Both the position numbers and the translations under genes were made by a program. From Streptococcus sp. LPB0220 (GTDB lineage: Bacteria; Bacillota; Bacilli; Lactobacillales; Streptococcaceae): a DNA stretch of 64,000 nt. Shown piece after piece: positions 1-64,000 of the stretch (positions within the stretch are counted from its first letter, which is position 1; every line of letters starts with the position of its first letter). The notes under the pieces are model-generated. The model did no database searches, was not told the DNA's origin, and worked only from the letters and a program-made list of their open reading frames with translations. The DNA is taken from contig NZ_CP044230.1 in assembly GCF_008727815.1 (NCBI RefSeq), positions 62,001-126,000 on the forward strand, given 5' to 3'.

Positions 1-1
1 A

Positions 2-2260
2 ATCTTTAAAGCATTGATTTCCTTGAAGACACGGAACCCTATCGTCTTTGCCTTCCACCCATCTGCTCAAGAATCATCTGCTCATGCGGCACGAATCGTC
101 CGCGATGCGGCAATTGCAGCTGGAGCACCTGAGAACTGTGTGCAATGGATTACCCAACCTTCTATGGAAGCAACCAGTGCCCTTATGAACCATGAAGGAG
201 TTGCTACGATCCTTGCGACCGGTGGTAACGCCATGGTGAAAGCTGCTTATTCTTGTGGAAAACCAGCTCTTGGGGTTGTTGCCGGAAACGTGCCTGCTTA
301 CGTTGAAAAATCAGCCAACATCCGCCAAGCAGCACACGATATCGTCATGTCTAAATCATTTGACAACGGTATGGTCTGTGCGTCTGAACAAGCGGTCATC
401 ATAGATAAAGAAATCTACGATGAGTTTGTTGAAGAATTCAAATCTTACCACACTTACTTTGTTAACAAAAAAGAAAAAGCCCTTCTTGAAGAGTTCTGCT
501 TCGGCGTAAAAGCCAACAGCAAGAACTGCGCGGGTGCGAAATTGAATGCGGACATCGTTGGGAAACCAGCAGCATGGATCGCTGAACAAGCTGGCTTCAC
601 TGTACCAGAAGGAACCAATATCCTTGCAGCAGAATGTAAAGAAGTTGGTGAAAAAGAACCGTTGACTCGTGAAAAATTGTCACCAGTCATCGCTGTTTTG
701 AAATCTGAAAGCCGTGAAGACGGAATTAACAAAGCTCGCCAAATGGTTGAATTCAACGGCCTTGGTCACTCAGCAGCCATCCATACTGCTGATGAAGAAT
801 TGACCAAAGAATTTGGTAAAGCAGTTAAAGCTATTCGTGTGATCTGCAACTCTCCTTCGACTTTCGGTGGTATCGGGGATGTTTACAATGCCTTCTTGCC
901 ATCATTAACACTTGGATGTGGTTCTTACGGACGCAACTCTGTTGGGGACAACGTTAGTGCCATCAACCTCTTGAATATCAAAAAAGTCGGACGCCGGAGA
1001 AATAACATGCAATGGATGAAACTTCCTTCAAAAACATACTTTGAACGTGATTCAATTGAATACCTACAAAAATGTCGTGACGTTGAACGTGTCATGATCG
1101 TTACAGACCACGCTATGGTAGAGCTTGGTTTCCTTGATCGTATCATCGAACAGCTTGACCTTCGTCGCAACAAGGTGGTTTACCAAATCTTTGCAGACGT
1201 AGAACCAGATCCAGATATCACAACTGTTGAACGTGGTACAGAGATCATGCGTGCCTTCAAACCAGATACGATCATTGCTCTCGGTGGTGGATCACCAATG
1301 GATGCGGCCAAAGTTATGTGGCTCTTCTACGAACAACCAGAAGTGGACTTCCGTGACTTGGTACAAAAATTCATGGATATCCGTAAACGTGCCTTCAAGT
1401 TCCCATTGCTTGGTAAGAAGACTAAATTTATTGCGATCCCAACAACATCTGGTACAGGATCTGAAGTAACTCCATTTGCCGTTATCTCTGATAAAGCAAA
1501 CAACCGTAAATACCCAATCGCAGACTACTCATTGACTCCAACAGTTGCCATCGTAGACCCTGCCTTGGTATTGACAGTTCCAGGATCTGTTGCAGCAGAC
1601 ACTGGTATGGACGTCTTGACGCACGCGACAGAAGCTTACGTATCACAAATGGCTAGCGACTTCACAGATGGTCTTGCTCTTCAAGCTATTAAACTTGTCT
1701 TTGAAAACTTGGAAAGCTCAGTCAAGAATGCGGACTTCCATTCACGCGAAAAGATGCACAATGCGTCAACCATCGCAGGTATGGCCTTCGCCAATGCCTT
1801 CCTCGGTATTTCTCACTCAATGGCCCACAAGATCGGTGCGCAATTCCACACCATCCACGGACGGACCAATGCCATCTTGCTTCCATACGTTATCCGCTAC
1901 AACGGTACACGCCCAGCTAAGACAGCTACATGGCCTAAGTACAACTACTACCGTGCAGATGAAAAATACCAAGATATCGCTCGTATGCTAGGACTTCCAT
2001 GCTCTACTCCAGAAGAAGCCGTTGAAGCTTACGCAAAAGCTGTATACGAACTCGGTGAACGCTGTGGTATCGAAATGAACTTCAAAGCACAAGGCATCGA
2101 TGAAAAAGAATGGAAGAAACATTCTCGTGAATTGGCCTTCCTTGCTTACGAAGATCAATGTTCGCCAGCGAACCCACGTCTTCCAATGGTAGACCATATG
2201 CAAGAAATCATCGAAGATGCATACTATGGTTACAAGGAACGCCCAGGACGTCGTAAATAA
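2..2260 (+). CDS. adhE: Bifunctional acetaldehyde-CoA/alcohol dehydrogenase, 3' part
   Basis: AdhE reduces acetyl-CoA to acetaldehyde and then to ethanol, regenerating NAD+ during mixed-acid fermentation. The open frame runs in from the left edge, so the gene is cut by the window: about 750 residues are present of the usual ~880. The first ~330 residues are the C-terminal part of the aldehyde dehydrogenase half. The rest is the iron-dependent alcohol dehydrogenase half, with the nucleotide-binding GGGSPMDAAK motif and histidine-rich metal-binding segments (THATEAYVS; SHSMAHKIG...H). An intrinsic terminator follows the stop. The family assignment is secure; only the true start is out of view. 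Confidence 0.96.
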   Translation: MFKALISLKTRNPIVFAFHPSAQESSAHAARIVRDAAIAAGAPENCVQWITQPSMEATSALMNHEGVATILATGGNAMVKAAYSCGKPALGVVAGNVPAYVEKSANIRQAAHDIVMSKSFDNGMVCASEQAVIIDKEIYDEFVEEFKSYHTYFVNKKEKALLEEFCFGVKANSKNCAGAKLNADIVGKPAAWIAEQAGFTVPEGTNILAAECKEVGEKEPLTREKLSPVIAVLKSESREDGINKARQMVEFNGLGHSAAIHTADEELTKEFGKAVKAIRVICNSPSTFGGIGDVYNAFLPSLTLGCGSYGRNSVGDNVSAINLLNIKKVGRRRNNMQWMKLPSKTYFERDSIEYLQKCRDVERVMIVTDHAMVELGFLDRIIEQLDLRRNKVVYQIFADVEPDPDITTVERGTEIMRAFKPDTIIALGGGSPMDAAKVMWLFYEQPEVDFRDLVQKFMDIRKRAFKFPLLGKKTKFIAIPTTSGTGSEVTPFAVISDKANNRKYPIADYSLTPTVAIVDPALVLTVPGSVAADTGMDVLTHATEAYVSQMASDFTDGLALQAIKLVFENLESSVKNADFHSREKMHNASTIAGMAFANAFLGISHSMAHKIGAQFHTIHGRTNAILLPYVIRYNGTRPAKTATWPKYNYYRADEKYQDIARMLGLPCSTPEEAVEAYAKAVYELGERCGIEMNFKAQGIDEKEWKKHSRELAFLAYEDQCSPANPRLPMVDHMQEIIEDAYYGYKERPGRRK

Positions 2261-2293
2261 AACGTTATTGAACGATTCATGTTTATCAGCTAT

Positions 2294-2321
2294 CCCTCGC
2301 TCGAAAGAGTGGGGGTTTTTT
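2294..2321 (+). terminator. Intrinsic terminator after adhE
   Basis: A stem of about nine pairs (CCCTCGCTC / GAGTGGGGG with G-T pairs) closed by a GAAA loop is followed by a run of six T. It lies 34 bases past the adhE stop. Confidence 0.75.
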
Positions 2322-2570
2322 GATGGCCTTTTCAAGTTTCGATCGAAAAAAGGGAGCTGAGGGATTGCCTGCCTTTTTTGCTTTTCAGACCTCCGAACCG
2401 TTTTTTCATAAAAAATTAGACTTTTTTTAAGAATCTGTGCTATTTTTATAGCATTACGGGCTAATTTATGATACCCTATAGTATGTGAATCTGCCTGTAG
2501 CTGAAGGGTTAGGATAGTTTTTCAGTTATAGGAAACGAGAAAACAAATCCAAGAAAGGAGGCCATCTCAA

Positions 2571-3119
2571 ATGGAGTTAGAAGGTGAAGTGCAAGATCAG
2601 ACACAGAAAATTATTGACATGCCCCAACGAGATCGGGCAACGTCCGCTTCAGAAAATCAGCCATCATCTGCTTCGGTGGTCTCCATGTATGGGCAGGAAA
2701 AGCCAAGCATTTCTAGCCTCCATCAGCAACTAGCGAGCGCGTCTGGGACCCAGACCATTCACTTGCGGGAGGAATTGGTGCTGGCGGTAGCGCAGAATGC
2801 TTCAGCGCAAGCAATTGTCTTTGAGGCAGAAGTCAAGGATAAGCTGGAAGAGGCTAAGGAGACGGTTTCTCATAAGGTCGCTGAGGTGTCTCAAATGGCC
2901 CACAGCATGGCCCAATTTTTAACAGACGCAGAAGTGGAGCAACTATTAGGAGAGTTCTCCATGGATACTTGTTGGGACCAAGCAGTAGAGGCGGAAAACC
3001 TCGCCCAAGCAAAGGCCTACTCCAATCGCTTGTCAGATTTGGCAGGTCAGCTGGAGGCTGCATCAGCTCAATTGGTGGACTTGGACAAGGGACAAGCGAC
3101 GGCCTTTGATTTTTCATAA
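2571..3119 (+). CDS. Small helical protein of unknown function, first of three
   Basis: The gene encodes 182 residues with no signal peptide or membrane segment. The N-terminal ~60 residues are polar and low in complexity (rich in Ser, Gln and Ala). The remainder is predicted to be long amphipathic helices, with few aromatic residues. A strong ribosome-binding site (AAAGGAGG) precedes the ATG. It is followed within 13 bases by a second and then a third small helical gene, so the three probably form one operon. Its size and composition recall the helical proteins encoded beside LXG toxins of type VII secretion, but no diagnostic motif is visible and I do not recognise the family. Confidence 0.6.
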   Translation: MELEGEVQDQTQKIIDMPQRDRATSASENQPSSASVVSMYGQEKPSISSLHQQLASASGTQTIHLREELVLAVAQNASAQAIVFEAEVKDKLEEAKETVSHKVAEVSQMAHSMAQFLTDAEVEQLLGEFSMDTCWDQAVEAENLAQAKAYSNRLSDLAGQLEAASAQLVDLDKGQATAFDFS

Positions 3120-3132
3120 GTAGGAGAAAAAG

Positions 3133-3438
3133 ATGTTAGAGATCCTGGGAGAGGACAGAGAACGAATTGAGGAGCTCCATCGAGAGATTAAAAAGGAGCA
3201 AGAGCGGATTGCGATCAGAAGTTTGATTGCAACGCAGAAAGCCTTGATGATGTTGGAAGGGATGAGTTTGCAGGTAACCTTGGGCGGTCAATCCGAAAAG
3301 ATGCGCTCTTTTGCTACAACGACCCTAGTTAGTGATTTGAAAGATGGATTTACAGGAGGAGCAGCGGACGCGGTAGAAACAGCACTGAAATCAGTGAAGA
3401 AGCCGATTTTATTGAGTCCGATTAAAGGAGGTATGTGA
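3133..3438 (+). CDS. Small helical protein, second of three
   Basis: A 101-residue protein whose first half is a highly charged helix (EDRERIEELHREIKKEQE) and whose second half is glycine-containing and less charged. An AGGAG site precedes the ATG, and its last codons overlap the next gene, which points to translational coupling. There is no signal peptide or membrane helix. One possibility is a WXG100/Lap-like accessory of type VII secretion, inferred only from size, helicity and partner genes. No toxin gene follows the cluster. The function is unknown. Confidence 0.6.
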   Translation: MLEILGEDRERIEELHREIKKEQERIAIRSLIATQKALMMLEGMSLQVTLGGQSEKMRSFATTTLVSDLKDGFTGGAADAVETALKSVKKPILLSPIKGGM

Positions 3439-3761
3439 TGTACCATTCAGGAAATAGTGAATTAGAACAACTAGAAGATCGACATTACCGCTTCAATCAA
3501 AAGCTTAGCGAGTTGGAGTGGGATTATGCGGATATGCGTATGGATGTCCGCCAACATACAGAAAATTTAGTAGACTGGCTGAGTGCCTTGCATTTTCAAG
3601 CCCCAAGTGCGGAGGCTCAAAGTGGCTTGGAGCGTTTATTTGCCTTGCAAGAAGAGTTTGAGGCAGAACTTAAGCGCTATGAAGAGCGTTTAGAAGAAGA
3701 ACGTGAGCGCGAGCAGCAAGAGTACTACAAGCAGCGTCAACAATTAGAACAAGGTGATTGA
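3438..3761 (+). CDS. DUF3958-like coiled-coil protein, third of three
   Basis: I chose the ATG at 3438 over the GTG three bases upstream because it sits five bases from a strong AAAGGAGG site. The product is 107 residues and almost wholly helical, ending in a strongly charged coiled coil dense in Glu, Arg and Gln (about residues 70-105). This resembles DUF3958 (Lap2-type) proteins that streptococci encode beside LXG toxins for type VII secretion. That is a resemblance in size and pattern, not a confirmed match. The expected LXG toxin gene is missing: the next gene is a metabolic dehydrogenase on its own promoter. Confidence 0.55.
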   Translation: MYHSGNSELEQLEDRHYRFNQKLSELEWDYADMRMDVRQHTENLVDWLSALHFQAPSAEAQSGLERLFALQEEFEAELKRYEERLEEEREREQQEYYKQRQQLEQGD

Positions 3762-3834
3762 AACATTCCTCTGGTAGAGATAAGAGGAATGTTTTTGTTT
3801 GCTCAAAAACTTTTAAAAATGTGCCTGTAAATTC

Positions 3835-3863
3835 TTGCAAGCGCTTACTTAGTATGTTATAAT
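3835..3863 (+). promoter_or_regulatory. Promoter with overlapping cre site upstream of adh
   Basis: A -35 box TTGCAA and a -10 box TATAAT are separated by 17 bases. A catabolite-responsive element, TTGCAAGCGCTTACT (14 of 15 positions of WTGNAARCGNWWWCA), covers the -35 box. CcpA binding here would block RNA polymerase, so the downstream dehydrogenase is expected to be glucose-repressed. Confidence 0.75.
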
Positions 3864-3920
3864 ATTCACAAAGAAACGAAAATAAAATGGTTTTATCAAA
3901 CCAACAAAAAGGAGTCGCTT

Positions 3921-4973
3921 ATGAAAGCTGCAACTTATGTATCTGCAGGCAATCTGCAACTGCTGGATCAACCAAAACCAGTGATCAAAAATCCAACGGA
4001 TGCCATTGTGCGTGTCTTGAAGACAACCATCTGTGGGACAGACCTTCACATCCTAGGAGGAGATGTGCCAGCTTGTAAAGAAGGCACGATTTTAGGCCAC
4101 GAAGGAATCGGGATCGTCGAAGAAGTCGGCGATGCAGTGAATAACTTCAAGGTGGGCGACAAGGTCATTATCTCTTGTGTCACAGCTTGTAATACCTGCT
4201 ACTACTGTAAACGTAGTTTGCCTTCTCACTGTGAAGATGGTGGTTGGATTTTGGGTCACTTAATCAATGGGACCCAAGCAGAGTATGTCCACATTCCACA
4301 TGCGGATGGTAGTCTTTATCATGCGCCTGAAACTGTGGATGACGAAGCTTTGGTCATGCTCTCAGATATTCTCCCAACGTCTTATGAAATTGGGGTGCTT
4401 CCATCTCATGTAAAACCAGGCGATAATGTCTGTATCGTTGGAGCTGGTCCAATCGGCCTTGCTGCTCTCTTGACCGTTCAGTTCTTCTCACCTGCTACGA
4501 TTATCATGGTGGACTTGTCTGAATCTCGTCTTGAAGCGGCTAAGAAATTTGGGGCAACTCATACCATCTGCTCCAGTGATATCGCTGAAATCAAAGCCTT
4601 TATCAATGAAGTGACGGACGGCCGTGGGGTCGATATTTCTATGGAATGTGTGGGCTATCCTGCTACTTTTGATGTCTGCCAAAACGTCATCTCTGTCGGT
4701 GGTCACATCGCCAATGTCGGTGTCCACGGGAAACCGGTTAGCTTCAATTTGGATGATTTGTGGATCAAGAACATTACTCTTAACACCGGTCTTGTCAATG
4801 CCAATACCACTGAAATGTTGCTCAATGTCTTGAAATCAGGCAAGATCGATGCTACTAAGCTCATCACCCACCACTTCAAACTCTCAGAAGTTGAAAAAGC
4901 CTATGATGTCTTTAAACATGCGGGTGAAAACCATGCACTCAAGGTGATTATCGAAAATGACATCAGTGAATGA
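3921..4973 (+). CDS. Zinc-dependent medium-chain alcohol dehydrogenase
   Basis: A 350-residue cytoplasmic NAD(P)-dependent alcohol dehydrogenase of the MDR family. The catalytic zinc ligands are visible as Cys38 (ICGTD) and His60-Glu61 (GHEG). The structural zinc is bound by Cys90, Cys93, Cys96 and Cys104. The Rossmann motif GAGPIG lies near residue 175. It is monocistronic, with an AAAGGAG site and its own promoter carrying a cre. The substrate cannot be read from sequence; related streptococcal enzymes act on short-chain primary or secondary alcohols. Its position downstream of adhE suggests a role in fermentation or redox balance. Confidence 0.9.
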   Translation: MKAATYVSAGNLQLLDQPKPVIKNPTDAIVRVLKTTICGTDLHILGGDVPACKEGTILGHEGIGIVEEVGDAVNNFKVGDKVIISCVTACNTCYYCKRSLPSHCEDGGWILGHLINGTQAEYVHIPHADGSLYHAPETVDDEALVMLSDILPTSYEIGVLPSHVKPGDNVCIVGAGPIGLAALLTVQFFSPATIIMVDLSESRLEAAKKFGATHTICSSDIAEIKAFINEVTDGRGVDISMECVGYPATFDVCQNVISVGGHIANVGVHGKPVSFNLDDLWIKNITLNTGLVNANTTEMLLNVLKSGKIDATKLITHHFKLSEVEKAYDVFKHAGENHALKVIIENDISE

Positions 4974-5060
4974 AGTGGCAACTAATATTTGTTCATAGTT
5001 TTTTTAGATGGACCAGAGATATTCTGGTCCTATTTTCAACCCCAAAAAGCCAATGATTCC

Positions 5061-5110
5061 TTGCAAAATAAATTTGTTGTCTTATAATATAAGTACAGAA
5101 AACGATTACA
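5061..5110 (+). promoter_or_regulatory. Promoter and downstream cre-like site
   Basis: TTGCAA and TATAAT (5083-5088) are spaced 16 bases apart. A cre-like sequence, CAGAAAACGATTACA (13 of 15), begins 8 bases after the -10 box, where bound CcpA would act as a roadblock. It drives the small membrane protein gene at 5132. Confidence 0.6.
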
Positions 5111-5131
5111 TAAAGAGAAAGGTGTGATCTT

Positions 5132-5518
5132 ATGAAACGGTTTTGTTATCATCATGAATTCTGGATGGACTTCCATTTCTGGATCTTGGTCTTGCTTTTA
5201 GCGGCTGTGGCTTTGACGATGCGGGCTCCGCTTTCGGTAGTTAGCCTAGCTTATCTTGCTTTTGTTGGGATTTTGATCTTGCTGCAGGTCTTTCAACCGC
5301 CTGTATCGACGCGTCAGTATCCAGAAGGTAGCTACCATTTCAATTGGACCTTTTATCGGGATACCCGACTGTATATCGATCTCTTTTTACTAGCTGGTCT
5401 CTTGGCAGGCCCAATGGCTTCATCGGATATGGTCTATTGGATCTTGCTTGGAGCCGTCGTCGGCTCTATTGGCTTTGTATTTGTCGTAAAGGAAAAAGCA
5501 ACTCAAAAGATGGCCTAG
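5132..5518 (+). CDS. Small integral membrane protein, unknown function
   Basis: A 128-residue protein with about four hydrophobic segments (roughly residues 15-32, 36-55, 82-98 and 102-120) and a polar loop containing two Tyr-rich stretches. There is no signal peptide cleavage site and no recognisable domain. An AAAGGTG site precedes the ATG. It is monocistronic between its own promoter and a strong bidirectional terminator. The cre-like site downstream of its promoter suggests catabolite control. I do not recognise the family. Confidence 0.75.
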   Translation: MKRFCYHHEFWMDFHFWILVLLLAAVALTMRAPLSVVSLAYLAFVGILILLQVFQPPVSTRQYPEGSYHFNWTFYRDTRLYIDLFLLAGLLAGPMASSDMVYWILLGAVVGSIGFVFVVKEKATQKMA

Positions 5519-5576
5519 GTAGATGAGATGGTTTCAATATTATAGAGTAGAAATACTTCTTTAGAATAATCAAAAA

Positions 5577-5614
5577 AACCAAGAAGGATGAGTTTTATCT
5601 CATCCTTCTTGGTT
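5577..5614. terminator. Bidirectional intrinsic terminator
   Basis: A perfect 16-bp stem (AACCAAGAAGGATGAG and its complement) with a 6-base loop is flanked by A and T runs on both sides. It separates the convergent membrane-protein gene and rpiR-type gene. Confidence 0.9.
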
Positions 5615-5634
5615 TTTTAAATAGGGAGACCATA

Positions 5635-6474
5635 TTAAGATTTTCGAGAACGTTGACTAGAGAGTTTTTTGTTTTCCCAGTAGCTATTAAAAACGATTTC
5701 TTTTTGTTCTCGGTTGATATTAAGAAAATGGGCATAGATGAGATCGACCACAATTAGTAAGGGGAGAACCGCCGAGATGCGATCGATATAGGTATTGCTT
5801 GGAAGAGGTGCAGCTGGCACCACTTCAGTGAAATCTTGGTGGATACCAGCAGGATTGGCAGTTACAAGGACTGTTTTTGCGCCGTTTTTCTTGGCTTTCA
5901 ACATAGTATCTGTAATTGCGCATGTCTTGCCTGATAAGGAAAATCCAATGACTAAGCAGGAGGAATCTAGAATGCTGGTGGTCTGATTAAATCCGTCTTG
6001 ATTAGTCACGACTTCCCCTGCCACACCAAGTCGCATAAGGCGCAATTTCATCTCCCGAGCCACCAAGCTGGAACTTCCAATCCCGAAGTAATAGATCCGA
6101 TCTGCTTGATCAATTAAATCTGCTACATGCTCTAATTGGGGATCTTTGACGAAATTTTCAGTGACATTACTGATATGGTGGTATCGTTGCAAGACACTCA
6201 GCGTCAGCTCGTCATGTTCTTGTACCTGTTTTTGATTTTTGGTTTCTTCGTTAAAGTGATAAACAAATTCCCGATAGCCGGTGAAACCACATTTTTGAGA
6301 GAAACGCGTTAAGGCAGCCTTTGAGACATGGAGTAGCTCAGTTACACGAGAAGAGGACAGAGAGTGCTGTCGTGCTTCGGATGATAAAAAATATTGGGCA
6401 ATGTCGCGTTCCATATCCGTTAACTCAGCTTCATGGCTGGCGATAATGGTTCGTAAATCTTGATCTTGTTTCAC
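5635..6474 (-). CDS. RpiR-family transcriptional regulator (sialic acid cluster)
   Basis: This 279-residue protein has the RpiR layout: an N-terminal helix-turn-helix (about residues 1-75, with SSRVTELLHVSKAALTRFSQKCGF as recognition region) and a SIS sugar-phosphate-binding domain (about 120-260, with YYFGIGSSSLVAREM and IGFSLSGKT). RpiR proteins of this type sense amino-sugar phosphates such as ManNAc-6-P. It is divergent from nanE across a 477-base intergenic region, so it probably controls the nan operon. A second RpiR paralogue at 12.7 kb shares the SIS signature. Whether it activates or represses cannot be told. Confidence 0.9.
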   Translation of the reverse strand: MKQDQDLRTIIASHEAELTDMERDIAQYFLSSEARQHSLSSSRVTELLHVSKAALTRFSQKCGFTGYREFVYHFNEETKNQKQVQEHDELTLSVLQRYHHISNVTENFVKDPQLEHVADLIDQADRIYYFGIGSSSLVAREMKLRLMRLGVAGEVVTNQDGFNQTTSILDSSCLVIGFSLSGKTCAITDTMLKAKKNGAKTVLVTANPAGIHQDFTEVVPAAPLPSNTYIDRISAVLPLLIVVDLIYAHFLNINREQKEIVFNSYWENKKLSSQRSRKS

Positions 6475-6951
6475 AGCAATCCTCCTTTCTCACAGGATGA
6501 AATAACAGGATGCTCCTATAATATATTACACATTATAACATGGAGACACCCTTTTATTCAAGTAAAAGCAAGTAAAATACATTGAAACTAGTATCAGTAT
6601 TTAAAGGGTGAAATAATAATTTTAAAAGTGCTCAAAAGACTAAATTTACTTTCAGAAATAGAAGGCTAAAAATAGAGATCATAAAATTGTAGCTATAAGA
6701 AATAAATAGGAAAGTAAGGTAATGTTGTGAAAGAACCCATTCTCATAGCTTGATAAGAAAGAGCCTTTATAAATAACATAAAGTATTTGTATAATAAATA
6801 AAATAGGTATACAATAAAAATATAGGAATTACTAGGATTTTTTAGAAAGTACTTTCTAATTATAGGGAAAGTATTGAAAATACATATTTAAAGTATTATG
6901 ATTAATGGTGTAAGAGCTTACAAACTAAAAAAAGAAGCAGGTGATTAAATC
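6475..6951. promoter_or_regulatory. Divergent control region between rpiR and nanE
   Basis: This AT-rich 477-base gap has no credible gene. It holds a perfect 16-bp palindrome TAGAAAGTACTTTCTA at 6843-6858, a related half at 6865-6881, and a cre-like dyad GTGTAAGAGCTTACA at 6908-6922 (13 of 15 positions). A TATAAT at 6790-6795 could be a -10 box but lacks a clear -35. The palindrome is the best candidate for the RpiR operator. Confidence 0.55.
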
Positions 6952-7626
6952 ATGGAAGAGTTACGGCATAAGCTGATTGTTTCGTGTCAAGCTCTACCAG
7001 ACGAACCATTGCATAGTGATTTTATTATGGCTCGTATGGCAGTAGCTGCCGAGGAGGGCGGAGCATCTGGAATTCGCGCCAATTCTGTTGTTGATATTGC
7101 AGCGATTCGAAAAGCGGTGGATTTACCGATCATTGGGATCATAAAACGAGATTACGTAGATGCAGATGTTTATATCACGGCAACTATGAAAGAGGTAGAT
7201 GAACTCATGACGGTTCGTCCGGATATCATTGCGATAGATGCCACAACCTCTACACGACCAAATGGCGAAAGCTTAGAAGATTTTTTCCAAAAAGTAAAGA
7301 AAAAATATCCGGATCAATTGTGGATGGCAGATTGTTCTACTATTGATGAAATGCTTACGGCTGACCAATTAGGTTTTGATTATATTGGGACAACATTGGT
7401 AGGCTATACCAAGCAAAGTAAGGGCGATAAAATCGAATCAAATGACTTTGAAATTATTCGCAAAGCTCTTAGTAAACTATCTCATCCATTAATTGCAGAA
7501 GGTAACATAGATACCCCTGATAAAGTCCATAGGGTATTGGAGTTAGGTGCCTATAGTGTTGTCGTAGGTTCAGCTATTACACGTCCACAATTAATTACAA
7601 AAAAATTTGTAGAAGCAACAAAATAA
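6952..7626 (+). CDS. nanE: N-acetylmannosamine-6-phosphate 2-epimerase
   Basis: NanE converts ManNAc-6-P to GlcNAc-6-P in the cytoplasm, the third step of sialic acid breakdown. The 224 residues form one TIM barrel of normal family length. The catalytic Lys65 lies in IGIIKRDY and the catalytic acid Glu183 in IAEGN; DATTSTRP (about 96-103) and ADCST (126-130) line the phosphate and substrate pocket. It opens the nan operon; nanA follows 16 bases later. NagA and NagB, needed next, are not in this window. Confidence 0.95.
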   Translation: MEELRHKLIVSCQALPDEPLHSDFIMARMAVAAEEGGASGIRANSVVDIAAIRKAVDLPIIGIIKRDYVDADVYITATMKEVDELMTVRPDIIAIDATTSTRPNGESLEDFFQKVKKKYPDQLWMADCSTIDEMLTADQLGFDYIGTTLVGYTKQSKGDKIESNDFEIIRKALSKLSHPLIAEGNIDTPDKVHRVLELGAYSVVVGSAITRPQLITKKFVEATK

Positions 7627-7642
7627 AGAAAGAGGTTTCCAA

Positions 7643-8566
7643 ATGACAAATACAAATTTGAAGAAATATGAAGGTGTTATTCCAGCGTTTTATGCTTGCT
7701 ATGATGAAAATGGTGAAGTGAGCCCAGAAAGAGTACGTGCTTTGGCTCAATACCATATTGATAAAGGAGTACAAGGGGTTTATTTCAACGGATCTTCTGG
7801 AGAATGTATTTATCTTAGTGTTGAAGATCGTAAGCTGATTTTAGAGAATGTAATGGCGGTCGCTAAAGGAAAACTAACTGTTATTGCCCACGTCGCATGT
7901 AACAATACCAAAGATAGCGTTGAACTTGCAAAGCATGCTGAAAGTCTTGGAGTAGATGCTATTGCTGCTATCCCACCTATTTACTTCCGTCTTCCTGCCT
8001 ATTCGATTGCTCGCTATTGGAATGACATGAGCAAGGCTGCACCAAATACAGATTTTATCATTTATAATATTCCGCAACTGTCTGGTACCACCCTCACACG
8101 CGACCTGTATGCTGAAATGCGCAAGAATCCACGGGTGATCGGGGTGAAAAATTCATCTATGCCAACACAAGATATTCAAATGTTTGTAGCTGATGGAGGA
8201 GATGACCATATTGTCTTTAATGGACCAGATGAACAGTTCATTAGTGGCCGCGTTATTGGTGCAAAAGCTGGAATTGGTGGTACTTACGGGGTGATGCCTG
8301 ATTTGTTCTTAAAATTAAATGAATTGATCAAAGAATCCGATTTTGAAACAGCTAAAGAATTGCAATATGCGATCAATGATGTCATTTATAAGATGGTCAG
8401 TGGTCGAGCAAATCTTTATGCAGTGATCAAAGAAATTCTCCGTCTAAATGAAAAATTAGATCTTGGTTCTGTAAGAGCCCCACTCGAACCCTTGCATGAA
8501 GAAGATCTGGCAATTGCAAAAGAAGCAGCAGAACTTATTCAACAAGCACGAAAAGAATTTTTATAA
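7643..8566 (+). CDS. nanA: N-acetylneuraminate lyase
   Basis: The lyase cleaves N-acetylneuraminate to ManNAc and pyruvate by class I aldolase chemistry. The 307-residue protein has the DapA/NanA barrel. Schiff-base Lys169 is in IGVKNSS, the catalytic Tyr141 is in YNIPQLSGT, and the carboxylate-binding loop is NGSSGE (about 49-54). An AGAGG site precedes the ATG. It is co-transcribed with nanE and the symporter that follows. The name nanA is used for the lyase here; in pneumococcus the same name denotes a sialidase, which is absent from this window. Confidence 0.94.
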   Translation: MTNTNLKKYEGVIPAFYACYDENGEVSPERVRALAQYHIDKGVQGVYFNGSSGECIYLSVEDRKLILENVMAVAKGKLTVIAHVACNNTKDSVELAKHAESLGVDAIAAIPPIYFRLPAYSIARYWNDMSKAAPNTDFIIYNIPQLSGTTLTRDLYAEMRKNPRVIGVKNSSMPTQDIQMFVADGGDDHIVFNGPDEQFISGRVIGAKAGIGGTYGVMPDLFLKLNELIKESDFETAKELQYAINDVIYKMVSGRANLYAVIKEILRLNEKLDLGSVRAPLEPLHEEDLAIAKEAAELIQQARKEFL

Positions 8567-8593
8567 TAAATAAAATCAATATGGAGATATGTT

Positions 8594-10135
8594 ATGGGCA
8601 CAACAGGATTTACAATAATTGACTTAATTATCTTGATTGTTTATTTACTTGTGGTATTGGTTGCAGGTATCTATTTCTCTAAAAAAGAGATGAAAGGAAA
8701 AGAGTTCTTTAAAGGAGATGGTTCGGTTCCTTGGTATGTTACTTCGGTATCCATTTTTGCCACAATGCTCAGTCCGATTTCCTTCTTGGGACTCGCTGGT
8801 AACTCTTATGCAGGTAGCTGGATTTTATGGTTTGCTCAATTAGGGATGGTTGTAGCTGTTCCACTGACAATTCGTTTTATCTTACCTATCTTTGCACGGA
8901 TAGACATCGATACGGCATATGATTACTTGGATAAACGTTTTAATTCTAAAGCACTTCGTATTATTTCAGCACTCTTGTTTATTATTTATCAATTGGGACG
9001 TATGTCTATCATTATGTACCTCCCATCAGCTGGTTTATCAGTATTGACAGGAATTGACATCAATATTTTGATTATTTTGATGGGTGCAATTGCAATTGTT
9101 TATTCTTATACTGGTGGTCTAAAATCCGTATTATGGACAGACTTTATTCAAGGTGTGGTTCTGATTAGTGGTGTCGTTGTAGCTTTATTTGTACTGATGG
9201 CTAATATTAAAGGTGGCTTTGGTGCAGTAGCAGAAACATTAGCAAACGGGAAATTCCTTGCTGCAAATGAAAAACTTTTCGATCCTAACTTGCTTTCAAA
9301 CTCCATCTTCTTAATTGTGATGGGTTCAGGCTTTACAATCTTGTCTTCCTATGCTTCATCTCAAGATTTGGTTCAACGTTTTACTACAACACAAAATATT
9401 AAGAAACTTAATAAAATGTTGTTCACAAATGGTGTCTTGTCACTTGCAACTGCAACAGTCTTTTACTTGATCGGTACAGGCTTGTACGTATTCTATCAAG
9501 TACAAAATGCAGGTAGTGCAGCTAGCAATATCCCTCAAGACCAAATCTTTATGTACTTTATTGCATACCAGTTACCAGTAGGTGTCACAGGTTTGATCTT
9601 GGCAGCGATTTATGCAGCAGCTCAATCAACTATTTCAACAGGTTTGAACTCTGTTGCAACTTCATGGACATTGGATATTCAAGATGTCATTTCTAAAAAT
9701 ATGTCAGACGATCGTCGTACGAAAATTGCACAATTCGTATCTCTAGCAGTAGGTTTATTCTCAATTGTTGTTTCCATTATCATGGCTCATTCAGATATTA
9801 AATCTGCATACGAATGGTTCAATAGTTTCATGGGACTTGTACTTGGTCTACTTGGTGGTGTATTCATTCTTGGTTTTGTTTCTAAAAAAGCAAATAAACA
9901 AGGTGCTTATGCAGCGCTGATTGTATCAACCATCGTTATGGTATTTATTAAATACTTCCTTCCTCCAACAGCTGTTAGCTACTGGGCATATTCATTGATT
10001 TCAATTTCTGTATCAGTAGTTTCAGGTTATATTGTATCTGTTCTTACTGAAAATAAAGTATCTGCACCTAAATATACAACGATTTATGATATTTCAGAAA
10101 TTAAAGCGGATTCAAGTTGGGAAGTTCGTCACTAG
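8594..10135 (+). CDS. Sodium:solute symporter, probable sialic acid transporter
   Basis: A 513-residue SSS-family (SLC5-type) permease with about 13 hydrophobic segments. Family signatures include the TGGLKSVLWTDFIQG segment near residue 175 and AAAQSTISTGLNS near 350, the region that forms the second Na+ site. It takes the place of the ABC sialic acid transporters found in many streptococci. Its position between nanA and a YhcH-type gene makes sialic acid, or an anhydro form of it, the likely substrate. Uptake would be driven by the Na+ gradient, and the adjacent V-ATPase may sustain that gradient. Confidence 0.88.
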   Translation: MGTTGFTIIDLIILIVYLLVVLVAGIYFSKKEMKGKEFFKGDGSVPWYVTSVSIFATMLSPISFLGLAGNSYAGSWILWFAQLGMVVAVPLTIRFILPIFARIDIDTAYDYLDKRFNSKALRIISALLFIIYQLGRMSIIMYLPSAGLSVLTGIDINILIILMGAIAIVYSYTGGLKSVLWTDFIQGVVLISGVVVALFVLMANIKGGFGAVAETLANGKFLAANEKLFDPNLLSNSIFLIVMGSGFTILSSYASSQDLVQRFTTTQNIKKLNKMLFTNGVLSLATATVFYLIGTGLYVFYQVQNAGSAASNIPQDQIFMYFIAYQLPVGVTGLILAAIYAAAQSTISTGLNSVATSWTLDIQDVISKNMSDDRRTKIAQFVSLAVGLFSIVVSIIMAHSDIKSAYEWFNSFMGLVLGLLGGVFILGFVSKKANKQGAYAALIVSTIVMVFIKYFLPPTAVSYWAYSLISISVSVVSGYIVSVLTENKVSAPKYTTIYDISEIKADSSWEVRH

Positions 10136-10160
10136 TCACTAATAGAAAAGAGAAAATAAT

Positions 10161-10619
10161 ATGATTATTTCTGAACAATCTGATTTTAGACGATATGCTT
10201 CTGTCAATAAACATTTTTCAAAAGTCTGTGATTTTTTAGAAAATACAAATTTGACAGATTTAGTTGATGGAAAAATTGATATTGACGGGGAAAATGTTTT
10301 TGCAAATTGTATGACTTATCTAGCTGATGGAGTCCCAGGAGATATTTTTGAAACTCATAAGAAATATTTAGATATTCATATTGTTGTTGAAAATACGGAA
10401 AAAATGGCAGTAACTTCCCCAGTTCGTGCTCAGTCACGTGTACCTTTTAGCGAAGAGAAGGATATTGCTTTTTACGATAGCAAAGACTATCAAATTGTTG
10501 AATTGCTTCCAGGGAATATGTTGGTGACTTTTGAAGAAGATCTTCACCAACCAAAGATTCATTGCAATGATGAAACTGTTAAAAAACTTGTTATCAAAGT
10601 TTTAAACGAGGAAAAATAA
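10161..10619 (+). CDS. YhcH/YjgK/YiaL-family protein, probable sialic acid anomerase
   Basis: A 152-residue cupin-like protein of the DUF386 (YhcH/EbgC) family. Conserved features seen are HKKYLDIHIVVE near residue 65 and a C-terminal HQPKIHCNDE segment, which supply the metal-binding histidines. In E. coli the relative NanQ speeds interconversion of sialic acid anomers after uptake. It follows the symporter by 25 bases in the same operon. A second member of the family lies at 12.07 kb; the two are clearly diverged, so they may act on different sugars. Confidence 0.85.
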   Translation: MIISEQSDFRRYASVNKHFSKVCDFLENTNLTDLVDGKIDIDGENVFANCMTYLADGVPGDIFETHKKYLDIHIVVENTEKMAVTSPVRAQSRVPFSEEKDIAFYDSKDYQIVELLPGNMLVTFEEDLHQPKIHCNDETVKKLVIKVLNEEK

Positions 10620-10620
10620 A

Positions 10621-10768
10621 ATGAAAAAAATATTAAACAATATGTAACCTTAGGTACTGTATTGGATTGATGTTTGAAAAATTTGATTCATGGTATCGTA
10701 ATGAACTTCATATGAAAAATGTTGTACCATATATAACATTTAAGATTGAAGATTTGAAAAAGAATTAA
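10621..10768 (+). pseudogene. Gene remnant in the nan operon
   Basis: Directly after the YhcH-like gene an ATG opens a frame that stops after eight codons. A second short frame (ATG 10670, 32 residues, beginning MFEKFDSWYRNELHMKN) continues to the TAA at 10766. The peptide looks like the tail of a larger protein and has no good ribosome-binding site. I read this as the decayed end of a deleted operon gene; the parent family is not identifiable. Confidence 0.4.
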
Positions 10769-10807
10769 AGCTGAAATTTAAAAATATATAGAAAGAGAAT
10801 AAAAATT

Positions 10808-11917
10808 ATGGTAAATTACGGTATTGTTGGAGCTGGATATTTTGGAGCTGATTTGGCTCGCTCAATGAACAAAATTGAAGATGCAAAAGTGGTTGCGGTA
10901 TTTGACCCAAATCATGGAGAAGAAGTTGCTCAAGAGTTGGGATCAGATGTTTGTGCAAGTTTAGATGAACTTGTAGCACGTGAAGATATTGATTGTGTGA
11001 TCGTAGCTTCACCTAGCTACCTTCACCGTGAACCTGTTGTGAAAGCTGCTCAACATGGCAAACACGTATTTTGTGAAAAGCCAATTGCATTGTCTTATGA
11101 AGATTGTAAAGCCATGGTTGACGCATGTAAAGAAAATAATGTTATCTTTATGGCTGGTCACATCATGAACTTCTTTAATGGTGTACACCATGCTAAAGAA
11201 TTGATTACTCAAGGTAAAATCGGTAAAGTTCTTTATTGCCATGCCGCTCGTACAGGTTGGGAAGAACAACAACCAACTGTATCATGGAAGAAACTTCGTT
11301 CTCAATCTGGAGGACATTTGTACCACCATATTCATGAATTAGATTGCATTCAGTTCATCATGGGAGGACTTCCTGAAAAAGCGACAATGGTAGGAGGCAA
11401 TGTATATCATAAAGGTGAAAACTTTGGTGATGAAGATGATATGCTCATTGTAAACCTAGAATACTCTGATGATCGTTATGCTGTTTTGGAATATGGTAAT
11501 GCTTTCCGTTGGGGTGAACACTACGTCTTGATTCAAGGAACTGAAGGAGCTATCAAACTTGACTTGTTCAATACTGGAGGTACTCTTCGTGTTAAAGGTG
11601 AAGGAGAATCACACTTCTTAGTACATGAAACTCAAGAGGAAGATGATGACCGTACAGCTATCTATACCGGTCGTGGTATGGATGGAGCAATTGCGTACGG
11701 TAAACCAGGAGTACGTTGCCCATTATGGTTACAAACATGTATTGATAAAGAAATGGAATATCTACATGACATCATTAAAGGTGGAGAAATTACAGAAGAA
11801 TACGAAAAACTTCTCAATGGTGTAGCTGCTTTAGAATCAATCGCTACCGCTGATGCATGTACTTTATCAGTTAAAGAAGATCGAAAAGTAAGTCTTTCAG
11901 AAATCACAAATGCTTAA
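10808..11917 (+). CDS. Gfo/Idh/MocA-family oxidoreductase, possible NanOx
   Basis: A 369-residue NAD-dependent oxidoreductase. The N-terminal Rossmann domain shows GIVGAGYFGADLA, and the family motif CEKPIALS is near residue 98. The C-terminal domain carries HHIHELDC near 178. Within sialic acid clusters, relatives such as E. coli YjhC and Ruminococcus gnavus NanOx convert 2,7-anhydro-Neu5Ac or 2-deoxy-2,3-dehydro-Neu5Ac to Neu5Ac using NAD as a recycled cofactor. Length and context fit that role, but the family is broad and the substrate is inferred from the neighbours only. Confidence 0.82.
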   Translation: MVNYGIVGAGYFGADLARSMNKIEDAKVVAVFDPNHGEEVAQELGSDVCASLDELVAREDIDCVIVASPSYLHREPVVKAAQHGKHVFCEKPIALSYEDCKAMVDACKENNVIFMAGHIMNFFNGVHHAKELITQGKIGKVLYCHAARTGWEEQQPTVSWKKLRSQSGGHLYHHIHELDCIQFIMGGLPEKATMVGGNVYHKGENFGDEDDMLIVNLEYSDDRYAVLEYGNAFRWGEHYVLIQGTEGAIKLDLFNTGGTLRVKGEGESHFLVHETQEEDDDRTAIYTGRGMDGAIAYGKPGVRCPLWLQTCIDKEMEYLHDIIKGGEITEEYEKLLNGVAALESIATADACTLSVKEDRKVSLSEITNA

Positions 11918-12067
11918 CTATTGTAAAACAGAATAGTAAATTCTTGTCATTTTATAGGCTATTGATACGATAAGAAAATAAGGCCCTATTTCAATGAATA
12001 AGAGCAATCAGAAGATGTTGCTTGCTATTTCTAAGAAGCCCAGGTTGAATTCGAAAGGAGTTCCAGT

Positions 12068-12517
12068 ATGGAATTAGTACAATATAAAGATGCAGTGATT
12101 GCACGGGACATTCAACACCCTGCACTCAAGAAAGTTGTAGATTATTTAAAAACACATGATGTCAGTCAAGATGAAAAGGGGACACATTCAGTCTCTGATG
12201 ATTTCTTTTACAATGTGATTGAAATGGAAACAACGGATGAAGAACATCGTGTGTGGGAAAGTCACCGAGACTACTATGACGTTCATGTTCTATTCGAAGG
12301 TAAAGAACGAATCTCATATAATTTTCTGTCCAATATGAACTTGGAAGATTATGTGAAAGAAGAGGATTGGCAACAAATGTCTGGCCATTCGATGTTTGAT
12401 ATTCATTTTACACCTGGTGCCATTTTATTATTAGATCCAAATGATGCGCATAAGACAGGTTTGAAAGTCGATCAGGCTCAAGATATTCGCAAGATAGTAT
12501 TTAAAGTGCGGTTATAG
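12068..12517 (+). CDS. Second YhcH/YiaL-family protein
   Basis: A 149-residue DUF386-type cupin protein. It has ESHRDYYDVHVLFEG near residue 68 and a C-terminal DPNDAHKTG segment with the conserved His. It resembles the 10.16-kb gene product in fold but little in sequence. A strong AAAGGAG site precedes the ATG. A 150-base gap separates it from the oxidoreductase, so it may have its own transcript. It probably catalyses an anomerisation or ring opening of a sugar acid in the same pathway. Confidence 0.82.
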   Translation: MELVQYKDAVIARDIQHPALKKVVDYLKTHDVSQDEKGTHSVSDDFFYNVIEMETTDEEHRVWESHRDYYDVHVLFEGKERISYNFLSNMNLEDYVKEEDWQQMSGHSMFDIHFTPGAILLLDPNDAHKTGLKVDQAQDIRKIVFKVRL

Positions 12518-12730
12518 CGCGCATTATTCATTCTTTTCATTCCGAGCGGGAGAAATAGAACAATTTTTGAGAGAAGGATCTTGTTATCATCTAGTCACTG
12601 ATTTCTCTCATTGAGTGGATCGAAAGGTCCTATAAGATGATGGATGTTCTCATGAATTGTTAATGGAGGTTGGAGACTATTCCCAGCCTCTTTCCCCGTT
12701 TTTAGAAGATGTTGTCAGAGTGGAGGAGAA

Positions 12731-13567
12731 ATGGTTACATTAGAAAAAAGTATACAACCTGTCATTGAGTCAGTCTATGAAAGCTTAACAGATTTAGAAA
12801 AGAAAATAGCTGACTATTTTTTATCTGATCATGTCATGCAAGATGATTTATCTGCAAAATCAGTGGCTAAACGATTGTATGTTTCCCTCTCTTCTTTGAC
12901 AAGATTTGCTAAGAAGTGTGGGTTCACAGGATATCGTCAATTTGTTTATGAATTTGAGGAGTCAAATCAGGACATTCAAAATGTTAGTCGACATATTACA
13001 AAAAGTGTCTTATCTGATTATGGAGAGTTGTTAAATAAGACTTTTTCTTTGATTGATGAAGAACAGTTATTACGTGTTAGTCGGATGTTAGACAAGGCTA
13101 AGCGGGTCTATATATACGGAATTGGAAGTTCAGGTCTTGTAGCGCGTGAGATGGAATTTCGCTTTATGAGGCTGGGAATGATTTGTAAGGCTATTACCGA
13201 TGACCACATGATACGAGTCAATGAGGTCATGCTGGATGATGAGTGTCTGGTTATTGGAATTTCGTTATCCGGTGAGACAAAAGAAATTCTGGATGCTGTG
13301 TATCAAGCAAAGCAAAAAGGTTCTAGGACTGTTCTAATAACATCGAAAATAAGTGCGTTTTTAAAAGGGCGGTGTGATGAACTGGTGTCTGTGGCAGTAA
13401 AGGAAAGTTTGCCCCAAGGTACGCTCATATCACCACAATTCCCAGTCTTAGTTGTAGTCGATATTTTTTATGCCTATTATGTTGACTTGGATAGAGAGAG
13501 AAGGAATCATATATTCACCAATACACTTTCGGCCCTCAATTTACATAAAACGGAGGATGAACAATGA
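12731..13567 (+). CDS. Second RpiR-family regulator
   Basis: A 278-residue paralogue of the regulator at 5.6 kb. It has an N-terminal helix-turn-helix (AKSVAKRLYVSLSSLTRFAKKCGF, about 36-60) and a SIS domain (YIYGIGSSGLVAREM near 127; IGISLSGET near 170). Its last codons overlap the ATG of the ROK kinase, so the two are translationally coupled. The ligand is probably ManNAc-6-P or a related amino-sugar phosphate. Why one cluster holds two RpiR proteins is unclear; they may read different intermediates. Confidence 0.88.
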   Translation: MVTLEKSIQPVIESVYESLTDLEKKIADYFLSDHVMQDDLSAKSVAKRLYVSLSSLTRFAKKCGFTGYRQFVYEFEESNQDIQNVSRHITKSVLSDYGELLNKTFSLIDEEQLLRVSRMLDKAKRVYIYGIGSSGLVAREMEFRFMRLGMICKAITDDHMIRVNEVMLDDECLVIGISLSGETKEILDAVYQAKQKGSRTVLITSKISAFLKGRCDELVSVAVKESLPQGTLISPQFPVLVVVDIFYAYYVDLDRERRNHIFTNTLSALNLHKTEDEQ

Positions 13568-14460
13568 ATATTTTAGGGATCGACATTGGAGGTACATCTA
13601 TTAAGTCGGATGTATATAATGAAGATGGCAATGCTTTGGGACATTTTTCAGAACAGAGAACCAATATATGCCATGAGAACCAAACAAATGGTATACTGGA
13701 TCAAATTTGTGACCTCATTGCTGGCTATCAATCTATTATTGACTTAGATGGAGTTGCTATTTCGACAGCAGGTGTGGTCGACAGCCAATTAGGGAAAATC
13801 GTATATGCAGGTTACACCATTCCTTCTTACAGTGGGACTGATTTTTCCAGCGAGATTCAGAAACGATTTTCCATCCCCGTTACAGTAGAAAATGATGTCA
13901 ATTGTGCCTTGTTAGGAGAAATATGGAAAGGTGCAGCCAGAAATAGCCATTCTACTGTTATGATTACGGTTGGGACCGGTATTGGTGGTGGAATTTTCAC
14001 CAATGAACAAATCTTATCCGGGCATAATTTTACAGCAGGTGAAATCGGATATTTACCGATTGGGAATACAGATTGGCAATCCTTAGCGTCTGCGTCAGCA
14101 CTCGTTCAGATGTATGAGGAAGCATCTGGCTTACACCATCAAACCGGTAAAACTTTTTTTGAGGCGGTGGATAAGAGTGAACCAGTTGCTTTGAAGGTCT
14201 TAGAAACATACGTTTATCATCTGGCACAAGGATTGGTTACTCTTTCTTATGTCTTAAATCCAGAGAAAATGATTTTAGGAGGTGGCATCTTTGCTCGCTC
14301 AGATGTTTTGCTGCCTCTGTTGCAAAATGAGTTGTATCATGCGGTTCAGGACCAACGATTCTTACCGCGAGAAATTGTAACGGCTACATTAGGAAATGAA
14401 GCAGGAAGATTGGGAGCAGTAGCCAAATTTTTAATGGATCAGGGGAAGAACTTGTCTTAA
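13564..14460 (+). CDS. nanK: ROK-family kinase, probable N-acetylmannosamine kinase
   Basis: A 298-residue sugar kinase. The N-terminal phosphate loop DIGGTSIKSDVY, the VENDVNC active-site segment near 115 and ITVGTGIGGGIF near 140 identify the ROK fold. The canonical ROK zinc motif (CxCGxxGCxE) is absent, and the segment after AGEIGYLPIG is shortened; zinc-free ROK kinases are known. Phosphorylating ManNAc to ManNAc-6-P would link NanA to NanE and complete the upper pathway in this window. The gene overlaps its regulator by four bases. Confidence 0.85.
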   Translation: MNILGIDIGGTSIKSDVYNEDGNALGHFSEQRTNICHENQTNGILDQICDLIAGYQSIIDLDGVAISTAGVVDSQLGKIVYAGYTIPSYSGTDFSSEIQKRFSIPVTVENDVNCALLGEIWKGAARNSHSTVMITVGTGIGGGIFTNEQILSGHNFTAGEIGYLPIGNTDWQSLASASALVQMYEEASGLHHQTGKTFFEAVDKSEPVALKVLETYVYHLAQGLVTLSYVLNPEKMILGGGIFARSDVLLPLLQNELYHAVQDQRFLPREIVTATLGNEAGRLGAVAKFLMDQGKNLS

Positions 14461-14519
14461 AAAACGGTCGTTTTAGGAGTGATCGATCCCTAAATCCCCG
14501 AACAAAACTATGTAAAATA

Positions 14520-14528
14520 TGGTATAAT
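14520..14528 (+). promoter_or_regulatory. Extended -10 promoter of the V-ATPase operon
   Basis: TGGTATAAT is an extended -10 box with no good -35 hexamer 17 bases upstream. It lies 55 bases before the first ntp gene, which has a near-perfect AGGAGG site. No other promoter is obvious before the operon. Confidence 0.6.
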
Positions 14529-14583
14529 TTAAGATAATTGTACTGTTGTTGGAAGAACAATGGTTGAATAAGGAGGTGTGACG

Positions 14584-14907
14584 ATGTCGAATGCAACACT
14601 CGAGATGATGCAAGAGATCGAGCAAGCTGCTCAGGCCGTGATCGTAGGCTATGAAGCTCAAGTCGAACAAATCCGAACGGATTCACGCGATCGCCTTGCA
14701 ACAGTGGCACAGCATTACGATGAGGAAACCAAGCAATTGGTCACAGAGGCAGAAAAAAACGCCCAGGAAAAACTCGTCCGTTTAACGAAAGATCTGAAAG
14801 AAACGGTTGCGCGCAATGATGCCAAAGTACAGCAAGCGATGACCGATAAGCGAGCTGGGTTAGTTGAAGCCATTGTAGAAAAGGTGGTAGCAAGCTATGG
14901 CCGTTAG
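14584..14907 (+). CDS. ntpG: V-type ATPase peripheral stalk subunit (G/H)
   Basis: A 107-residue, almost wholly helical protein rich in Glu, Gln and Lys, typical of the subunit that pairs with NtpE in the peripheral stalk of V/A-type ATPases. I chose the ATG at 14584, seven bases after AGGAGG, over a GTG inside the ribosome-binding site. It overlaps ntpI by 11 bases. Gene naming differs between species: this subunit is called H, G or F. Confidence 0.8.
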   Translation: MSNATLEMMQEIEQAAQAVIVGYEAQVEQIRTDSRDRLATVAQHYDEETKQLVTEAEKNAQEKLVRLTKDLKETVARNDAKVQQAMTDKRAGLVEAIVEKVVASYGR

Positions 14908-16858
14908 TCAGATGCAAAAACTGTCTCTCATCTTGCCCAAAGATGACTTGGACGGTCTCCTACTAGCGCTGCAGTCTGAGGCGAAAATCCAGATTTATGA
15001 CCTCAGTGAGCATGAAGAATGGCAGGCTGCCTTTGAGGCAAATACCTTGTCTCAACCCTTGACAGAGGACAATCGTCAAGCCTTGGTAGAGCTACAAAAA
15101 CGTCAAGAACAAGTCGAAAAAATGATTCAGACTCTAGAGCGCTACATGCCTGAGAAAAAGGCCCTGCAAGCTCTGAAGGAAGAACCTTTAAGTTTGTCTT
15201 TTGATGATCTGCAGGCCCACGGGATGATTCGAGACGAGGATCTTCTATTGACCAAGTTGAAACGCCAAATGCGCGTGTTAGACAAGGCTCGCCAGAAGAT
15301 TGCAGATGCAAAGGGAGAGATCGAACGCTTAGAAAAATGGCGACCGTTAGAGGTGACACCAACAGCCCTTGCTACCTTTCACTATGTGCATGGTTTGATT
15401 GGGACCATCCCTAATAGCGATACAGACGCTGTTCGTTCTTCTTTAAAAGCTCATCCTGAGCTGGAGTTAGAAGAAGTCTTTACGTCTGAAACCGAACACG
15501 GCTATGTCATCTTGTATCGTTCGGGAGACCGTGTAGCTGTTCAGGAGCTTCTGGAAGAACATGGGTTCAAAGAATTGGACTATGAAGAAGAGCAAGTCCC
15601 AGCCGCTTACTTAGATCGCCTAGAAGGGGAAATCAAAGAGCAGGAAGCTGTCGTTGCAGCAACCCTAGCAGAGTTACAAAACTCCCAGAAGGAGTTGGAC
15701 CAACTCAAGTATCAGATGGATTACTTGTTGAGCTTGGGAGCTCGTGAGGAAGTCAAGTCACTGCTAGCCAGCACGCAAAGTTTGGTAGCCTTAGAGGGTT
15801 GGATTGAAACATCCCAAGTGGCATCGTTACGAGATTTCTTGCAGCAAGGTTTTGGTTCTCGGGCCCTATTAGAAACGCGCGATGTGACAGAAAAAGATTG
15901 GGATGACGTTCCGATCCAGTTGCGAAATAGTGCCTTGGTAGAGCCCTTTGAATTAGTCACAGAGATGTACGCCCTGCCTAAGTATTACGAGAAAGATCCG
16001 ACACCGATCGTTTCGCTCTTCTACTTTGTATTCTTTGGCATGATGGTCGCAGATATCGGTTATGGGCTCTTGCTAACGGTAGCGACAGGGTTTGCCCTTA
16101 AAGCCTTTAAGCTCAAGCCTGGGACAGCCAAGAACCTTCGGTTCTTCAGTCTTCTTGGAATTTCCGTTGCCCTTTGGGGTGTGGTCTATGGCTCTTTCTT
16201 TGGATTTGAGATGCCTTTTGCCCTGATCAGTACGACCAGCAACGCTATGACCATCCTGATCCTCTCAGTGGTCTTTGGTTTTGTCACTGTCTTAGTGGGA
16301 CTGTTCCTAGGGGGGATGAAAAATGTCCGCCTCAAAGACTACACGGAAGCCTATAATGCGGGCTTTGCTTGGGTTTTGATCCTACTTGGTTTAATGCTTC
16401 TAGCTGTAGGCAATATCTTGCCAGGAATGAGCCTTCTAGTTCCGATCGGCAAGTGGCTAGCTATTTTGAATGCCATTGGGATCTTGATTGTTTCCATTGT
16501 CAGTGCCAAGAAGCTATCCGGTTTAGCGTCTGGTCTCTTTAACCTCTACAATGTTAGTGGCTATGTCGGAGACTTGGTCAGCTTCACCCGTTTGATGGCC
16601 TTGGGCTTGTCTGGAGCGAGTATCGGTTCGGCCTTCAACCTCATTGTCAATCTCTTCCCACCGCTTGGACGGTTTACGGTAGGGCTTCTGCTCTTTATCG
16701 TTCTACATGCCATTAATATGTTCCTGTCCTTCTTGTCAGGATATGTGCATGGAGCCCGTTTGATCTTTGTGGAGTTCTTCGGTAAGTTCTACGAAGGAGG
16801 AGGCAAGCCATTTCGTCCTCTCAAACCTTCTGAACGCTATATTAAAACAAAAAAATAA
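14897..16858 (+). CDS. ntpI: V-type ATPase subunit I (a-type stator)
   Basis: The 653-residue membrane stator carries ions to and from the rotor ring. The N-terminal ~350 residues are soluble and coiled-coil rich; the C-terminal ~300 contain about seven membrane segments. The essential arginine region is visible in the late hydrophobic segment SFTRLMALGLSGASIGSAFN. Length and layout match family norms. The start overlaps the preceding stalk gene, indicating coupled translation. Confidence 0.94.
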   Translation: MAVSQMQKLSLILPKDDLDGLLLALQSEAKIQIYDLSEHEEWQAAFEANTLSQPLTEDNRQALVELQKRQEQVEKMIQTLERYMPEKKALQALKEEPLSLSFDDLQAHGMIRDEDLLLTKLKRQMRVLDKARQKIADAKGEIERLEKWRPLEVTPTALATFHYVHGLIGTIPNSDTDAVRSSLKAHPELELEEVFTSETEHGYVILYRSGDRVAVQELLEEHGFKELDYEEEQVPAAYLDRLEGEIKEQEAVVAATLAELQNSQKELDQLKYQMDYLLSLGAREEVKSLLASTQSLVALEGWIETSQVASLRDFLQQGFGSRALLETRDVTEKDWDDVPIQLRNSALVEPFELVTEMYALPKYYEKDPTPIVSLFYFVFFGMMVADIGYGLLLTVATGFALKAFKLKPGTAKNLRFFSLLGISVALWGVVYGSFFGFEMPFALISTTSNAMTILILSVVFGFVTVLVGLFLGGMKNVRLKDYTEAYNAGFAWVLILLGLMLLAVGNILPGMSLLVPIGKWLAILNAIGILIVSIVSAKKLSGLASGLFNLYNVSGYVGDLVSFTRLMALGLSGASIGSAFNLIVNLFPPLGRFTVGLLLFIVLHAINMFLSFLSGYVHGARLIFVEFFGKFYEGGGKPFRPLKPSERYIKTKK

Positions 16859-17368
<510 letters not shown>

Positions 17369-17385
17369 GAGCTAGCTTTGATGGA

Positions 17386-17403
17386 TTCGCCTCGCGAGGC
17401 GAA
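17386..17403. promoter_or_regulatory. Perfect 18-bp palindrome between ntpK and ntpE
   Basis: TTCGCCTCGCGAGGCGAA forms a GC-rich hairpin without a T run. Its place just after the multi-copy rotor gene suggests an mRNA stabiliser or processing site rather than a terminator. Confidence 0.5.
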
Positions 17404-17438
17404 AAACACAAGACGCATGCAATAGGAGAAAAAACGAT

Positions 17439-18029
17439 ATGGATGAACAAACCCAATTAAAGGATTCGATCTTGGCCCAAGCCCATGAAAAAGGGCGTAA
17501 ACTCTTAGAAGAGGCCAAGGAAACCATCCTAAAAGAAGAGACTGCGCTAGAAGAGCGTTTGATTCAAGACAAACTCAATCAACGCTCCGAGCAGCTCAAG
17601 CGGATTCAACGTCAATTGCAACGTGAAACCCAACAAATCGAAAATAAAAAACGCCAATCCACCCTTGTCACCAAGCAACGAGTCTTAAAGGATCTCTTTG
17701 CGGATGCTTATGAAGCGATGGCGGCTTGGCCCCTTGAAAAGGAAATGCAGTTTGTAGATGCGGTCTTAGAGCGCTATCAGGGACAAGTTGTGACCCTGAC
17801 CTTTGGGGCGGTGAGCGCTGCTAAATTTGATTCAGCAGCTCTCGAGAGATTGAAGCAGACGCATCAGAATGTGACAGTTGCAGATGCAACGATCCCAGCT
17901 CAAGCAGGCTTTGTCTTGTCGGTTGGGAAGATTGATGACAACTATCTCTACCGTGATTTGGTGGATTCCATTTGGGAGCAAGAAAGCTACCAGATGGCAG
18001 CCAGCATTTTCACAGATGAAGAGAACTAG
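17439..18029 (+). CDS. ntpE: V-type ATPase peripheral stalk subunit E
   Basis: A 196-residue protein. The N-terminal ~75 residues are a charged helix (EKGRKLLEEAKETILKEE) that pairs with the G/H subunit, and the C-terminal half is a globular domain that contacts the catalytic head. Size and layout match NtpE/AtpE of V/A-type ATPases. An AGGAG site precedes the ATG; ntpC follows after nine bases. Confidence 0.9.
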   Translation: MDEQTQLKDSILAQAHEKGRKLLEEAKETILKEETALEERLIQDKLNQRSEQLKRIQRQLQRETQQIENKKRQSTLVTKQRVLKDLFADAYEAMAAWPLEKEMQFVDAVLERYQGQVVTLTFGAVSAAKFDSAALERLKQTHQNVTVADATIPAQAGFVLSVGKIDDNYLYRDLVDSIWEQESYQMAASIFTDEEN

Positions 18030-18038
18030 GAGGTTGCA

Positions 18039-19058
18039 ATGAGCGAACGGACCTATTCTCAAGTCAATACAGGAATCAGCGTACGTGAGGCTAGTTTTCT
18101 CAGTCCCAGTCAGTTCGAGCAGTTGCTTGCAAGTCCCTCAAGCGAGAGCCGAGAAGGCTTGCTACAAGGAACACCTTATGCTTTAGACAGCCACGAGATC
18201 AAGGATTTATCAGCCCTTGAAGCCCGCCTGATGGCAGCCTTGTTGGCAGAATACCAATGGGCTTTTGAGGTAAGCCCTCAGCCAGACTTGGTTAGCCTGT
18301 TTACCTTGAAATACACCTATCATAATCTCAAGGTTTGTCTGAAACACAAGGCAACAGAGCGCAAGTTGGGGCACTTATTGATCCCTATCGGTCCTTATTC
18401 TCTCGATGTGCTCGAGCATTTGGTGGCGACCTTTTCTGCGGAGCATTGTCCGGCCTTTATGGCGGAAGAAGTGGCTGCAACCTGGCAAGAATTCCAAGAC
18501 TATCAGGACTTGCGGGTCCTCGAAATCGGGATGGACTTAGCTTATTTTAAACACCTGAGATACTTAGGGGACAGCCTAGATCATCCGATTCTGAAGCAGT
18601 TGGTGGACGTGACCATTGACTTTTACAATGCGATTACGGTCAAGCGGGCCTTGGATCAGCAAAAACCGCATAGTTTTATGCACCAATTGCTCTCAGATGA
18701 AGGAAGCCTCAGTGCCCATCAGGTGATCGACCTGTTAGAATCCGGTCAATGGTTGACCTGGTTTTATCAAGTTAATCCGCTGGACTACGATCTCGCCTTA
18801 GAGACTTATGAAGAAAAGATGCGCACCGGCCAACTAAAGACCGTAGAGTTGGAGTATTTAGAGAGTTTGGTGAAATTCAGTCTTCTAGACGCTGGCCGTT
18901 TTGAAGTCGATGGACCACTCCCTCTTGTTCGTTATCTTTACGGAAAAGAGTTAGAGGTGACCAACCTTCGTTTGGTCCTCTCTGGTTTGGACAATGGTTT
19001 CCCGCTAGCAGAAATCAAAGAAAGGATGAGACCGATTTATGGACAAACAGACCTATAA
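18039..19058 (+). CDS. ntpC: V-type ATPase subunit C (d-type)
   Basis: A 339-residue, mostly helical protein matching the funnel-shaped subunit that joins the central stalk to the rotor ring. Typical features are the repeated helical thirds and acidic loops. It follows ntpE closely with an AGGAGG site, and its 3' end overlaps ntpF by 20 bases, so expression is coupled. Confidence 0.9.
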   Translation: MSERTYSQVNTGISVREASFLSPSQFEQLLASPSSESREGLLQGTPYALDSHEIKDLSALEARLMAALLAEYQWAFEVSPQPDLVSLFTLKYTYHNLKVCLKHKATERKLGHLLIPIGPYSLDVLEHLVATFSAEHCPAFMAEEVAATWQEFQDYQDLRVLEIGMDLAYFKHLRYLGDSLDHPILKQLVDVTIDFYNAITVKRALDQQKPHSFMHQLLSDEGSLSAHQVIDLLESGQWLTWFYQVNPLDYDLALETYEEKMRTGQLKTVELEYLESLVKFSLLDAGRFEVDGPLPLVRYLYGKELEVTNLRLVLSGLDNGFPLAEIKERMRPIYGQTDL

Positions 19059-19359
19059 GATCGCCGTTGTGGGCAATCGGGACGCCATCCTTCCTTTTCG
19101 CCTGATTGGCTTTCAAACCTATCCGGTCACAGAGCCACAAGAAGCGATCAATACCTTGCGAAAACTCAGTCGGGAAAACTTCGGGATTATCTACCTGACA
19201 GAGGATATTGCTCAGGCCATTCCAGATACAGTAGCTTTTTACGACCAGCAGCTGACACCAGCTCTGATCCTTATCCCGACCCATAGAGGGACTACAGGAC
19301 TGGGCCAACAGCGGATTCGTGATAATGTCGAAAAAGCAGTAGGACAGGATATTTTATGA
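19039..19359 (+). CDS. ntpF: V-type ATPase subunit F
   Basis: A 106-residue protein with a small alpha/beta fold (YKIAVVGNRDAILPFRLIGF at the N terminus), typical of the central-stalk F subunit. It is also called NtpG in some enterococcal nomenclature. It overlaps ntpC upstream and shares ATGA with the next gene, which is an acetyltransferase and not an ATPase subunit. Confidence 0.88.
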   Translation: MDKQTYKIAVVGNRDAILPFRLIGFQTYPVTEPQEAINTLRKLSRENFGIIYLTEDIAQAIPDTVAFYDQQLTPALILIPTHRGTTGLGQQRIRDNVEKAVGQDIL

Positions 19360-20060
19360 GAACAAATGAATTTGGCCAAGCGATTGGCGATGCACTGCCG
19401 GATTTTACACCGGGGCTTCTGCCAGCTATTGAGCGGATCGAAGGTCGCTATACCGTGATCGAGCGCCTCTCAAAAGAAAAACATGGAGCAGATCTTTATC
19501 AGGTCTACGGGCCGGACTCTCCAGCAGCGATGTGGACCTTTCTGTTCAAAGGCCCTGCCCGCAATGAGGAGGAGTGGGACCGCTTATTAGATGATCTCAT
19601 GACAGCCCAAGGTCGCTTTTACTATGCGATTGTAGACAAAGATTCAGGCAAGGCTTTGGGGACTTTCTCTCTCATGCGGATCGATCAAGCCAATCGGGTG
19701 ATCGAAGTTGGAGCAGTGACCTACTCACCAGCGCTCCAAAAGACACGCATGGCTACGGAAGCCCAGTATCTGTTAGCGCGCTACGTGTTTGAAGATTTAG
19801 GCTACCGCCGTTATGAGTGGAAATGCGATGCCTTAAACCAAGCATCTCGCAAAGCAGCTGAGCGCTTAGGCTTCACCTATGAAGGCTGTTTCCGTCAGGC
19901 TGTTGTTTATAAAGGTCGTACCCGTGATACAGACTGGTTGTCCATCATTGACCAAGAATGGCCAGCTATCAAACAGCGCTTCGAAGCCTGGTTGGATCCA
20001 AGCAATTTCGATGCCAATGGCCAACAAAAGCAATCTCTAAGAGAGATAGCACAAAAGTAA
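19356..20060 (+). CDS. GNAT-family acetyltransferase embedded in the ntp operon
   Basis: A 234-residue protein of the RimJ/RimL-like GNAT family. The acetyl-CoA-binding region is around residues 125-175, with YSPALQKTRMATEAQYLLARYVFEDLG followed by RRYEWKCDALNQASRKAAERLGF. It shares ATGA with ntpF and is followed by ntpA after 33 bases, so it is transcribed with the ATPase. A substrate is not evident. It could acetylate an ATPase subunit, another protein or a small molecule; no ATPase role is known to me. Confidence 0.85.
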   Translation: MRTNEFGQAIGDALPDFTPGLLPAIERIEGRYTVIERLSKEKHGADLYQVYGPDSPAAMWTFLFKGPARNEEEWDRLLDDLMTAQGRFYYAIVDKDSGKALGTFSLMRIDQANRVIEVGAVTYSPALQKTRMATEAQYLLARYVFEDLGYRRYEWKCDALNQASRKAAERLGFTYEGCFRQAVVYKGRTRDTDWLSIIDQEWPAIKQRFEAWLDPSNFDANGQQKQSLREIAQK

Positions 20061-20093
20061 AACAAAGAAACAAAGGATTCCCAGGAGGAATAC

Positions 20094-21884
20094 ATGACTC
20101 AAGGAAAAATTATCAAAGTTTCCGGTCCCTTGGTGGTCGCATCAGGGATGCAGGAGGCCAATATCCAAGACATTTGCCGGGTCGGCGATCTTGGTTTGAT
20201 TGGTGAAATTATTGAGATGCGGCGTGACGAAGCTTCTATCCAAGTATATGAAGAAACGTCTGGAGTCGGTCCAGGAGAACCAGTGGTCACAACCGGAGCT
20301 CCCCTTTCTGTTGAATTGGGACCAGGTTTGATCTCTCAGATGTTTGACGGGATCCAACGCCCCTTGGAACGTTTCCAAGAAGTTACTGCCAGTGACTTTT
20401 TGGTTCGTGGGGTGCAAGTTCCAAATCTAGATCGGGACACCAAATGGGCCTTCGAACCAAGTGTGACAGAAGGGACAGAGGTGGTTGCAGGAGACATCGT
20501 CGGTACCGTTCAAGAGACCAATATGGTGGAACACCGCATCATGGTACCCTTTGGTGTCAGTGGACGTGTAACCAAGATCGCAGCAGGTTCTTACACAGTG
20601 GAAGAGCCAGTTTATGAGATCGAGCAGGCAGATGGCAGTCTCTTTACTGGTACTTTGATGCAAAAATGGCCAGTTCGTCGAGGCCGTCCCTTTGCACAAA
20701 AACTGATTCCAGTAGAGCCTTTGGTCACCGGTCAACGGGTCATCGATACCTTCTTCCCTGTGACAAAAGGTGGAGCTGCAGCAGTTCCTGGTCCTTTTGG
20801 AGCTGGAAAAACAGTTGTGCAACACCAGGTGGCTAAGTTTGCCAATGTAGACATCGTAATTTACGTTGGTTGTGGGGAACGCGGAAATGAAATGACGGAC
20901 GTTCTGAATGAATTTCCAGAATTGATCGATCCAACAACTGGCCAATCCATCATGCAACGGACTGTTCTGATCGCCAATACTTCGAACATGCCAGTAGCTG
21001 CGCGGGAAGCTTCTATCTACACAGGGATCACCATTGCGGAATACTTCCGTGATATGGGCTATTCCGTTGCCATCATGGCCGATTCGACGTCGCGCTGGGC
21101 TGAAGCTCTCCGTGAAATGTCTGGTCGTCTAGAAGAAATGCCCGGAGATGAAGGTTACCCAGCCTATCTTGGTAGCCGGATCGCCGAATACTACGAGCGT
21201 GCAGGTCGGGTCAAGACACTCGGAACCACTGCGCGCGAAGGTTCAATTACCGCTATCGGTGCCGTTTCCCCTCCGGGTGGAGATATTTCAGAGCCGGTGA
21301 CCCAAAATACCTTGCGGATTGTCAAGGTCTTCTGGGGACTAGATGCTCAATTGGCCCAACGTCGTCACTTCCCAGCCATCAACTGGTTGAGTTCTTATTC
21401 CCTTTACCAAGATGAAGTCGGTCGCTATATCGATCTACATGAACAAATCAGCTGGTCTGAAAAAGTGACCCGCGCTATGAACTTGCTTCAAAAGGAAAGT
21501 GAATTGCAAGAAATCGTCCGCTTGGTTGGTCTAGATTCCTTGTCTGAAAAAGACCGCTTGACCATGAATGCGGCCAAGATGATCCGTGAAGACTACCTGC
21601 AACAAAATGCCTTTGATGAGGTCGATACCTATACCTCTTTCAGCAAGCAGGTGGCCTTGTTGACCAACATTTTGACCTTTGACCAAGAAAGTCAAAAAGC
21701 ACTAGAATTAGGGGCTTACTTCACAGAAATCATGGAAGGAACCGTGGCTCTTCGAGACCGCATTGCCCGGAGCAAGTTCATCCATGAGGACCAGTTGACC
21801 ACTATCCAGGCCTTGAAAGAAGAAATCGTAGAAACCCTACACCAAATCGTCGCAAAAGGAGGAGTAGACAATGAGCGTGATTAA
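20094..21884 (+). CDS. ntpA: V-type ATPase catalytic subunit A
   Basis: The 596-residue catalytic subunit hydrolyses ATP. The Walker A motif GPFGAGKT is near residue 237, and the long inserted domain typical of A-type (not F1 beta) subunits precedes it. [32 protein letters not shown] is the conserved Walker B and following region. Length matches the family. It overlaps ntpB by 14 bases. Confidence 0.97.
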
Positions 21885-23256
21885 AGAATACCGTACTGTC
21901 AGCGAAGTTGTTGGCCCCTTGATGATTGTCGATCAGGTCGAAGGGGTTCACTACAATGAACTGGTAGAAATCAAGCTCCATGACGGAACAACCCGTCAGG
22001 GACAAGTCCTCGAAGTCCAAGAAGACAAGGCCATGGTCCAGCTCTTTGAAGGGTCTAGCGGGATCAACTTGGAAAAAGCCAAGGTTCGCTTTACCGGACG
22101 TCCCTTAGAACTCCCTGTGTCTGAAGACATGGTGGGCCGCATCTTTAACGGGATGGGCAAACCCATCGACGGTGGTCCAGAAATTATCCCAGAGAAATAC
22201 TTGGACATTGATGGTCAAGCCATCAATCCTGTTTCGCGGGACTATCCAGATGAATTTATCCAGACAGGGATCTCAGCCATTGACCATTTGAATACCTTGG
22301 TTCGGGGCCAAAAACTCCCCGTGTTCTCAGGTTCTGGTCTCCCTCACAAGGAGTTGGCAGCTCAGATTGCTCGTCAAGCGACGGTTCTTAATTCCGAAGA
22401 AAACTTCGCCGTGGTCTTTGCGGCTATGGGGATTACCTTTGAAGAAGCCGAGTTCTTTATGAACGACCTTCGGGAAACAGGAGCTATTGACCGCTCTGTC
22501 CTCTTTATCAACCTAGCTAATGACCCAGCTATCGAGCGGATTGCGACTCCTCGGATCGCCTTGACCGCTGCAGAATATTTGGCCTATGAAAAAGACATGC
22601 ACGTCTTGGTTATTATGACCGATATGACCAACTACTGTGAAGCTCTTCGGGAAGTATCCGCTGCCCGCCGGGAGGTTCCAGGACGTCGGGGCTATCCAGG
22701 TTATCTTTATACTAACCTCTCAACCCTCTACGAACGTGCAGGACGCTTGGTTGGGAAAAAGGGATCGGTGACTCAAATTCCGATCCTCTCCATGCCAGAA
22801 GATGACATCACCCACCCTATCCCTGACTTGACAGGCTACATCACAGAAGGACAAATTATCTTATCCCGCGATCTCTACAATAGTGGTTACCGCCCACCGA
22901 TCAATGTTCTTCCATCCCTTTCTCGTTTGAAGGATAAGGGTTCTGGTGAAGGTAAGACTCGGGAAGACCATGCGGCGACCATGAACCAGCTCTTTGCGGC
23001 CTATGCCCAAGGAAAACAAGCCAAAGAACTGGCTGTAGTGCTTGGGGAGTCTGCCTTGTCAGATACCGACAAGCTTTATGTCAAATTTACCGACCGCTTT
23101 GAGCAAGAATACATCAACCAAGGATTCACTACCAATCGGACGATTGAGGAAAGTTTGGATCTCGGTTGGGAACTCTTATCCATCCTTCCGCGAACAGAGC
23201 TCAAACGGATCAAGGATGAGATGATTGACAAGTATCTGCCAAACAAAGAGGATTAG
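21871..23256 (+). CDS. ntpB: V-type ATPase subunit B
   Basis: The 461-residue non-catalytic head subunit. The P-loop position reads [11 protein letters not shown], lacking the GKT of a working Walker A, as expected for B subunits. The conserved YEREAGR-type segment is seen as [19 protein letters not shown]. It alternates with NtpA in the hexameric head. The start codon lies inside the ntpA end, so translation is coupled. Confidence 0.97.
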
Positions 23257-23259
23257 CCT

Positions 23260-23883
23260 ATGGCACGATTAAATGTAAAACCAACTCGGATGGAGCTCAA
23301 TATTCTCAAAGAGCGCCTCAAGACAGCAACCCGAGGCCATAAGTTGCTCAAGGACAAGCGAGATGAACTCATGCGTCGCTTTATTGAAGCTGTTCGTGAG
23401 AATAATCGCCTGCGCCAAAAGGTAGAGGCGGCGCTTGTGGACAATATGCAAGATTTCGTGATGGCCAAGTCCTTAGAGAGCGACCTCATGGTGGAAGAAA
23501 TCTTCGCTGTTCCCACTCGAGAAGTGATGCTACACATTGAGGAAGAAAATGTCATGAGTGTGCGCGTGCCCAAGCTCCATGCTCGTATCGATAATCCATA
23601 CGGAGATGATGAAGGGGACGTGGTCTATAGCTATCTCGCCTCTAACAGTCAAATGGACAGCACCATTCAAGAAATGGGAGATCTCCTCCCAGATTTGCTC
23701 AAATTAGCGGAAATCGAAAAAAGTTGCCAACTCATGGCAGATGAAATCGAGAAAACTCGCCGTCGAGTGAATGGACTGGAGTATGCGACCATCCCAGACC
23801 TCAAAGAGACTATCTATTATATCGAAATGAAACTCGAAGAAGCCGAACGCGCCAACCTCGTCAGAATCATGAAGGTAAAATAA
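23260..23883 (+). CDS. ntpD: V-type ATPase central stalk subunit D
   Basis: A 207-residue protein that is almost all helix, forming the coiled-coil shaft of the rotor. The N terminus ([32 protein letters not shown]) is the conserved family block. It begins three bases after ntpB and ends the operon; a terminator follows. Confidence 0.95.
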
Positions 23884-23937
23884 GATGCATCAAGATACAA
23901 AGCCGTAAAAAGCTGTGTTCAATTACTTAAAAAAGAC

Positions 23938-23976
23938 AAGAACCTCATCAAGAAACCATTCCTAGATGAGGTTCTT
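23938..23976 (+). terminator. Terminator after the ntp operon
   Basis: A 12-bp perfect stem (AAGAACCTCATC / GATGAGGTTCTT) with a 15-base loop is followed by a short T run. It closes the V-ATPase operon. Confidence 0.75.
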
Positions 23977-24014
23977 TTGCACCCTCGTACTCTTCTTCCA
24001 GCACCCTATTTTTA

Positions 24015-24031
24015 TGTTACTAGTTTGTAAC
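24015..24031 (+). promoter_or_regulatory. Perfect WalR/VicR box upstream of sip
   Basis: TGTTAC-TAGTT-TGTAAC matches the WalR consensus TGTWAH-N5-TGTWAH at every position. A further half site, TGTTAC, lies at 24053-24058. This predicts control of the LysM protein by the essential WalRK (VicRK) two-component system. Confidence 0.75.
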
Positions 24032-24188
24032 AATGTGACAAGAAAGACGAAATGTTACAAGAAAAATACAGTTTTGTTAAATAGCCAAAAAGGCCTTTTA
24101 TTATTTTTAAATTGTGATAAGATAGTATGGTAGTTAATTTGTCCAAGAAAATCTTGAGCAAAAAAACAAAGAAAAAAGAGGATAAAAG

Positions 24189-25307
24189 ATGAAATTAAAA
24201 GTTAATACGAAAGCCTTGATCGCTTCAACAGTAGCTCTTGCAGTGATTCCCTTTACAAAAGCCACTGCAGAAACACTTGAAGATTGGGTAGCTCGCTCAG
24301 TAGATGAAATCAAACATGATATCCAACAAAGCGGTGAAAACCAACAAACTTATACCATCAAATATGGTGATACATTGAGTTCGATCGCAGAAGCCCTTGG
24401 AATCGATGTTCATGTGTTGGCAAACTTGAACAACATCAGCAACATGGATTTGATCTACCCAGGTACTGTTTTGAAAACAACAGTAAATGATCAAAAAGAA
24501 GTAACTTCAGTTGAAATCCAAACTCCTCAAGCAGGTACGACAGATGCAACCGTTGCAAGTGCTGACTTGACAACAAACCAAGTGACAGTTGATGACCAAA
24601 CAGTCGCTGTCAACGATTTGTCTAAACCAGTAAACGAAGATAACAAAGCTGTTCCAGTAGCTCCAGCAGCGGAAGCTCAAGAAGCTCCAGCGGAAGCTCC
24701 TGTAGTTGAAGTACCAGCAGCAGAAACACCAGCACAACCGGCTGTTCCAGAAACACCAAGCTACGGTGCTCCAGCTCCCAATGTTGCAACTCAAAACCCA
24801 GAAACAGCCTCAGTTTCTGCTCCTGAAGCTCCAGCAACTCAACCAGAAGCTCCTGCTGAAACACCAGCTCCTGCAGACGAAGCTCCGGCAGCAGAAACTG
24901 TCGCAGCACCAGAAGTGCAACCAGTAGCAGAAACCTCAACGAGCGGAAATACGATTCCAAATGATCCACACCTTCAACCACAAGCAGAAGCTTTCCGTCA
25001 AGAAATCGCTGCAAAATTTGGTATCACAAACATTGGTGGTTACCGCGAAGGGGATCCAGACGATCATGGTAAAGGACTTGCAGTGGACGTAATGGTCCCA
25101 ACCAGTTCACAACTTGGAGATCAAGTGGCACAATATGCGATTGATAACATGGACCGTGCAGGTATTTCATATGTTATCTGGAAACAACAATTCTACATGT
25201 CAGTAGACAATATGTACGGACCAGCTAACACTTGGAACCAAATGCCTGACCGTGGTGGAGATACAGCAAACCACTATGATCACGTACATATCTCATTTTA
25301 CGAATAA
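24189..25307 (+). CDS. sip: Sip-like secreted LysM protein
   Basis: A 372-residue secreted protein. A signal peptide occupies residues 1 to about 27 (cleavage near TKATA/ETL), and one LysM peptidoglycan-binding domain is at about 53-98 (YTIKYGDTLSSIAEALGI). A long Pro-, Ala- and Glu-rich spacer runs from about 120 to 255. The C-terminal domain (GGYREGDPDDHGKGLAVDVM ... HYDHVHISF) matches the surface immunogenic protein Sip of group B streptococcus, and its conserved His and Asp residues suggest a metal-binding fold. No LPXTG anchor is present. The WalR box upstream fits a wall-associated role. Confidence 0.9.
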   Translation: MKLKVNTKALIASTVALAVIPFTKATAETLEDWVARSVDEIKHDIQQSGENQQTYTIKYGDTLSSIAEALGIDVHVLANLNNISNMDLIYPGTVLKTTVNDQKEVTSVEIQTPQAGTTDATVASADLTTNQVTVDDQTVAVNDLSKPVNEDNKAVPVAPAAEAQEAPAEAPVVEVPAAETPAQPAVPETPSYGAPAPNVATQNPETASVSAPEAPATQPEAPAETPAPADEAPAAETVAAPEVQPVAETSTSGNTIPNDPHLQPQAEAFRQEIAAKFGITNIGGYREGDPDDHGKGLAVDVMVPTSSQLGDQVAQYAIDNMDRAGISYVIWKQQFYMSVDNMYGPANTWNQMPDRGGDTANHYDHVHISFYE

Positions 25308-25330
25308 TTAAAATTCAATCCAGAAACATT

Positions 25331-25360
25331 GAACTAGGCCTAGAGCCTAGTTCTTTTTTT
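25331..25360 (+). terminator. Terminator after sip
   Basis: GAACTAGGC / GCCTAGTTC forms a 9-bp stem with a 5-base loop and is followed by seven T. Confidence 0.85.
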
Positions 25361-25366
25361 GTGCAC

Positions 25367-25401
25367 ACAAAAAAAGCCGGAAGACGAATCTTCCAGCCGG
25401 T
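25367..25401 (-). terminator. Terminator of the MFS gene on the minus strand
   Basis: On the minus strand a GCTGGAAGA / TCTTCCGGC hairpin is followed by a T run. It faces the sip terminator and ends the convergent transporter gene. Confidence 0.75.
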
Positions 25402-25407
25402 CAATAG

Positions 25408-26577
25408 TTATAAAATATGATCGACTTTTTCCACCTGATAAAGGGCAATCGCCATGATAATGGTTAAGACCAGTAGCATGAGGATAGCTGGTGTCCAAGA
25501 GTGGAAGAGAGACTTGCTGTAGCCGAAGAGAATGGGACCAAATGCTGCAAAGACGTAGCCTCCTGTTTGGGCAAGACCAGAAAGTTGAGCTGTCTTTTCA
25601 GGTGTACTGGATTTCATGGAGAAAGCGACCATGAGGTAAGGAAAGAGCGAACTAACGGAACTTCCTATCAGGGCATTGATGACCAGCCAGTAGAAGAAGT
25701 TGCTAGTCGGGATTAAGAGCATGGCTACCCCTAAAATTCCTGCTCCGACAACAATGGCAAGCATCAAGCGTCGGTTGCGATCGGATAACCGTGTGGTTAA
25801 GCTTGGGATCGTCAAGGAGAATGGGAGACTGATTAAGGTGAACACTGAGGCAAGTAGTCCAGATTCAACCTTTGAAAGGCCAGCTTGAACAGCCATGGTC
25901 GGAAGCCAAGTCATACTTGTATAGAAAAGTAGTGACTGCAATCCTCCGAAAATCATGATAGCCCAGACATATTTATTGGTGTACCACTTGCTACTAGATT
26001 CCGTAGTAGCAGCCTTTTTGAGTCGGTGGTTGTAGCGAAGGTTAGGAATCCAGATGACCAAAGCAAGAGCACACAGGGCGGTCAAAAGGGTCACTAGACC
26101 TTGCCAAGACGTAGCTTTGGTAATAGGAACCGCTACAGAAGAAGCGATTGCTGTGGACATCCCCATAGAGGTGATGTAGAGAGTCGTTAGCACACCGAGT
26201 TGCTTAGGCCGATTGACCTGAATCAAGCTTGGAAGCAGAACATTGAGAAAGGCAATACTTGCTCCAATTAAGATGGTCCCCAGATAGAGAAAGGGAAGAT
26301 TGATAATCCGAATGGCAGATCCGATCGTCATTGCGATCAAAACAAGAAAGAAGAGACGCTCAATTCCTAATTTTTGAGCAAACTGAATCGCAAAAGGTGA
26401 GAAAATGGCAAAGGTAAGAAGTGGCAAGCTAGTCAATAGTCCCAGAGAGCTCACATCCACCCCCAAACCAGCTGCGATGTCAGACAAGACCGTCGGAAGC
26501 GTAGTAAATGGTGTTCGTAAAACAATCCCAAGCATAATGATGCCCGGGATGAATAGCTTAGAATGTGTTTTTTTCAT
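25408..26577 (-). CDS. MFS transporter, CynX/NimT type
   Basis: A 389-residue permease with 12 predicted membrane segments and a central cytoplasmic loop (about residues 185-200). The first segment pair and the GSVxRI-like region after segment 3 fit the CynX/NimT branch of the major facilitator family. Members move small organic anions or drugs; the substrate cannot be read here. The gene stands alone, convergent with sip, and has its own AGGAGG site. Confidence 0.88.
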   Translation of the reverse strand: MKKTHSKLFIPGIIMLGIVLRTPFTTLPTVLSDIAAGLGVDVSSLGLLTSLPLLTFAIFSPFAIQFAQKLGIERLFFLVLIAMTIGSAIRIINLPFLYLGTILIGASIAFLNVLLPSLIQVNRPKQLGVLTTLYITSMGMSTAIASSVAVPITKATSWQGLVTLLTALCALALVIWIPNLRYNHRLKKAATTESSSKWYTNKYVWAIMIFGGLQSLLFYTSMTWLPTMAVQAGLSKVESGLLASVFTLISLPFSLTIPSLTTRLSDRNRRLMLAIVVGAGILGVAMLLIPTSNFFYWLVINALIGSSVSSLFPYLMVAFSMKSSTPEKTAQLSGLAQTGGYVFAAFGPILFGYSKSLFHSWTPAILMLLVLTIIMAIALYQVEKVDHIL

Positions 26578-26651
26578 AAATCCTCCTCAGACAAAAATTC
26601 TCTTCATTATAACACAGATCGAGTATAAATTGGAGTATTTGTACAAATGAA

Positions 26652-27058
26652 GGAGAAGGAACGTAGTTTTCACTGCCGTTCGAACTTCGTCAACGTACCT
26701 AAGCTCACTAACGTTCGCTAAAGGAATAAGGAACGTAGTTCTCACTACCGTTCGAACTGCATCAATATCTCTAAATTCGGTTGAACTTTCTGAGTTCACC
26801 TCGCTCAGTTTTATAAGGACCGTAGTTCTCACTAGCGTTCGAACTGCATCAACGTAGCTAAGTTCACTAACGTTCACTAAGGTACGTAGAAAAAGCCACC
26901 GGTTTTGGTGGCTCTTATAGGGAGATTATTATGAAAAAGTTTAGGATTTTCTATCAAACAAAGTTAGGAGGTCTTTATTTGATGGTTTTATTATAAGGCG
27001 GTTTGCTTAAAGAAAACTTAAGAAAAGGCGCTGATCGAAAGAATCGGTCTGAAGTCTG
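26652..27058 (+). repeat. Degenerate intergenic repeat, copy 1
   Basis: About 400 bases that recur at 28903-29302. The first part contains three imperfect ~95-base subunits built around CGTAGTTCTCAC...GTTCGAACTGC and TCAACGTACCTAA. The second part is nearly identical between copies: a GCCACC-loop-GGTGGC hairpin (26895-26912), the short frame at 26931, and a CTTAAAGAAAACTTAAG element. The copies flank the regulator and membrane-protein genes. Confidence 0.75.
26931..26996 (+). CDS. 21-residue ORF, copy 1
   Basis: The frame MKKFRIFYQTKLGGLYLMVLL has two basic residues at its N terminus and a hydrophobic C terminus. A GGGAGA site lies seven bases before the ATG. An identical frame with one change (Tyr to His) occurs at 29174. 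Only one base in 66 differs between the copies, whereas the flanking subunits have drifted a good deal. It may be a short membrane-active peptide or simply part of a structured RNA. Confidence 0.35.
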   Translation: MKKFRIFYQTKLGGLYLMVLL

Positions 27059-27066
27059 AGATGCCT

Positions 27067-27984
27067 TTACTCACTGAAGAAATCAATGCCAGTTTTGTTG
27101 AGTTCATTGACCCGCAACATGAATTTTGTCTTGATTTGAATAAGCGGGCTTCCGAAATTTTCGAGTGCAATCAAACCTTCCAGGGCTTTTAGGACCTGCT
27201 TGGCACGGTAAACCCCTTCCTTGTCATTTAAGCCAAGGAGGGCATAGACCTGCATAAATTCTAACTGCATGGAAATACTGGTGTTTAAAATCGGTTTGCG
27301 CTTGCGAAGCTGGTTAATTGATTGAAGAAAATTCAGAGCTTCTAGGTAGAGTTCTTTTTTAATAAGATAGTTGGCCAGATTTAACAGCAAAGAGGCCAAC
27401 GCATTGGCAGAGTAGGCAGAATAACTGCTTTCAAAAAGTTCCAAGGATTCTTTTCGAATCTTAGCGACGACTTCATAGGGCAAGACAGATAAAAGGGCAA
27501 TGGTGAAGTCTTGCTCAATTTCATTTTGATAGGCAAACGGCACTTCTTGAGCGATTCGTTGAATCGAGACAGGTGCGTCCTCCAGGTGGATTTCTTTTCC
27601 CATCGCGTTATTGACATTGATTTCAAGCGAACGCAAATAGAGTTGCCAGAGCTCTTTGTTCTCCTCGGCAACAGGTGATTTTTCGTGCTTTAAGCGCTCA
27701 ATAATGGACAGAAAATCCATGTTTTCTTGATTGATATGTTTCATCAAAATGGGGCTGAAATTTTGAATAGTTAAGCCAGGATAATGGGACAAAAAGGTGT
27801 CCCAATCCACCCCCATAGACAGCAAGAGGCGAGAGAAGGTCTCGATGGTCACTCCTTTTTGAGAACGCTCAAATTGGCTGAGGAACTGAGGAGAGACAAT
27901 ATCTGCAGCGACTTCTTTTAGAGAAAGACCGCGTGCTTCACGAATTTTACGGAATGTTGGACCAAATGGAGAAGATGAGGACAT
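27067..27984 (-). CDS. Rgg/MutR-family transcriptional regulator
   Basis: A 305-residue regulator. The N-terminal helix-turn-helix (FRKIREARGLSLKEVAADIVSPQFLSQFERSQKG, about 9-43) is followed by a helical TPR-like peptide-binding region, the layout of Rgg/MutR proteins. I placed the start at the ATG at 27984, because the upstream ATG contains the AAAGGAAG ribosome-binding site itself. Rgg proteins often sense short hydrophobic peptides encoded nearby, and a 21-residue ORF lies just past its 3' end. A link is speculative. It is divergent from the 28.2-kb gene. Confidence 0.8.
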   Translation of the reverse strand: MSSSSPFGPTFRKIREARGLSLKEVAADIVSPQFLSQFERSQKGVTIETFSRLLLSMGVDWDTFLSHYPGLTIQNFSPILMKHINQENMDFLSIIERLKHEKSPVAEENKELWQLYLRSLEINVNNAMGKEIHLEDAPVSIQRIAQEVPFAYQNEIEQDFTIALLSVLPYEVVAKIRKESLELFESSYSAYSANALASLLLNLANYLIKKELYLEALNFLQSINQLRKRKPILNTSISMQLEFMQVYALLGLNDKEGVYRAKQVLKALEGLIALENFGSPLIQIKTKFMLRVNELNKTGIDFFSE

Positions 27985-28195
27985 AGGGGGGCTTCCTTTC
28001 AATTAGCATACCATTAGTATACCTCAAAAAAGGCTGGAATTAAACTCAGAGTTTAATTTTTGACAAAAAAACTAGAAATTCTTCGATTTTTAAGAAAAAT
28101 GAAACTATAGTTTACATGGCCCTTTTTTAGGGAGGGATTTTTGATAAAATAAGGTCAATTCTAGAAGATAAGCTTATAACAAAAGGAGATTTACA

Positions 28196-28798
28196 ATGAC
28201 GACACAAGAAATTTTACAACTATTAGATGAAAAGCGCGTGCTAACGGCCCCTGCAGCAGTTGCTTGGGATGAAGTTCAACGGCAACAAAACCGATTAAAT
28301 CAAGCAGCGAAGAGACTCAATGGGCCAATTACGGTCACACTGGCCCTCAATCTTCTTTTTGCTTTTACGATTTTTCTCTTAGAACAAAGTCACCTGATGC
28401 ACGGTTTTCTACTGATGCTCGGATTGATGGGTGGGTTGATTGCGATCAAATATTTTGTATTTGTAGCCCCAGCCAAGCAGGCTCTTGCCAATGCCCGGGC
28501 TCTTTATAACCAGGAAATCAGCCAACCAGCCTACCAACAAGGGATGCAAGGTTTCCCACAAAAATTTTACAATTACCACGACCTCTTCCGACTATATAAC
28601 TTAATTGCAGAAGGCCGTGCCTCTACCTTGCCAGAAGCCTATAATCTGCTTGAAATGCAACAATTCCAAGAAACGCAAGTCAATCTGCAAGAAGAAGCCA
28701 ATGCCCTACAAGCCGATATCGCACGTAGCTCAAGGGTCAGCGCCGTTGCTAATGTAGTTACTGCTTACAATACCTATCGCATCCACAAAGATATGTAA
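28196..28798 (+). CDS. Conserved membrane protein of unknown function
   Basis: A 200-residue protein with two adjacent hydrophobic segments (about 45-63 and 69-86), a charged N-terminal helix and a long polar helical C-terminal half containing FYNYHDLFRLYNLIAEGRASTLPEAYNLLE. There is no signal peptide. A strong AAAGGAG site precedes the ATG. It is divergent from the Rgg-like gene and is a plausible target of that regulator. I do not recognise the family. Confidence 0.7.
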   Translation: MTTQEILQLLDEKRVLTAPAAVAWDEVQRQQNRLNQAAKRLNGPITVTLALNLLFAFTIFLLEQSHLMHGFLLMLGLMGGLIAIKYFVFVAPAKQALANARALYNQEISQPAYQQGMQGFPQKFYNYHDLFRLYNLIAEGRASTLPEAYNLLEMQQFQETQVNLQEEANALQADIARSSRVSAVANVVTAYNTYRIHKDM

Positions 28799-28818
28799 TG
28801 TCAAAAAGATAAAAGATG

Positions 28819-28874
28819 AAGAGCCCCTACAGAAATCCTGATCGATGATCCAGGTTTTTGTAGAGGCTCTTTTC
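28819..28874 (+). terminator. Terminator after the 28.2-kb gene
   Basis: A long imperfect stem (AAGAGCCCCTACAGAAA against TTTTTGTAGAGGCTCTT) ends in a T run. Confidence 0.8.
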
Positions 28875-28902
28875 AAGTCAGGCTAAAAATATTTTCGGAA
28901 AA

Positions 28903-29302
28903 GGACAGTAGTTCTCACTGTCGTTCGAACTGCGTCAACGTACCTAAATTCATAAACGTTCGTAAAGAGAATAAGGATCGTAGTTTTCGCTTCGCTCAAA
29001 CTGCATCAATATCTCTAAATTCGGTTGAACTCTCTGAGTTCACCTCATTAATTTTTTAAAGATCGTAGTTTTCGCTTTGCTCAAACTGCGTCAACGTACC
29101 TAAACTCGCCGATGCTCGTAAAGGTACGTAGAAAAAAGCCACCGGTTTTGGTGGCCCTTATAGGGAGATTATTATGAAAAAGTTTAGGATTTTCTATCAA
29201 ACAAAGTTAGGAGGTCTTCATTTGATGGTTTTATTATAAGGCTCATTTCTTAAAGAAAACTTAAGAAAAGACACTGTCTATAAGAATCGGTCTTAGGTCT
29301 GA
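28903..29302 (+). repeat. Degenerate intergenic repeat, copy 2
   Basis: The second copy of the ~400-base element at 26652-27058. The three upstream subunits are diverged. The hairpin (29138-29155), the short frame and the CTTAAAGAAAACTTAAG tail are close to identical. The direct orientation could support recombination that deletes or duplicates the two genes between the copies. Confidence 0.75.
29174..29239 (+). CDS. 21-residue ORF, copy 2
   Basis: The frame MKKFRIFYQTKLGGLHLMVLL differs from copy 1 in one residue. It has the same upstream hairpin and GGGAGA site. See copy 1 for possible roles. Confidence 0.35.
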   Translation: MKKFRIFYQTKLGGLHLMVLL

Positions 29303-29320
29303 TAAATTTTACAACAGAAG

Positions 29321-29400
29321 CTATTTAGATTTTTTTCTAAATAGAGTTGACAAAATGATAGTGGAGTTGTACAATCTATTTAGAAAGAAATCTAAATAGA
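29321..29400 (+). promoter_or_regulatory. sdpR promoter flanked by two operator dyads
   Basis: A consensus-like promoter, TTGACA (29347-29352) with 17 bases to TACAAT (29370-29375), is bracketed by two dyads. One is CTATTTAGA-N6-TCTAAATAG at 29321-29344 and the other TCTATTTAGA-N6-TCTAAATAGA at 29375-29400. The equal spacers and sequence mark them as binding sites of one dimeric ArsR-type repressor, most simply the SdpR-like product itself. Confidence 0.8.
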
Positions 29401-29416
29401 TTAGAGGAGATAGAGA

Positions 29417-29698
29417 ATGAATTTTGCGCAAACATTTAAAGCTTTATCAAATCCGATAAGAAGAAGTATCTTAGAACTGCTAAAGGCGGGAAAATTATCT
29501 GCTGGAGATATCGCTAGCCACTTTGATGTGGCAGGGGCGACCATTTCCCATCATTTAAGCCTCCTCAAGCAGGCAGATTTAATTCGAGAGGAAAAAGAAA
29601 AGAATTTTATCTACTATGAACTCAATACTTCTGTCTTGGAGGATTTAATGGTCTGGCTCGTTGATTTGAAAGGAGACTCTACTGATGAAAACGAATAA
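29417..29698 (+). CDS. sdpR: ArsR-family repressor, SdpR-like
   Basis: A 93-residue winged helix-turn-helix protein (FKALSNPIRRSILELLKAGKLSAGDIASHF, then VAGATISHHLSLLKQADLI). It lacks the metal-binding cysteines of metal-sensing ArsR members, as does SdpR. In Bacillus subtilis SdpR represses sdpRI until SdpI sequesters it at the membrane. The 14-base overlap with the SdpI-like gene and the two flanking operators support the same circuit here. Confidence 0.85.
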   Translation: MNFAQTFKALSNPIRRSILELLKAGKLSAGDIASHFDVAGATISHHLSLLKQADLIREEKEKNFIYYELNTSVLEDLMVWLVDLKGDSTDENE

Positions 29699-30320
29699 AA
29701 AACTATTGCTATTAACTTCTATGGTGATCCTTTTCCCCATGCTTTGGGGGCTGATGATTTGGTCGCAATTACCTAACCAAATCCCGATTCACTTCAATTT
29801 TGCTGGCCAGCCCAATAACTTCCAATCGAAACCCCTGGTTGTGTTTGGTCTTCCTATTTTCGATCTCATGGTGCATCTGTTTATGATCTTTATGATCGGT
29901 CGCGATTCTAAGAATAGCGCTATGAATGAAAAAATGATCAGAGCGATTTACTGGTTGACCCCAATCGTTTCCTTAAGTATTTCCTATCTCATCTATAGCA
30001 AGGCGCTAGGCTCTACGACCAATCCCTCTATTGTTGTTTCGGTTTTGCTAGGCCTCATCTTTGTGATCATGGGCAATTACATGCCTAAGTTGAAAGTGAA
30101 TCACACGGTTGGGATCCGTCTGCCTTGGACCTTACAGAGTGAAGATAACTGGCACAAAACCCATCGCTTGGCAGGGAAGTTGTGGGTCCTCGGAGGGTTG
30201 ATCCTTCTACTTGAAGCAGGCCTTCAATTCGCGTTTTCTTATGTACTGGTGCTGGTCATCCTCACCATTGTTCTCATTCCGATCCTATATTCTTGTCAAT
30301 TAAGTCGGAAAGATTGTTAG
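29685..30320 (+). CDS. sdpI: SdpI-family membrane protein
   Basis: A 211-residue protein with about six membrane segments. The N-terminal DUF1648 region shows MLWGLMIWSQLPNQIPIHFNFAGQPN, and the SdpI domain carries the conserved MGNYMPKLKVNHTVGIRLPWTLQSEDNWHKTHRLAG block. SdpI relatives give immunity to a killing peptide and sequester the paired repressor. No toxin gene (sdpC-like) is found nearby, so it may protect against peptides from other strains or act in general stress. Confidence 0.88.
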   Translation: MKTNKKLLLLTSMVILFPMLWGLMIWSQLPNQIPIHFNFAGQPNNFQSKPLVVFGLPIFDLMVHLFMIFMIGRDSKNSAMNEKMIRAIYWLTPIVSLSISYLIYSKALGSTTNPSIVVSVLLGLIFVIMGNYMPKLKVNHTVGIRLPWTLQSEDNWHKTHRLAGKLWVLGGLILLLEAGLQFAFSYVLVLVILTIVLIPILYSCQLSRKDC

Positions 30321-30323
30321 TTT

Positions 30324-30377
30324 AAAAAGCAACCAGAGAAGAAGCAGTCGTGAACTGTTTCTTTTCCGGTTGTTTTT
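30324..30377 (+). terminator. Terminator after sdpI
   Basis: A long imperfect hairpin (AAAAAGCAACCAGAGAAGAA against TTTCTTTTCCGGTTGTTTTT) ends with a T run, closing the sdpRI operon at the chromosome side of the island. Confidence 0.8.
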
Positions 30378-30404
30378 GCTTGTTTTCATAAGAATAGATT
30401 AGAT

Positions 30405-30520
30405 TACATCTAAACATACGCTCTTGATAAATCTGAAGCAGTTGACATTTACCTTAATAAGATTAATCAAATTCGAGAAGAAAAAAGTAGTGATTCGATT
30501 GATTTATATTGCAATGTACA
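30405..30520 (+). pseudogene. Relic of a tyrosine integrase C terminus
   Basis: One plus-strand frame reads TYALDKSEAVDIYLNKINQI, closely matching the end of the intact integrase at 37.6 kb (TYAELAPKKKFEAVDIFLDKLQEL), including the catalytic Tyr. A stop codon lies just upstream and the rest of the gene is missing. Its orientation is opposite to the intact integrase, with the 3' end running into an att-like repeat. It suggests an older element once used the same target. Confidence 0.5.
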
Positions 30521-30600
30521 CAAATGAACAAAAAGAAAAAAGCCTTTGAAATGTTGATTTCAAAGGCTTTTGTTTACTCAATTATTTAACTTCTATATAG
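30481..30600. other. att-like site A, outer left end of the island
   Basis: This 120-base block contains a GTAGTGAT arm-type motif (30487-30494), a stretch shared with the right end at 59.0 kb (GATTCGATTGATTTATATTG), a terminator-like hairpin (30540-30570) and the core TTATTTAACTTCTATAT (30582-30598). On the minus strand the core resembles the 3' end of rpmG (GAAGTTAAATAA). It matches site B at 37.4 kb along nearly its full length. Confidence 0.7.
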
Positions 30601-30685
30601 ATATCAACCGATATCAACTTTCTATTTTGAAATACCAAAATACTTGATATTATATGTTTTTGAAACTAGTTTCAAAGTGCTAATA

Positions 30686-30713
30686 TTGACATGCAACAAT
30701 TAAGTGGTAGAAT
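30686..30713 (+). promoter_or_regulatory. Candidate promoter of the DDAH-permease operon
   Basis: TTGACA and TAGAAT are 16 bases apart. They start a leader of about 250 bases before the first DDAH-like gene. The leader holds the two hairpins and the cre described separately. Confidence 0.6.
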
Positions 30714-30722
30714 AGAAATAGA

Positions 30723-30782
30723 ACATGAATTGTTAACTAGAAAGGAATAATCTCGGAAACAATATTGTTAACATTTTCATGT
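30723..30782 (+). promoter_or_regulatory. Leader inverted repeat 1
   Basis: ACATGAATTGTTAAC at 30723-30737 pairs almost completely with GTTAACATTTTCATGT at 30767-30782; a ribosome-binding-like AAAGGAAT lies in the loop. It is either a regulator binding site or a leader RNA stem. No T run follows. Confidence 0.5.
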
Positions 30783-30862
30783 AAAACAGGAAAAATGATG
30801 TGCAATGAACTTAGTTTTATTGTATTTCAATAGTTGCTCAAAGTAAAGATGGCGTCCATTAT

Positions 30863-30916
30863 ATGTCCCATTGTTATTTCCTCCACAAAAATGTAAGCGC
30901 ATACACAATGGGGCAT
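30863..30916 (+). promoter_or_regulatory. Leader hairpin 2 enclosing a perfect cre
   Basis: ATGTCCCATTGT (30863-30874) pairs with ACAATGGGGCAT (30905-30916), followed by a weak T tract. The loop carries ATGTAAGCGCATACA (30891-30905), which fits the CcpA consensus WTGNAARCGNWWWCA at all 15 positions. This predicts strong catabolite repression of the operon at a roadblock position. Confidence 0.75.
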
Positions 30917-30969
30917 GTTTTCGGTTGTATCACTCAGACTTTACAGGATATATTAGAGAGGTGTAATTT

Positions 30970-31746
30970 ATGAAACGCTTTAAGAATGTAATTGTTCGTA
31001 TTCCTGGAAGAGGAATTAGTGAAGGTATTACTTCTAATCCAGAACTTGGAAAACCTGTTTATGAAAGTGCATTAGTTCAGCATGAACATTATGTTGAAGC
31101 TTTAACTAAATGTGGAGTCAAAATTAATGTGTTACCACCAAATGACGATTTTCCAGATTCATGTTTTATGGAAGATACTGCACTCTGTACAGATAAATGT
31201 GCTATAATTTCCAGACCAGGTGCGGATACTCGTCGAAATGAGACTCAACTAGAAGACTTCCGTAAACTGCTATCTAGTTTTTATTCAAATGTTCATGAAA
31301 TTAAAGCTCCAGGAATGGTTGAACCTGGCGATATTATGATGGTTGGCGATACCTTCTATGTTGGGAAATCAGCCCGTACAAATGATGAAGGTTTTGCACA
31401 GATGAAAGAAATATTAGAGGGATATGGTAAAACGGTCATTCAAGTCCCGTTGGAAGAAGTATTGCATCTTAAGACAGGAGTCAATTATTTAGAGGATAAT
31501 AATTTATTGGTTGCTGGTGAATTTGTTGATAATCCTTTATTTGAATCATTTAATAAGATAGTTGTTGATTCTGATGAAGCATATGCCGCAAACTGTATAT
31601 GGGTTAATGGAACTGTTATTGTTCCAGCCGGATATCCTAAGGTTCAATCTGCCGTTGAACATTTAGGATATGATGTTCTTGTTGTCGATACCTCTGAATA
31701 TCGTAAAATTGATGGTGGTTTGAGCTGTCTTTCATTACGTTTTTAA
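30970..31746 (+). CDS. DDAH-like amidinohydrolase 1
   Basis: A 258-residue enzyme of the guanidino-group-modifying superfamily (pentein fold), of dimethylarginine dimethylaminohydrolase (DDAH) size rather than arginine deiminase size (~410). The catalytic triad is visible: Glu118 (VEPGD), His166 (LHLKT) and Cys253 (GGLSCLSLRF). Substrate-binding acids sit in FPDSCFMEDT (Asp63, Asp69). DDAH hydrolyses methylated arginine to citrulline and methylamines; unmethylated or D-arginine derivatives are possible. It heads a four-gene operon with a permease, a racemase and a second such enzyme, on the AT-rich outer segment of the island. Confidence 0.85.
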   Translation: MKRFKNVIVRIPGRGISEGITSNPELGKPVYESALVQHEHYVEALTKCGVKINVLPPNDDFPDSCFMEDTALCTDKCAIISRPGADTRRNETQLEDFRKLLSSFYSNVHEIKAPGMVEPGDIMMVGDTFYVGKSARTNDEGFAQMKEILEGYGKTVIQVPLEEVLHLKTGVNYLEDNNLLVAGEFVDNPLFESFNKIVVDSDEAYAANCIWVNGTVIVPAGYPKVQSAVEHLGYDVLVVDTSEYRKIDGGLSCLSLRF

Positions 31747-31757
31747 TAAAACAATAT

Positions 31758-31804
31758 ATATGATGGGATAAAGATTTTCTTTTTCCCATCATATTTAAAA
31801 AATA
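31758..31804 (+). terminator. Intra-operon hairpin, possible attenuator
   Basis: ATATGATGGGA pairs with TCCCATCATAT across 25 bases, between the first hydrolase and the permease. The T tract is poor, so it may reduce or process the transcript rather than end it. Confidence 0.5.
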
Positions 31805-31832
31805 ATTTAATTTTTATGGGGAGGATAGTTAT

Positions 31833-33269
31833 ATGACTGAGAAAAATACTGTCCAACAAAATGTTAGTCTACTCGGCTTAGTTGCTTTAACAGTTACTAC
31901 GGTAATAGGTGCAGGGGTTTTTAATTTACCACGTGATTTAGCAAAATCTGTAGCTCCAGGCCCTGCTTTAATTGCACTAGTATTTGCAAGTATTGCCTTT
32001 GCTGTTTTCGTTTACTGTTTGAAATATCTACAAGATCACTATCCAGATTTAGACGCAGGAATTTTTAGTTTTCCAGAACAAGGATTTGGAAAGTTTATTG
32101 GATTTTTATCTTGTGTAGGATATTGGCTATCTATTGTTGTAGGTAATATTTCATTAGGAGTACTTTCGGTAAGTTCTCTTGGATATTTTATTCCAATGTT
32201 TCGTGGGGGAAATAATATCCCTTCTTTAATTCTGTTATCAGTTATTTTATGGGTCTTCTACTATATATGTGCGTCAGGAGCGAGAAACGCTTCATTAGTT
32301 AATACTGTTATTTGGTTTGCAAAAATGATTCCAATTGTAGTATTTATTATAGCTTTATTGATGGCATTTAAGGTAGATGTATTTAACTCTGGACTGTGGG
32401 AAAACGCTTTTGCTTCAAATGATTTACCTTCATCTATAAATGGTCAAATTGGAACAGCTATGAGTTCAACTATTTGGGTGTATGTTGGTATTGAAGGGGC
32501 ATTAATCTATTCTGCACGTGCGAAATCGAAATCAGATGCATCAAAAGCAATTGTGATTTCTTATATTGTAATTGCAGTGACGTATCTCTTGCTGACCTTC
32601 TTAACCTTTGGAGTACTTTCACAAGTGCAAGTTTCAAAAATGGAAGTACCTGCATTAGGTGGCATATTAGAGGCAGTCGTAGGCAAATGGGGAGCAATTC
32701 TAATGAACCTAGGTATTGCACTTTCAGCAATGGGATGTTGGTTCGGATGTTGTTTATTTGCTGGTGAAATTTTAGATGTTGCAGCGAAGCATGAAATTGT
32801 CCCTAAATTCTTTGGTGTTGAAAATACTGTTGGGCAACCAACAAATTCATTACTGGTATCCACAATTATTCAACAAGCATTTTTCATTACCATTATAATC
32901 AATGAATCAATTTATAATGTTATGGCTTTATTTGCTTCAAGTACAATGTTGGTTCCATATTTCACAGTTAGTTTGACTATGATTAAAAAATCAATCAGGT
33001 TTGATAACGGTTTTAAATTGAATGCTTTGCTTGGTTGTATTTCAACTATTGCAATGGGATATTTGATGTATTCAACAGGCTGGAAGTATATTATTATTAC
33101 AGCACTTCTTTTCGCCCCTTGTATGATTGTTTACTATTTGGCTCGTAAAGAAAATAATAAGAAATTCCTCACTAATATCGAAAAAATTATTGCCCTAGTA
33201 ATAGTAGCCTTGGCAATTGTCAGTCTAGTCCTGATTTTTAACGGTACAATTGATTTATCTACCATGTAA
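31833..33269 (+). CDS. APC-family permease, ArcD-like basic amino acid antiporter
   Basis: A 478-residue permease with 12 to 13 membrane segments. The first segment carries TVTTVIGAGVFNLPRDLA, the substrate-binding unwound helix typical of the APA (ArcD/arginine-agmatine antiporter) branch. A GGAGG site precedes the ATG. In arginine catabolic operons such carriers swap arginine for ornithine or citrulline. Its place between two DDAH-like enzymes suggests uptake of a guanidino amino acid and release of citrulline or ornithine. This is inference from family and context. Confidence 0.85.
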   Translation: MTEKNTVQQNVSLLGLVALTVTTVIGAGVFNLPRDLAKSVAPGPALIALVFASIAFAVFVYCLKYLQDHYPDLDAGIFSFPEQGFGKFIGFLSCVGYWLSIVVGNISLGVLSVSSLGYFIPMFRGGNNIPSLILLSVILWVFYYICASGARNASLVNTVIWFAKMIPIVVFIIALLMAFKVDVFNSGLWENAFASNDLPSSINGQIGTAMSSTIWVYVGIEGALIYSARAKSKSDASKAIVISYIVIAVTYLLLTFLTFGVLSQVQVSKMEVPALGGILEAVVGKWGAILMNLGIALSAMGCWFGCCLFAGEILDVAAKHEIVPKFFGVENTVGQPTNSLLVSTIIQQAFFITIIINESIYNVMALFASSTMLVPYFTVSLTMIKKSIRFDNGFKLNALLGCISTIAMGYLMYSTGWKYIIITALLFAPCMIVYYLARKENNKKFLTNIEKIIALVIVALAIVSLVLIFNGTIDLSTM

Positions 33270-33301
33270 AAAATAATAATAATAGATTTGAGGTGAACAA
33301 C

Positions 33302-34381
33302 GTGGGTTATCCAAAGTTTGTTATTGATAAGAAAAAGTTAAAACATAATGCCAAAAATGTATTAGACATGTGTAATGATATTGGAATTGAGGTTGTTGGT
33401 GTAATAAAAGGAATTAACGGACTTGAAGAAATTATTAAGACATTAATAGATGCAGGTTTTAAAACGTTGGCTTCTTCGCGACTATCTCAATTGAAAAGAG
33501 TAAAAGAGATTAATCCAAATATTCTTACTTACGACTTACGTATACCAATGCTTAGTGAAGTTGATGAATTAGTTTCTTGTGCAGATATTAGCTTGAATTC
33601 TTCGTTAGAGATTTTAAAAGAATTAAACCGGGCTGCTTCAGAGCAAAATAAAATTCATAATGTGATTATTATGACTGAATGTGGTGATTTGCGTGAGGGA
33701 ATTTTTGACGAAGAGGAATTGCTGAATACAACACGTACTGTTGAACAAGAATTAAAAAACTTACATTTATTAGGCGTTGGAACAAATCTAGGGTGTTATG
33801 GCTCAATTATGCCTACCCCAGAAAAAATGATGGAACTGATTTCAAAGGCTGAAAAAGTTAGTAAAGCAATTGGACGTAGGATTGAGGTTGTTTCTGGGGG
33901 TGCTTCAACTAGTTTACCTTTAGTTGCAAAGGGATCTATGCCAGAGGGTATCACGCAGCTAAGAGTTGGGGATGCGTTGTATATTAGTGATTTGGATGAT
34001 TGCTTTGATTATAAGGTATTTCCTGATGAAGATGAAGCATTTACGCTACAGGCGGAAATTGTTGAATTGAAAAACAAACCAAGTCATCCAATTGGTACAA
34101 TTGCAGTTGATGCATTTGGAAACAAGAAGGAATATGAAGACAAAGGTATTCGTCGCAGAGCTCTGATAGCGGTTGGAAGGCAAGATTTAGGAGATTGTTT
34201 ACATCTTCGGCCATTAGACTCAAACATTGAAGTAATTGGTGGTAGTAGCGACCATACGATATTAGATATTACTGAAAGCGAACATTGTTACGAATTAGGA
34301 GATATTGTTAGTTTCCATGTAATGTATGAAAATCTATTGATGTTAAGCCAATCTGAGTATGTTGAAAAAGAATATATTTAG
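33302..34381 (+). CDS. Alanine racemase-fold PLP enzyme, ornithine racemase-like
   Basis: A 359-residue PLP enzyme of the YhfX/ornithine racemase group. The PLP lysine is Lys36 in VVGVIKGINGLEEI, and the phosphate-binding region SGGASTSLPL is near residue 200. I prefer the GTG at 33302, six bases after GAGGTGA, over the upstream GTG that lies inside it. It resembles Clostridium sticklandii Orr (from memory), which interconverts L- and D-ornithine. Beside DDAH-like enzymes it may racemise ornithine, citrulline or arginine. It abuts the second hydrolase gene with almost no gap. Confidence 0.8.
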   Translation: MGYPKFVIDKKKLKHNAKNVLDMCNDIGIEVVGVIKGINGLEEIIKTLIDAGFKTLASSRLSQLKRVKEINPNILTYDLRIPMLSEVDELVSCADISLNSSLEILKELNRAASEQNKIHNVIIMTECGDLREGIFDEEELLNTTRTVEQELKNLHLLGVGTNLGCYGSIMPTPEKMMELISKAEKVSKAIGRRIEVVSGGASTSLPLVAKGSMPEGITQLRVGDALYISDLDDCFDYKVFPDEDEAFTLQAEIVELKNKPSHPIGTIAVDAFGNKKEYEDKGIRRRALIAVGRQDLGDCLHLRPLDSNIEVIGGSSDHTILDITESEHCYELGDIVSFHVMYENLLMLSQSEYVEKEYI

Positions 34382-34408
34382 AAGAATATGATTGCTGGAG
34401 GAAGTAAT

Positions 34409-35188
34409 ATGATAAAATATGAGAATATTATTGCTAGAAAACCATGTAAAGCAATGCTTGAAGGAATTAGTACAGGAATGTTCAGTGACGATAAGCCTAT
34501 ATATGAAAAAGCAATTAGTCAGCACCAAGAATATGTTGATGCAATTGAAAGTTTAGGAGTAAAAGCACTGGTTCTTGAAGCTTTAGAGGAATACCCAGAT
34601 TCATGTTTTGTTGAAGATCCAGCAGTAGTAATGAAAGAATGTGCAATTATTACTAATTCCCCAAGAGAATCGAGGAACGGTGAAAAATTTGAAATTGAAC
34701 CTGCTATAAAGAAATTCTACGCTGACGAACAAATCTTTCACATTGAATCCCCAGGAACGATGGAAGGTGGAGATGTAATGCTTGTAGGAAAACATTTCTA
34801 TGTAGGTTTATCTGATCGTACCAATAAAGAAGGTGCTAAACAATTTGGTGAAATAGTTTCTCAATTCGGTTACACTTCTTCCACAATACCAGTGACAGAA
34901 GGTTTGCATTTGAAAGATTTTGTGATTTATCTAGAAAATAACAATATGTTGGTTAGTGCAAAAATGAATGAAGTTCCCGAGTTCAGAGAATTTAATAGAT
35001 TTGTAGTTCCTAAAGAGGAATTATATGCAATTAATAGTTTGTATATAAATGGCACAGTGTTAGTTCCTGCTGGATACCCAAAAACATTAGAACATATAAA
35101 AAATCTAGGTTACCCTGTAAAAGTCGTTAATACAGACGAATTTAAGAAAATCGATGGTAGTTTAACCTGTTTATCTTTGCGTTTCTAA
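34409..35188 (+). CDS. DDAH-like amidinohydrolase 2
   Basis: A 259-residue relative of the 30.97-kb enzyme. I chose the ATG at 34409, which follows CTGGAGGAAG, instead of an ATG 21 bases earlier. The catalytic residues are kept: Glu in TMEGGD, His in GLHLKD and Cys in GSLTCLSLRF. The two enzymes are clearly diverged in the substrate loops (for example EPGD versus EGGD), so they probably take different substrates, or work on different stereoisomers given the racemase between them. It ends the operon; a hairpin follows. Confidence 0.85.
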   Translation: MIKYENIIARKPCKAMLEGISTGMFSDDKPIYEKAISQHQEYVDAIESLGVKALVLEALEEYPDSCFVEDPAVVMKECAIITNSPRESRNGEKFEIEPAIKKFYADEQIFHIESPGTMEGGDVMLVGKHFYVGLSDRTNKEGAKQFGEIVSQFGYTSSTIPVTEGLHLKDFVIYLENNNMLVSAKMNEVPEFREFNRFVVPKEELYAINSLYINGTVLVPAGYPKTLEHIKNLGYPVKVVNTDEFKKIDGSLTCLSLRF

Positions 35189-35294
35189 TTTGTTTAGTTA
35201 CCCTCAAGAATAAAAAGATTATTTTAAAATACTATTGAGAGTAATTTTCCATTACTTACAGCAAAAGAAACACTCTAATTCACATTCTGATATG

Positions 35295-35348
35295 AGACCT
35301 CTTAAGTAGACATGGTAAATACCCAAAATCTATTTAAGAGGTCTTATT
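35295..35348 (+). terminator. Hairpin after the DDAH operon
   Basis: AGACCTCTTAAGTAGA pairs with TCTATTTAAGAGGTCT (one mismatch), followed by TATTAT. The gap 35189-35497 holds nothing else I can support. Confidence 0.6.
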
Positions 35349-35497
35349 ATGGATTCCATAATTCCTATGGTAGTTTTACTCACTACAGAAATTATAGAGC
35401 CCAAAAATGCAGGCTTGTTAAGTCTGCATTTTAGATTCTGAAAATTTTGGAAAAGTAAGATAAAGGATAAACATTAGTTTTTGAACAGGTTTAATGT

Positions 35498-36982
35498 TTA
35501 ATACATAGTCATGAAATCTCCAAGATTTTTGATTTGTTGTTTAATAATATGGTATTGTTCGGTTGAACTTTTGGGGAGAACATATCTTGTAGAGCGTCCC
35601 TTACCTTCTATCTCAATATACTTTTTATTTTGTAGAGATTTCAGGTTTTCTCTAAATTTATATTCGGTCATTAAAGAATTTTCGAGGACATCATTTTTAG
35701 TAATGCTACCATTTTTTATGATATATTCAAGTATTATCTTTTCATTATCTGATATGTCTGAATAAGAAGATAATAAATCTACTTTCCAGATTGTAACAAC
35801 AGTACTATCAAAGGTAGTGCTTACTTCAGGAATTTTTAGTTTATATTTTTCGGAAATATCAAAAATTTTCGGTCCGCCTGACCCAGCTTTTTCTGACATC
35901 CCAATTCTACGGAATAATGAAGAGATTGTACTGTTTCGCGTTTTGGAAGTTCCGCCATGTATAAATTCAGGAATAGAAATTTTCATCTTACCTGGATTTT
36001 TAAATTCATAGAAGTCTTGATAAGCCGTAATAACTATAGGAGAATCAAAATCATAGTAAGCATGCATTAAGCAATTTACTAAAGCTTCACGTATAGATTC
36101 AGATAGGTCTTTCTTGAATGGTAAACGATGAGCAGATTCGTTATTAAACTCAAATCTATCATTTGTTGTAGTAGTTAATTTCTTATATGCTAAATTGAAA
36201 AAGTCGAACATGTTTAAATCAGGGTACATCATATCACCTGTTGAAATTCTATCGTTCCACCTAGTTGAAAGAGAGGTATCTTTTTCAAAATAGTCTAGTT
36301 GAAATTTTGGATAACGAGAAATGATAGAGTTATACTTTCCAAAGAATATCAGTCCTCCTGCGGTTAATTTATATGTATTATTTGTTCTATCTTTTTTAAA
36401 TACACCAATTTCGATTAGAAAATCTCTCAAAGAAATGCTATTATATTTTGTGTTTCCAGTAAGTTCAATTAATAACTTTTTGTAATGTTCTATTGTATCT
36501 AAATTTAGGTCGTTTTCATCAAAATTATTAAGTAACTCACTATCAATATCATCATGAGAACTCGTCATCAGATACTTGAGCTCTTCTTTGTCAAGTCGAA
36601 CATCACCTTCACCTAATCTTTTATATGATTCACGATAATCATTTTTTAGATGAACAGGTTTTTGGTCAGGGTTGGCTTCTCTTACAGTGACTACTATGAG
36701 TTGTTTATCTTTGTTTGGAATGTCAATGTATTCAATGTCATTATCAGTAAGTAGATTACAACTAACTTTTTGTTTGTTTGCAACCAAAGCAAATAAATTG
36801 TTTCGTATTTTTTGAGGATTATTGACTCCTTGGTAGGGGTCGATATTTTTTTCATCTATTCCGAGAATTATTTTTCCGCCATTGGTATTTGCAAATGCTG
36901 AGTAGGTTTCCCAGAAAGATTTTGGTAGACTATTTTCAGCTTTTTTGTATTCTAAATCAACCCCTTCAAAAATTAAGTTCAT
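35498..36982 (-). CDS. AlbA_2 (Schlafen-type) putative ATP-binding regulator
   Basis: A 494-residue protein. The N-terminal ~130 residues form an AlbA_2/Schlafen domain (LEYKKAENSLPKSFWETYSAFANTNGGKIILGID). The centre has a GHKL-like ATPase region (ESIREALVNCLMHAYYDFDSPIVI and NPGKMKISIPE), and the C-terminal ~90 residues form a winged helix (SITKNDVLENSLMTEYKFRENLKSL). Such proteins act as transcription regulators, and some are linked to phage defence. It is convergent with the DDAH operon. Direct repeats of ATCACGCGAAA lie upstream and may be its own operators. Confidence 0.8.
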   Translation of the reverse strand: MNLIFEGVDLEYKKAENSLPKSFWETYSAFANTNGGKIILGIDEKNIDPYQGVNNPQKIRNNLFALVANKQKVSCNLLTDNDIEYIDIPNKDKQLIVVTVREANPDQKPVHLKNDYRESYKRLGEGDVRLDKEELKYLMTSSHDDIDSELLNNFDENDLNLDTIEHYKKLLIELTGNTKYNSISLRDFLIEIGVFKKDRTNNTYKLTAGGLIFFGKYNSIISRYPKFQLDYFEKDTSLSTRWNDRISTGDMMYPDLNMFDFFNLAYKKLTTTTNDRFEFNNESAHRLPFKKDLSESIREALVNCLMHAYYDFDSPIVITAYQDFYEFKNPGKMKISIPEFIHGGTSKTRNSTISSLFRRIGMSEKAGSGGPKIFDISEKYKLKIPEVSTTFDSTVVTIWKVDLLSSYSDISDNEKIILEYIIKNGSITKNDVLENSLMTEYKFRENLKSLQNKKYIEIEGKGRSTRYVLPKSSTEQYHIIKQQIKNLGDFMTMY

Positions 36983-37029
36983 TTTTTCCCTTTCCTAAAA
37001 TACAATATTTCTTAAAGTTTTTTACGATT

Positions 37030-37139
37030 ATCACGCGAAAAAATAAATTTGATAGATAACTACTAATCCTTGATTTCATAGTCTTTCTAAGATGTCATCT
37101 TAAACCGTCGTGCGAAAATCACGCGAAAATCACGCGAAT
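37030..37139. repeat. ATCACGCGAAA direct repeats upstream of the AlbA_2 gene
   Basis: The 11-base unit occurs at 37030-37040 and as a head-to-tail pair at 37118-37128 and 37129-37139 (last unit with one change). A variant TCGTGCGAAAA stands just before the pair. The unit length equals one helical turn, so the sites face the same side of the DNA, as expected for cooperative binding. Confidence 0.65.
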
Positions 37140-37142
37140 ATT

Positions 37143-37229
37143 TTCCATCAAAATTCGATTTAAAAGCTTGTAGGACTTTTAATTGTGAAAGATAAAACAG
37201 GCAGATTTAATTGGAACTTTTTGATGGAA
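37143..37229. repeat. Spaced inverted repeat near the end of the outer segment
   Basis: TTCCATCAAAA (37143-37153) and TTTTGATGGAA (37219-37229) are exact complements 65 bases apart. The rest of the 36983-37595 gap holds the repeats and att sites listed here and no credible gene. Confidence 0.45.
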
Positions 37230-37380
37230 TTTTTAAAGCACTATTGCGTGAATATATAATTCACTCTATTATAACACAATGATAAGAATAAATAGATGTC
37301 GGAGTATACATAGGAAAAAGAGAAACCTTATCGTGAAGTTTCTCTTGCTTTTAATTGTCCGAATCTTTATTTTTATTTCA

Positions 37381-37508
37381 AAAAAAGTAGTGAAAAAGGT
37401 AGTGATTCGGTTGGTTTTTAGTGCAATAGTTCGCATTTGGCAAAAAGAAAAAAGTCGTTGAAATTGATTTTCAACGACTTTTTAAACTCAATTATTTAAC
37501 TTCTGTAA
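37381..37508. other. att-like site B between outer segment and ICE
   Basis: This block repeats site A: arm motifs (GTAGTGA at 37387 and GGTAGTGAT at 37399), a hairpin (37453-37482) and the core TTATTTAACTTCTGTAA at 37492-37508. On the minus strand the core reads ACA GAA GTT AAA TAA, the Thr-Glu-Val-Lys-stop of rpmG, followed by a terminator. It looks like an original rpmG 3' end and is the left boundary of the ICE. Confidence 0.75.
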
Positions 37509-37570
37509 GGGTTAAATAATCAATCTGTAATCCTTGTCAAATCAAGGAGTACAGGCTTTTGAAGTAAAAA

Positions 37571-37591
37571 GGTAGTGATAAAGGTAGTGAT
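37571..37591. repeat. Integrase arm-type repeats, left end
   Basis: Two copies of GGTAGTGAT, 12 bases apart, lie just past the integrase stop codon. The same motif recurs at the right end (58991 and 59003) and in sites A and B, as expected for integrase arm sites. Confidence 0.6.
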
Positions 37592-37595
37592 TGTA

Positions 37596-38861
37596 TTAAT
37601 CCGTGAGTTCTTGTAATTTATCCAGAAAAATATCAACTGCTTCGAATTTTTTCTTTGGTGCTAGTTCAGCATATGTATCCATAGTTGTGGTAATAGACTT
37701 ATGTCCCATCCTATGTTGTAGCTCTTTCCAGTTAGTTCCGGCATTGAGCATCATAGAGGCATGTGTATGTCGGAATAGGTGAAACCCATAATTTGGTAGT
37801 CCTAATTCGATCAGTCGTTTTTTTAGAGTTGCACGCTCATTTCTATCACACATATAATTTCCATAAATCGTTGGAAATATCAATTTGGATCTTGGTAAAT
37901 GATGTTCTTCAAAGTAGAGACTCATTTCTTGATGAAATTCTCTTAGTCCTTCTAAAGTTGATATTGGAACAGCAACTCTACGATTACCGGCATCAGTTTT
38001 AGGAGAATTCTTACAAATGATCCCTCCTTTTTGGTTCAATTTTTTATTAGCACTTTTCCACATTAAAGTTTTATTGACAATGATTTCATTAGTTTCAAAA
38101 TCAAGATCAGTAATTTCTAAAGCTAATAGTTCATTGATTCGTAGTGCTGAAGCCAGTAATGTATTACAAATGATTTTAAACCGCCGATTTGCTCTCGTGT
38201 TTGGTAGTGTGTCAAGGTAAGTTAACCAAAGTTTTAAATCCTCATCATGAAGGACCATGATACGTTCTTTAATAGCTTTGGGTTTTGGTGGTATCTTGAT
38301 TGTCTTTGCAGGATTGTTTTTTAAACCGCAATTTGTTATTCCAAAATCAAAAATATCACTCATTTTATGTGCCATTGCACCAAAATCTTTTGCACTGCCT
38401 TTCGGGGCACGTTTTTTCCCAGATTCAATTGCTTGTTTGGCTTTTTTGGCTAATTGATTTAGCCATAATTGGATATCTGATGCTTCGATCTGCTCTGGTC
38501 TATAATCGCCAAATTGTGGAATGATGTAAGTATCTAAGTACCCTCGAACGCGATTTATTGTATTTTGCGAAGATACCCAAGTTTTAAAATGGCTGAACCA
38601 AATTTCAGCTAAACTTTCAAAATTACCGATTTGGATAGTTTCTTTAGTAGTTGACCCAGATTTTTCAAATTGAATTTTGGATTCAATAATTTTTCTATCT
38701 AGAGCTTTTAATGTTTTAGCAGTGATTGTTCTTGTAATTCGCTTACCAGTCTTAATGTCTGTTCCGATATAAACACCTTTGATTGAATAGCTTATTTCAC
38801 CGTTCTGCTTGGTAATTTTTATAACTTTTTTATTGTTGTATTGAATGGTTTCTTTATTCAT
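37596..38861 (-). CDS. int: Tyrosine recombinase (ICE integrase)
   Basis: A 421-residue tyrosine integrase. Residues ~1-70 form an AP2-like arm-binding domain, ~85-170 a SAM-like core-binding domain, and the rest is the catalytic domain. Catalytic residues seen are Arg in ASALRINEL, the HxxR of LFRHTHASM, His in RMGHKSI and nucleophile Tyr in TMDTYAEL. It lies at the left end of the element, reading outward toward site B. The target, judged from the repeats, is the 3' end of rpmG. The gene is intact. Confidence 0.95.
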   Translation of the reverse strand: MNKETIQYNNKKVIKITKQNGEISYSIKGVYIGTDIKTGKRITRTITAKTLKALDRKIIESKIQFEKSGSTTKETIQIGNFESLAEIWFSHFKTWVSSQNTINRVRGYLDTYIIPQFGDYRPEQIEASDIQLWLNQLAKKAKQAIESGKKRAPKGSAKDFGAMAHKMSDIFDFGITNCGLKNNPAKTIKIPPKPKAIKERIMVLHDEDLKLWLTYLDTLPNTRANRRFKIICNTLLASALRINELLALEITDLDFETNEIIVNKTLMWKSANKKLNQKGGIICKNSPKTDAGNRRVAVPISTLEGLREFHQEMSLYFEEHHLPRSKLIFPTIYGNYMCDRNERATLKKRLIELGLPNYGFHLFRHTHASMMLNAGTNWKELQHRMGHKSITTTMDTYAELAPKKKFEAVDIFLDKLQELTD

Positions 38862-38969
38862 ATCGCCTCTTGATTCGGATATTTAAAAGGCTAAAATAAT
38901 ATCACCTTCTTTTAAGATGATATTATTTTAGCATATTCATGAGTTGTTTGTTGCAGTTCTGCTTTACTA

Positions 38970-39227
38970 TTAAGTTGATAGAAATTTAATGATGTCATGC
39001 CGTTTATAGTAGACTGTTCTCGTTCCTTCAATAGGTGGCTCCAGACGAGCTAGTCCTTTTCTTTCCCAACTTTTCAGTGTGTTAGGTGATATATTCAATT
39101 CTTTTAGAACTTCTTTTTGAGTTATAATTTCCAAGTGATTGGAGTTGCTTTTTTTGTCAAGAAGGTTCACCAATACTTGAAGAAGATTTTCAATTTTATC
39201 TAGTTTTACTTGTTGTAGTGTATCCAT
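38970..39227 (-). CDS. xis: Excisionase (Xis-like)
   Basis: An 85-residue DNA-binding protein. The C-terminal ~50 residues form a MerR-like winged helix (TQKEVLKELNISPNTLKSWERKGLARLEPP), as in Tn916-type and phage excisionases. It lies immediately upstream of the integrase on the same strand, the usual arrangement for steering integrase toward excision. Confidence 0.8.
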   Translation of the reverse strand: MDTLQQVKLDKIENLLQVLVNLLDKKSNSNHLEIITQKEVLKELNISPNTLKSWERKGLARLEPPIEGTRTVYYKRHDIIKFLST

Positions 39228-39240
39228 ATAATTATCCTTT

Positions 39241-40353
39241 CTAATGTCCTATTACATAGGTAAATTGTTTGGCAGTTTCCGCATCAAATGTCCGGTAACT
39301 AATGATCCCCAATCCTTTAACATTACACTCTGAGACGAGAATTGAACCATCTGATTTGACCTGTTCCACAAATGAAACATGTCCGTATATTGGATCAGCT
39401 CCAGCTTGGCCAGGGCTAAATGATAGTGCAGAGTGTTCTGTTGGTGTATGGGTTGTTGTGAATCCTGGCTTATTCATCCATTGTCCGCCATTTCCCATAA
39501 ATGGATCAAAGTTGACTCCGACTTGTTTTCCACGGTTGAAGACATACCAGGTACATTGTCCCCAAGGATATGTACTAGTGATATATCCTGTGGTATCAAT
39601 AGCTGTTGTCAGACTGTAGCCAACAGGGATATCTTTTGAAGTTACCCCTCCACCATCTCTAGTTTTTCCTGTAGTTTGTTCAGGAGCTTTTGGAGTTCCT
39701 CCATGTTCATCAATGAAGGCATCCAGTTTTTGCATGGTTTCTGCACGTCTTTTTCCTGATCCTGTGGTATCTGTGAAATAGACTCCACCATCAGTTGCTG
39801 GATTGAGTGTTCCATTCGCAAACTTTTTAGCCTTGTCATCTTGAATTTTGAAGGTTTGGTTTTTATTTCCAATGATGGTTTGTTGGGTTAGTCCGACAAC
39901 CGCAACCTCGTCATTAAAGTTATTGGCATATTCTGGATTGGAGTCATAGGCCCCAAAACCAAACATATTGGCACCAGGATTAGTGGCTACTCCAGCAGTT
40001 CCAAGAGAACTTTCATTCAGTGCGATCGCAACGATTCCACGAACATCAAGATTAGATTTAGCTTCCCATTCGAGGAGCTTTTTTCCATTAATTCGGTTCT
40101 TATCATAGGAGATTCCTAACGTATCTAAAAAGCCGTCTAATTGCTCTGCTGTAATACCGAAGCGATGAACCAGTAGGTTGTGAGTATAGGGATCTCCATC
40201 TGACCAGTGATCCGCATAAGTCACTCCATTTTGGGATTGGGGTGAGCCATTCGTTCCACCACCTCCGACAGCCCCCATAAGGATAATGATAATGAGGACC
40301 GGTAGAAAGAGAGGAATGAGACCGGCTAATAGAAACCATTTTAGTTTTTTCAT
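39241..40353 (-). CDS. CwlT-like bifunctional peptidoglycan hydrolase
   Basis: A 370-residue protein of the conjugation machine. An N-terminal signal anchor (about residues 9-29) is followed by a lysozyme-type domain (about 60-195; ALNESSLGT with a likely catalytic Glu). The C-terminal CHAP amidase/endopeptidase domain (about 255-370) carries Cys in WGQCTWYVF and His in YGHVSFVE. It corresponds to CwlT of ICEBs1 and Orf14 of Tn916, except that the second domain is CHAP rather than NlpC/P60. It opens the wall for the transfer channel. Confidence 0.85.
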   Translation of the reverse strand: MKKLKWFLLAGLIPLFLPVLIIIILMGAVGGGGTNGSPQSQNGVTYADHWSDGDPYTHNLLVHRFGITAEQLDGFLDTLGISYDKNRINGKKLLEWEAKSNLDVRGIVAIALNESSLGTAGVATNPGANMFGFGAYDSNPEYANNFNDEVAVVGLTQQTIIGNKNQTFKIQDDKAKKFANGTLNPATDGGVYFTDTTGSGKRRAETMQKLDAFIDEHGGTPKAPEQTTGKTRDGGGVTSKDIPVGYSLTTAIDTTGYITSTYPWGQCTWYVFNRGKQVGVNFDPFMGNGGQWMNKPGFTTTHTPTEHSALSFSPGQAGADPIYGHVSFVEQVKSDGSILVSECNVKGLGIISYRTFDAETAKQFTYVIGH

Positions 40354-40369
40354 CGAATCTCCTTTCTAG

Positions 40370-40594
40370 TTAATGTCTTATATAAGCAGTGAACAGAACA
40401 GTCCCAAAACGCCATTTTGCATCTAAGACGACTGAATAGGACTTAGTCTGTAGGATGATTTGGTCTCTTTCTTGTTCTGAGACTGGAAACAAAAGAAGGA
40501 AATCGATTGAGCGTTTTCCTTCTTGGTAGGCTTGATAAAGAGTTTCTTCAAGAACTCTTGGAAAAGCAGTTCTTGAGCGTATCTTGGTATTCAT
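40370..40594 (-). CDS. Small ICE protein between cwlT and virB6-like genes
   Basis: A 74-residue soluble protein with a basic N terminus and no membrane helix. It sits in the transfer operon with a GGAGA site and only one base after the VirB6-like stop. It occupies roughly the place of YddF-like genes in ICEBs1, but I see no sequence proof. Function unknown. Confidence 0.65.
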   Translation of the reverse strand: MNTKIRSRTAFPRVLEETLYQAYQEGKRSIDFLLLFPVSEQERDQIILQTKSYSVVLDAKWRFGTVLFTAYIRH

Positions 40595-40595
40595 A

Positions 40596-42482
40596 TCATT
40601 CTCCTCTAAGTTGTTTTAAGCGTTCTGTTAATCGGTCTCTTCGTTCAATATTGGCTCTCAATTTATCATCTCGTGTCATAGTCTTTCTATAAGCACGAGT
40701 GAAAGCATTCGATCCTTTAGCTTTGTACATGGCTTGAGGATCTTTATATTCCTCTAATTTGTGCTCAATACTATTAATGCGGAGCTGTTTAAATGGAGAA
40801 ATCCACTCTTCTTTAAGAGTTTGAAATTCCTCGTTTGAACTTGGTGTTGGCTCTACTGTGATTGGGGATTCCATTGAAGGAGTTGGTGGTGTTTTTTCTT
40901 CAACTGGTTTAACCCCTTCTAGCGTTGCCTTTGTTTTTGGAATGCTTGGTTCTGGAGCATCTGGACTTATTGAAGTCTCAAGTGTTTCTGATGGGAGCAC
41001 TTCATCAGGTTGGTGCTCTGATTCCTTATTGGTAAAGAAAGAACCAACATTTTGGAAATGACTCTTGGCATTCATCATCATCCCAGCTCCGAAACCAGCA
41101 CCTGCTAAGGCAAAGTTCCCAAGATGTTGAGCAGATGAAAGACTTCTCGATGGTACTTGTGAAGCCACCTCTCTGGTCTTTGTGACCCCTTTTTCAACTT
41201 TATTTCCAATATCATTCGCAACCATTCGTGCTTTAGATCCTAGAATGAATTGGATCAACTCAGCTTTGTATTTCCATAGAAGGAAGTATACAAGTCCTTT
41301 TGAGACAACTGAAATGAGTAGTTTAAAGACAAGGCCAAAAATGATTAAGGATGGGAGTGTTTTAAGAATGCCATCAAAACCTGTAATAACAATGTTTTCT
41401 ATCATTTTTTCAATGTAGAAGACTAAAAGAGTTAATAGACTCGTGATAGCTGGAAAAAGCAGACCACCAAACATGACTTTCAGAACTCCAAAAATCAAAT
41501 CTTGCATTCTTGGTACGAAGGACATCAATAGCACAATTGGAAAGAGCAGGATCATCATCAGGACGAGTGTCTGAGCAATGACGTTTAACATCTGAATCAA
41601 GATAACGGGTATCGCTAATACAAAGGCTTCACAGATTTTAAAGATCACATAAAACATACGAGTAAAGATGAAATCTGGCATAGCTGAAACCCAACGGTTC
41701 TTTTCACCATCATCATTAGCTCCATTTCCTAGTTCATCTAGATATTTATTGCGATCTTTAGACTTAACCGCTTTAAAGTTTCCATTCTTATCGCCTGTTC
41801 CTAGTACCTTACTATCGTCAAAAGTTTCTTGTTTCCCATCTTGGCTATTCTTATATTTTCCATTTTCTTGACCTGTATTGACAAAAACGTAAGCTTTATA
41901 AGATGTTTCTGCAATATAGCTATCTGCCATGGAATCACCAATTTTAATGGATTTATTATTGCCATATTCTACCTTGATATTCGTGATGTTTTTAGTGACA
42001 TCTTTAGAGATATTATTGATAGTATCAAGTAGATACAGACCACCTGATGTTCCAGCGATTGTTCCAAAGTAACCAAATCCAAGGATGAGAACTAGAAAGA
42101 CATGAAGGAGAGTTCTTGAAAAAGCTCCTTTCGAAAAGAAAAACTGATAAAAGAGATAGAAAGCTAGTATTAGAAGCAACATCGAAACGAGTGATTGTTT
42201 TGCGACTCCACCAGAATTTGAACCGATAAATCCTTTCCAGATATTCATTGCTCCATTAAAGACATAGTTTTTATAGCTAGAGTAGAGATCAATTTTTTCA
42301 AGAATTCGAATCAGCAAAGAAAAGAAGCCTACCACTGCATTTAGAATGAAAAAGAAGAAGTTGACGAAAAGCTCATTAATCAGAACCCAAGCCCCGTTAA
42401 AGGAAGCGAACCCAGTAGGCTCCATATAGGACTTGAGAGAGAAGATATCGACTCCTCTTAGTTTGTCAAAAGCTTCTTGCAT
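40596..42482 (-). CDS. VirB6-like conjugation channel protein (ConG/Orf15 type)
   Basis: A 628-residue membrane protein. One hydrophobic segment lies near residues 30-60 and another near 95-140. After an extracellular region of about 130 residues there is a cluster of four to five segments (about 265-410). The C-terminal ~200 residues are charged, Pro- and Ser-rich and cytoplasmic. This matches Tn916 Orf15/ICEBs1 ConG, the VirB6-like part of the Gram-positive type IV secretion channel. It follows the VirB4-like gene in the same operon. Confidence 0.8.
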   Translation of the reverse strand: MQEAFDKLRGVDIFSLKSYMEPTGFASFNGAWVLINELFVNFFFFILNAVVGFFSLLIRILEKIDLYSSYKNYVFNGAMNIWKGFIGSNSGGVAKQSLVSMLLLILAFYLFYQFFFSKGAFSRTLLHVFLVLILGFGYFGTIAGTSGGLYLLDTINNISKDVTKNITNIKVEYGNNKSIKIGDSMADSYIAETSYKAYVFVNTGQENGKYKNSQDGKQETFDDSKVLGTGDKNGNFKAVKSKDRNKYLDELGNGANDDGEKNRWVSAMPDFIFTRMFYVIFKICEAFVLAIPVILIQMLNVIAQTLVLMMILLFPIVLLMSFVPRMQDLIFGVLKVMFGGLLFPAITSLLTLLVFYIEKMIENIVITGFDGILKTLPSLIIFGLVFKLLISVVSKGLVYFLLWKYKAELIQFILGSKARMVANDIGNKVEKGVTKTREVASQVPSRSLSSAQHLGNFALAGAGFGAGMMMNAKSHFQNVGSFFTNKESEHQPDEVLPSETLETSISPDAPEPSIPKTKATLEGVKPVEEKTPPTPSMESPITVEPTPSSNEEFQTLKEEWISPFKQLRINSIEHKLEEYKDPQAMYKAKGSNAFTRAYRKTMTRDDKLRANIERRDRLTERLKQLRGE

Positions 42483-42493
42483 GGATTCACCTC

Positions 42494-44998
42494 CTAACTA
42501 GCGTATTTATTTTCAAGGCTTGATGATACCGTAGCTTTCATTGGTTTTAGAAGCATATCAATATCTTCAAAGATGTTATGTACGGAAATCATATTGAGAT
42601 TGCCATACACGTCATAGTACAGGCATTGGCCAGAGATCATATTATCAATCCATTCGAGATTGCTTTCAGTGACTTCTAGATTGACGTGTTTTAGGATATC
42701 TTCACGTTCAGATTTTTCATAAAAAGCAAAGATAGTCCCAAACCCCGTTGTATCATCGTCATTTTCTGCATCATGTACAGATTGAGTAATCAGTGCCAAG
42801 GTATTGTTTTTGGAGCGTCCAATCCGACGCATATTTTTGATAACGGCTTTTCCTTCTGCGGACTTCATAAGAATCCATGCTTCATCAAAGAACTCAATGG
42901 TATCTTCATTTTCATTTCGTTCTCCAAAGTGGGTACAGAAGGCACCAAGCGCAAACATGAGGGCAATAGAGTTGCGTTCATGATCTGAAATTTTTGTGGA
43001 ATCATCCTTTGGGAGCTTGAGGTTGTTGACCTCAAGGATGGTCACCCGTGATTCATAGTTAAGTCCTTGAGTGGTTCCATCTGAAAAGGCTAGTTCCAAG
43101 ATAGAGTTTGTGACAATTGAAGTCAGATAACGACCAACCGAAGCAATTTCAGAGGAAGTGGATTCTCTAAGTACTTTTAGGACGTGTTTAAAGCCAACTT
43201 TCTCACCAGCGACTCGTTTTTCTACAATTGCATTAATAGCTTCTGTGATAGCTGTTTTCTGGTCCATTGTGACATCATCTACAGCTTGTAGTAGAAACTC
43301 AAGCATGTTTTTTGCGACCTCTACAGCCTGTTCTTTATCTAGAACGACAATAGGATCTAAGACACCGTGGTTTGATGGAAGCGAGCTATCCAGTGTCACA
43401 AAGTTAAAGTTCTCAATCTGTCTCTTTCGTTCAGGATAGAGACGTGCAAATTCAGGTGAGTTAATCACTTCTTGGTAGTGATTTCTAAGTTCACGTTTAG
43501 GGTCAATATAAAGGGTTTTAACATTTTGTAAAGCCACACTTAAAAAGATGATCTGAGCAAGGAAAGATTTTCCTTGACCTGTTGCACCCGTGATGATGAT
43601 ATGCGGGTTCTTGGTAATCTTTCCAGCGATATCTTCCTTATTTCCTACTGTCGCATTGTATAGGACAATGTTCTTTGAAGAATCAATAGCTTTCTCAATA
43701 TTGTCCCAACGGCCTGTCCAGTTATCTACTCGGCCAATATACCAACCGATACGGTTTCCAGAAGAGGTATTGGTGAAGGGCATAAGTTCTGAAAATCCAC
43801 GAGCTGTGACCATATGTGTCCAGGTGCGAGTTTTCTTTTGGAGGTTTTCCCCATAGAGCAGGGCTTGAAAGAGATAAGGTCCGTCTTGAGAGGCCTCACT
43901 GATTTCAACGCCCATATCATCAAAATAGTTCAAAACCACTTGCCGTCTTTGTCGTAGTTGGTTCACACTAGAAGCAGAAACAATCAGATAGGCTCCGTAT
44001 TCGATGATATCTTCCTTGTTTCCGACTTTCTTCATTAAGTCCTTTAGGGAGATAGAACCCATGATGATCTCGTCTTGTTGGACAGTATCGGTATTTTCTG
44101 CCTCTTCCATGATGTTTCTGTAACGTGTATTCGAGCGTCCCATTCGACCCTTGATTTTACCAGTATCAATGAATTCTGCCTTGATTCGTAGCTCAACGGG
44201 AAAGTTTAAGCGTTGGATAAATTCGCCCAGGTGAAAACCATTGAATTGAACAGGAAATTTACCTACAGGAAGAATAGTTACAAAGGAAGATCCATAAGGG
44301 CTTTCTAGCTTGAGAAAGCCACCTTTTAGGACTTTGATCAAGGTATCTGTGATATTGAATTGAGCACGATTGGCCAGGACCTCCTTCTTGTAGTGAGGGA
44401 TATAGCGAAGGTACTGCATCCGCTGGTAATAAAAGAGTTCTTCATTAGATAACCGTTTTGCCCGAAGGACAGAGAAGGCTTGGAAAATGGTGAATTCATC
44501 ACTTTTATAGTCTTCATACCAAGTGGGACTTAATTCATATTCATAGCCAAGACCCTTTGCGATCTTTTCAGTGAACTCATTAAAGCTCTCATAGGCCAAG
44601 TCTTTGACTGTAGCTCCATGATTTTGTTTGCGTAAAGTCACTCCTACGACCCAGTCAAACTGATAAGGGATTTCCATTTCATCTGTTAGGCGATCCACTG
44701 TGTATAGAAGAAGTTCTTCTCCTAGTTCACGACTGTCATCTGCTAGAGCATCTGAAAAGTCTCGCATTTTCTCTTCTAAGAGATAGTCTTTAGGGATCAG
44801 AGATATTTCAAAGAACTTGTTTTTCTGGAGCTTCTTCATCATTTGAGCAACCGTAATTTTATGTTTGCCCTTTTTTTCATCATCTGTAATGGTGATGGGA
44901 GTGTTAGGAATACGATAATAAGCAACGACTGTTTGATCTTTTTTGAGAGCTAGATTTTCATGTGTTTCCCTTATAGGATAAGTTAAAGTAATACTCAT
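42494..44998 (-). CDS. VirB4-like conjugation ATPase (ConE/Orf16 type)
   Basis: An 834-residue ATPase. I chose the ATG at 44998, which has a strong AAAGGAGG site, rather than one 39 bases upstream. The Walker A motif is GATGQGKSFLA (about residue 480) and Walker B ends in IEFFDEAWILMKS (about 720). N-terminal ~250 residues resemble the VirB4/CagE region. It powers the transfer channel, as do Tn916 Orf16 and ICEBs1 ConE. It is intact and of normal length. Confidence 0.92.
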   Translation of the reverse strand: MSITLTYPIRETHENLALKKDQTVVAYYRIPNTPITITDDEKKGKHKITVAQMMKKLQKNKFFEISLIPKDYLLEEKMRDFSDALADDSRELGEELLLYTVDRLTDEMEIPYQFDWVVGVTLRKQNHGATVKDLAYESFNEFTEKIAKGLGYEYELSPTWYEDYKSDEFTIFQAFSVLRAKRLSNEELFYYQRMQYLRYIPHYKKEVLANRAQFNITDTLIKVLKGGFLKLESPYGSSFVTILPVGKFPVQFNGFHLGEFIQRLNFPVELRIKAEFIDTGKIKGRMGRSNTRYRNIMEEAENTDTVQQDEIIMGSISLKDLMKKVGNKEDIIEYGAYLIVSASSVNQLRQRRQVVLNYFDDMGVEISEASQDGPYLFQALLYGENLQKKTRTWTHMVTARGFSELMPFTNTSSGNRIGWYIGRVDNWTGRWDNIEKAIDSSKNIVLYNATVGNKEDIAGKITKNPHIIITGATGQGKSFLAQIIFLSVALQNVKTLYIDPKRELRNHYQEVINSPEFARLYPERKRQIENFNFVTLDSSLPSNHGVLDPIVVLDKEQAVEVAKNMLEFLLQAVDDVTMDQKTAITEAINAIVEKRVAGEKVGFKHVLKVLRESTSSEIASVGRYLTSIVTNSILELAFSDGTTQGLNYESRVTILEVNNLKLPKDDSTKISDHERNSIALMFALGAFCTHFGERNENEDTIEFFDEAWILMKSAEGKAVIKNMRRIGRSKNNTLALITQSVHDAENDDDTTGFGTIFAFYEKSEREDILKHVNLEVTESNLEWIDNMISGQCLYYDVYGNLNMISVHNIFEDIDMLLKPMKATVSSSLENKYAS

Positions 44999-45011
44999 AG
45001 GTCCTCCTTTT

Positions 45012-45422
45012 CTATAGATTTGTTTTTTCAAAGACAATTTCTTCTATAGGTTCTATTCGATCTTCATGGTAGATAGCTTTTTTGTTTAGCTTAAAGTCCC
45101 AGAAGTAAATCAGGTAATCTCCCATAAAGACGTGCATCTTTTTACCGTGAGGCTCGTATTCAGTATAGAATTTAGCCAATTTGTAAGGGAGATACCAATA
45201 GAGCAAGAGAGAAATTGAGTGAGTAATTTTTGCGAGTGGCACAAAGATAAAACCTCCAAAGAGTAACATGGCCACAAAGACGATGATAAAAACAATGAAA
45301 AAGGACAACTGCATAGGTGTCGCAAAGTACCATAGTCGAGTGCCCTTTTTTGTCTTGATTTCTTGGATCCAATAAGGAGCATTTAGGCCCTTACTGTAAT
45401 CATAAAGTCTTTCTTCATTCAT
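45012..45422 (-). CDS. TcpE-family conjugation protein (ConD/Orf17 type)
   Basis: A 136-residue protein with two adjacent membrane helices (about 33-55 and 58-78) and a C-terminal cytoplasmic part containing GKKMHVFMGDYLIYFWDFKLNKKAIYHEDR. This is the TcpE family pattern (Tn916 Orf17, ICEBs1 ConD), a membrane component that helps recruit the VirB4-like ATPase. It precedes that gene by 13 bases. Confidence 0.82.
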   Translation of the reverse strand: MNEERLYDYSKGLNAPYWIQEIKTKKGTRLWYFATPMQLSFFIVFIIVFVAMLLFGGFIFVPLAKITHSISLLLYWYLPYKLAKFYTEYEPHGKKMHVFMGDYLIYFWDFKLNKKAIYHEDRIEPIEEIVFEKTNL

Positions 45423-45424
45423 AC

Positions 45425-45649
45425 TTAAAGTCCTGATTCAATACCGAAGAGTCGTAGGAACCAGCCGACTGCTTTTAGGATATCTTGTCCTTTCGCAATT
45501 GAAACAATAACGGCATAGAAACCAACGACAGAGAAGAGTTGAAGCCAAGAGCTGTTCCGCCAAGCCTTGATCGCTAAGAGCACGGCAATGGCTGTCAGGA
45601 TCCAAATTCCATCACCCTGAAGGAAGGTTCGTAGATTGTTTGTATTCAT
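45425..45649 (-). CDS. Small membrane conjugation protein (ConC type)
   Basis: A 74-residue protein with two hydrophobic segments (about 10-27 and 35-52). It sits between the TcpC-like and TcpE-like genes, the place of ConC in ICEBs1 and Orf18-type proteins in Tn916 relatives. Assignment rests on size, topology and order. Confidence 0.72.
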   Translation of the reverse strand: MNTNNLRTFLQGDGIWILTAIAVLLAIKAWRNSSWLQLFSVVGFYAVIVSIAKGQDILKAVGWFLRLFGIESGL

Positions 45650-45658
45650 AGAGTTCTC

Positions 45659-46654
45659 CTATTCTTTATCATTTGCGTAATTCAGTGGAATGGTGTGTTC
45701 TAGTTTTGAGACATAGTAGGTCTTTTCTTTTTCTGAGAGAGTAAAGGTGAAGTTTTCCGAGTGAGTGGTACCTCCAACTTCAAAGGTAGCTTGGACATAA
45801 GCGATTAAATCATCACCGTCCTGTTTGAGATAAGTGTAGTCGATCGTTTTGAAAGTGCTATTTGCGATGATATCCACATCCTTAGCAATCAGATTAAGGT
45901 TATCTTGGTTAGTAGTATAGTTGGTAAAGAAGACCTTGAGGAATTTTTCTACCTTCTTTCGCTCACTGTCTGAAAAATGATCATTGGCAGTTAATTGGAG
46001 CTTATCATCTTCGCTAAAGTGTCCAGCTTGTGAGGATTCAATGGCAGAAAACCAAGGAAGGCCAGAAACGTAATATTTTCCATCTTTTTCATCAAATGGA
46101 ATATTGAAACCTGTCACAATTTCTTTTTCTTCTGTGTTGTTATCCCGATGGATACTTTCCTTGTATTTAATCTTATAGGTCGCAACCTTCCCTTCTACAG
46201 TCACTAACTGAGAATAGAGAAGTTCACTAGGATTTCGAACTTGACCTTGGGCTTTCACATCAGGAATGAAGTTGTAAAAGCTGTTTAAGTATTCCACTTG
46301 AGCTTGTTGTTTGTCTCCTTCTTGTGGAAGGGTGAAATAAGCGTAGACATAGTCGTTCAAGTAGTACTGGAGTTTGTAGTCGTATTTTCTACTAGACTCC
46401 ACTGGTTGTGCCTTTTGTTTTTTAGTAGCCTCCACTTGAGCTTGTAGTGTACCTACCTTATTTGAAAGTGTGATAGCACGGATAGATCCCAAGAAGCCAA
46501 CAAATAGGAGGAAAGCAATTCCTCCTATGACTGCAATATTGACGGTCTTTTTATTGGTGACTTTTAGTTTTGGTGGACCTCCTTTTTTGTCTATCTTCTT
46601 AAAATGTGATAGATATTCTTTTGCTTGAAGCAAGTAGCGTTTAGCTTTATCCAT
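45659..46654 (-). CDS. TcpC/ConB-family (VirB8-like) conjugation protein
   Basis: A 331-residue protein with a cytoplasmic basic N terminus, one membrane helix (about 38-60) and an extracellular part containing two NTF2-like VirB8 domains (about 95-215 and 230-325). This is the TcpC layout seen in pCW3, Tn916 Orf13 and ICEBs1 ConB, where the protein forms trimers at the cell surface. It heads the channel genes of this operon. Confidence 0.85.
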   Translation of the reverse strand: MDKAKRYLLQAKEYLSHFKKIDKKGGPPKLKVTNKKTVNIAVIGGIAFLLFVGFLGSIRAITLSNKVGTLQAQVEATKKQKAQPVESSRKYDYKLQYYLNDYVYAYFTLPQEGDKQQAQVEYLNSFYNFIPDVKAQGQVRNPSELLYSQLVTVEGKVATYKIKYKESIHRDNNTEEKEIVTGFNIPFDEKDGKYYVSGLPWFSAIESSQAGHFSEDDKLQLTANDHFSDSERKKVEKFLKVFFTNYTTNQDNLNLIAKDVDIIANSTFKTIDYTYLKQDGDDLIAYVQATFEVGGTTHSENFTFTLSEKEKTYYVSKLEHTIPLNYANDKE

Positions 46655-46665
46655 AGATCCTCCTT

Positions 46666-47223
46666 TTAGAGAGTAGCGAGTTCAATGAGCTTTGAGCCCT
46701 TTGCATAGAGGCGCTTATTGGCTTTTTCGATCTCGCCATTAATGTAATAGTAGCCTCGTAGCTCAGTTTGGAGTTGTTCGATCAGGTCAGGTTTTAGGTC
46801 TTTGGCTTCTTCTTTTTTAAGGAGACTATTTAATTCTCCAGCCTTGGTCCAAGCCTCTCTGTGATCTTTCTTTTTAAGTAATTCTCCCAGTTCATTCGTG
46901 ACTTGAGAGACTTTCTTTTCAAAAATAGTTTTAGTAGCCATTTCAATTTCCTTTCTAAATTTTTCTTGATTGTCTTTGATGGTCTTTTGGATATAAGTAA
47001 TGAGTGAGGGGCGCATTTTTTTATTCACGCTCAACACTTGACCATCTAGCGTGAAACAGGCATGTTCATAGTCATAGAAACCTTTCGCATCTGGTGCTTT
47101 TTCGGTAGATCTTCCAGCGCATTCATAGTAGAAGTCCTTTCCTTTTCGTAAGAGAACATACATATGCCAGAATTCTTGTTCTGGAAGAAGCAGAAAGTCT
47201 GCTTGATAAATCTTCTTCAGCAT
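46666..47223 (-). CDS. ICE protein of unknown function
   Basis: A 185-residue soluble protein if started at 47223, the ATG that follows a GAGG; a start 24 bases upstream would overlap the next gene. The N-terminal half is mixed and contains MYVLLRKGKDFYYECAGR. The C-terminal half is charged helix (KDHREAWTKAGELNSLLKKEEAKDL). There is no membrane segment. It lies between the relaxase and the TcpC-like gene and is probably an accessory to DNA processing. I do not recognise it. Confidence 0.65.
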   Translation of the reverse strand: MLKKIYQADFLLLPEQEFWHMYVLLRKGKDFYYECAGRSTEKAPDAKGFYDYEHACFTLDGQVLSVNKKMRPSLITYIQKTIKDNQEKFRKEIEMATKTIFEKKVSQVTNELGELLKKKDHREAWTKAGELNSLLKKEEAKDLKPDLIEQLQTELRGYYYINGEIEKANKRLYAKGSKLIELATL

Positions 47224-47224
47224 C

Positions 47225-47458
47225 TCAAGAAGCCTCAAGCAGATCATCGTAGCCTAGAGCTTGGTAGATAAAATCTGAATCAAACCAGAGCCAGTCATTG
47301 ATTTGTACTTCTGTTGGTGTATTCCCAGAGAAGATATCTTCACAAATGACGGTTAGAGTATCTACTCCACCACGTTCACGGACAGTGTTCAAGGTGGTTA
47401 GTCCACCAGACCAGGCTTTAAAGTTATCTAGTGAATTAATTTGAACTTTGTATTCCAT
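47225..47458 (-). CDS. Small acidic ICE protein
   Basis: A 77-residue acidic protein (for example VICEDIFSGNTPTEVQINDWLWFDSDFI) just downstream of the relaxase gene, which ends 14 bases before it. Similar small acidic genes follow the relaxase in many Tn916-type elements. It could be an antirestriction or accessory protein, but no ArdA signature is present. Confidence 0.6.
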   Translation of the reverse strand: MEYKVQINSLDNFKAWSGGLTTLNTVRERGGVDTLTVICEDIFSGNTPTEVQINDWLWFDSDFIYQALGYDDLLEAS

Positions 47459-47472
47459 ATCGTTTTTCCTTT

Positions 47473-48705
47473 CTAGTGTTCATATTGTTTATTAGCTTTG
47501 AGAAGTCGTAACATGGCTTTTCCTCGATCAGTGATCTCCCCACTATTTTGAATCATCTTCATGTATTCTGTTTGCAGGATTTTATCTGCTTCAGTGACTA
47601 GTGCAAGGGAGTTAGCAACTTGATAGGTCAGCCAGCGAATGGTTCGCTCAATACTGTATGGTTGTGGGTTGGTTGAGAGTTTTAAGGGTTCGACACCCCC
47701 AAAGAGCCGTTGCCATTTTTCGTCGGGTTTATAGGCTCCAAAACGAGTAACTCCATCATAGACTTGGATTTCTTTATTGACGATGCCTCTAGCGATTTCT
47801 CCGAGATCTACACCGTTGATATATTCCTCCACAATGCCCTGAGCTTTCTGATCTGAAAAACGGAGTTCATAGCGATTCCAGATACCAAAAATCTCCAAGG
47901 ATTCGTCCAAGGAGATGTTTTCCATTCTAGCAATTTCATAGCGCTTTTCATAAAAGTTGAAGTAGAGTTGACTTTGACGGCTCCCAAAGTAAATGGACAA
48001 GCCGTGATTCGCTTCCATGTCTTCATTATCTGTGAAAGATCCACCACCTGTGATATTCCATTTCTTGATCGTATCTAGAACAATCTCTTTGGAATAGAGT
48101 TTATCAATCAATTTAGGGATTTGAATTTGTTCGTCCTCGTGACCGTAACCCTTATAGAGTTCATCTAGAGCAATATCGAGTCGCTTCACCCGAACATCTT
48201 CATAGGAATAAAGAATGTTTTGAAGAAAGATCTGCCAAGTGATTCCCTTGTCTTCTAGAAGCAATTCCAACTCACGGCATCCTTGCCCGGATAGTTGAAG
48301 ACAAGTTTGGTAGTCATTGGTCACAGACTTATCAAAGAAATCAAAAATCCAGATGTTTCCTCGTTGCCACAAGTGGGTATAGTTCATAAGACGGGTTTCT
48401 TGGTCTGTAAATTCACTTAGGTGGCAGTGAAGAAAGTTTTCACAGAAAGCATCTAAATCTTTTAATCGAGGAAAGGTCAATCGTAGATAGTCGATTTGAG
48501 CCCGAAGACTGTTTTTATCGCAATCTTGATAGTAACCAAGTCTTTCTTTTAGTTCTCTAAACTTATCAATTGTCAGTCCTCTTTCGCCTGTTTCATAAGA
48601 GCGATAGGTTCTTGTAGGTAGATCAACAGCTTGTGCAAATGCTTTTTGACTAAGTCCTGTTTGTTTTCTGAAATTCTTAATATGAAAAGGACTAATCTTG
48701 TCCAT
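47473..48705 (-). CDS. MobT-family relaxase with N-terminal helix-turn-helix
   Basis: A 410-residue Rep_trans-type relaxase. Residues ~1-60 are an XRE-like helix-turn-helix (FHIKNFRKQTGLSQKAFAQAV), and the catalytic Rep_trans region follows (about 80-350), with RLDIALDELYKG near residue 180. MobT proteins (Tn916 Orf20, ICEBs1 NicK) nick oriT and stay bound to the 5' end. The candidate oriT is directly upstream. Two 14-base direct repeats just before the start codon may be its own operator. Confidence 0.9.
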   Translation of the reverse strand: MDKISPFHIKNFRKQTGLSQKAFAQAVDLPTRTYRSYETGERGLTIDKFRELKERLGYYQDCDKNSLRAQIDYLRLTFPRLKDLDAFCENFLHCHLSEFTDQETRLMNYTHLWQRGNIWIFDFFDKSVTNDYQTCLQLSGQGCRELELLLEDKGITWQIFLQNILYSYEDVRVKRLDIALDELYKGYGHEDEQIQIPKLIDKLYSKEIVLDTIKKWNITGGGSFTDNEDMEANHGLSIYFGSRQSQLYFNFYEKRYEIARMENISLDESLEIFGIWNRYELRFSDQKAQGIVEEYINGVDLGEIARGIVNKEIQVYDGVTRFGAYKPDEKWQRLFGGVEPLKLSTNPQPYSIERTIRWLTYQVANSLALVTEADKILQTEYMKMIQNSGEITDRGKAMLRLLKANKQYEH

Positions 48706-48728
48706 TCATCGCAACACCTCTTTCTAAC

Positions 48729-48764
48729 AAAGTGACACACTTTTTTGACGAAAGTGACACACTT
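48729..48764. repeat. Two 14-base direct repeats before the relaxase gene
   Basis: AAAGTGACACACTT occurs at 48729-48742 and 48751-48764. The repeats start 22 bases apart, two helical turns, just upstream of the relaxase start. They are likely operators or binding sites for the relaxase helix-turn-helix domain. Confidence 0.6.
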
Positions 48765-48810
48765 CATAAAAATTGAAAACTCAACTCCCATAAGGAATGA
48801 GGAGGGGTGG

Positions 48811-48950
48811 ACTTGGCGTTTTTGCCAAATGTAACCCCCCTATTAGAAAACGGGGGTTGAAGTTTCATCATGGCCTAGAGACTTCGGGCTACGGTCTGCG
48901 CCTGACCTTCGGTCAGGCTTGCCCTTGCCCTTGTCCTAGCCCATGATGAA
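48811..48950. other. Candidate origin of transfer (oriT)
   Basis: Between relaxase and coupling-protein genes lie a TTGGC-loop-GCCAA hairpin (48813-48828), an AACCCCC...GGGGGTT inverted repeat (48833-48858), a GCCTGACC/GGTCAGGC hairpin (48900-48918) and outer arms CATCATGGCCTAG (48866) and CTAGCCCATGATG (48936). The C-run/G-run repeat with a short A/T loop resembles the nic-proximal repeat of Tn916 and ICEBs1 oriT. The exact nic site is not assigned. Confidence 0.72.
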
Positions 48951-50601
48951 CAATCGTCGCTTCAACTGCTTTTGGATAAGACCTGCGTCCTCCCTCTTCA
49001 AATTGAGCGAGGATTTCAAGAAGAAGTTTTTCTTGAAAAGGATCCACTAGAATAGCGGATACAGTCCGTTCAAAGATGATCCCTTGTTCTGTTAAGAGAT
49101 AGATAATCTTGCGTAAGGTTGGCATTTTAAGATTTTGTTCGTCCGCAAATTCCTTGAGTGGTCGTTTGTTTGATTCATTTTCTATGGTCTCCTCTTCATA
49201 TATAGGATCAATTGTTTCAAGCGGTGGTTTATATTCTTCAAATACTGAGAATTCTTCTCCTTCAAACTCCATGATGGGAATTTTAGAGTAGGCATCATAG
49301 AAAGAAAAGCCTTGATCAAGCGGTACATATGGAGAGAAAAACTCACCAGCCTGCTCGCCGTTGTTTGCGATATAGCCCCGTCCTTTGACCTTGACTCCAT
49401 TAATTTCATCTAGCTTTTTGAACTCTTTGGTTTTATTGGCATCTCCAAACATCATGTCATATCCTGTTGATTCTAAATGACCGACGGAGAGACGCTTCAT
49501 AAAATTATCCCGAAGAGCAGTTTTAATAAATTCACCATCGGGCCGTTGCATAGCAAAGATGATAAAGACTCCGGCTTGACGACCTTCTAGAACTAACTGT
49601 GAAAGATATTCCATGAGTTCTGACTGTTGGCTATAGTCACGATCAATCTTTGCCATAAGAGCTGCCCACTCGTCCACCAGAATGAATTTTGGTTTCATAT
49701 CATAGTGAGTAAAGTTCTTCCCAGCTTGGAATTTTGGCGAAGTAGACATCCGTTCATAGCGTTTTTCCATGAACTCTACATTCTCTTTAAAACAGTTAAT
49801 GATATCTTCCTTACTAGTATAAACACGGCCATGAAAGACTGGAATTTTCTTTAATCCAGCTAGATCTGAATTCTTTGGATCACAGATATCGACAAAGCTA
49901 ATTTTAGCCAGTGCATAGATTATGGTCATGAGAATAACTGTTTTTCCTCCACCTGTTCCACCGCCAATGAGAAGATGAGGTTCTTCGATATAATCCCAGG
50001 ATACATCTTTCATGAGTTGGAGTTTGGATCCCTTGACTTTTACTTCATCGATGGTGATTCGGCTATTAATCCGATTAATAGCAATTTCATATTTGATAAA
50101 GCGGTTATCAAAGGTTTTATTACGAAAGTCCCCGTTAAACATGACTTCAAGAGTAGCTCCAAGGTTTAAAAAGCGATCTTGGAATTTATTACCTTCTAGA
50201 ATGAAACTCACTTCAATCTTGTAGCGAGACTGTTTGATATACACTTGAGGTAAGGTGATTTTTTCAATGATCTTGTTTTCACGTCTGACCTTTTTAACTA
50301 GATAGAGGTTATTCTCTAGCAAAAAACGAGAAAGAATTCGAAGGCTGTTTAGCTTTTGAAAAAAGAGCATCTTCCTGTAGCAAACTCGATTGATAAACCA
50401 AGAGAAGATTAAAGAAAAGAGAAGCCCAGCTCCTAGAAAATATCCTTGGGGTAAGGGATGAACTTTTAATTCTTCTAAATGTAAGTAGCTGTAGTAACTA
50501 ATAGCCAACAAAAAAGGAAACCACCAGATAAACCATGTGATTCCCTTTAGTTTACGATGAAAAACTCGAACTCTTTTTCCACGATAGGTAAAGAGTTTCA
50601 T
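48913..50601 (-). CDS. TcpA/FtsK-family coupling protein
   Basis: A 562-residue DNA translocase. Two membrane helices lie near the N terminus (about 25-45 and 52-70). The FtsK/SpoIIIE motor has Walker A GGGTGGGKTVILM (about residue 213) and Walker B PKFILVDEWAAL (about 305). The C-terminal ~80 residues resemble a winged helix, ending in a Gly-Gln repeat (GLGQGQGQA). It corresponds to Tn916 Orf21 and ICEBs1 ConQ, which deliver the relaxase-DNA complex to the channel. Its 3' end overlaps the oriT hairpin. Confidence 0.92.
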   Translation of the reverse strand: MKLFTYRGKRVRVFHRKLKGITWFIWWFPFLLAISYYSYLHLEELKVHPLPQGYFLGAGLLFSLIFSWFINRVCYRKMLFFQKLNSLRILSRFLLENNLYLVKKVRRENKIIEKITLPQVYIKQSRYKIEVSFILEGNKFQDRFLNLGATLEVMFNGDFRNKTFDNRFIKYEIAINRINSRITIDEVKVKGSKLQLMKDVSWDYIEEPHLLIGGGTGGGKTVILMTIIYALAKISFVDICDPKNSDLAGLKKIPVFHGRVYTSKEDIINCFKENVEFMEKRYERMSTSPKFQAGKNFTHYDMKPKFILVDEWAALMAKIDRDYSQQSELMEYLSQLVLEGRQAGVFIIFAMQRPDGEFIKTALRDNFMKRLSVGHLESTGYDMMFGDANKTKEFKKLDEINGVKVKGRGYIANNGEQAGEFFSPYVPLDQGFSFYDAYSKIPIMEFEGEEFSVFEEYKPPLETIDPIYEEETIENESNKRPLKEFADEQNLKMPTLRKIIYLLTEQGIIFERTVSAILVDPFQEKLLLEILAQFEEGGRRSYPKAVEATIVHHGLGQGQGQA

Positions 50602-50614
50602 TCTGCATCACCTC

Positions 50615-51076
50615 CTAGTTTTCCTTCTTATTTTCTACTGGTTTGTTTTCTTTAGTCGGTGCGCCTCCAGTTTTTTTCTTGATTTTAGAAGCAAAGAGCT
50701 TATAGATATCATTACGATTGACGTGGGTATGGGTGATAACAATATCTTCCAATTCAACTTCTTCACGGTATTTAATGCCCAAATCTTCAATTTCAGACTC
50801 AGACATATCTGCGATAGTGAAAAAGAGTGTTTCGTGCTGGACAGAAGAGTGAATCCCTACAACAATTCCACGGATCTCACCTGTATTGACCTGTACAAAT
50901 GATCCATCAGGATTCCGTTGTGAGCGATCCACTTCAAAGATGATATCAGGACCCTCAATGCCTCGGAAAGACAGTTTTCCAAGGACAGCTGGGACATCTA
51001 GTCCATCTGTAATAACACGATAAGTCTTGTCAGCAATTTGTAGTTTTTCTCCGTAGTTTAATCCAATTTTAGCCAT
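50615..51076 (-). CDS. Early ICE protein, position of Orf22/HelP
   Basis: A 153-residue soluble protein with a beta-rich core and a Lys-rich C-terminal tail (KKKTGGAPTKENKPVENKKEN). It precedes the coupling protein, the position held by the DUF961 proteins Orf22 of Tn916 and HelP of ICEBs1, which help unwind and replicate the element. I do not see a clear DUF961 signature, so this is inferred from order and size. Confidence 0.55.
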   Translation of the reverse strand: MAKIGLNYGEKLQIADKTYRVITDGLDVPAVLGKLSFRGIEGPDIIFEVDRSQRNPDGSFVQVNTGEIRGIVVGIHSSVQHETLFFTIADMSESEIEDLGIKYREEVELEDIVITHTHVNRNDIYKLFASKIKKKTGGAPTKENKPVENKKEN

Positions 51077-51097
51077 GTGATTTTCTCCTTTTATTTC

Positions 51098-51394
51098 TTA
51101 TTTTTTGATTACCAATTTTTCCGCAAAGACATTGAGATAAGGTGCAACATTATTGCCATTTAGTGCAGTGTCTGGGAAAAAGATTGGGTTAACTGCTTCT
51201 ACTAGAGCATCTTCAGGGAATACCGTTGTAGAAGCTGGTGTGATGACATGGAAGGCTCCGTGCTCTGCGCTGTTTAGAATATGACGTTGGTATTTACCTT
51301 CTTTTCCAAAAATAAATTTAGGAGCATTTCCCAAACGTTCGTAGTAAGCAGGGCCAATAAATTCTGGTTTCATTTTAAGTGTTTCTGAGATCAT
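51098..51394 (-). CDS. Small early ICE protein, position of Orf23
   Basis: A 98-residue soluble protein of mixed composition ([36 protein letters not shown]). There is no signal peptide or membrane segment. It precedes the 153-residue gene in the same operon, corresponding to Orf23 in Tn916-type order. Function unknown. Confidence 0.6.
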
Positions 51395-51428
51395 AAGTTT
51401 TTCCTTTCTGAGTGTAAAATAAAAAGAG

Positions 51429-51675
51429 TTAAGCTAATTGCTTCACTCTTGAGTAATAGTGGGTAAATAGTTTGCGTTTAAACATACGACTATAAAATTG
51501 AATATCCCCATGAGCATAGCCATTTCTACGAGCAGCATCTGCGAGATGGTCTAAATCAATTTGAGCTTGAGCATAGAGTTTAGCCTGTAGTTTATCAGAT
51601 TCGCTAAACATGCCATAGGTAAATTCATAGTTATCATAGAGTCGTTTACATTGTAGTGCGAAAAAAGTTTGTCAT
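51429..51675 (-). pseudogene. First transfer-operon gene, apparent single-base frameshift
   Basis: The ATG at 51675 follows an excellent AAAGGAGA site but its frame ends after nine codons. One base fewer in the six-A run at 51661-51666 would join it to a long open frame, giving about 82 residues: MTNFFALQCKRLYDNYEF continuing into MFSESDKLQAKLYAQAQ. The downstream part alone (ATG 51611) has no ribosome-binding site. This is either a real mutation, slippage-controlled expression or a sequencing error in a homopolymer. The product family is unknown. Confidence 0.6.
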
Positions 51676-52201
51676 ATCATTCTCCTTTATTGTAATAAGT
51701 AAAAAAGCTACTAAGTGAAAAAAGGAAAGAACTTAGTAGCTTGAGAGTAGGTCTATCTAATTAGATAGACAGCAGTAAAGAAAAGTTATTTGGTTGAAGG
51801 ATCCCTCCTTCACGGTGGCAACGTTTAGCAAGGTGCTTTGCGTGAATTACCATCGCTTTCCCAGCCAATCTCTTTAGGTAGTCATGATCATACCCAAGGG
51901 ATTCTCTTACGCCCTTTGGCGAAGCCAGTTCACTTTACTATTCGGAAAAGTGCGAAAGTCCGAAATGCGTGGAAGCCCACAAGAATTGAATCTTGTTTTC
52001 TATCTTCACTTCAACCATAAAACGGACTTGACTTTTCTTATCAAAACATTTACAATAAAGGTACGAAGTTTATGTGTTGTTCTGATGATCAGTCCTCTGG
52101 TTGTCAGACGCACTTTTTATTTAATTGTCAATGATCGTGATTTAGCCTTGAAGATAAGGTTATTATTTTCAATCGCTATACAACTATCAGTTGTTGGTTA
52201 T
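51676..52201 (-). promoter_or_regulatory. Long structured leader of the transfer operon
   Basis: About 520 bases separate the transfer promoter from the first gene. On the minus strand the leader ends in an intrinsic terminator (AGCTACTAAGT / ACTTAGTAGCT, 51706-51741, then TTTTTT) directly before the first gene. Upstream is a perfect 20-bp palindrome GTCTATCTAATTAGATAGAC (51751-51770). A 30-codon ORF (51853 to 51761, beginning MVIHAKHLAKRCH) ends in the palindrome. This is the layout of an attenuated leader. Confidence 0.6.
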
Positions 52202-52230
52202 ATTATACAACTGTTGGTTGTATATGTCAA
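52180..52230 (-). promoter_or_regulatory. Transfer promoter with two operator dyads
   Basis: On the minus strand TTGACA (52230-52225) and TATAAT (52207-52202) are both perfect, 17 bases apart. A dyad TACAAC-N5-GTTGTA (52206-52222) fills the spacer, and a second, ACAACT-N3-AGTTGT (52180-52194), covers the start region. The divergent XRE gene begins 43 bases away and is the likely repressor. Confidence 0.82.
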
Positions 52231-52272
52231 CGATTTTCTGCAAAATTTTAAAATAATTTTTTGAGGTCACAT

Positions 52273-52614
52273 ATGGAATTCGCAGAACGCTTGAAAACAC
52301 TAAGGAAACAAGTAAAACTAACACAAGCTCAAATAGCTGAAAAACTAAGTATTTCCCAACAGGCATATGCTTCATGGGAGCGTGGCGTCAAAAAACCAAC
52401 GCAAGAAAATCTCGTTAAAATTGCACAAATTTTAAATGTATCAGTTGACTATTTAGTAGGAAACTCAGAAGAAAAATCAGATGAACTAGATAATATTGAA
52501 TTGCTTTTCCGTATGAATTCAAAAGGTTTAACTGAGAAAGAAAAAGAAATCTTCAAAAAAGAACTGATTGAGTTTATGGAAAAGAGAAAAAAAGCATTTG
52601 AAGAAAACAAGTAA
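52273..52614 (+). CDS. XRE-family repressor of the ICE
   Basis: A 113-residue protein. I chose the ATG at 52273, which follows GAGG, rather than a TTG 12 bases upstream. The N-terminal helix-turn-helix (LKTLRKQVKLTQAQIAEKLSISQQAYASWERGVKKP) is followed by a short charged helical tail. Being divergent from the transfer promoter and next to its two dyads, it is probably the repressor that keeps transfer off, comparable to ImmR of ICEBs1. Confidence 0.85.
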   Translation: MEFAERLKTLRKQVKLTQAQIAEKLSISQQAYASWERGVKKPTQENLVKIAQILNVSVDYLVGNSEEKSDELDNIELLFRMNSKGLTEKEKEIFKKELIEFMEKRKKAFEENK

Positions 52615-52672
52615 ACTAAAAATTAGCCTTTTTTGTTTGATAACTTCATTGATTAAAAGGAGTGTTTTATAA

Positions 52673-53089
52673 ATGGATGTAAAAAAAGAATTTTTGAAAA
52701 TAATGTCTGAACAAAAAGAAATAGCCTTAGCGACATCTGTAAACGATATTCCAAATGTAAGAATAGTCAATTTTATTTTTGATTCAACCAATAATATACT
52801 CTACTTCTCATCTTTCAAAGGTAATGATAAGATTAAGGAAATGGAATCAAACTCTCATATTGCATTTACTACAATTCCACACTCTGGGAATGAACACGTA
52901 AAAGCTAAGGGCTTAGTTCAAAAAAGTACCAGAACTATTTTTGAAGTGGCGGACCAGTTTATTGCTAAAGTACCAGGTTACAAAAATACTATTGAATTTG
53001 CAGGGGAATCTTTAGTTTTATTTGAAATACGATTTGATACTGCGATCGTTACCAAAGATCTAGAAACAATTCAAACTATAGAACTTTAA
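52673..53089 (+). CDS. Pyridoxamine 5'-phosphate oxidase-like flavoprotein
   Basis: A 138-residue protein of the split-barrel FMN-binding fold (EIALATSVNDIPNVRIVNFIFDSTNNILYFSSFKGNDKIKEM), typical of small PPOX-family proteins. It is likely to bind FMN or F420-like cofactors and reduce small molecules. As ICE cargo it sits just after the repressor. No substrate is evident. Conserved PPOX-type residues are present but a true PdxH role is unlikely at this length. Confidence 0.8.
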   Translation: MDVKKEFLKIMSEQKEIALATSVNDIPNVRIVNFIFDSTNNILYFSSFKGNDKIKEMESNSHIAFTTIPHSGNEHVKAKGLVQKSTRTIFEVADQFIAKVPGYKNTIEFAGESLVLFEIRFDTAIVTKDLETIQTIEL

Positions 53090-53118
53090 ATTAAAGTTCC
53101 AAAAATGGAGATTAAAGT

Positions 53119-54132
53119 ATGGAAAGTTTTGAAATTGAAATACCAAAAATTGAGCATTTTGAAGTTGATGTCAGAAAAAAGGAATTATACAACTATGATT
53201 TCCAATCATATTCATTAACTCCACTGCAAAAAGAAGCCTCTTTAGTAGTTGCTAATAAGATTAGAAATAATTTATTTACTCATATTCCTGAAGCTAAATT
53301 ATTAAAAAAGCTTGTTGAAAAGAATGATAATGACAATGTAGAATACGTTGCAAAATTATCTGAAGTTGCAAAAGAAAAGTTAAAATCGGGAGAATGGAGT
53401 TATGGTATACGAAAAAAAACAGGCGAGACCTATGCAGTATTAAAAGATACTAAAACTGGAAAAATTAAAAGTAGTGTAACCTTAGAGAAAAAGGCTGTCA
53501 AAGAGTTAGGAAATCTTCCTGAGCTTTCTGCAATACAAGGGCAACTAGCCTCTATCTCAGAACAAATTGAAAGCTTAAATGAACTAGTTATCCGCGTAGA
53601 ACAAGGGCAATACAATGATAGATTTTCAGGATTTTTCAGTGCTCGCCAACTAATTGTAGAGGCCTTAGCAACCAGAAATGAGCAATTAAAAAAAGAATTA
53701 CTACTGTCAGCAATTAAAGAAAATAACAATACTATTGCAAAACTAATGATGTCAATTTACACTGATAGTATAGATTTTACCAATCTCAAAACAAAACAAA
53801 CAGACGCTAATAGAATAAACATTCTACTTCAACAATCAATTAGTTACCTATCATCTGCAATGCAGTTAAATGTTGTTGCTTATACGGTATTAGAGGAACA
53901 TGAGTCTGTTATAGCTGTGTTAAGCAATTACAAAGCTTTTACTGAGCAAACTTTACTTGAGCCTAAATATGATGGAAAAAGTTTAGCTTGGAAAATTGAT
54001 AATTTTACAAAAGGAAATAGCAACACTTTTATAAATTTGACACAGAGTATTTCAGAAAATATCAATACATTGGTTAACCATTCAGAAACATTATTAGTAG
54101 AGGAAGATACGAATGAAAGAAGAGAAAGTTAA
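53119..54132 (+). CDS. Unrecognised helical protein, first of a two-gene unit
   Basis: A 337-residue soluble protein with an acidic N terminus and a small beta-containing region (about 90-125: SGEWSYGIRKKTGETYAVL). A long helical region follows, marked by EQGQYNDRFSGFFSARQLIVEALATRN (about 160-186). There is no signal peptide, membrane helix, nuclease or ATPase motif. The 3' end overlaps a 61-residue gene. I recognise no family; similar proteins may exist in other streptococcal elements. Position among ICE accessory genes suggests defence, competition or host-interaction roles, unproven. Confidence 0.7.
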   Translation: MESFEIEIPKIEHFEVDVRKKELYNYDFQSYSLTPLQKEASLVVANKIRNNLFTHIPEAKLLKKLVEKNDNDNVEYVAKLSEVAKEKLKSGEWSYGIRKKTGETYAVLKDTKTGKIKSSVTLEKKAVKELGNLPELSAIQGQLASISEQIESLNELVIRVEQGQYNDRFSGFFSARQLIVEALATRNEQLKKELLLSAIKENNNTIAKLMMSIYTDSIDFTNLKTKQTDANRINILLQQSISYLSSAMQLNVVAYTVLEEHESVIAVLSNYKAFTEQTLLEPKYDGKSLAWKIDNFTKGNSNTFINLTQSISENINTLVNHSETLLVEEDTNERRES

Positions 54133-54298
54133 AACATGTAAATACCTTAGATGTAATAAAGAAGTATACTCTCCAAAAGCAAAATTCTGTGGAGAGCACG
54201 AAAGATTTTATAGAGAACACAGAAATAAAATTGGAGGTGCGTTGCTGACTTTTGGAGGTATCGCTCTTTCAGCTTTAGTAAAAAAACAAAAGAAATAA
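54113..54298 (+). CDS. Small zinc-ribbon-like membrane protein, second of the unit
   Basis: A 61-residue protein. The N-terminal half has a CKYLRCNKEVYSPKAKFCGEH arrangement (Cys at about 9, 14 and 26, with His29), suggestive of a zinc site. The C-terminal half has one hydrophobic segment (IGGALLTFGGIALSALV) and a basic tail. It overlaps the 337-residue gene by 20 bases and is followed by a terminator. Together they form a tight two-gene unit of unknown function. Confidence 0.65.
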   Translation: MKEEKVKTCKYLRCNKEVYSPKAKFCGEHERFYREHRNKIGGALLTFGGIALSALVKKQKK

Positions 54299-54328
54299 TC
54301 AGACTATGTCTATATATTTAACGTAATA

Positions 54329-54358
54329 TAAAAAAGGTGGACACCCATCCACTTTTTT
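54329..54358. terminator. Terminator after the two-gene unit
   Basis: AAAAAGGTGGA-loop-TCCACTTTTT forms a hairpin with A and T tracts on both sides, so it may work in both directions. Confidence 0.75.
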
Positions 54359-54422
54359 TATATAATAAACTCAACCAAAATAGTTTAGTTTTGTAATTTA
54401 TACTTAAAGGAGGTACCATTCT

Positions 54423-55283
54423 TTGGATGAATTGTATACAAGAATAAGTAAGTCTACAAAACATATGTTATACCAATACATGAAGGATCATGATATTTCA
54501 TTACTAAATTATAATTTCAACTACTTCTTTCAATATTGTATTCAAAAATATCAAATTCAAGTAATTAGTCACCACTTCTCAAATCACAAGATTGAAGGAT
54601 TAACTGTTATTGATAAATTAGGTATTAGTTTTTCTTATGAAAAGGATAATCCCATTGTGAAGCAAAATTTTACGCTGTGTCATGAGCTAGGACATTTTAT
54701 CCTAGAGCATGAAGGTAATTATTTTGCAGAATCTATTGATAATCAGGAGAACCTACTAGAGCGAGAAGCGAATATTTTCTCTGCTGTAGTATTAATGCCT
54801 GACATTGTTTTGTTGTCGAAGATTTATTATAGTTGCGACACCTTTCAACACATTCAAAATAGCCTAGATGTTTCAAAACAGGCATTGTTCTTTCGCCTTT
54901 TAGACCTTCTTAGGGAATATTATCCTGGAAAAGAAAATACCATTAAACAGGCGATCGATGCTTATATTGATGGACAAAATGCCACACTTCTCCTTTTGTT
55001 TCATAGCATAAAAGAACATATTATAAAGGAGTTTAACAACTACCAGACTTCTCTAATTAATAAGATAGAGCCAGCAGTGAGCAAAAGAGGTTTCGTTACT
55101 AGTCAAGAGTATCCAGAACTTCTAAATCTAGAGAATTGGAAAACAATAAAGGCTTGCCGTGACAATTTAAAAGTATGGCTCATTTATGACAAAGGAAAAT
55201 CTATAGCTTATGTTTGGGATAAAAATAAGCTAACAGATAAAGAGGCAAAACAAAAAGCTGAATTGAAATTACTATTAATGTGA
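54423..55283 (+). CDS. ImmA/IrrE-family metallopeptidase
   Basis: A 286-residue protein with a zinc peptidase domain of family M78. The HELGH motif is in LCHELGHFILEHEGN, and the third ligand region LLEREANIFSAVVLMP follows about 40 residues later. The start is a TTG after AAAGGAGGTACC; no earlier ATG is in frame. ImmA of ICEBs1 cleaves the repressor ImmR to induce transfer. It overlaps the S24-type repressor gene by four bases. The C-terminal ~120 residues are a helical extension. Confidence 0.85.
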   Translation: MDELYTRISKSTKHMLYQYMKDHDISLLNYNFNYFFQYCIQKYQIQVISHHFSNHKIEGLTVIDKLGISFSYEKDNPIVKQNFTLCHELGHFILEHEGNYFAESIDNQENLLEREANIFSAVVLMPDIVLLSKIYYSCDTFQHIQNSLDVSKQALFFRLLDLLREYYPGKENTIKQAIDAYIDGQNATLLLLFHSIKEHIIKEFNNYQTSLINKIEPAVSKRGFVTSQEYPELLNLENWKTIKACRDNLKVWLIYDKGKSIAYVWDKNKLTDKEAKQKAELKLLLM

Positions 55284-55978
55284 GGAAAACGATGTACCAA
55301 CCAGAAAAACTAAAGGCTCGCAGAAAAGAGCTAAAAATGACTCAAAAAGATATTGCAGATCAACTGGGTATTACCTACCAAGCCTATTCTGCATGGGAAC
55401 GCGGAATAAAACAACCATCTAGAGAAAAAATAAAGCTTTTGGAGCAGATTCTAAATGCTCCAAAAGGCTATTTTACAGAGCTTGAAATTGCCCGACTATA
55501 TAATATTTTATCAGATAAAGCTAAGGATCAAGCACTTAATTATGTTAGAAACTTGGTTCAAAAAGAACAATGTAAGAATGTTGTTTCGCTATCAGAAAAA
55601 CTATACGAATACCATGTTTACGAAAAAATGTCTGCCGGTATCGGTTCATCGGTGTATAACGATCAGAACTATGATACTGTTTATTTTCATGAAGAACTAG
55701 CCCATGATTTCGCCTCATGGATTTCTGGTGACTCAATGGAGCCCAAATATCAAAATGGCTCTGTGGCTCTCATTCGTGAGACAGGATTTGATTATGATGG
55801 AGCAGTTTATGCCGTAGTCTGCAATAGCCAGACTTATATTAAACGAGTTTATCGAGAGGAGCATGGCTTAAGACTGGTTTCTATCAATCCAAACTATAAA
55901 GATATTTTTCTTTCGTATGATGAAGATCCTAGAATTGTAGGGATTATTGTAGGGAATTTCTTACCTGTTGAACAGTGA
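55280..55978 (+). CDS. CI-like repressor with S24 (LexA-type) peptidase domain
   Basis: A 232-residue protein. The N-terminal XRE helix-turn-helix (LKARRKELKMTQKDIADQLGITYQAYSAWERGIKQP) is joined to a C-terminal S24 domain with nucleophile Ser in SGDSMEP and Lys in YIKRVY, the self-cleaving pair triggered by RecA. I suggest the likely start is ATG at 55292 (MYQPEKL), a few codons into the open frame. Together with the XRE protein and ImmA-like peptidase this resembles the cI/ImmR double control of ICESt1/ICESt3. Confidence 0.87.
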   Translation: MRKTMYQPEKLKARRKELKMTQKDIADQLGITYQAYSAWERGIKQPSREKIKLLEQILNAPKGYFTELEIARLYNILSDKAKDQALNYVRNLVQKEQCKNVVSLSEKLYEYHVYEKMSAGIGSSVYNDQNYDTVYFHEELAHDFASWISGDSMEPKYQNGSVALIRETGFDYDGAVYAVVCNSQTYIKRVYREEHGLRLVSINPNYKDIFLSYDEDPRIVGIIVGNFLPVEQ

Positions 55979-56335
55979 TATTGTTGATTATCTTGAAGGT
56001 GGAATAGAATCTTTTAAACATAAAGTTAAAATATATAAAAGTATTATTTAATTAAAATAGTTGAACCATAGTTTTTTGATTTAAAGAAATTCTTTCTACA
56101 ATAGTTGTTAATAAGAAGAATTATTTTTCTTTAAATTGTAGTAATAAAAAGGGATATTTGCTATCTATTTTTATTTTGTTCTAAATCCGGTTTTTGGATA
56201 GAATATCAAATGATGAAACAAAATATTTTTGAAAATACAAAAAAACAAACGCCAAAAATAACGTTTGTCTTCGTTCTGAAGGGATTGAAATTTTGTTTTC
56301 AATCCCTTTTTTGGATAAAGAAAATAATAATGGTG
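55979..56335. other. AT-rich gap between repressor and MerR gene
   Basis: No credible gene is seen. Near its right end GGGATTGAAA-loop-TTTTCAATCCC followed by TTTTTT (56279-56312) is a terminator serving both converging genes. A weaker AACGCCAAAAATAACGTT hairpin precedes it. Confidence 0.65.
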
Positions 56336-56698
56336 CTAATTAGGATTAATACCTAAATAAGTTTTAATTTTCTTTTCAAGAAAATCAATATGTTTGTTAA
56401 TTTCAGTTTGTTGCTTATGAAGTTCATCAAGTTGAAAAAATAGTAGTCTAAGTCGTTGAGGAATTGTGGAGTCTCCTTTATATCTTAGGTCAGCGTATTC
56501 TTGCATATTTTTAATAGACATTCCCGTCTTTTTTAATCTAATAATGAATTGAGTCCACGCTATATCAGAGTCATCATAGTATCTACGATTATTTTCTTCT
56601 CTGTGTGAGTAAATCAATTTTTCTTGCTCATAGTATCGAAGTGTGGAAATAGAAAGTCCAGTTTTTTTAGCAAATTCTCCAATAGAATAGTGAGCCAT
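56336..56698 (-). CDS. MerR-family transcriptional regulator
   Basis: A 120-residue regulator with an N-terminal MerR winged helix (IGEFAKKTGLSISTLRYYEQEKLIYSHREENNRRYYDDSDI) and a dimerisation coiled coil at the C terminus. It has no metal-binding cysteines, so it is of the organic-ligand or aldehyde-sensing type. The divergent SDR gene has a 19-base-spacer promoter with a perfect palindrome, the typical target. Confidence 0.9.
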   Translation of the reverse strand: MAHYSIGEFAKKTGLSISTLRYYEQEKLIYSHREENNRRYYDDSDIAWTQFIIRLKKTGMSIKNMQEYADLRYKGDSTIPQRLRLLFFQLDELHKQQTEINKHIDFLEKKIKTYLGINPN

Positions 56699-56768
56699 AA
56701 TATTTTTCCCCCCTTTTTTTATTATTTTAGCATAATTTTTAAAAAATCAAGAAATTTTCAGTTTTCTC

Positions 56769-56799
56769 TTGACATAAAGTGCACTTTACTATGTAAAAT
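56769..56799 (+). promoter_or_regulatory. MerR-type promoter and operator of the SDR gene
   Basis: TTGACA (56769-56774) and TAAAAT (56794-56799) are 19 bases apart, too long for normal recognition and typical of MerR-activated promoters. The spacer holds a perfect 14-bp palindrome TAAAGTGCACTTTA (56775-56788). Confidence 0.85.
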
Positions 56800-56980
56800 A
56801 CATAGCATCAAAGGAATTTGATATAAAGCTAGGAGAGGAGGTAATACCATATAGACGAAAAATTGGTTTGAAGGAATAGAGAGCTCCAAAGGGGCTTAGT
56901 GATAAGGCTGTCAAGAACCTTGATGGGAGCAGCGACTCTTATAAAAAATGCAAATAGCAATCTGTAAAGGAGAAAATAGT

Positions 56981-57736
56981 ATGGAACAAACGAAGAATTA
57001 TACTTGTATTACTGGAGCCAGTGCTGGTATAGGAGCGGAGACAGCAAGACAATTTGCAAAATTAGGAACGAATCTTATTTTAATTGCTCGGCGTCAAGAA
57101 CGACTAGAAAAATTGAAGCAAGATATTTTGAACCATTATCCGGATTTAGATGTTGTTATTAAAGTTGTTGATTTATCGAAGTCCAGTAATGTTTTTGCTC
57201 TTTATGAAAGCTTGAAAAAATATCACATTACTACGCTAATAAATAATGCTGGTTTTGGAAATTATGATAAGGTTGAATCTCAAGATTTAGAAAAGATAAT
57301 AACATTAATCCATCTAAACATTGAAGCTTTAACAATTCTATCAACTCTATATGTGAGAGATTATAAAGATTGTAAAGGCGCTCAATTGATTAACTTATCA
57401 TCTAGAGGCGGATACATGTTGGTTCCAAATGCAGTTACATACTGTGCAAGTAAATTTTATGTCAGTGCTTTTACAGAAGGCTTGGCATTGGAACTAGAGG
57501 CAAATCAACATCAATTAAAAGCTAAGGTTTTAGCTCCAGCTGCCACAAAAACGGAATTCGGTCAAGTTGCTACAGATTCTAAAGAATATGATTATGATGA
57601 GCATTTTGCTAAATATCACACAAGTGAAGAGATGGCACAATTTTTGATGGAATTATATCAAAGTGACAAAGTTGTTGGTTTAGTTGATGTTACAAATTTT
57701 GAATTTCATCTTAGCGGACCACTACTTAATTATTAA
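56981..57736 (+). CDS. Short-chain dehydrogenase/reductase
   Basis: A 251-residue SDR. I chose the ATG at 56981, which follows AAAGGAG, over one 33 bases upstream. The cofactor motif TGASAGIGAETA is near residue 10, NNAGFGNYD near 85, and the catalytic Ser and YxxxK lie in LINLSSRGGYMLVPNAVTYCASKFY. It probably reduces an aldehyde or ketone with NADPH. The 180-base leader after the MerR promoter contains no supported gene. Confidence 0.87.
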   Translation: MEQTKNYTCITGASAGIGAETARQFAKLGTNLILIARRQERLEKLKQDILNHYPDLDVVIKVVDLSKSSNVFALYESLKKYHITTLINNAGFGNYDKVESQDLEKIITLIHLNIEALTILSTLYVRDYKDCKGAQLINLSSRGGYMLVPNAVTYCASKFYVSAFTEGLALELEANQHQLKAKVLAPAATKTEFGQVATDSKEYDYDEHFAKYHTSEEMAQFLMELYQSDKVVGLVDVTNFEFHLSGPLLNY

Positions 57737-57799
57737 TTATTTTAATAAATAGATATAATATGTATTGAATAATAATAGTTGTAGCCATTTTATGACAAG

Positions 57800-57837
57800 A
57801 AAAAAGCTTCTGAAATGTTAGATTTCAGAAGCTTTTT
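57800..57837. terminator. Terminator after the SDR gene
   Basis: AAAAAAGCTTCTGAAAT pairs with ATTTCAGAAGCTTTTT around a 5-base loop. The flanking A and T tracts let it serve both strands. Confidence 0.9.
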
Positions 57838-57928
57838 GTCTATCTATTATGATTTAAACCTTGGTAAGTTATAATTTTCTGTGATATTTAGGATATTTAA
57901 AAATATAGAAGTATTTTTGTAGACTAAT

Positions 57929-58540
57929 TTACAATTTTTCCAGTATTTTACCAAGTAGTTCTTCTAACTTTCTTAAATCTCCATAGACTGTTCCGTCCAT
58001 ATAAAGATTGTAAACCTCGTCATCTTGCTCCACACGTATTTGTGCAGAATATCCTTTTGACAGTGCTAAGGAACGAATAACTTCTCGTTGAGTTCGTCCA
58101 TTACCTTCTCGGAAGGGATGGAAATAATTAAGATTATCAAGAATTTTTGCTAATTGTTTAATAATCCCATCTTTTGAATTAGCAGTTTGATAATAGGTAT
58201 GAATAAGGCGGTTTATATATACTTGGGCAGTACTGAAAGATTGTATTGACATAAAAGGATTCCCATTTTTTGAGATATTCACCTTGCGAAATTGCCCCGC
58301 CCAAGCATAGACATCTTGAAATAAATATTTATGAATGGCTAAAATATCACTAATGGAATATACTTCAATGGTTTTCAAGCGCAAGTCTGCAAGCCTTTTA
58401 GTAACGAATAAATGCTCATTCCGATAGGCTTCTTCAATATTTGTAATATTTTGTTTGTTGATTAAGACTGTAGAATTTGGATAGGTATATTGGTGATTGG
58501 GGTCAATGTACTCATAGCCTTCGTATTGATTTTTAACCAA
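57929..58540 (-). CDS. Fic-family protein (probable AMP transferase toxin)
   Basis: A 203-residue Fic protein. The active-site motif HPFREGNGRTQRE contains catalytic His and the anion-binding Glu-Gly-Asn-Gly-Arg in full agreement with HxFx(D/E)GNGRxxR. Fic proteins of this type attach AMP to targets such as DNA gyrase and are held inactive by a partner. It overlaps the upstream antitoxin-like gene by eight bases, so the two form a toxin-antitoxin pair that may stabilise the ICE. Confidence 0.9.
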   Translation of the reverse strand: MVKNQYEGYEYIDPNHQYTYPNSTVLINKQNITNIEEAYRNEHLFVTKRLADLRLKTIEVYSISDILAIHKYLFQDVYAWAGQFRKVNISKNGNPFMSIQSFSTAQVYINRLIHTYYQTANSKDGIIKQLAKILDNLNYFHPFREGNGRTQREVIRSLALSKGYSAQIRVEQDDEVYNLYMDGTVYGDLRKLEELLGKILEKL

Positions 58541-58721
58541 TATTCAATTCCTTTCGTTTGTTGATAACATAAGTTTTTAAATCAATCACATCTTGAACAG
58601 TAGGTTCATAATTTTCAATCATTGATGACCCAATAGCATACCAGACAGTATCAAAATCTGAAAAGTTATCAAAGGGAATTCCTAAAATTGTTAATTCTTC
58701 TTTATTCACATCAAGAGTCAT
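58533..58721 (-). CDS. Fic antitoxin, VbhA-like
   Basis: A 62-residue acidic protein encoded directly upstream of fic. It contains GSSMIENYE, in which Ser-Ser-Met-Ile-Glu-Asn fits the class I inhibitory motif (S/T)xxxE(G/N): the Glu would insert into the Fic active site and block productive ATP binding. Small size and overlap support the role. Similar short proteins are often left unannotated. Confidence 0.8.
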   Translation of the reverse strand: MTLDVNKEELTILGIPFDNFSDFDTVWYAIGSSMIENYEPTVQDVIDLKTYVINKRKELNIG

Positions 58722-58984
58722 GGCACACCTCCTTATATAGAGTTATCCTTATTATACCATAAAATCGGTATTTTCACCTAAAGGATAGAGAGCAAAAGAT
58801 ATATGTAAGCGTATAGATTAATACTTACAGAACTAAAAATATTCCCCTGTTTTTAACCCAACTGAAAACCCATACTTTCCAAACCAAATGTTACTATTTA
58901 TAAGTAAAAGAACAAATAACAAAAAGAGGAGCTTCACACTAAAGTTCCTCTTCTTTTAAATATCCGAATCATTATTTTTATTTC

Positions 58985-59121
58985 AAAAAAGGTAGTGAAA
59001 AAGGTAGTGATTCGATTGATTTATATTGCAATGTAGTGAAATTTGAAATTTCAAAAATTGCTTAAAATCAAGGTTTTTAACGTCTATTGACGTGTAGTGA
59101 ACCCCTATTTCACTTCTGTAA
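58985..59121. other. att-like site C, right end of the island at rpmG
   Basis: Arm-type motifs GGTAGTGAA (58991) and GGTAGTGAT (59003) and two further GTAGTGA copies (59033, 59094) precede the core CTATTTCACTTCTGTAA (59105-59121), which is the 3' end of rpmG. The core matches site B at 15 of 17 bases, and the sequence GATTCGATTGATTTATATTG matches site A. Both differences are silent or in the stop codon, so RpmG keeps its Thr-Glu-Val-Lys ending. Confidence 0.8.
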
Positions 59122-59254
59122 ACACAACGTGTTTGCGAAGTTTTGGTGAGTATTTCTTCAATTGAAGACGGTCTGGAGTGTTACGTTTGTTTTTAGAAGT
59201 AAGGTACAAGCGTTCACCAGATTCTTTGTGTTCAAGTGTAATATTTACGCGCAT
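59105..59254 (-). CDS. rpmG: Ribosomal protein L33
   Basis: A 49-residue protein of the large ribosomal subunit, beginning [20 protein letters not shown] and ending VVFTEVK. It lacks the paired zinc-binding cysteines and so is the zinc-independent form. Its last codons (GTG AAA TAG) lie in the attachment core of the island and appear to have been replaced by element DNA without changing the protein. The normal terminator has been displaced to site B. Confidence 0.95.
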
Positions 59255-59269
59255 GGTATCTCCCTTCTA

Positions 59270-59452
59270 TTATTCAGCTGATGCAGCTTTAGCGATCTTA
59301 CGTCCTTTGTAGTATCCTTTAAGTGATACACGGTGTGAACGTGAGTAATCTCCAGTTGCTTCGTCAAAGTTTACAGATGGAGCTGTTACTTTGTAGTGCG
59401 TACGACGTTTGTTTTTCTTCGCTTTTGATGTGCGACGTGCAGGTACTGCCAT
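59270..59452 (-). CDS. rpmF: Ribosomal protein L32
   Basis: A 60-residue basic protein of the large ribosomal subunit ([21 protein letters not shown]). No zinc-binding cysteines are present, which is the usual streptococcal form. It is co-transcribed with rpmG, 15 bases downstream. An AAAGGAG site precedes the ATG. Confidence 0.96.
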
Positions 59453-59630
59453 TTCGTTTTTCTCCTTTTAAGATATAAATTCAATTAGGTTTGATTTTCA
59501 TCAACTTTAACAGTATAACAAAACTTTTTTGTAAAGTAAAGTTACTTGACAAAAAAAATGAAATTTTTGGAAAAACTTGCTTCTCCATAGTTAATCTCAA
59601 AGTTTGGATCTGCCTTTGGGCCTTCTTTTA

Positions 59631-59639
59631 TGCTATAAT
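59631..59639 (+). promoter_or_regulatory. Extended -10 promoter of ilvD
   Basis: TGCTATAAT is an extended -10 box 27 bases before the ilvD start codon. No convincing -35 is present. The gap 59453-59666 also carries the divergent rpmF promoter, not assigned. Confidence 0.65.
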
Positions 59640-59666
59640 GGTAAAAAATGAAACGAGAGGAATGAC

Positions 59667-61370
59667 ATGACAGAATTAGACAAACGCCATCGTAGTAGTG
59701 TCTACGATAGCATGGTAAAATCTCCCAACCGTGCCATGCTTCGCGCGACGGGAATGACCGATGAAAGCTTTGAAAAACCAATCGTAGGGGTGATTTCTAC
59801 TTGGGCTGAAAACACGCCTTGTAACATGCACCTTCATGATTTTGGAAAATTGGCCAAAGAAGGTGTAAAAGATGCGGGAGCTTGGCCGGTCCAATTTGGA
59901 ACCATTACGGTTGCGGACGGGATCGCTATGGGGACTCCTGGTATGCGCTTCTCCTTGACGTCTCGTGATATCATTGCGGACTCTATCGAAGCGGCTATGG
60001 GCGGTCACAACGTGGATGCCTTTGTAGCCATCGGGGGTTGTGACAAGAACATGCCTGGTTCGATGATTGCCATTGCCAATATGGATATCCCTGCGATCTT
60101 CGCTTATGGTGGTACCATTGCTCCTGGTAATCTGAACGGCAAGGATATCGACTTGGTTTCTGTTTTCGAAGGGATCGGGAAATGGAACCACGGTGATATG
60201 ACTGCTGAAGAAGTGAAGCAACTGGAATGTAATGCCTGCCCTGGCCCTGGTGGCTGTGGTGGTATGTATACGGCCAACACCATGGCGACAGCGATCGAGG
60301 TCCTTGGGATGAGTCTTCCTGGCTCCTCTTCTCACCCTGCTGAATCAGCAGATAAGAAGGCCGATATCGAAGAAGCAGGTCGTGCTGTTGTCAAGATGCT
60401 TGAAATGGGACTGAAGCCATCTGACATCTTGACCCGTGAAGCCTTTGAAGATGCCATCACTGTCACAATGGCGCTCGGTGGTTCCACCAATGCGACTCTG
60501 CACTTGCTTGCGATCGCTCACGCAGCTAACGTTGACTTGACGCTGGAAGACTTCAATGATTTCCAAGAGCGTGTGCCTCACTTGGCAGACTTGAAACCTT
60601 CTGGTCAATACGTCTTCCAAGACCTTTATAATGTCGGTGGTGTGCCAGCTGTCATGAAATACCTTCTTAAGAATGGTTTCCTTCATGGGGATCGCATCAC
60701 CTGTACTGGTAAAACAGTAGCTGAGAACTTGGAAGCCTTCGCTGATTTGACACCGGGTCAAAAAGTCATCATGCCACTTGAAAATCCGAAACGTGCGGAT
60801 GGTCCATTGATCATCTTGAAAGGGAACTTGGCTCCAGAAGGGGCGGTTGCTAAAGTATCAGGTGTGAAAGTTCGTAACATCACGGGTCCTGCTAAGGTCT
60901 TTGACTCCGAAGAAGCTGCCATTGAAGCGGTTCTTTCGGATGAAATCGTGGATGGCGACGTTGTTGTTGTCCGCTTCGTAGGTCCTAAGGGTGGTCCTGG
61001 TATGCCAGAAATGCTATCCTTGTCATCCATGATCGTTGGGAAAGGTCAAGGGGACAAGGTGGCCCTCTTGACAGACGGACGCTTCTCTGGTGGTACTTAT
61101 GGTCTCGTTGTTGGACATATCGCGCCTGAAGCTCAGGTCGGTGGCCCAATCGCCTACCTCCACACAGGGGATCTGGTAACAGTTGACCAAGATACCAAAG
61201 AAATCACCATGCACGTCTCAGACGAAGAGTTGGCGAAACGGAAAGCTGAAACAACCTTGCCACCACTGTATAGCCGTGGGGTTCTGGGTAAATACGCCCA
61301 CATCGTTTCTTCAGCATCACGTGGTGCTGTAACCGACTTCTGGAATATGGAACAGTCTGGTAAACAGTAA
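59667..61370 (+). CDS. ilvD: Dihydroxy-acid dehydratase
   Basis: A 567-residue enzyme of branched-chain amino acid and pantothenate synthesis. It dehydrates 2,3-dihydroxy-isovalerate and its homologue to the 2-oxo acids using an iron-sulfur cluster. Cluster cysteines are visible in [13 protein letters not shown] and [17 protein letters not shown]; a third lies in the GDRITCTGK segment. Length matches the family. It is monocistronic here. Confidence 0.96.
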
Positions 61371-61400
61371 TTGGATGGACGACTTTGTCCAAAGAGAGAA

Positions 61401-61545
61401 TGGGACAGAAATCGGTAATTCGTTAGAATTCGATTTCGTCGTCCCACCTCCGCACAGTTGAGTAGGGCTGTAAAAGCTGATGAAATCAGTGTAGTAGAGT
61501 CCACTCAACCACTGCGTCTTGCTCGACAATCCAAAAATAATTGAG
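61401..61545. repeat. Intergenic repeat with nested hairpins
   Basis: TGGGAC-GAAATCG pairs with CGATTTC...GTCCCA (61401-61446). CAGTTGAGT then pairs with ACTCAACCACTG (61455-61514). This arrangement is typical of streptococcal intergenic repeats that occur in many copies; I recognise the type but not a named family. Confidence 0.6.
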
Positions 61546-61576
61546 AGGCTAGGACTTTTGTCCCAGCCTCTTTTTT
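61545..61576 (+). terminator. Terminator downstream of the intergenic repeat
   Basis: GAGGCTAGGAC pairs with TCCCAGCCTC across a 5-base loop, followed by six T. It ends ilvD transcription. Confidence 0.85.
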
Positions 61577-61663
61577 GGCTCAAAGTCGCTATTTTCAACC
61601 CTGTCGCTAAAACGTATGAATATTACTTTTTGGGGGATTTGGGTGTATCATCTGTTATTTTTC

Positions 61664-61692
61664 TTGTAAATCCATCTATAATTTGCTATAAT
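61664..61692 (+). promoter_or_regulatory. Promoter of the uracil permease operon
   Basis: TTGTAA and TATAAT are spaced 17 bases apart, about 30 bases upstream of the PyrR-binding motif. Confidence 0.7.
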
Positions 61693-61719
61693 TGTGACTA
61701 ATCGAATCAATCCTTTAAT

Positions 61720-61825
61720 ACTGTCCAGAGAGGCAGGCAAGGAGCCATGGAAATGAAAGGCCTGGGAAGACCAGCCTATATTTTGTGTATCTCCTTGTTG
61801 TGGGGGATTTTTTTGTATATTGAAA
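61720..61825 (+). promoter_or_regulatory. PyrR-type attenuator
   Basis: CCAGAGAGG (61725-61733) matches the conserved loop of PyrR-binding leaders, in the context GTCCAGAGAGGCAGGC. The motif is followed by a CCTGGG-type complement and then a terminator hairpin (ATCTCC-loop-GGGGAT, with T7). UMP-bound PyrR would favour termination and lower uracil uptake. Confidence 0.78.
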
Positions 61826-61866
61826 AGTGGTTTGATAAAAAAGAAATCGTCGATGATGGAGCATGA
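61747..61866 (+). CDS. 39-residue ORF overlapping the PyrR attenuator
   Basis: ATG at 61747 opens a frame reading MEMKGLGRPAYILCISLLWG, then a hydrophobic stretch (IFLYIEKWF) and a charged tail (DKKEIVDDGA). It looks like a one-helix membrane protein, and the terminator lies inside it. The AAGGAG upstream is only two bases from the ATG, which is too close; the second ATG (61753) is better spaced. Coding status is uncertain. Confidence 0.35.
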   Translation: MEMKGLGRPAYILCISLLWGIFLYIEKWFDKKEIVDDGA

Positions 61867-61955
61867 AGCACTCCCTTACGATTTGGTCATCGAAGGTAGA
61901 CGTTTTTGTTCAGCCATAGCTTATCGCATCTTAATTTTAGGAGGTTTTTACGATC

Positions 61956-63230
61956 GTGAATGACGTTAAATATGATGTGAATGAAATGCCAAAACCTGGT
62001 TTATTGGTTGGTTTATCTTTCCAGCATTTGTTTGCCATGTTTGGGGCGACAGTACTGGTGCCGATTTTGGTTGGAATTGATCCTGCCATTGCTCTCTTCT
62101 CATCTGGTTTGGGAACCTTGGCTCACTTAACCGTGACCAAGTATAAGATTCCTGCTTATATGGGGTCTAGTTTTGCTTATATTGCTGCTATGCAGATGTT
62201 GATGAAGACAGATGGAATCGCAGCAGTTGCCCAAGGTGCCATGGCGGGTGGTTTTGTCTACTTGTTTGTAGCTCTGATTGTTAAGTATGCGGGTAAAGAT
62301 TGGATTAATAAGGTCCTTCCACCAATCGTGGTTGGTCCCATTATCATGGTAATTGGTTTGAATCTTGCGGCAAATGCAGTCACTGATGCGACAACCTTAA
62401 ATAAAAGCTATAGTGGTTATGCTCTATTGATTTCGATGGTGACCCTCTTTGCGGTTATCCTCTTTAACATGTATGGCAAGAAGATTGTCGGTGTCGTCCC
62501 AATTTTACTTGGATTAATTGTGGGCTATATTTTCTCATTGGCTCTTGGTTTGATGACAGGACATAGTTTTGTCAATTTCTCAGAGGTAAGTGCGGCGCAT
62601 TGGATTCAAGTTCCAAACTTTGACATTCCATTTGTGGATTATAGCTTTAAGCTCTATCCAAGTGCGATTTTGACCATGGCTCCGATTGCCTTTGTGACCA
62701 TGACGGAACATTTTGGCCACCTCATGGTTTTAAATAGTTTGACTGAGCGTGATTACTTCAAGGATCCAGGGCTTGACCATACGCTTACTGGTGATGGCTT
62801 GGCACAGATTATTGCTGGATTCTTTGGAGCTCCTCCGGTAACTTCTTATGGGGAAAACATTGGGGTGATGGCCCTTAGTAAGGTCTACTCAGTTTACGTT
62901 ATTTCAGGCGCAGCAGTGATTGCGGTTGTCATGAGCTTTATTGGGAAGCTATCAGCACTCTTGCACTCTATTCCAACTCCTGTATTGGGAGGTTTGTCTA
63001 TTGCCCTCTTTGGGGTTATCGCTGCTAGTGGTTTGAAAATTTTAGTTGAACATAAGATTGATTTTGATAATAAAAAGAATCTCTTGATTGCAAGTGTGAT
63101 CTTAGTATCAGGGATCGGTGGTTTGATGATTGACCTCGGTGGTCTCCAAATCACGGGTGTGGCAACGTCAACCATTCTTGGGATTGTGTTGTATCAAATC
63201 CTTCCAGAACCAAAAGTTGATGAGGCTTAG
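61956..63230 (+). CDS. pyrP: Uracil permease, NCS2 family
   Basis: A 424-residue permease with about 14 membrane segments. QHLFAMFGATVLVPILVG at the N terminus and the later PPVTSYGENIGVMALSKVYS are NCS2 signatures of the uracil branch. The start is a GTG after TAGGAGG. It sits behind a PyrR attenuator, which supports uracil rather than xanthine as substrate. Confidence 0.9.
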   Translation: MNDVKYDVNEMPKPGLLVGLSFQHLFAMFGATVLVPILVGIDPAIALFSSGLGTLAHLTVTKYKIPAYMGSSFAYIAAMQMLMKTDGIAAVAQGAMAGGFVYLFVALIVKYAGKDWINKVLPPIVVGPIIMVIGLNLAANAVTDATTLNKSYSGYALLISMVTLFAVILFNMYGKKIVGVVPILLGLIVGYIFSLALGLMTGHSFVNFSEVSAAHWIQVPNFDIPFVDYSFKLYPSAILTMAPIAFVTMTEHFGHLMVLNSLTERDYFKDPGLDHTLTGDGLAQIIAGFFGAPPVTSYGENIGVMALSKVYSVYVISGAAVIAVVMSFIGKLSALLHSIPTPVLGGLSIALFGVIAASGLKILVEHKIDFDNKKNLLIASVILVSGIGGLMIDLGGLQITGVATSTILGIVLYQILPEPKVDEA

Positions 63231-63392
63231 TCCATTCTGGTAGTGAACAAGTTTGAATGGATTTAAACATTATAAAAACGAGGAACAAACTCTGATGGCA
63301 GAGTTGGTGTTCCTCGTTTTTTTATGATGGATTGGATTTCCAAAGAGGCTTTCCTTCATTAGTTGACTGCGTTTATTAAATTGTAATGATTG

Positions 63393-63734
63393 TTATCGTG
63401 GTGGAAGACCAAGGGCGATACGTCCGTATCGGCTGATTCGTGTAATTTTCCAAGCGGGTGACCAAGTCACTTCAACCTTGACATCTTCGATCCCCTCGAT
63501 TTCCTTGAGGCGCGAAACGATTTCGATCGGAAGGCTCTCAGCACAGCTACAAGCCGTATCGGTAAAGGTCATAACCACCTTGCAAGTGCCGGTTTCATCT
63601 AGATGGATCTCGTAGATCAGTCCTAGGTTATAGACATCTAACTCAACATCGGTATCAAATACAAGCTCCAATTTTTCGATTAACGACTTCTCTAGTGCCA
63701 GGGCGCGGTCATTGATTTTGATATCCTCTCTCAT
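63393..63734 (-). CDS. DUF59 (MIP18/PaaD-like) iron-sulfur assembly factor
   Basis: A 113-residue DUF59 protein with the expected conserved acidic VYNLGLIYEIHL and Cys-containing TDTACSCAESLP segments. Relatives (SufT, MIP18) help mature iron-sulfur proteins. IlvD, which needs an iron-sulfur cluster, lies near, but a link is only suggestive. It is convergent with the permease gene. Confidence 0.85.
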   Translation of the reverse strand: MREDIKINDRALALEKSLIEKLELVFDTDVELDVYNLGLIYEIHLDETGTCKVVMTFTDTACSCAESLPIEIVSRLKEIEGIEDVKVEVTWSPAWKITRISRYGRIALGLPPR

Positions 63735-63904
63735 CGCAAGATCCTTTCAGTGTAGTATGGCTTCCATTTTCTCATAATTCGGCTGATAAGGCAAGAAGAG
63801 AAAGACGATTTGAACGTGTCGAACGAAGGAAATTCGGTCCAGTCTCCATTTCTCTTCGAATTTGTGGTAAAATAGAGGCAAAAGTAAGACAAAGGATGAA
63901 GGCT

Positions 63905-64000
63905 ATGAAATTACAAAAACCAAAAGGGACCCAGGATATCCTTCCTGGCGATTCAGCGAAATGGCAATATGTAGAAGGCTTTGCACGCAAGGTCTTTGCG
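63905..64000 (+). CDS. hisS: Histidyl-tRNA synthetase, 5' end
   Basis: The first 32 codons of a longer gene are visible: MKLQKPKGTQDILPGDSAKW, followed by QYVEGFARKVFA. This is the N-terminal signature of bacterial histidyl-tRNA synthetase (KGTQDILP). It runs off the right edge. An AAAGGATGAAGG site precedes the ATG. Divergent from the DUF59 gene. Confidence 0.92.
   Translation, partial: MKLQKPKGTQDILPGDSAKWQYVEGFARKVFA

What the first reader, a model, noticed from the sequence alone, without database searches (positions are those of the whole stretch)
30970..35188. Possible undescribed pathway: two DDAH-like hydrolases, an ArcD-like permease and an ornithine-racemase-like enzyme
Both hydrolases keep the Cys-His-Glu triad but differ in substrate loops, and a PLP racemase lies between permease and the second hydrolase. 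No carbamoyltransferase or carbamate kinase is present. The set could import methylated or D-forms of arginine from host or diet, hydrolyse them to citrulline, invert stereochemistry and export or feed the product to the chromosomal arginine pathway. Carriage on a mobile segment would spread it.
Basis: partly seen in the sequence, partly recalled or inferred. Interest (0 to 1): 0.85.

Follow-up and report, generated by a model that had tools for sequence, protein, structure and literature searches.

The report
Mobile methylarginine operon with a racemase
A mouth streptococcus carries a four-gene, horizontally spread cassette that probably feeds methylated arginines into its ordinary arginine-burning energy pathway, with a puzzling amino-acid racemase that may flip the waste product before it is pumped out.

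Summary
In detail: 30970-35188 is a compact operon, H1 (DDAH-like hydrolase) - PERM (ArcD-like antiporter) - RAC (ornithine-racemase-like) - H2 (second, diverged DDAH-like hydrolase). The host, of the Streptococcus parasanguinis group, has arcA-arcB-arcC elsewhere, so carbamoyltransferase and carbamate kinase are supplied by the chromosome. The same cassette occurs in S. rubneri, Bulleidia, Anaerococcus and an Aerococcaceae-like genome; in Bulleidia and Anaerococcus its proteins are 79-94% identical to the window's while ArcA/ArcB are 51-58%, so it has moved horizontally. In the window it lies between att-like repeats beside a conjugative-type element. Related operons put H1 relatives with arcB/arcC, and one reads H2-H1-arcA-arcB-RAC-PERM-arcC, which ties the set to arginine-deiminase energy metabolism and suggests that H1 handles something other than plain arginine, most simply N-methylarginines. 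Racemase-bearing operons use their own permease clade, and 0 of 12 such genomes have D-ornithine aminomutase. Best reading: methylarginine in, citrulline to ATP, ornithine racemised and exported. The racemase substrate is unproven: its signature residues differ from those of ora-linked ornithine racemases. New variant of a known kind.

The parts
30970..31746 (+). H1: DDAH-like guanidino hydrolase (258 aa), groups with P. aeruginosa DDAH
31833..33269 (+). PERM: ArcD/AdiC-type APC antiporter (478 aa), in the racemase-linked permease clade
33293..34381 (+). RAC: Orr-like PLP racemase, alanine-racemase fold (362 aa, GTG start), catalytic Lys39
34388..35188 (+). H2: second DDAH-like hydrolase (266 aa), separate clade with 11 fixed differences, triad intact
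30891..30905 (+). Exact match to a recalled catabolite-responsive (cre) consensus, 64 bp before H1, conserved in S. rubneri
30487..30515 (+). att-like repeat copy 1, left of the cassette
37399..37427 (+). att-like repeat copy 2 (4 mismatches), right of cassette plus AlbA/Schlafen gene
59004..59032 (+). att-like repeat copy 3, right end of the neighbouring integrase element

Best explanation
A horizontally mobile add-on to the arginine deiminase (ADI) pathway. PERM takes up an N-methylated arginine (monomethyl- or asymmetric dimethylarginine). H1, and H2 for a related guanidino substrate, hydrolyse it to L-citrulline plus (di)methylamine. The host's ArcB and ArcC turn citrulline into ornithine, CO2, NH3 and ATP. 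RAC racemises ornithine, and PERM exports the D-form (or the D/L mixture) in exchange for new substrate. Shown: genes, order, conservation, intact catalytic residues, ADI genes in the carriers tested, H1 relatives in one gene run with arcB/arcC, a permease clade specific to racemase-bearing operons, no D-ornithine aminomutase in the 12 carriers tested, horizontal transfer. Inferred: methylarginine as substrate, ornithine as RAC substrate, direction of exchange.
For: H1 is close to P. aeruginosa DDAH and groups with it. H1 relatives stand in one gene run with arcB and/or arcC in 4 of the 26 DDAH loci read in the order: L060, L070, L071, L099 (OTCase and carbamate kinase confirmed over cut-off). 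L060 reads H2-H1-arcA-arcB-RAC-PERM-arcC, so there H1 works beside ArcA (arcA 559 bits). arcA is in 21 of 21 genomes tested with permease-linked DDAH operons (12 with RAC, 9 without). 12 racemase-linked permeases form one clade (100/100) and 8 permeases of racemase-less H1-PERM operons another (96/95); 2 label changes, 0 of 500 shuffles as low. DDAH-linked RACs branch within the Orr family, next to ora-linked genes. OraE: 0 of 12 racemase-bearing genomes, positive control found, so D-ornithine would have no ora route there. Exact cre matches upstream of 4 of 12 racemase-bearing operons and 0 of 43 other DDAH genes fit catabolite-controlled energy metabolism.
Against: arcA is not significantly tied to DDAH as such: in the 198-genome sample 12 of 15 DDAH genomes and 115 of 183 others have it (p = 0.26); only the 11 permease-linked ones are 11 of 11 (p = 0.008, chosen afterwards). 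G586 has DDAH with arcB-arcC but no arcA, so a DDAH may stand in for ArcA there. RAC, PERM, H1 and H2 all score below the NCBIfam cut-offs, although one ora-linked Orr (L041, 460 bits) does too. DDAH-linked RACs have S61, Q66 and D/N227 where all 20 ora-linked ones have D/E61, N66 and E227, at or next to strand ends of the modelled barrel, so the substrate may not be ornithine. Support for the DDAH-linked RAC clade is modest (86/64). Most loci were found with a DDAH query. The antiporter-model score does not separate racemase-linked from other permeases (400-533 against 453-618 bits).
Confidence: 0.43

Rival explanations
1. RAC acts on another amino acid (citrulline, arginine, a methylarginine, serine or alanine), and PERM exchanges arginine or methylarginine for that D-amino acid.
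For: S61/Q66 signature in 12 of 12 DDAH-linked RACs (L080 apart) and 105 of the 120 listed nearest database relatives, against D/E61-N66 in 20 of 20 ora-linked Orr. A distant DDAH-PERM-RAC operon (L080, with the D61/N66 pattern) is followed by a D-serine ammonia-lyase gene (682 bits). ArcD2 of L. lactis is proposed to be an Arg/Ala exchanger (PMC5300872, passages).
Against: The number of family-conserved columns lost (10 of 69) is within the range of six other clades (3-10 of 72-78). RAC branches within the Orr family. Ornithine is the product that an ADI-type antiporter must export.
Confidence: 0.25
2. Scavenging in the opposite sense: PERM imports D-ornithine or D-arginine from neighbours or host, RAC converts it to the L-form, and the hydrolases act on unrelated guanidino compounds.
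For: Racemases are reversible; arc genes flank RAC-PERM in L060.
Against: Importing D-ornithine yields no energy by the ADI route. Racemase-less H1-PERM operons suggest that the permease serves the DDAH substrate.
Confidence: 0.12
3. The hydrolases act on other guanidines (canavanine, hydroxyarginine, arginine itself) and the cassette is mainly detoxification or extra ammonia for acid tolerance.
For: H2 has 11 fixed differences, four of them within four residues of His162/Cys249 (165, 166, 246, 248). H2 also occurs without RAC or PERM (L058, L059, L076-L078). In G586 (L071) a DDAH lies with arcB-arcC in a genome without arcA, as if it replaced ArcA.
Against: arcA is present in 21 of 21 permease-linked DDAH-operon genomes tested. 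H1 keeps the PaDDAH pattern and groups with PaDDAH.
Confidence: 0.15
4. RAC is an uncoupled hitchhiker with no role in the same pathway.
For: 8 of 26 DDAH loci in the order have H1-PERM without RAC.
Against: RAC adjoins PERM in two gene orders (PERM-RAC and RAC-PERM) and tracks one permease clade.
Confidence: 0.05

Closest known systems
Arginine deiminase (ADI) pathway, arcABC plus arcD/arcE
   Same: Citrulline as entry to ArcB/ArcC, antiporter of the ArcD type, arc genes in relatives of the cassette
   Different: Entry by DDAH-like hydrolases; a racemase; two hydrolases; arc enzymes supplied in trans. A term search of the ADI survey PMC5300872 found no 'racemase' or 'dimethylarginin' in its main text
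P. aeruginosa DDAH (dimethylargininase, NF045658)
   Same: Triad and substrate-contact residues, end-to-end alignment, tree position (H1)
   Different: Scores below the equivalog cut-off (H1 364, H2 289, cut-off 450); operon with permease and racemase
Ornithine racemase Orr of the ora/ord/ort oxidative ornithine pathway (NF040742)
   Same: About 37-42% identity to ora-linked Orr, alanine-racemase fold, invariant Lys39, Arg134, Arg224
   Different: No oraE in 12 of 12 carriers tested; S61/Q66/D-N227 instead of D-E61/N66/E227; 399 bits against a 480 cut-off (ora-linked L019 546, L041 460)
L. lactis ArcD1/ArcD2 and E. coli AdiC (APC exchangers)
   Same: APC family; aligns with AdiC and the ArcD model over most of its length
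   Different: Separate racemase-linked clade; below the TIGR03810 and TIGR00905 cut-offs
ICE-associated att-bounded islands (CIME-like; concept recalled)
   Same: Stretch without its own integrase between att-like repeats, beside an element with integrase and conjugation-type genes
   Different: Excision not tested; L003 has only the right-hand repeat; none found in the S. rubneri, Bulleidia and Anaerococcus stretches

Membership tests
Dimethylargininase (DDAH) | Catalytic Cys-His-Glu triad and substrate-contact residues | tested here: met
   kept in H1, in H2 and in 12 of 12 H2-clade members (contact roles recalled)
Dimethylargininase (DDAH) | NCBIfam NF045658 equivalog cut-off (450 bits) | tested here: not met
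   H1 363.9, H2 288.8
Dimethylargininase (DDAH) | Hydrolysis of MMA/ADMA to citrulline | not testable with these tools
   needs purified enzyme
Ornithine racemase Orr | NCBIfam NF040742 cut-off (480 bits) | tested here: not met
   398.7; but ora-linked L041 also fails (459.9) while L019 passes (545.6)
Ornithine racemase Orr | Invariant catalytic residues and alanine-racemase fold | tested here: met
   K39, R134, R224 invariant in 34 of 34; pLDDT 93.9
Ornithine racemase Orr | Genome holds D-ornithine aminomutase (ora) downstream step | tested here: not met
   0 of 12 carriers, control positive; L080's genome not tested
Arginine-ornithine antiporter ArcD (TIGR03810) | Equivalog cut-off (591 bits) | tested here: not met
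   413.4; the 12 other racemase-linked permeases scored are also below, as are 9 of 10 racemase-less ones
Arginine-ornithine antiporter ArcD (TIGR03810) | Arg/Orn exchange | not testable with these tools
   needs proteoliposomes
ADI pathway | arcA, arcB and arcC present | tested here: met
   in the genome, not in the operon:
Cis-mobilisable (att-bounded) element | Flanking att-like repeats, no own integrase, neighbouring element with integrase | tested here: inconclusive
   repeats (both sides in window, L007, L008; one side in L003); cassette-free site in L112; neighbouring element; excision not shown

The most novel reading that the evidence does not exclude
A stereochemical one-way valve for ADI-type fermentation: methylarginine-derived ornithine is flipped to D-ornithine and exported by a dedicated methylarginine/D-ornithine antiporter, so the waste neither competes for re-uptake nor inhibits the pathway. 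The cassette moves among human-associated Gram-positives (habitats recalled) and would consume host NO-synthase inhibitors while releasing D-ornithine.
Probability: 0.27. Interest if true: 0.82.

Novelty: new variant of a known kind. Interest (0 to 1): 0.6.

Why it matters
If true, human-associated streptococci and anaerobes could gain ATP and ammonia from methylarginines, which are endogenous inhibitors of NO synthase (recalled). That would give a mobile microbial sink for a host signalling metabolite, a new branch of the ADI pathway, and a use for an amino-acid racemase in fermentation. It also gives a small set of genes whose substrates can be settled by simple assays.

Tried and rejected
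Membership of the neighbouring integrase element: rejected. L007 and L103 carry the cassette without that element, so the cassette is beside it, not part of it.

DDAH as a plain replacement for ArcA: rejected for the permease-linked operons only (arcA in 21 of 21 tested; in the same run in L060). It is not excluded elsewhere: G434, G493 and G586 carry a DDAH and are among the genomes without an arcA match (sample membership worked out from the run of handles).

arcA presence as evidence for DDAH in general: weak (12 of 15 against 115 of 183, p = 0.26). After this check I lowered the best explanation from 0.45 to 0.43 and the novel case from 0.28 to 0.27, and raised the 'other guanidines' rival from 0.13 to 0.15.

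Antiporter-model score as a test of racemase linkage: not decisive. Cassette-clade permeases score 400-420 bits, other racemase-linked ones 502-533, racemase-less ones 453-618, with 1 of 10 of the latter over the cut-off. I rely on the tree instead.

RAC signature as proof of another substrate: not accepted. The count of lost conserved columns is within the range of other clades, and model coordinates could not be measured.

Plasmid carriage of close cassette genes: no match of 60% identity or more for RAC (20 records) or H2 (186 records).

Promoter scan: no more sites than shuffles (21 against 24.8). Four upstream motifs were tried and only cre gave an exact match. In the whole window cre matches are 3 against 1.15 expected, reached by 9 of 100 shuffles, so its value is conservation. 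One search used mononucleotide shuffles.

Papers: no paper in the library holds both 'dimethylarginine dimethylaminohydrolase' and 'ornithine racemase'. Searches listed no paper on such an operon, judging from titles and abstract starts only. I saw passages of PMC8803604, PMC5300872, PMC7818446 and PMC12713382 and no whole paper.

Rows dropped before trees: near-identical loci L003, L007, L008, L102, L103 and own-genome fragments L010, L011, L014; window sequences were added back.
Full report
The operon is real. Four genes on the + strand at 30970-35188 are packed with 86, 23 and 6 bp between them: H1 (258 aa), PERM (478 aa), RAC (362 aa, GTG start), H2 (266 aa). H1 and H2 match P. aeruginosa DDAH over nearly their whole length. 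Two solved chains carry changes at the expected catalytic positions (Ser for Cys249 in 1h70, Gly for His162 in 3bpb; alignments). H1 and H2 keep Glu114, His162 and Cys249 and also D60, E65, D66, R85 and R132 in PaDDAH numbering. The roles of these residues in binding an L-amino-acid head group and the guanidino group are recalled; my paper search found no open text (0 papers).

H1 and H2 are not recent duplicates. In a tree of 58 DDAH-like proteins (68 found, 13 near-identical or own-genome rows dropped, 3 added) H1 groups with PaDDAH and with the DDAHs of H1-PERM operons, while H2 belongs to a clade of 12 (100/99). The H2 clade differs from the other 46 at 11 fixed positions, including 165-166 just after His162 and 246 and 248 beside Cys249. 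This fits a different guanidino substrate. H2 also occurs without RAC or PERM nearby in 5 of the 12 (L058, L059, L076-L078).

PERM is an APC-family protein. It scores 413 bits with the arginine-ornithine antiporter model (cut-off 591) and aligns with AdiC. RAC scores 399 bits with the Orr model (cut-off 480); the cut-off is strict, since one ora-linked Orr passes (L019, 546) and another does not (L041, 460). AlphaFold with 34 sequences gives a confident alanine-racemase fold (pLDDT 93.9, pTM 0.90). The best structural matches are tied among D-threonine aldolase, D-serine dehydratase and alanine racemases (Foldseek puts an alanine racemase first), which shows fold and not substrate.

The host is of the Streptococcus parasanguinis group: outside the cassette, large flanking blocks of the window are about 93-95% identical in DNA to records of that species (L003, L008). 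Its arcA, arcB, arcC and a YfcC-like transporter stand together elsewhere (L015). The genome also has two further Ala_racemase_N proteins, by size an ordinary alanine racemase and a YggS-like protein.

The four-gene cassette in the same order was found in S. parasanguinis (L003, L008), Streptococcus sp. (L007), S. rubneri (L004), Bulleidia extructa (L005), Anaerococcus provencensis (L006) and G684 (L056; its contig length equals that given for Eremococcus coleocola proteins, so probably that species), with different neighbours. Against the window, Bulleidia H1/PERM/RAC/H2 are 94/86/84/83% identical and Anaerococcus 92/81/79/83%, while their ArcA/ArcB are 51/58% and 54/58%. For G684 the cassette is 85/79/72/77% against 68/74% for ArcA/ArcB, and for S. 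rubneri 98/94/88/91% against 96/99%, so the last two do not by themselves show transfer. Transfer between classes is clear for the first two.

In the window and its closest relatives the cassette sits in a variable region between sdpI and ilvD. In genome G1009 this site has no cassette: the position matching window 30384 is followed after about 195 bp by that matching 59106 (L112). Of the other flank-bearing stretches fetched, L109-L111 also show no cassette and L113 has it. A repeat core is found at 30487, 37399 and 59004. Cassette plus an AlbA/Schlafen gene lie between copies 1 and 2. An element with a tyrosine integrase, TcpC, FtsK/SpoIIIE, AAA_10, rolling-circle Rep and CHAP proteins lies between copies 2 and 3. 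L007 and L103 have copies 1 and 2 without that element; L008 and L113 have copies on both sides of the cassette; L003 and L102 have only one, on the right. This looks like an att-bounded island beside an integrative conjugative-type element; excision is not shown.

What do relatives say? In a sample of 395 genomes of the order, 26 have a DDAH of this type (E up to 1e-20). I read all 26 loci, some near contig ends: 11 are linked to RAC and PERM, 8 have H1-PERM without RAC, 7 have other arrangements. In the order of Anaerococcus 23 of 150 genomes have one, at 26 places; I fetched 20 places more and found one further RAC-linked case (L080), two H1-PERM cases (L082, L091), and otherwise other neighbours. 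H1 relatives lie in one run with arcB and/or arcC in L060, L070, L071 and L099 (OTCase and carbamate kinase over cut-off). L060 reads H2-H1-arcA-arcB-RAC-PERM-arcC. Thus citrulline from H1 can feed ArcB/ArcC, and in L060 H1 works beside ArcA rather than instead of it.

arcA occurs in 21 of 21 tested genomes with permease-linked DDAH operons (12 with RAC, 9 without). The control is sobering: in a 198-genome sample of the order (127 with arcA) 12 of 15 DDAH genomes and 115 of 183 others have arcA (p = 0.26), and only the 11 permease-linked ones stand out (11 of 11, p = 0.008, grouping chosen afterwards, genomes related). G586 has DDAH-arcB-arcC without arcA, where the DDAH may replace ArcA.

The racemase comes with its own permease. 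In a tree of 23 permeases (28 found, 6 dropped, window added), 12 racemase-linked ones form one clade (100/100) and 8 from racemase-less operons another (96/95). L080 is a separate, distant racemase-linked case beside two racemase-less ones. These loci were gathered with a DDAH query, or a RAC query for L003-L008, so this speaks only of DDAH-linked permeases. The simplest reading is that PERM carries RAC's substrate or product.

What does RAC act on? In a tree of 52 Orr-like proteins (58 found, 7 dropped, window added) 12 DDAH-linked RACs group together (86/64) within the family, near ora-linked genes (20 rows ora-linked, 19 neither). Oxidative ornithine fermenters use Orr to make D-ornithine for OraSE (PMC8803604, passages), but OraE is absent from 12 of 12 racemase-bearing genomes tested, with a positive control. 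If RAC makes D-ornithine it is exported or put to another use. Against a simple equation with Orr: all 12 DDAH-linked RACs of that clade have S61, Q66 and D/N227 where all 20 ora-linked have D/E61, N66 and E227, and 105 of the 120 listed nearest database relatives share S61/Q66 (5152 hits in all). Residues 61 and 81 end barrel strands and 227 follows one in the model, so they may line the pocket; distances could not be measured. The count of lost conserved columns (10 of 69) is not exceptional (3-10 of 72-78 in six other clades).

Regulation. An exact match to a recalled cre consensus lies at 30891-30905, 64 bp before H1, and is conserved in S. rubneri. Exact matches lie upstream of 4 of 12 racemase-bearing operons and 0 of 43 other DDAH genes, some of which are inside operons. 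In the window as a whole such matches are only mildly in excess (3 against 1.15). CcpA represses arginine catabolism in S. aureus (PMC12713382, passages), so catabolite control would be in character.

Model. Methylarginine enters by PERM; H1 and H2 make citrulline and methylamines; ArcB and ArcC yield ornithine and ATP; RAC flips ornithine; PERM exports it. L. lactis ArcD2 exchanges Arg for Orn without an effect of membrane potential and carries citrulline about five times more slowly and electrogenically (PMC7818446, passages), so cationic ornithine is the natural counter-substrate for a cationic methylarginine. Racemising it would lower L-ornithine inside and outside, relieving competition for uptake and product inhibition; this benefit is my inference.

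Verdict. All four proteins belong to known superfamilies but fall below the curated cut-offs of the named families, so I describe them as DDAH-like, ArcD-like and Orr-like. The combination is a new variant of the ADI pathway; I found no paper on it.

Noticed in passing
window 37300-59030: An integrative conjugative-type element with tyrosine integrase, CHAP, AAA_10, TcpC, FtsK/SpoIIIE, rolling-circle Rep and M78/S24-HTH regulators, flanked by direct repeats (80 nt, 90% identical).
   Followed up: partly
window 26889-26983 and 29132-29226, - strand: Two copies of the Cia-dependent small RNA csRNA (Rfam RF02379) within larger direct repeats.
   Followed up: no
window 35498-36982, - strand: AlbA_2/Schlafen plus RecG-C-like protein between the cassette and att-like repeat copy 2, present in L007 and L103 and not seen in the L003 and L008 stretches.
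   Followed up: no
L081, L085-L088, L092, L093: Recurrent clusters in the order of Anaerococcus: a DDAH, a second ADI-like hydrolase of about 291-311 aa, an M20 peptidase-like protein of about 550 aa (RocB-like by recall) and often a carrier protein. Possibly another two-hydrolase arginine pathway.
   Followed up: partly
L080:79-5004: DDAH - permease - Orr-like racemase - D-serine ammonia-lyase in one direction, an apparently independent pairing of DDAH and racemase.
   Followed up: partly
L076:8245-12590: H2 orthologue in a genome of the order of Anaerococcus beside two RraA-like proteins, a GltS-like carrier and a GntR-like regulator (the second RraA-like protein and the carrier judged partly by eye).
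   Followed up: no
L071:338-6903: arcB-arcC-DDAH-YfcC-like cluster in a genome without an arcA match (G586): a possible DDAH standing in for arginine deiminase.
   Followed up: partly
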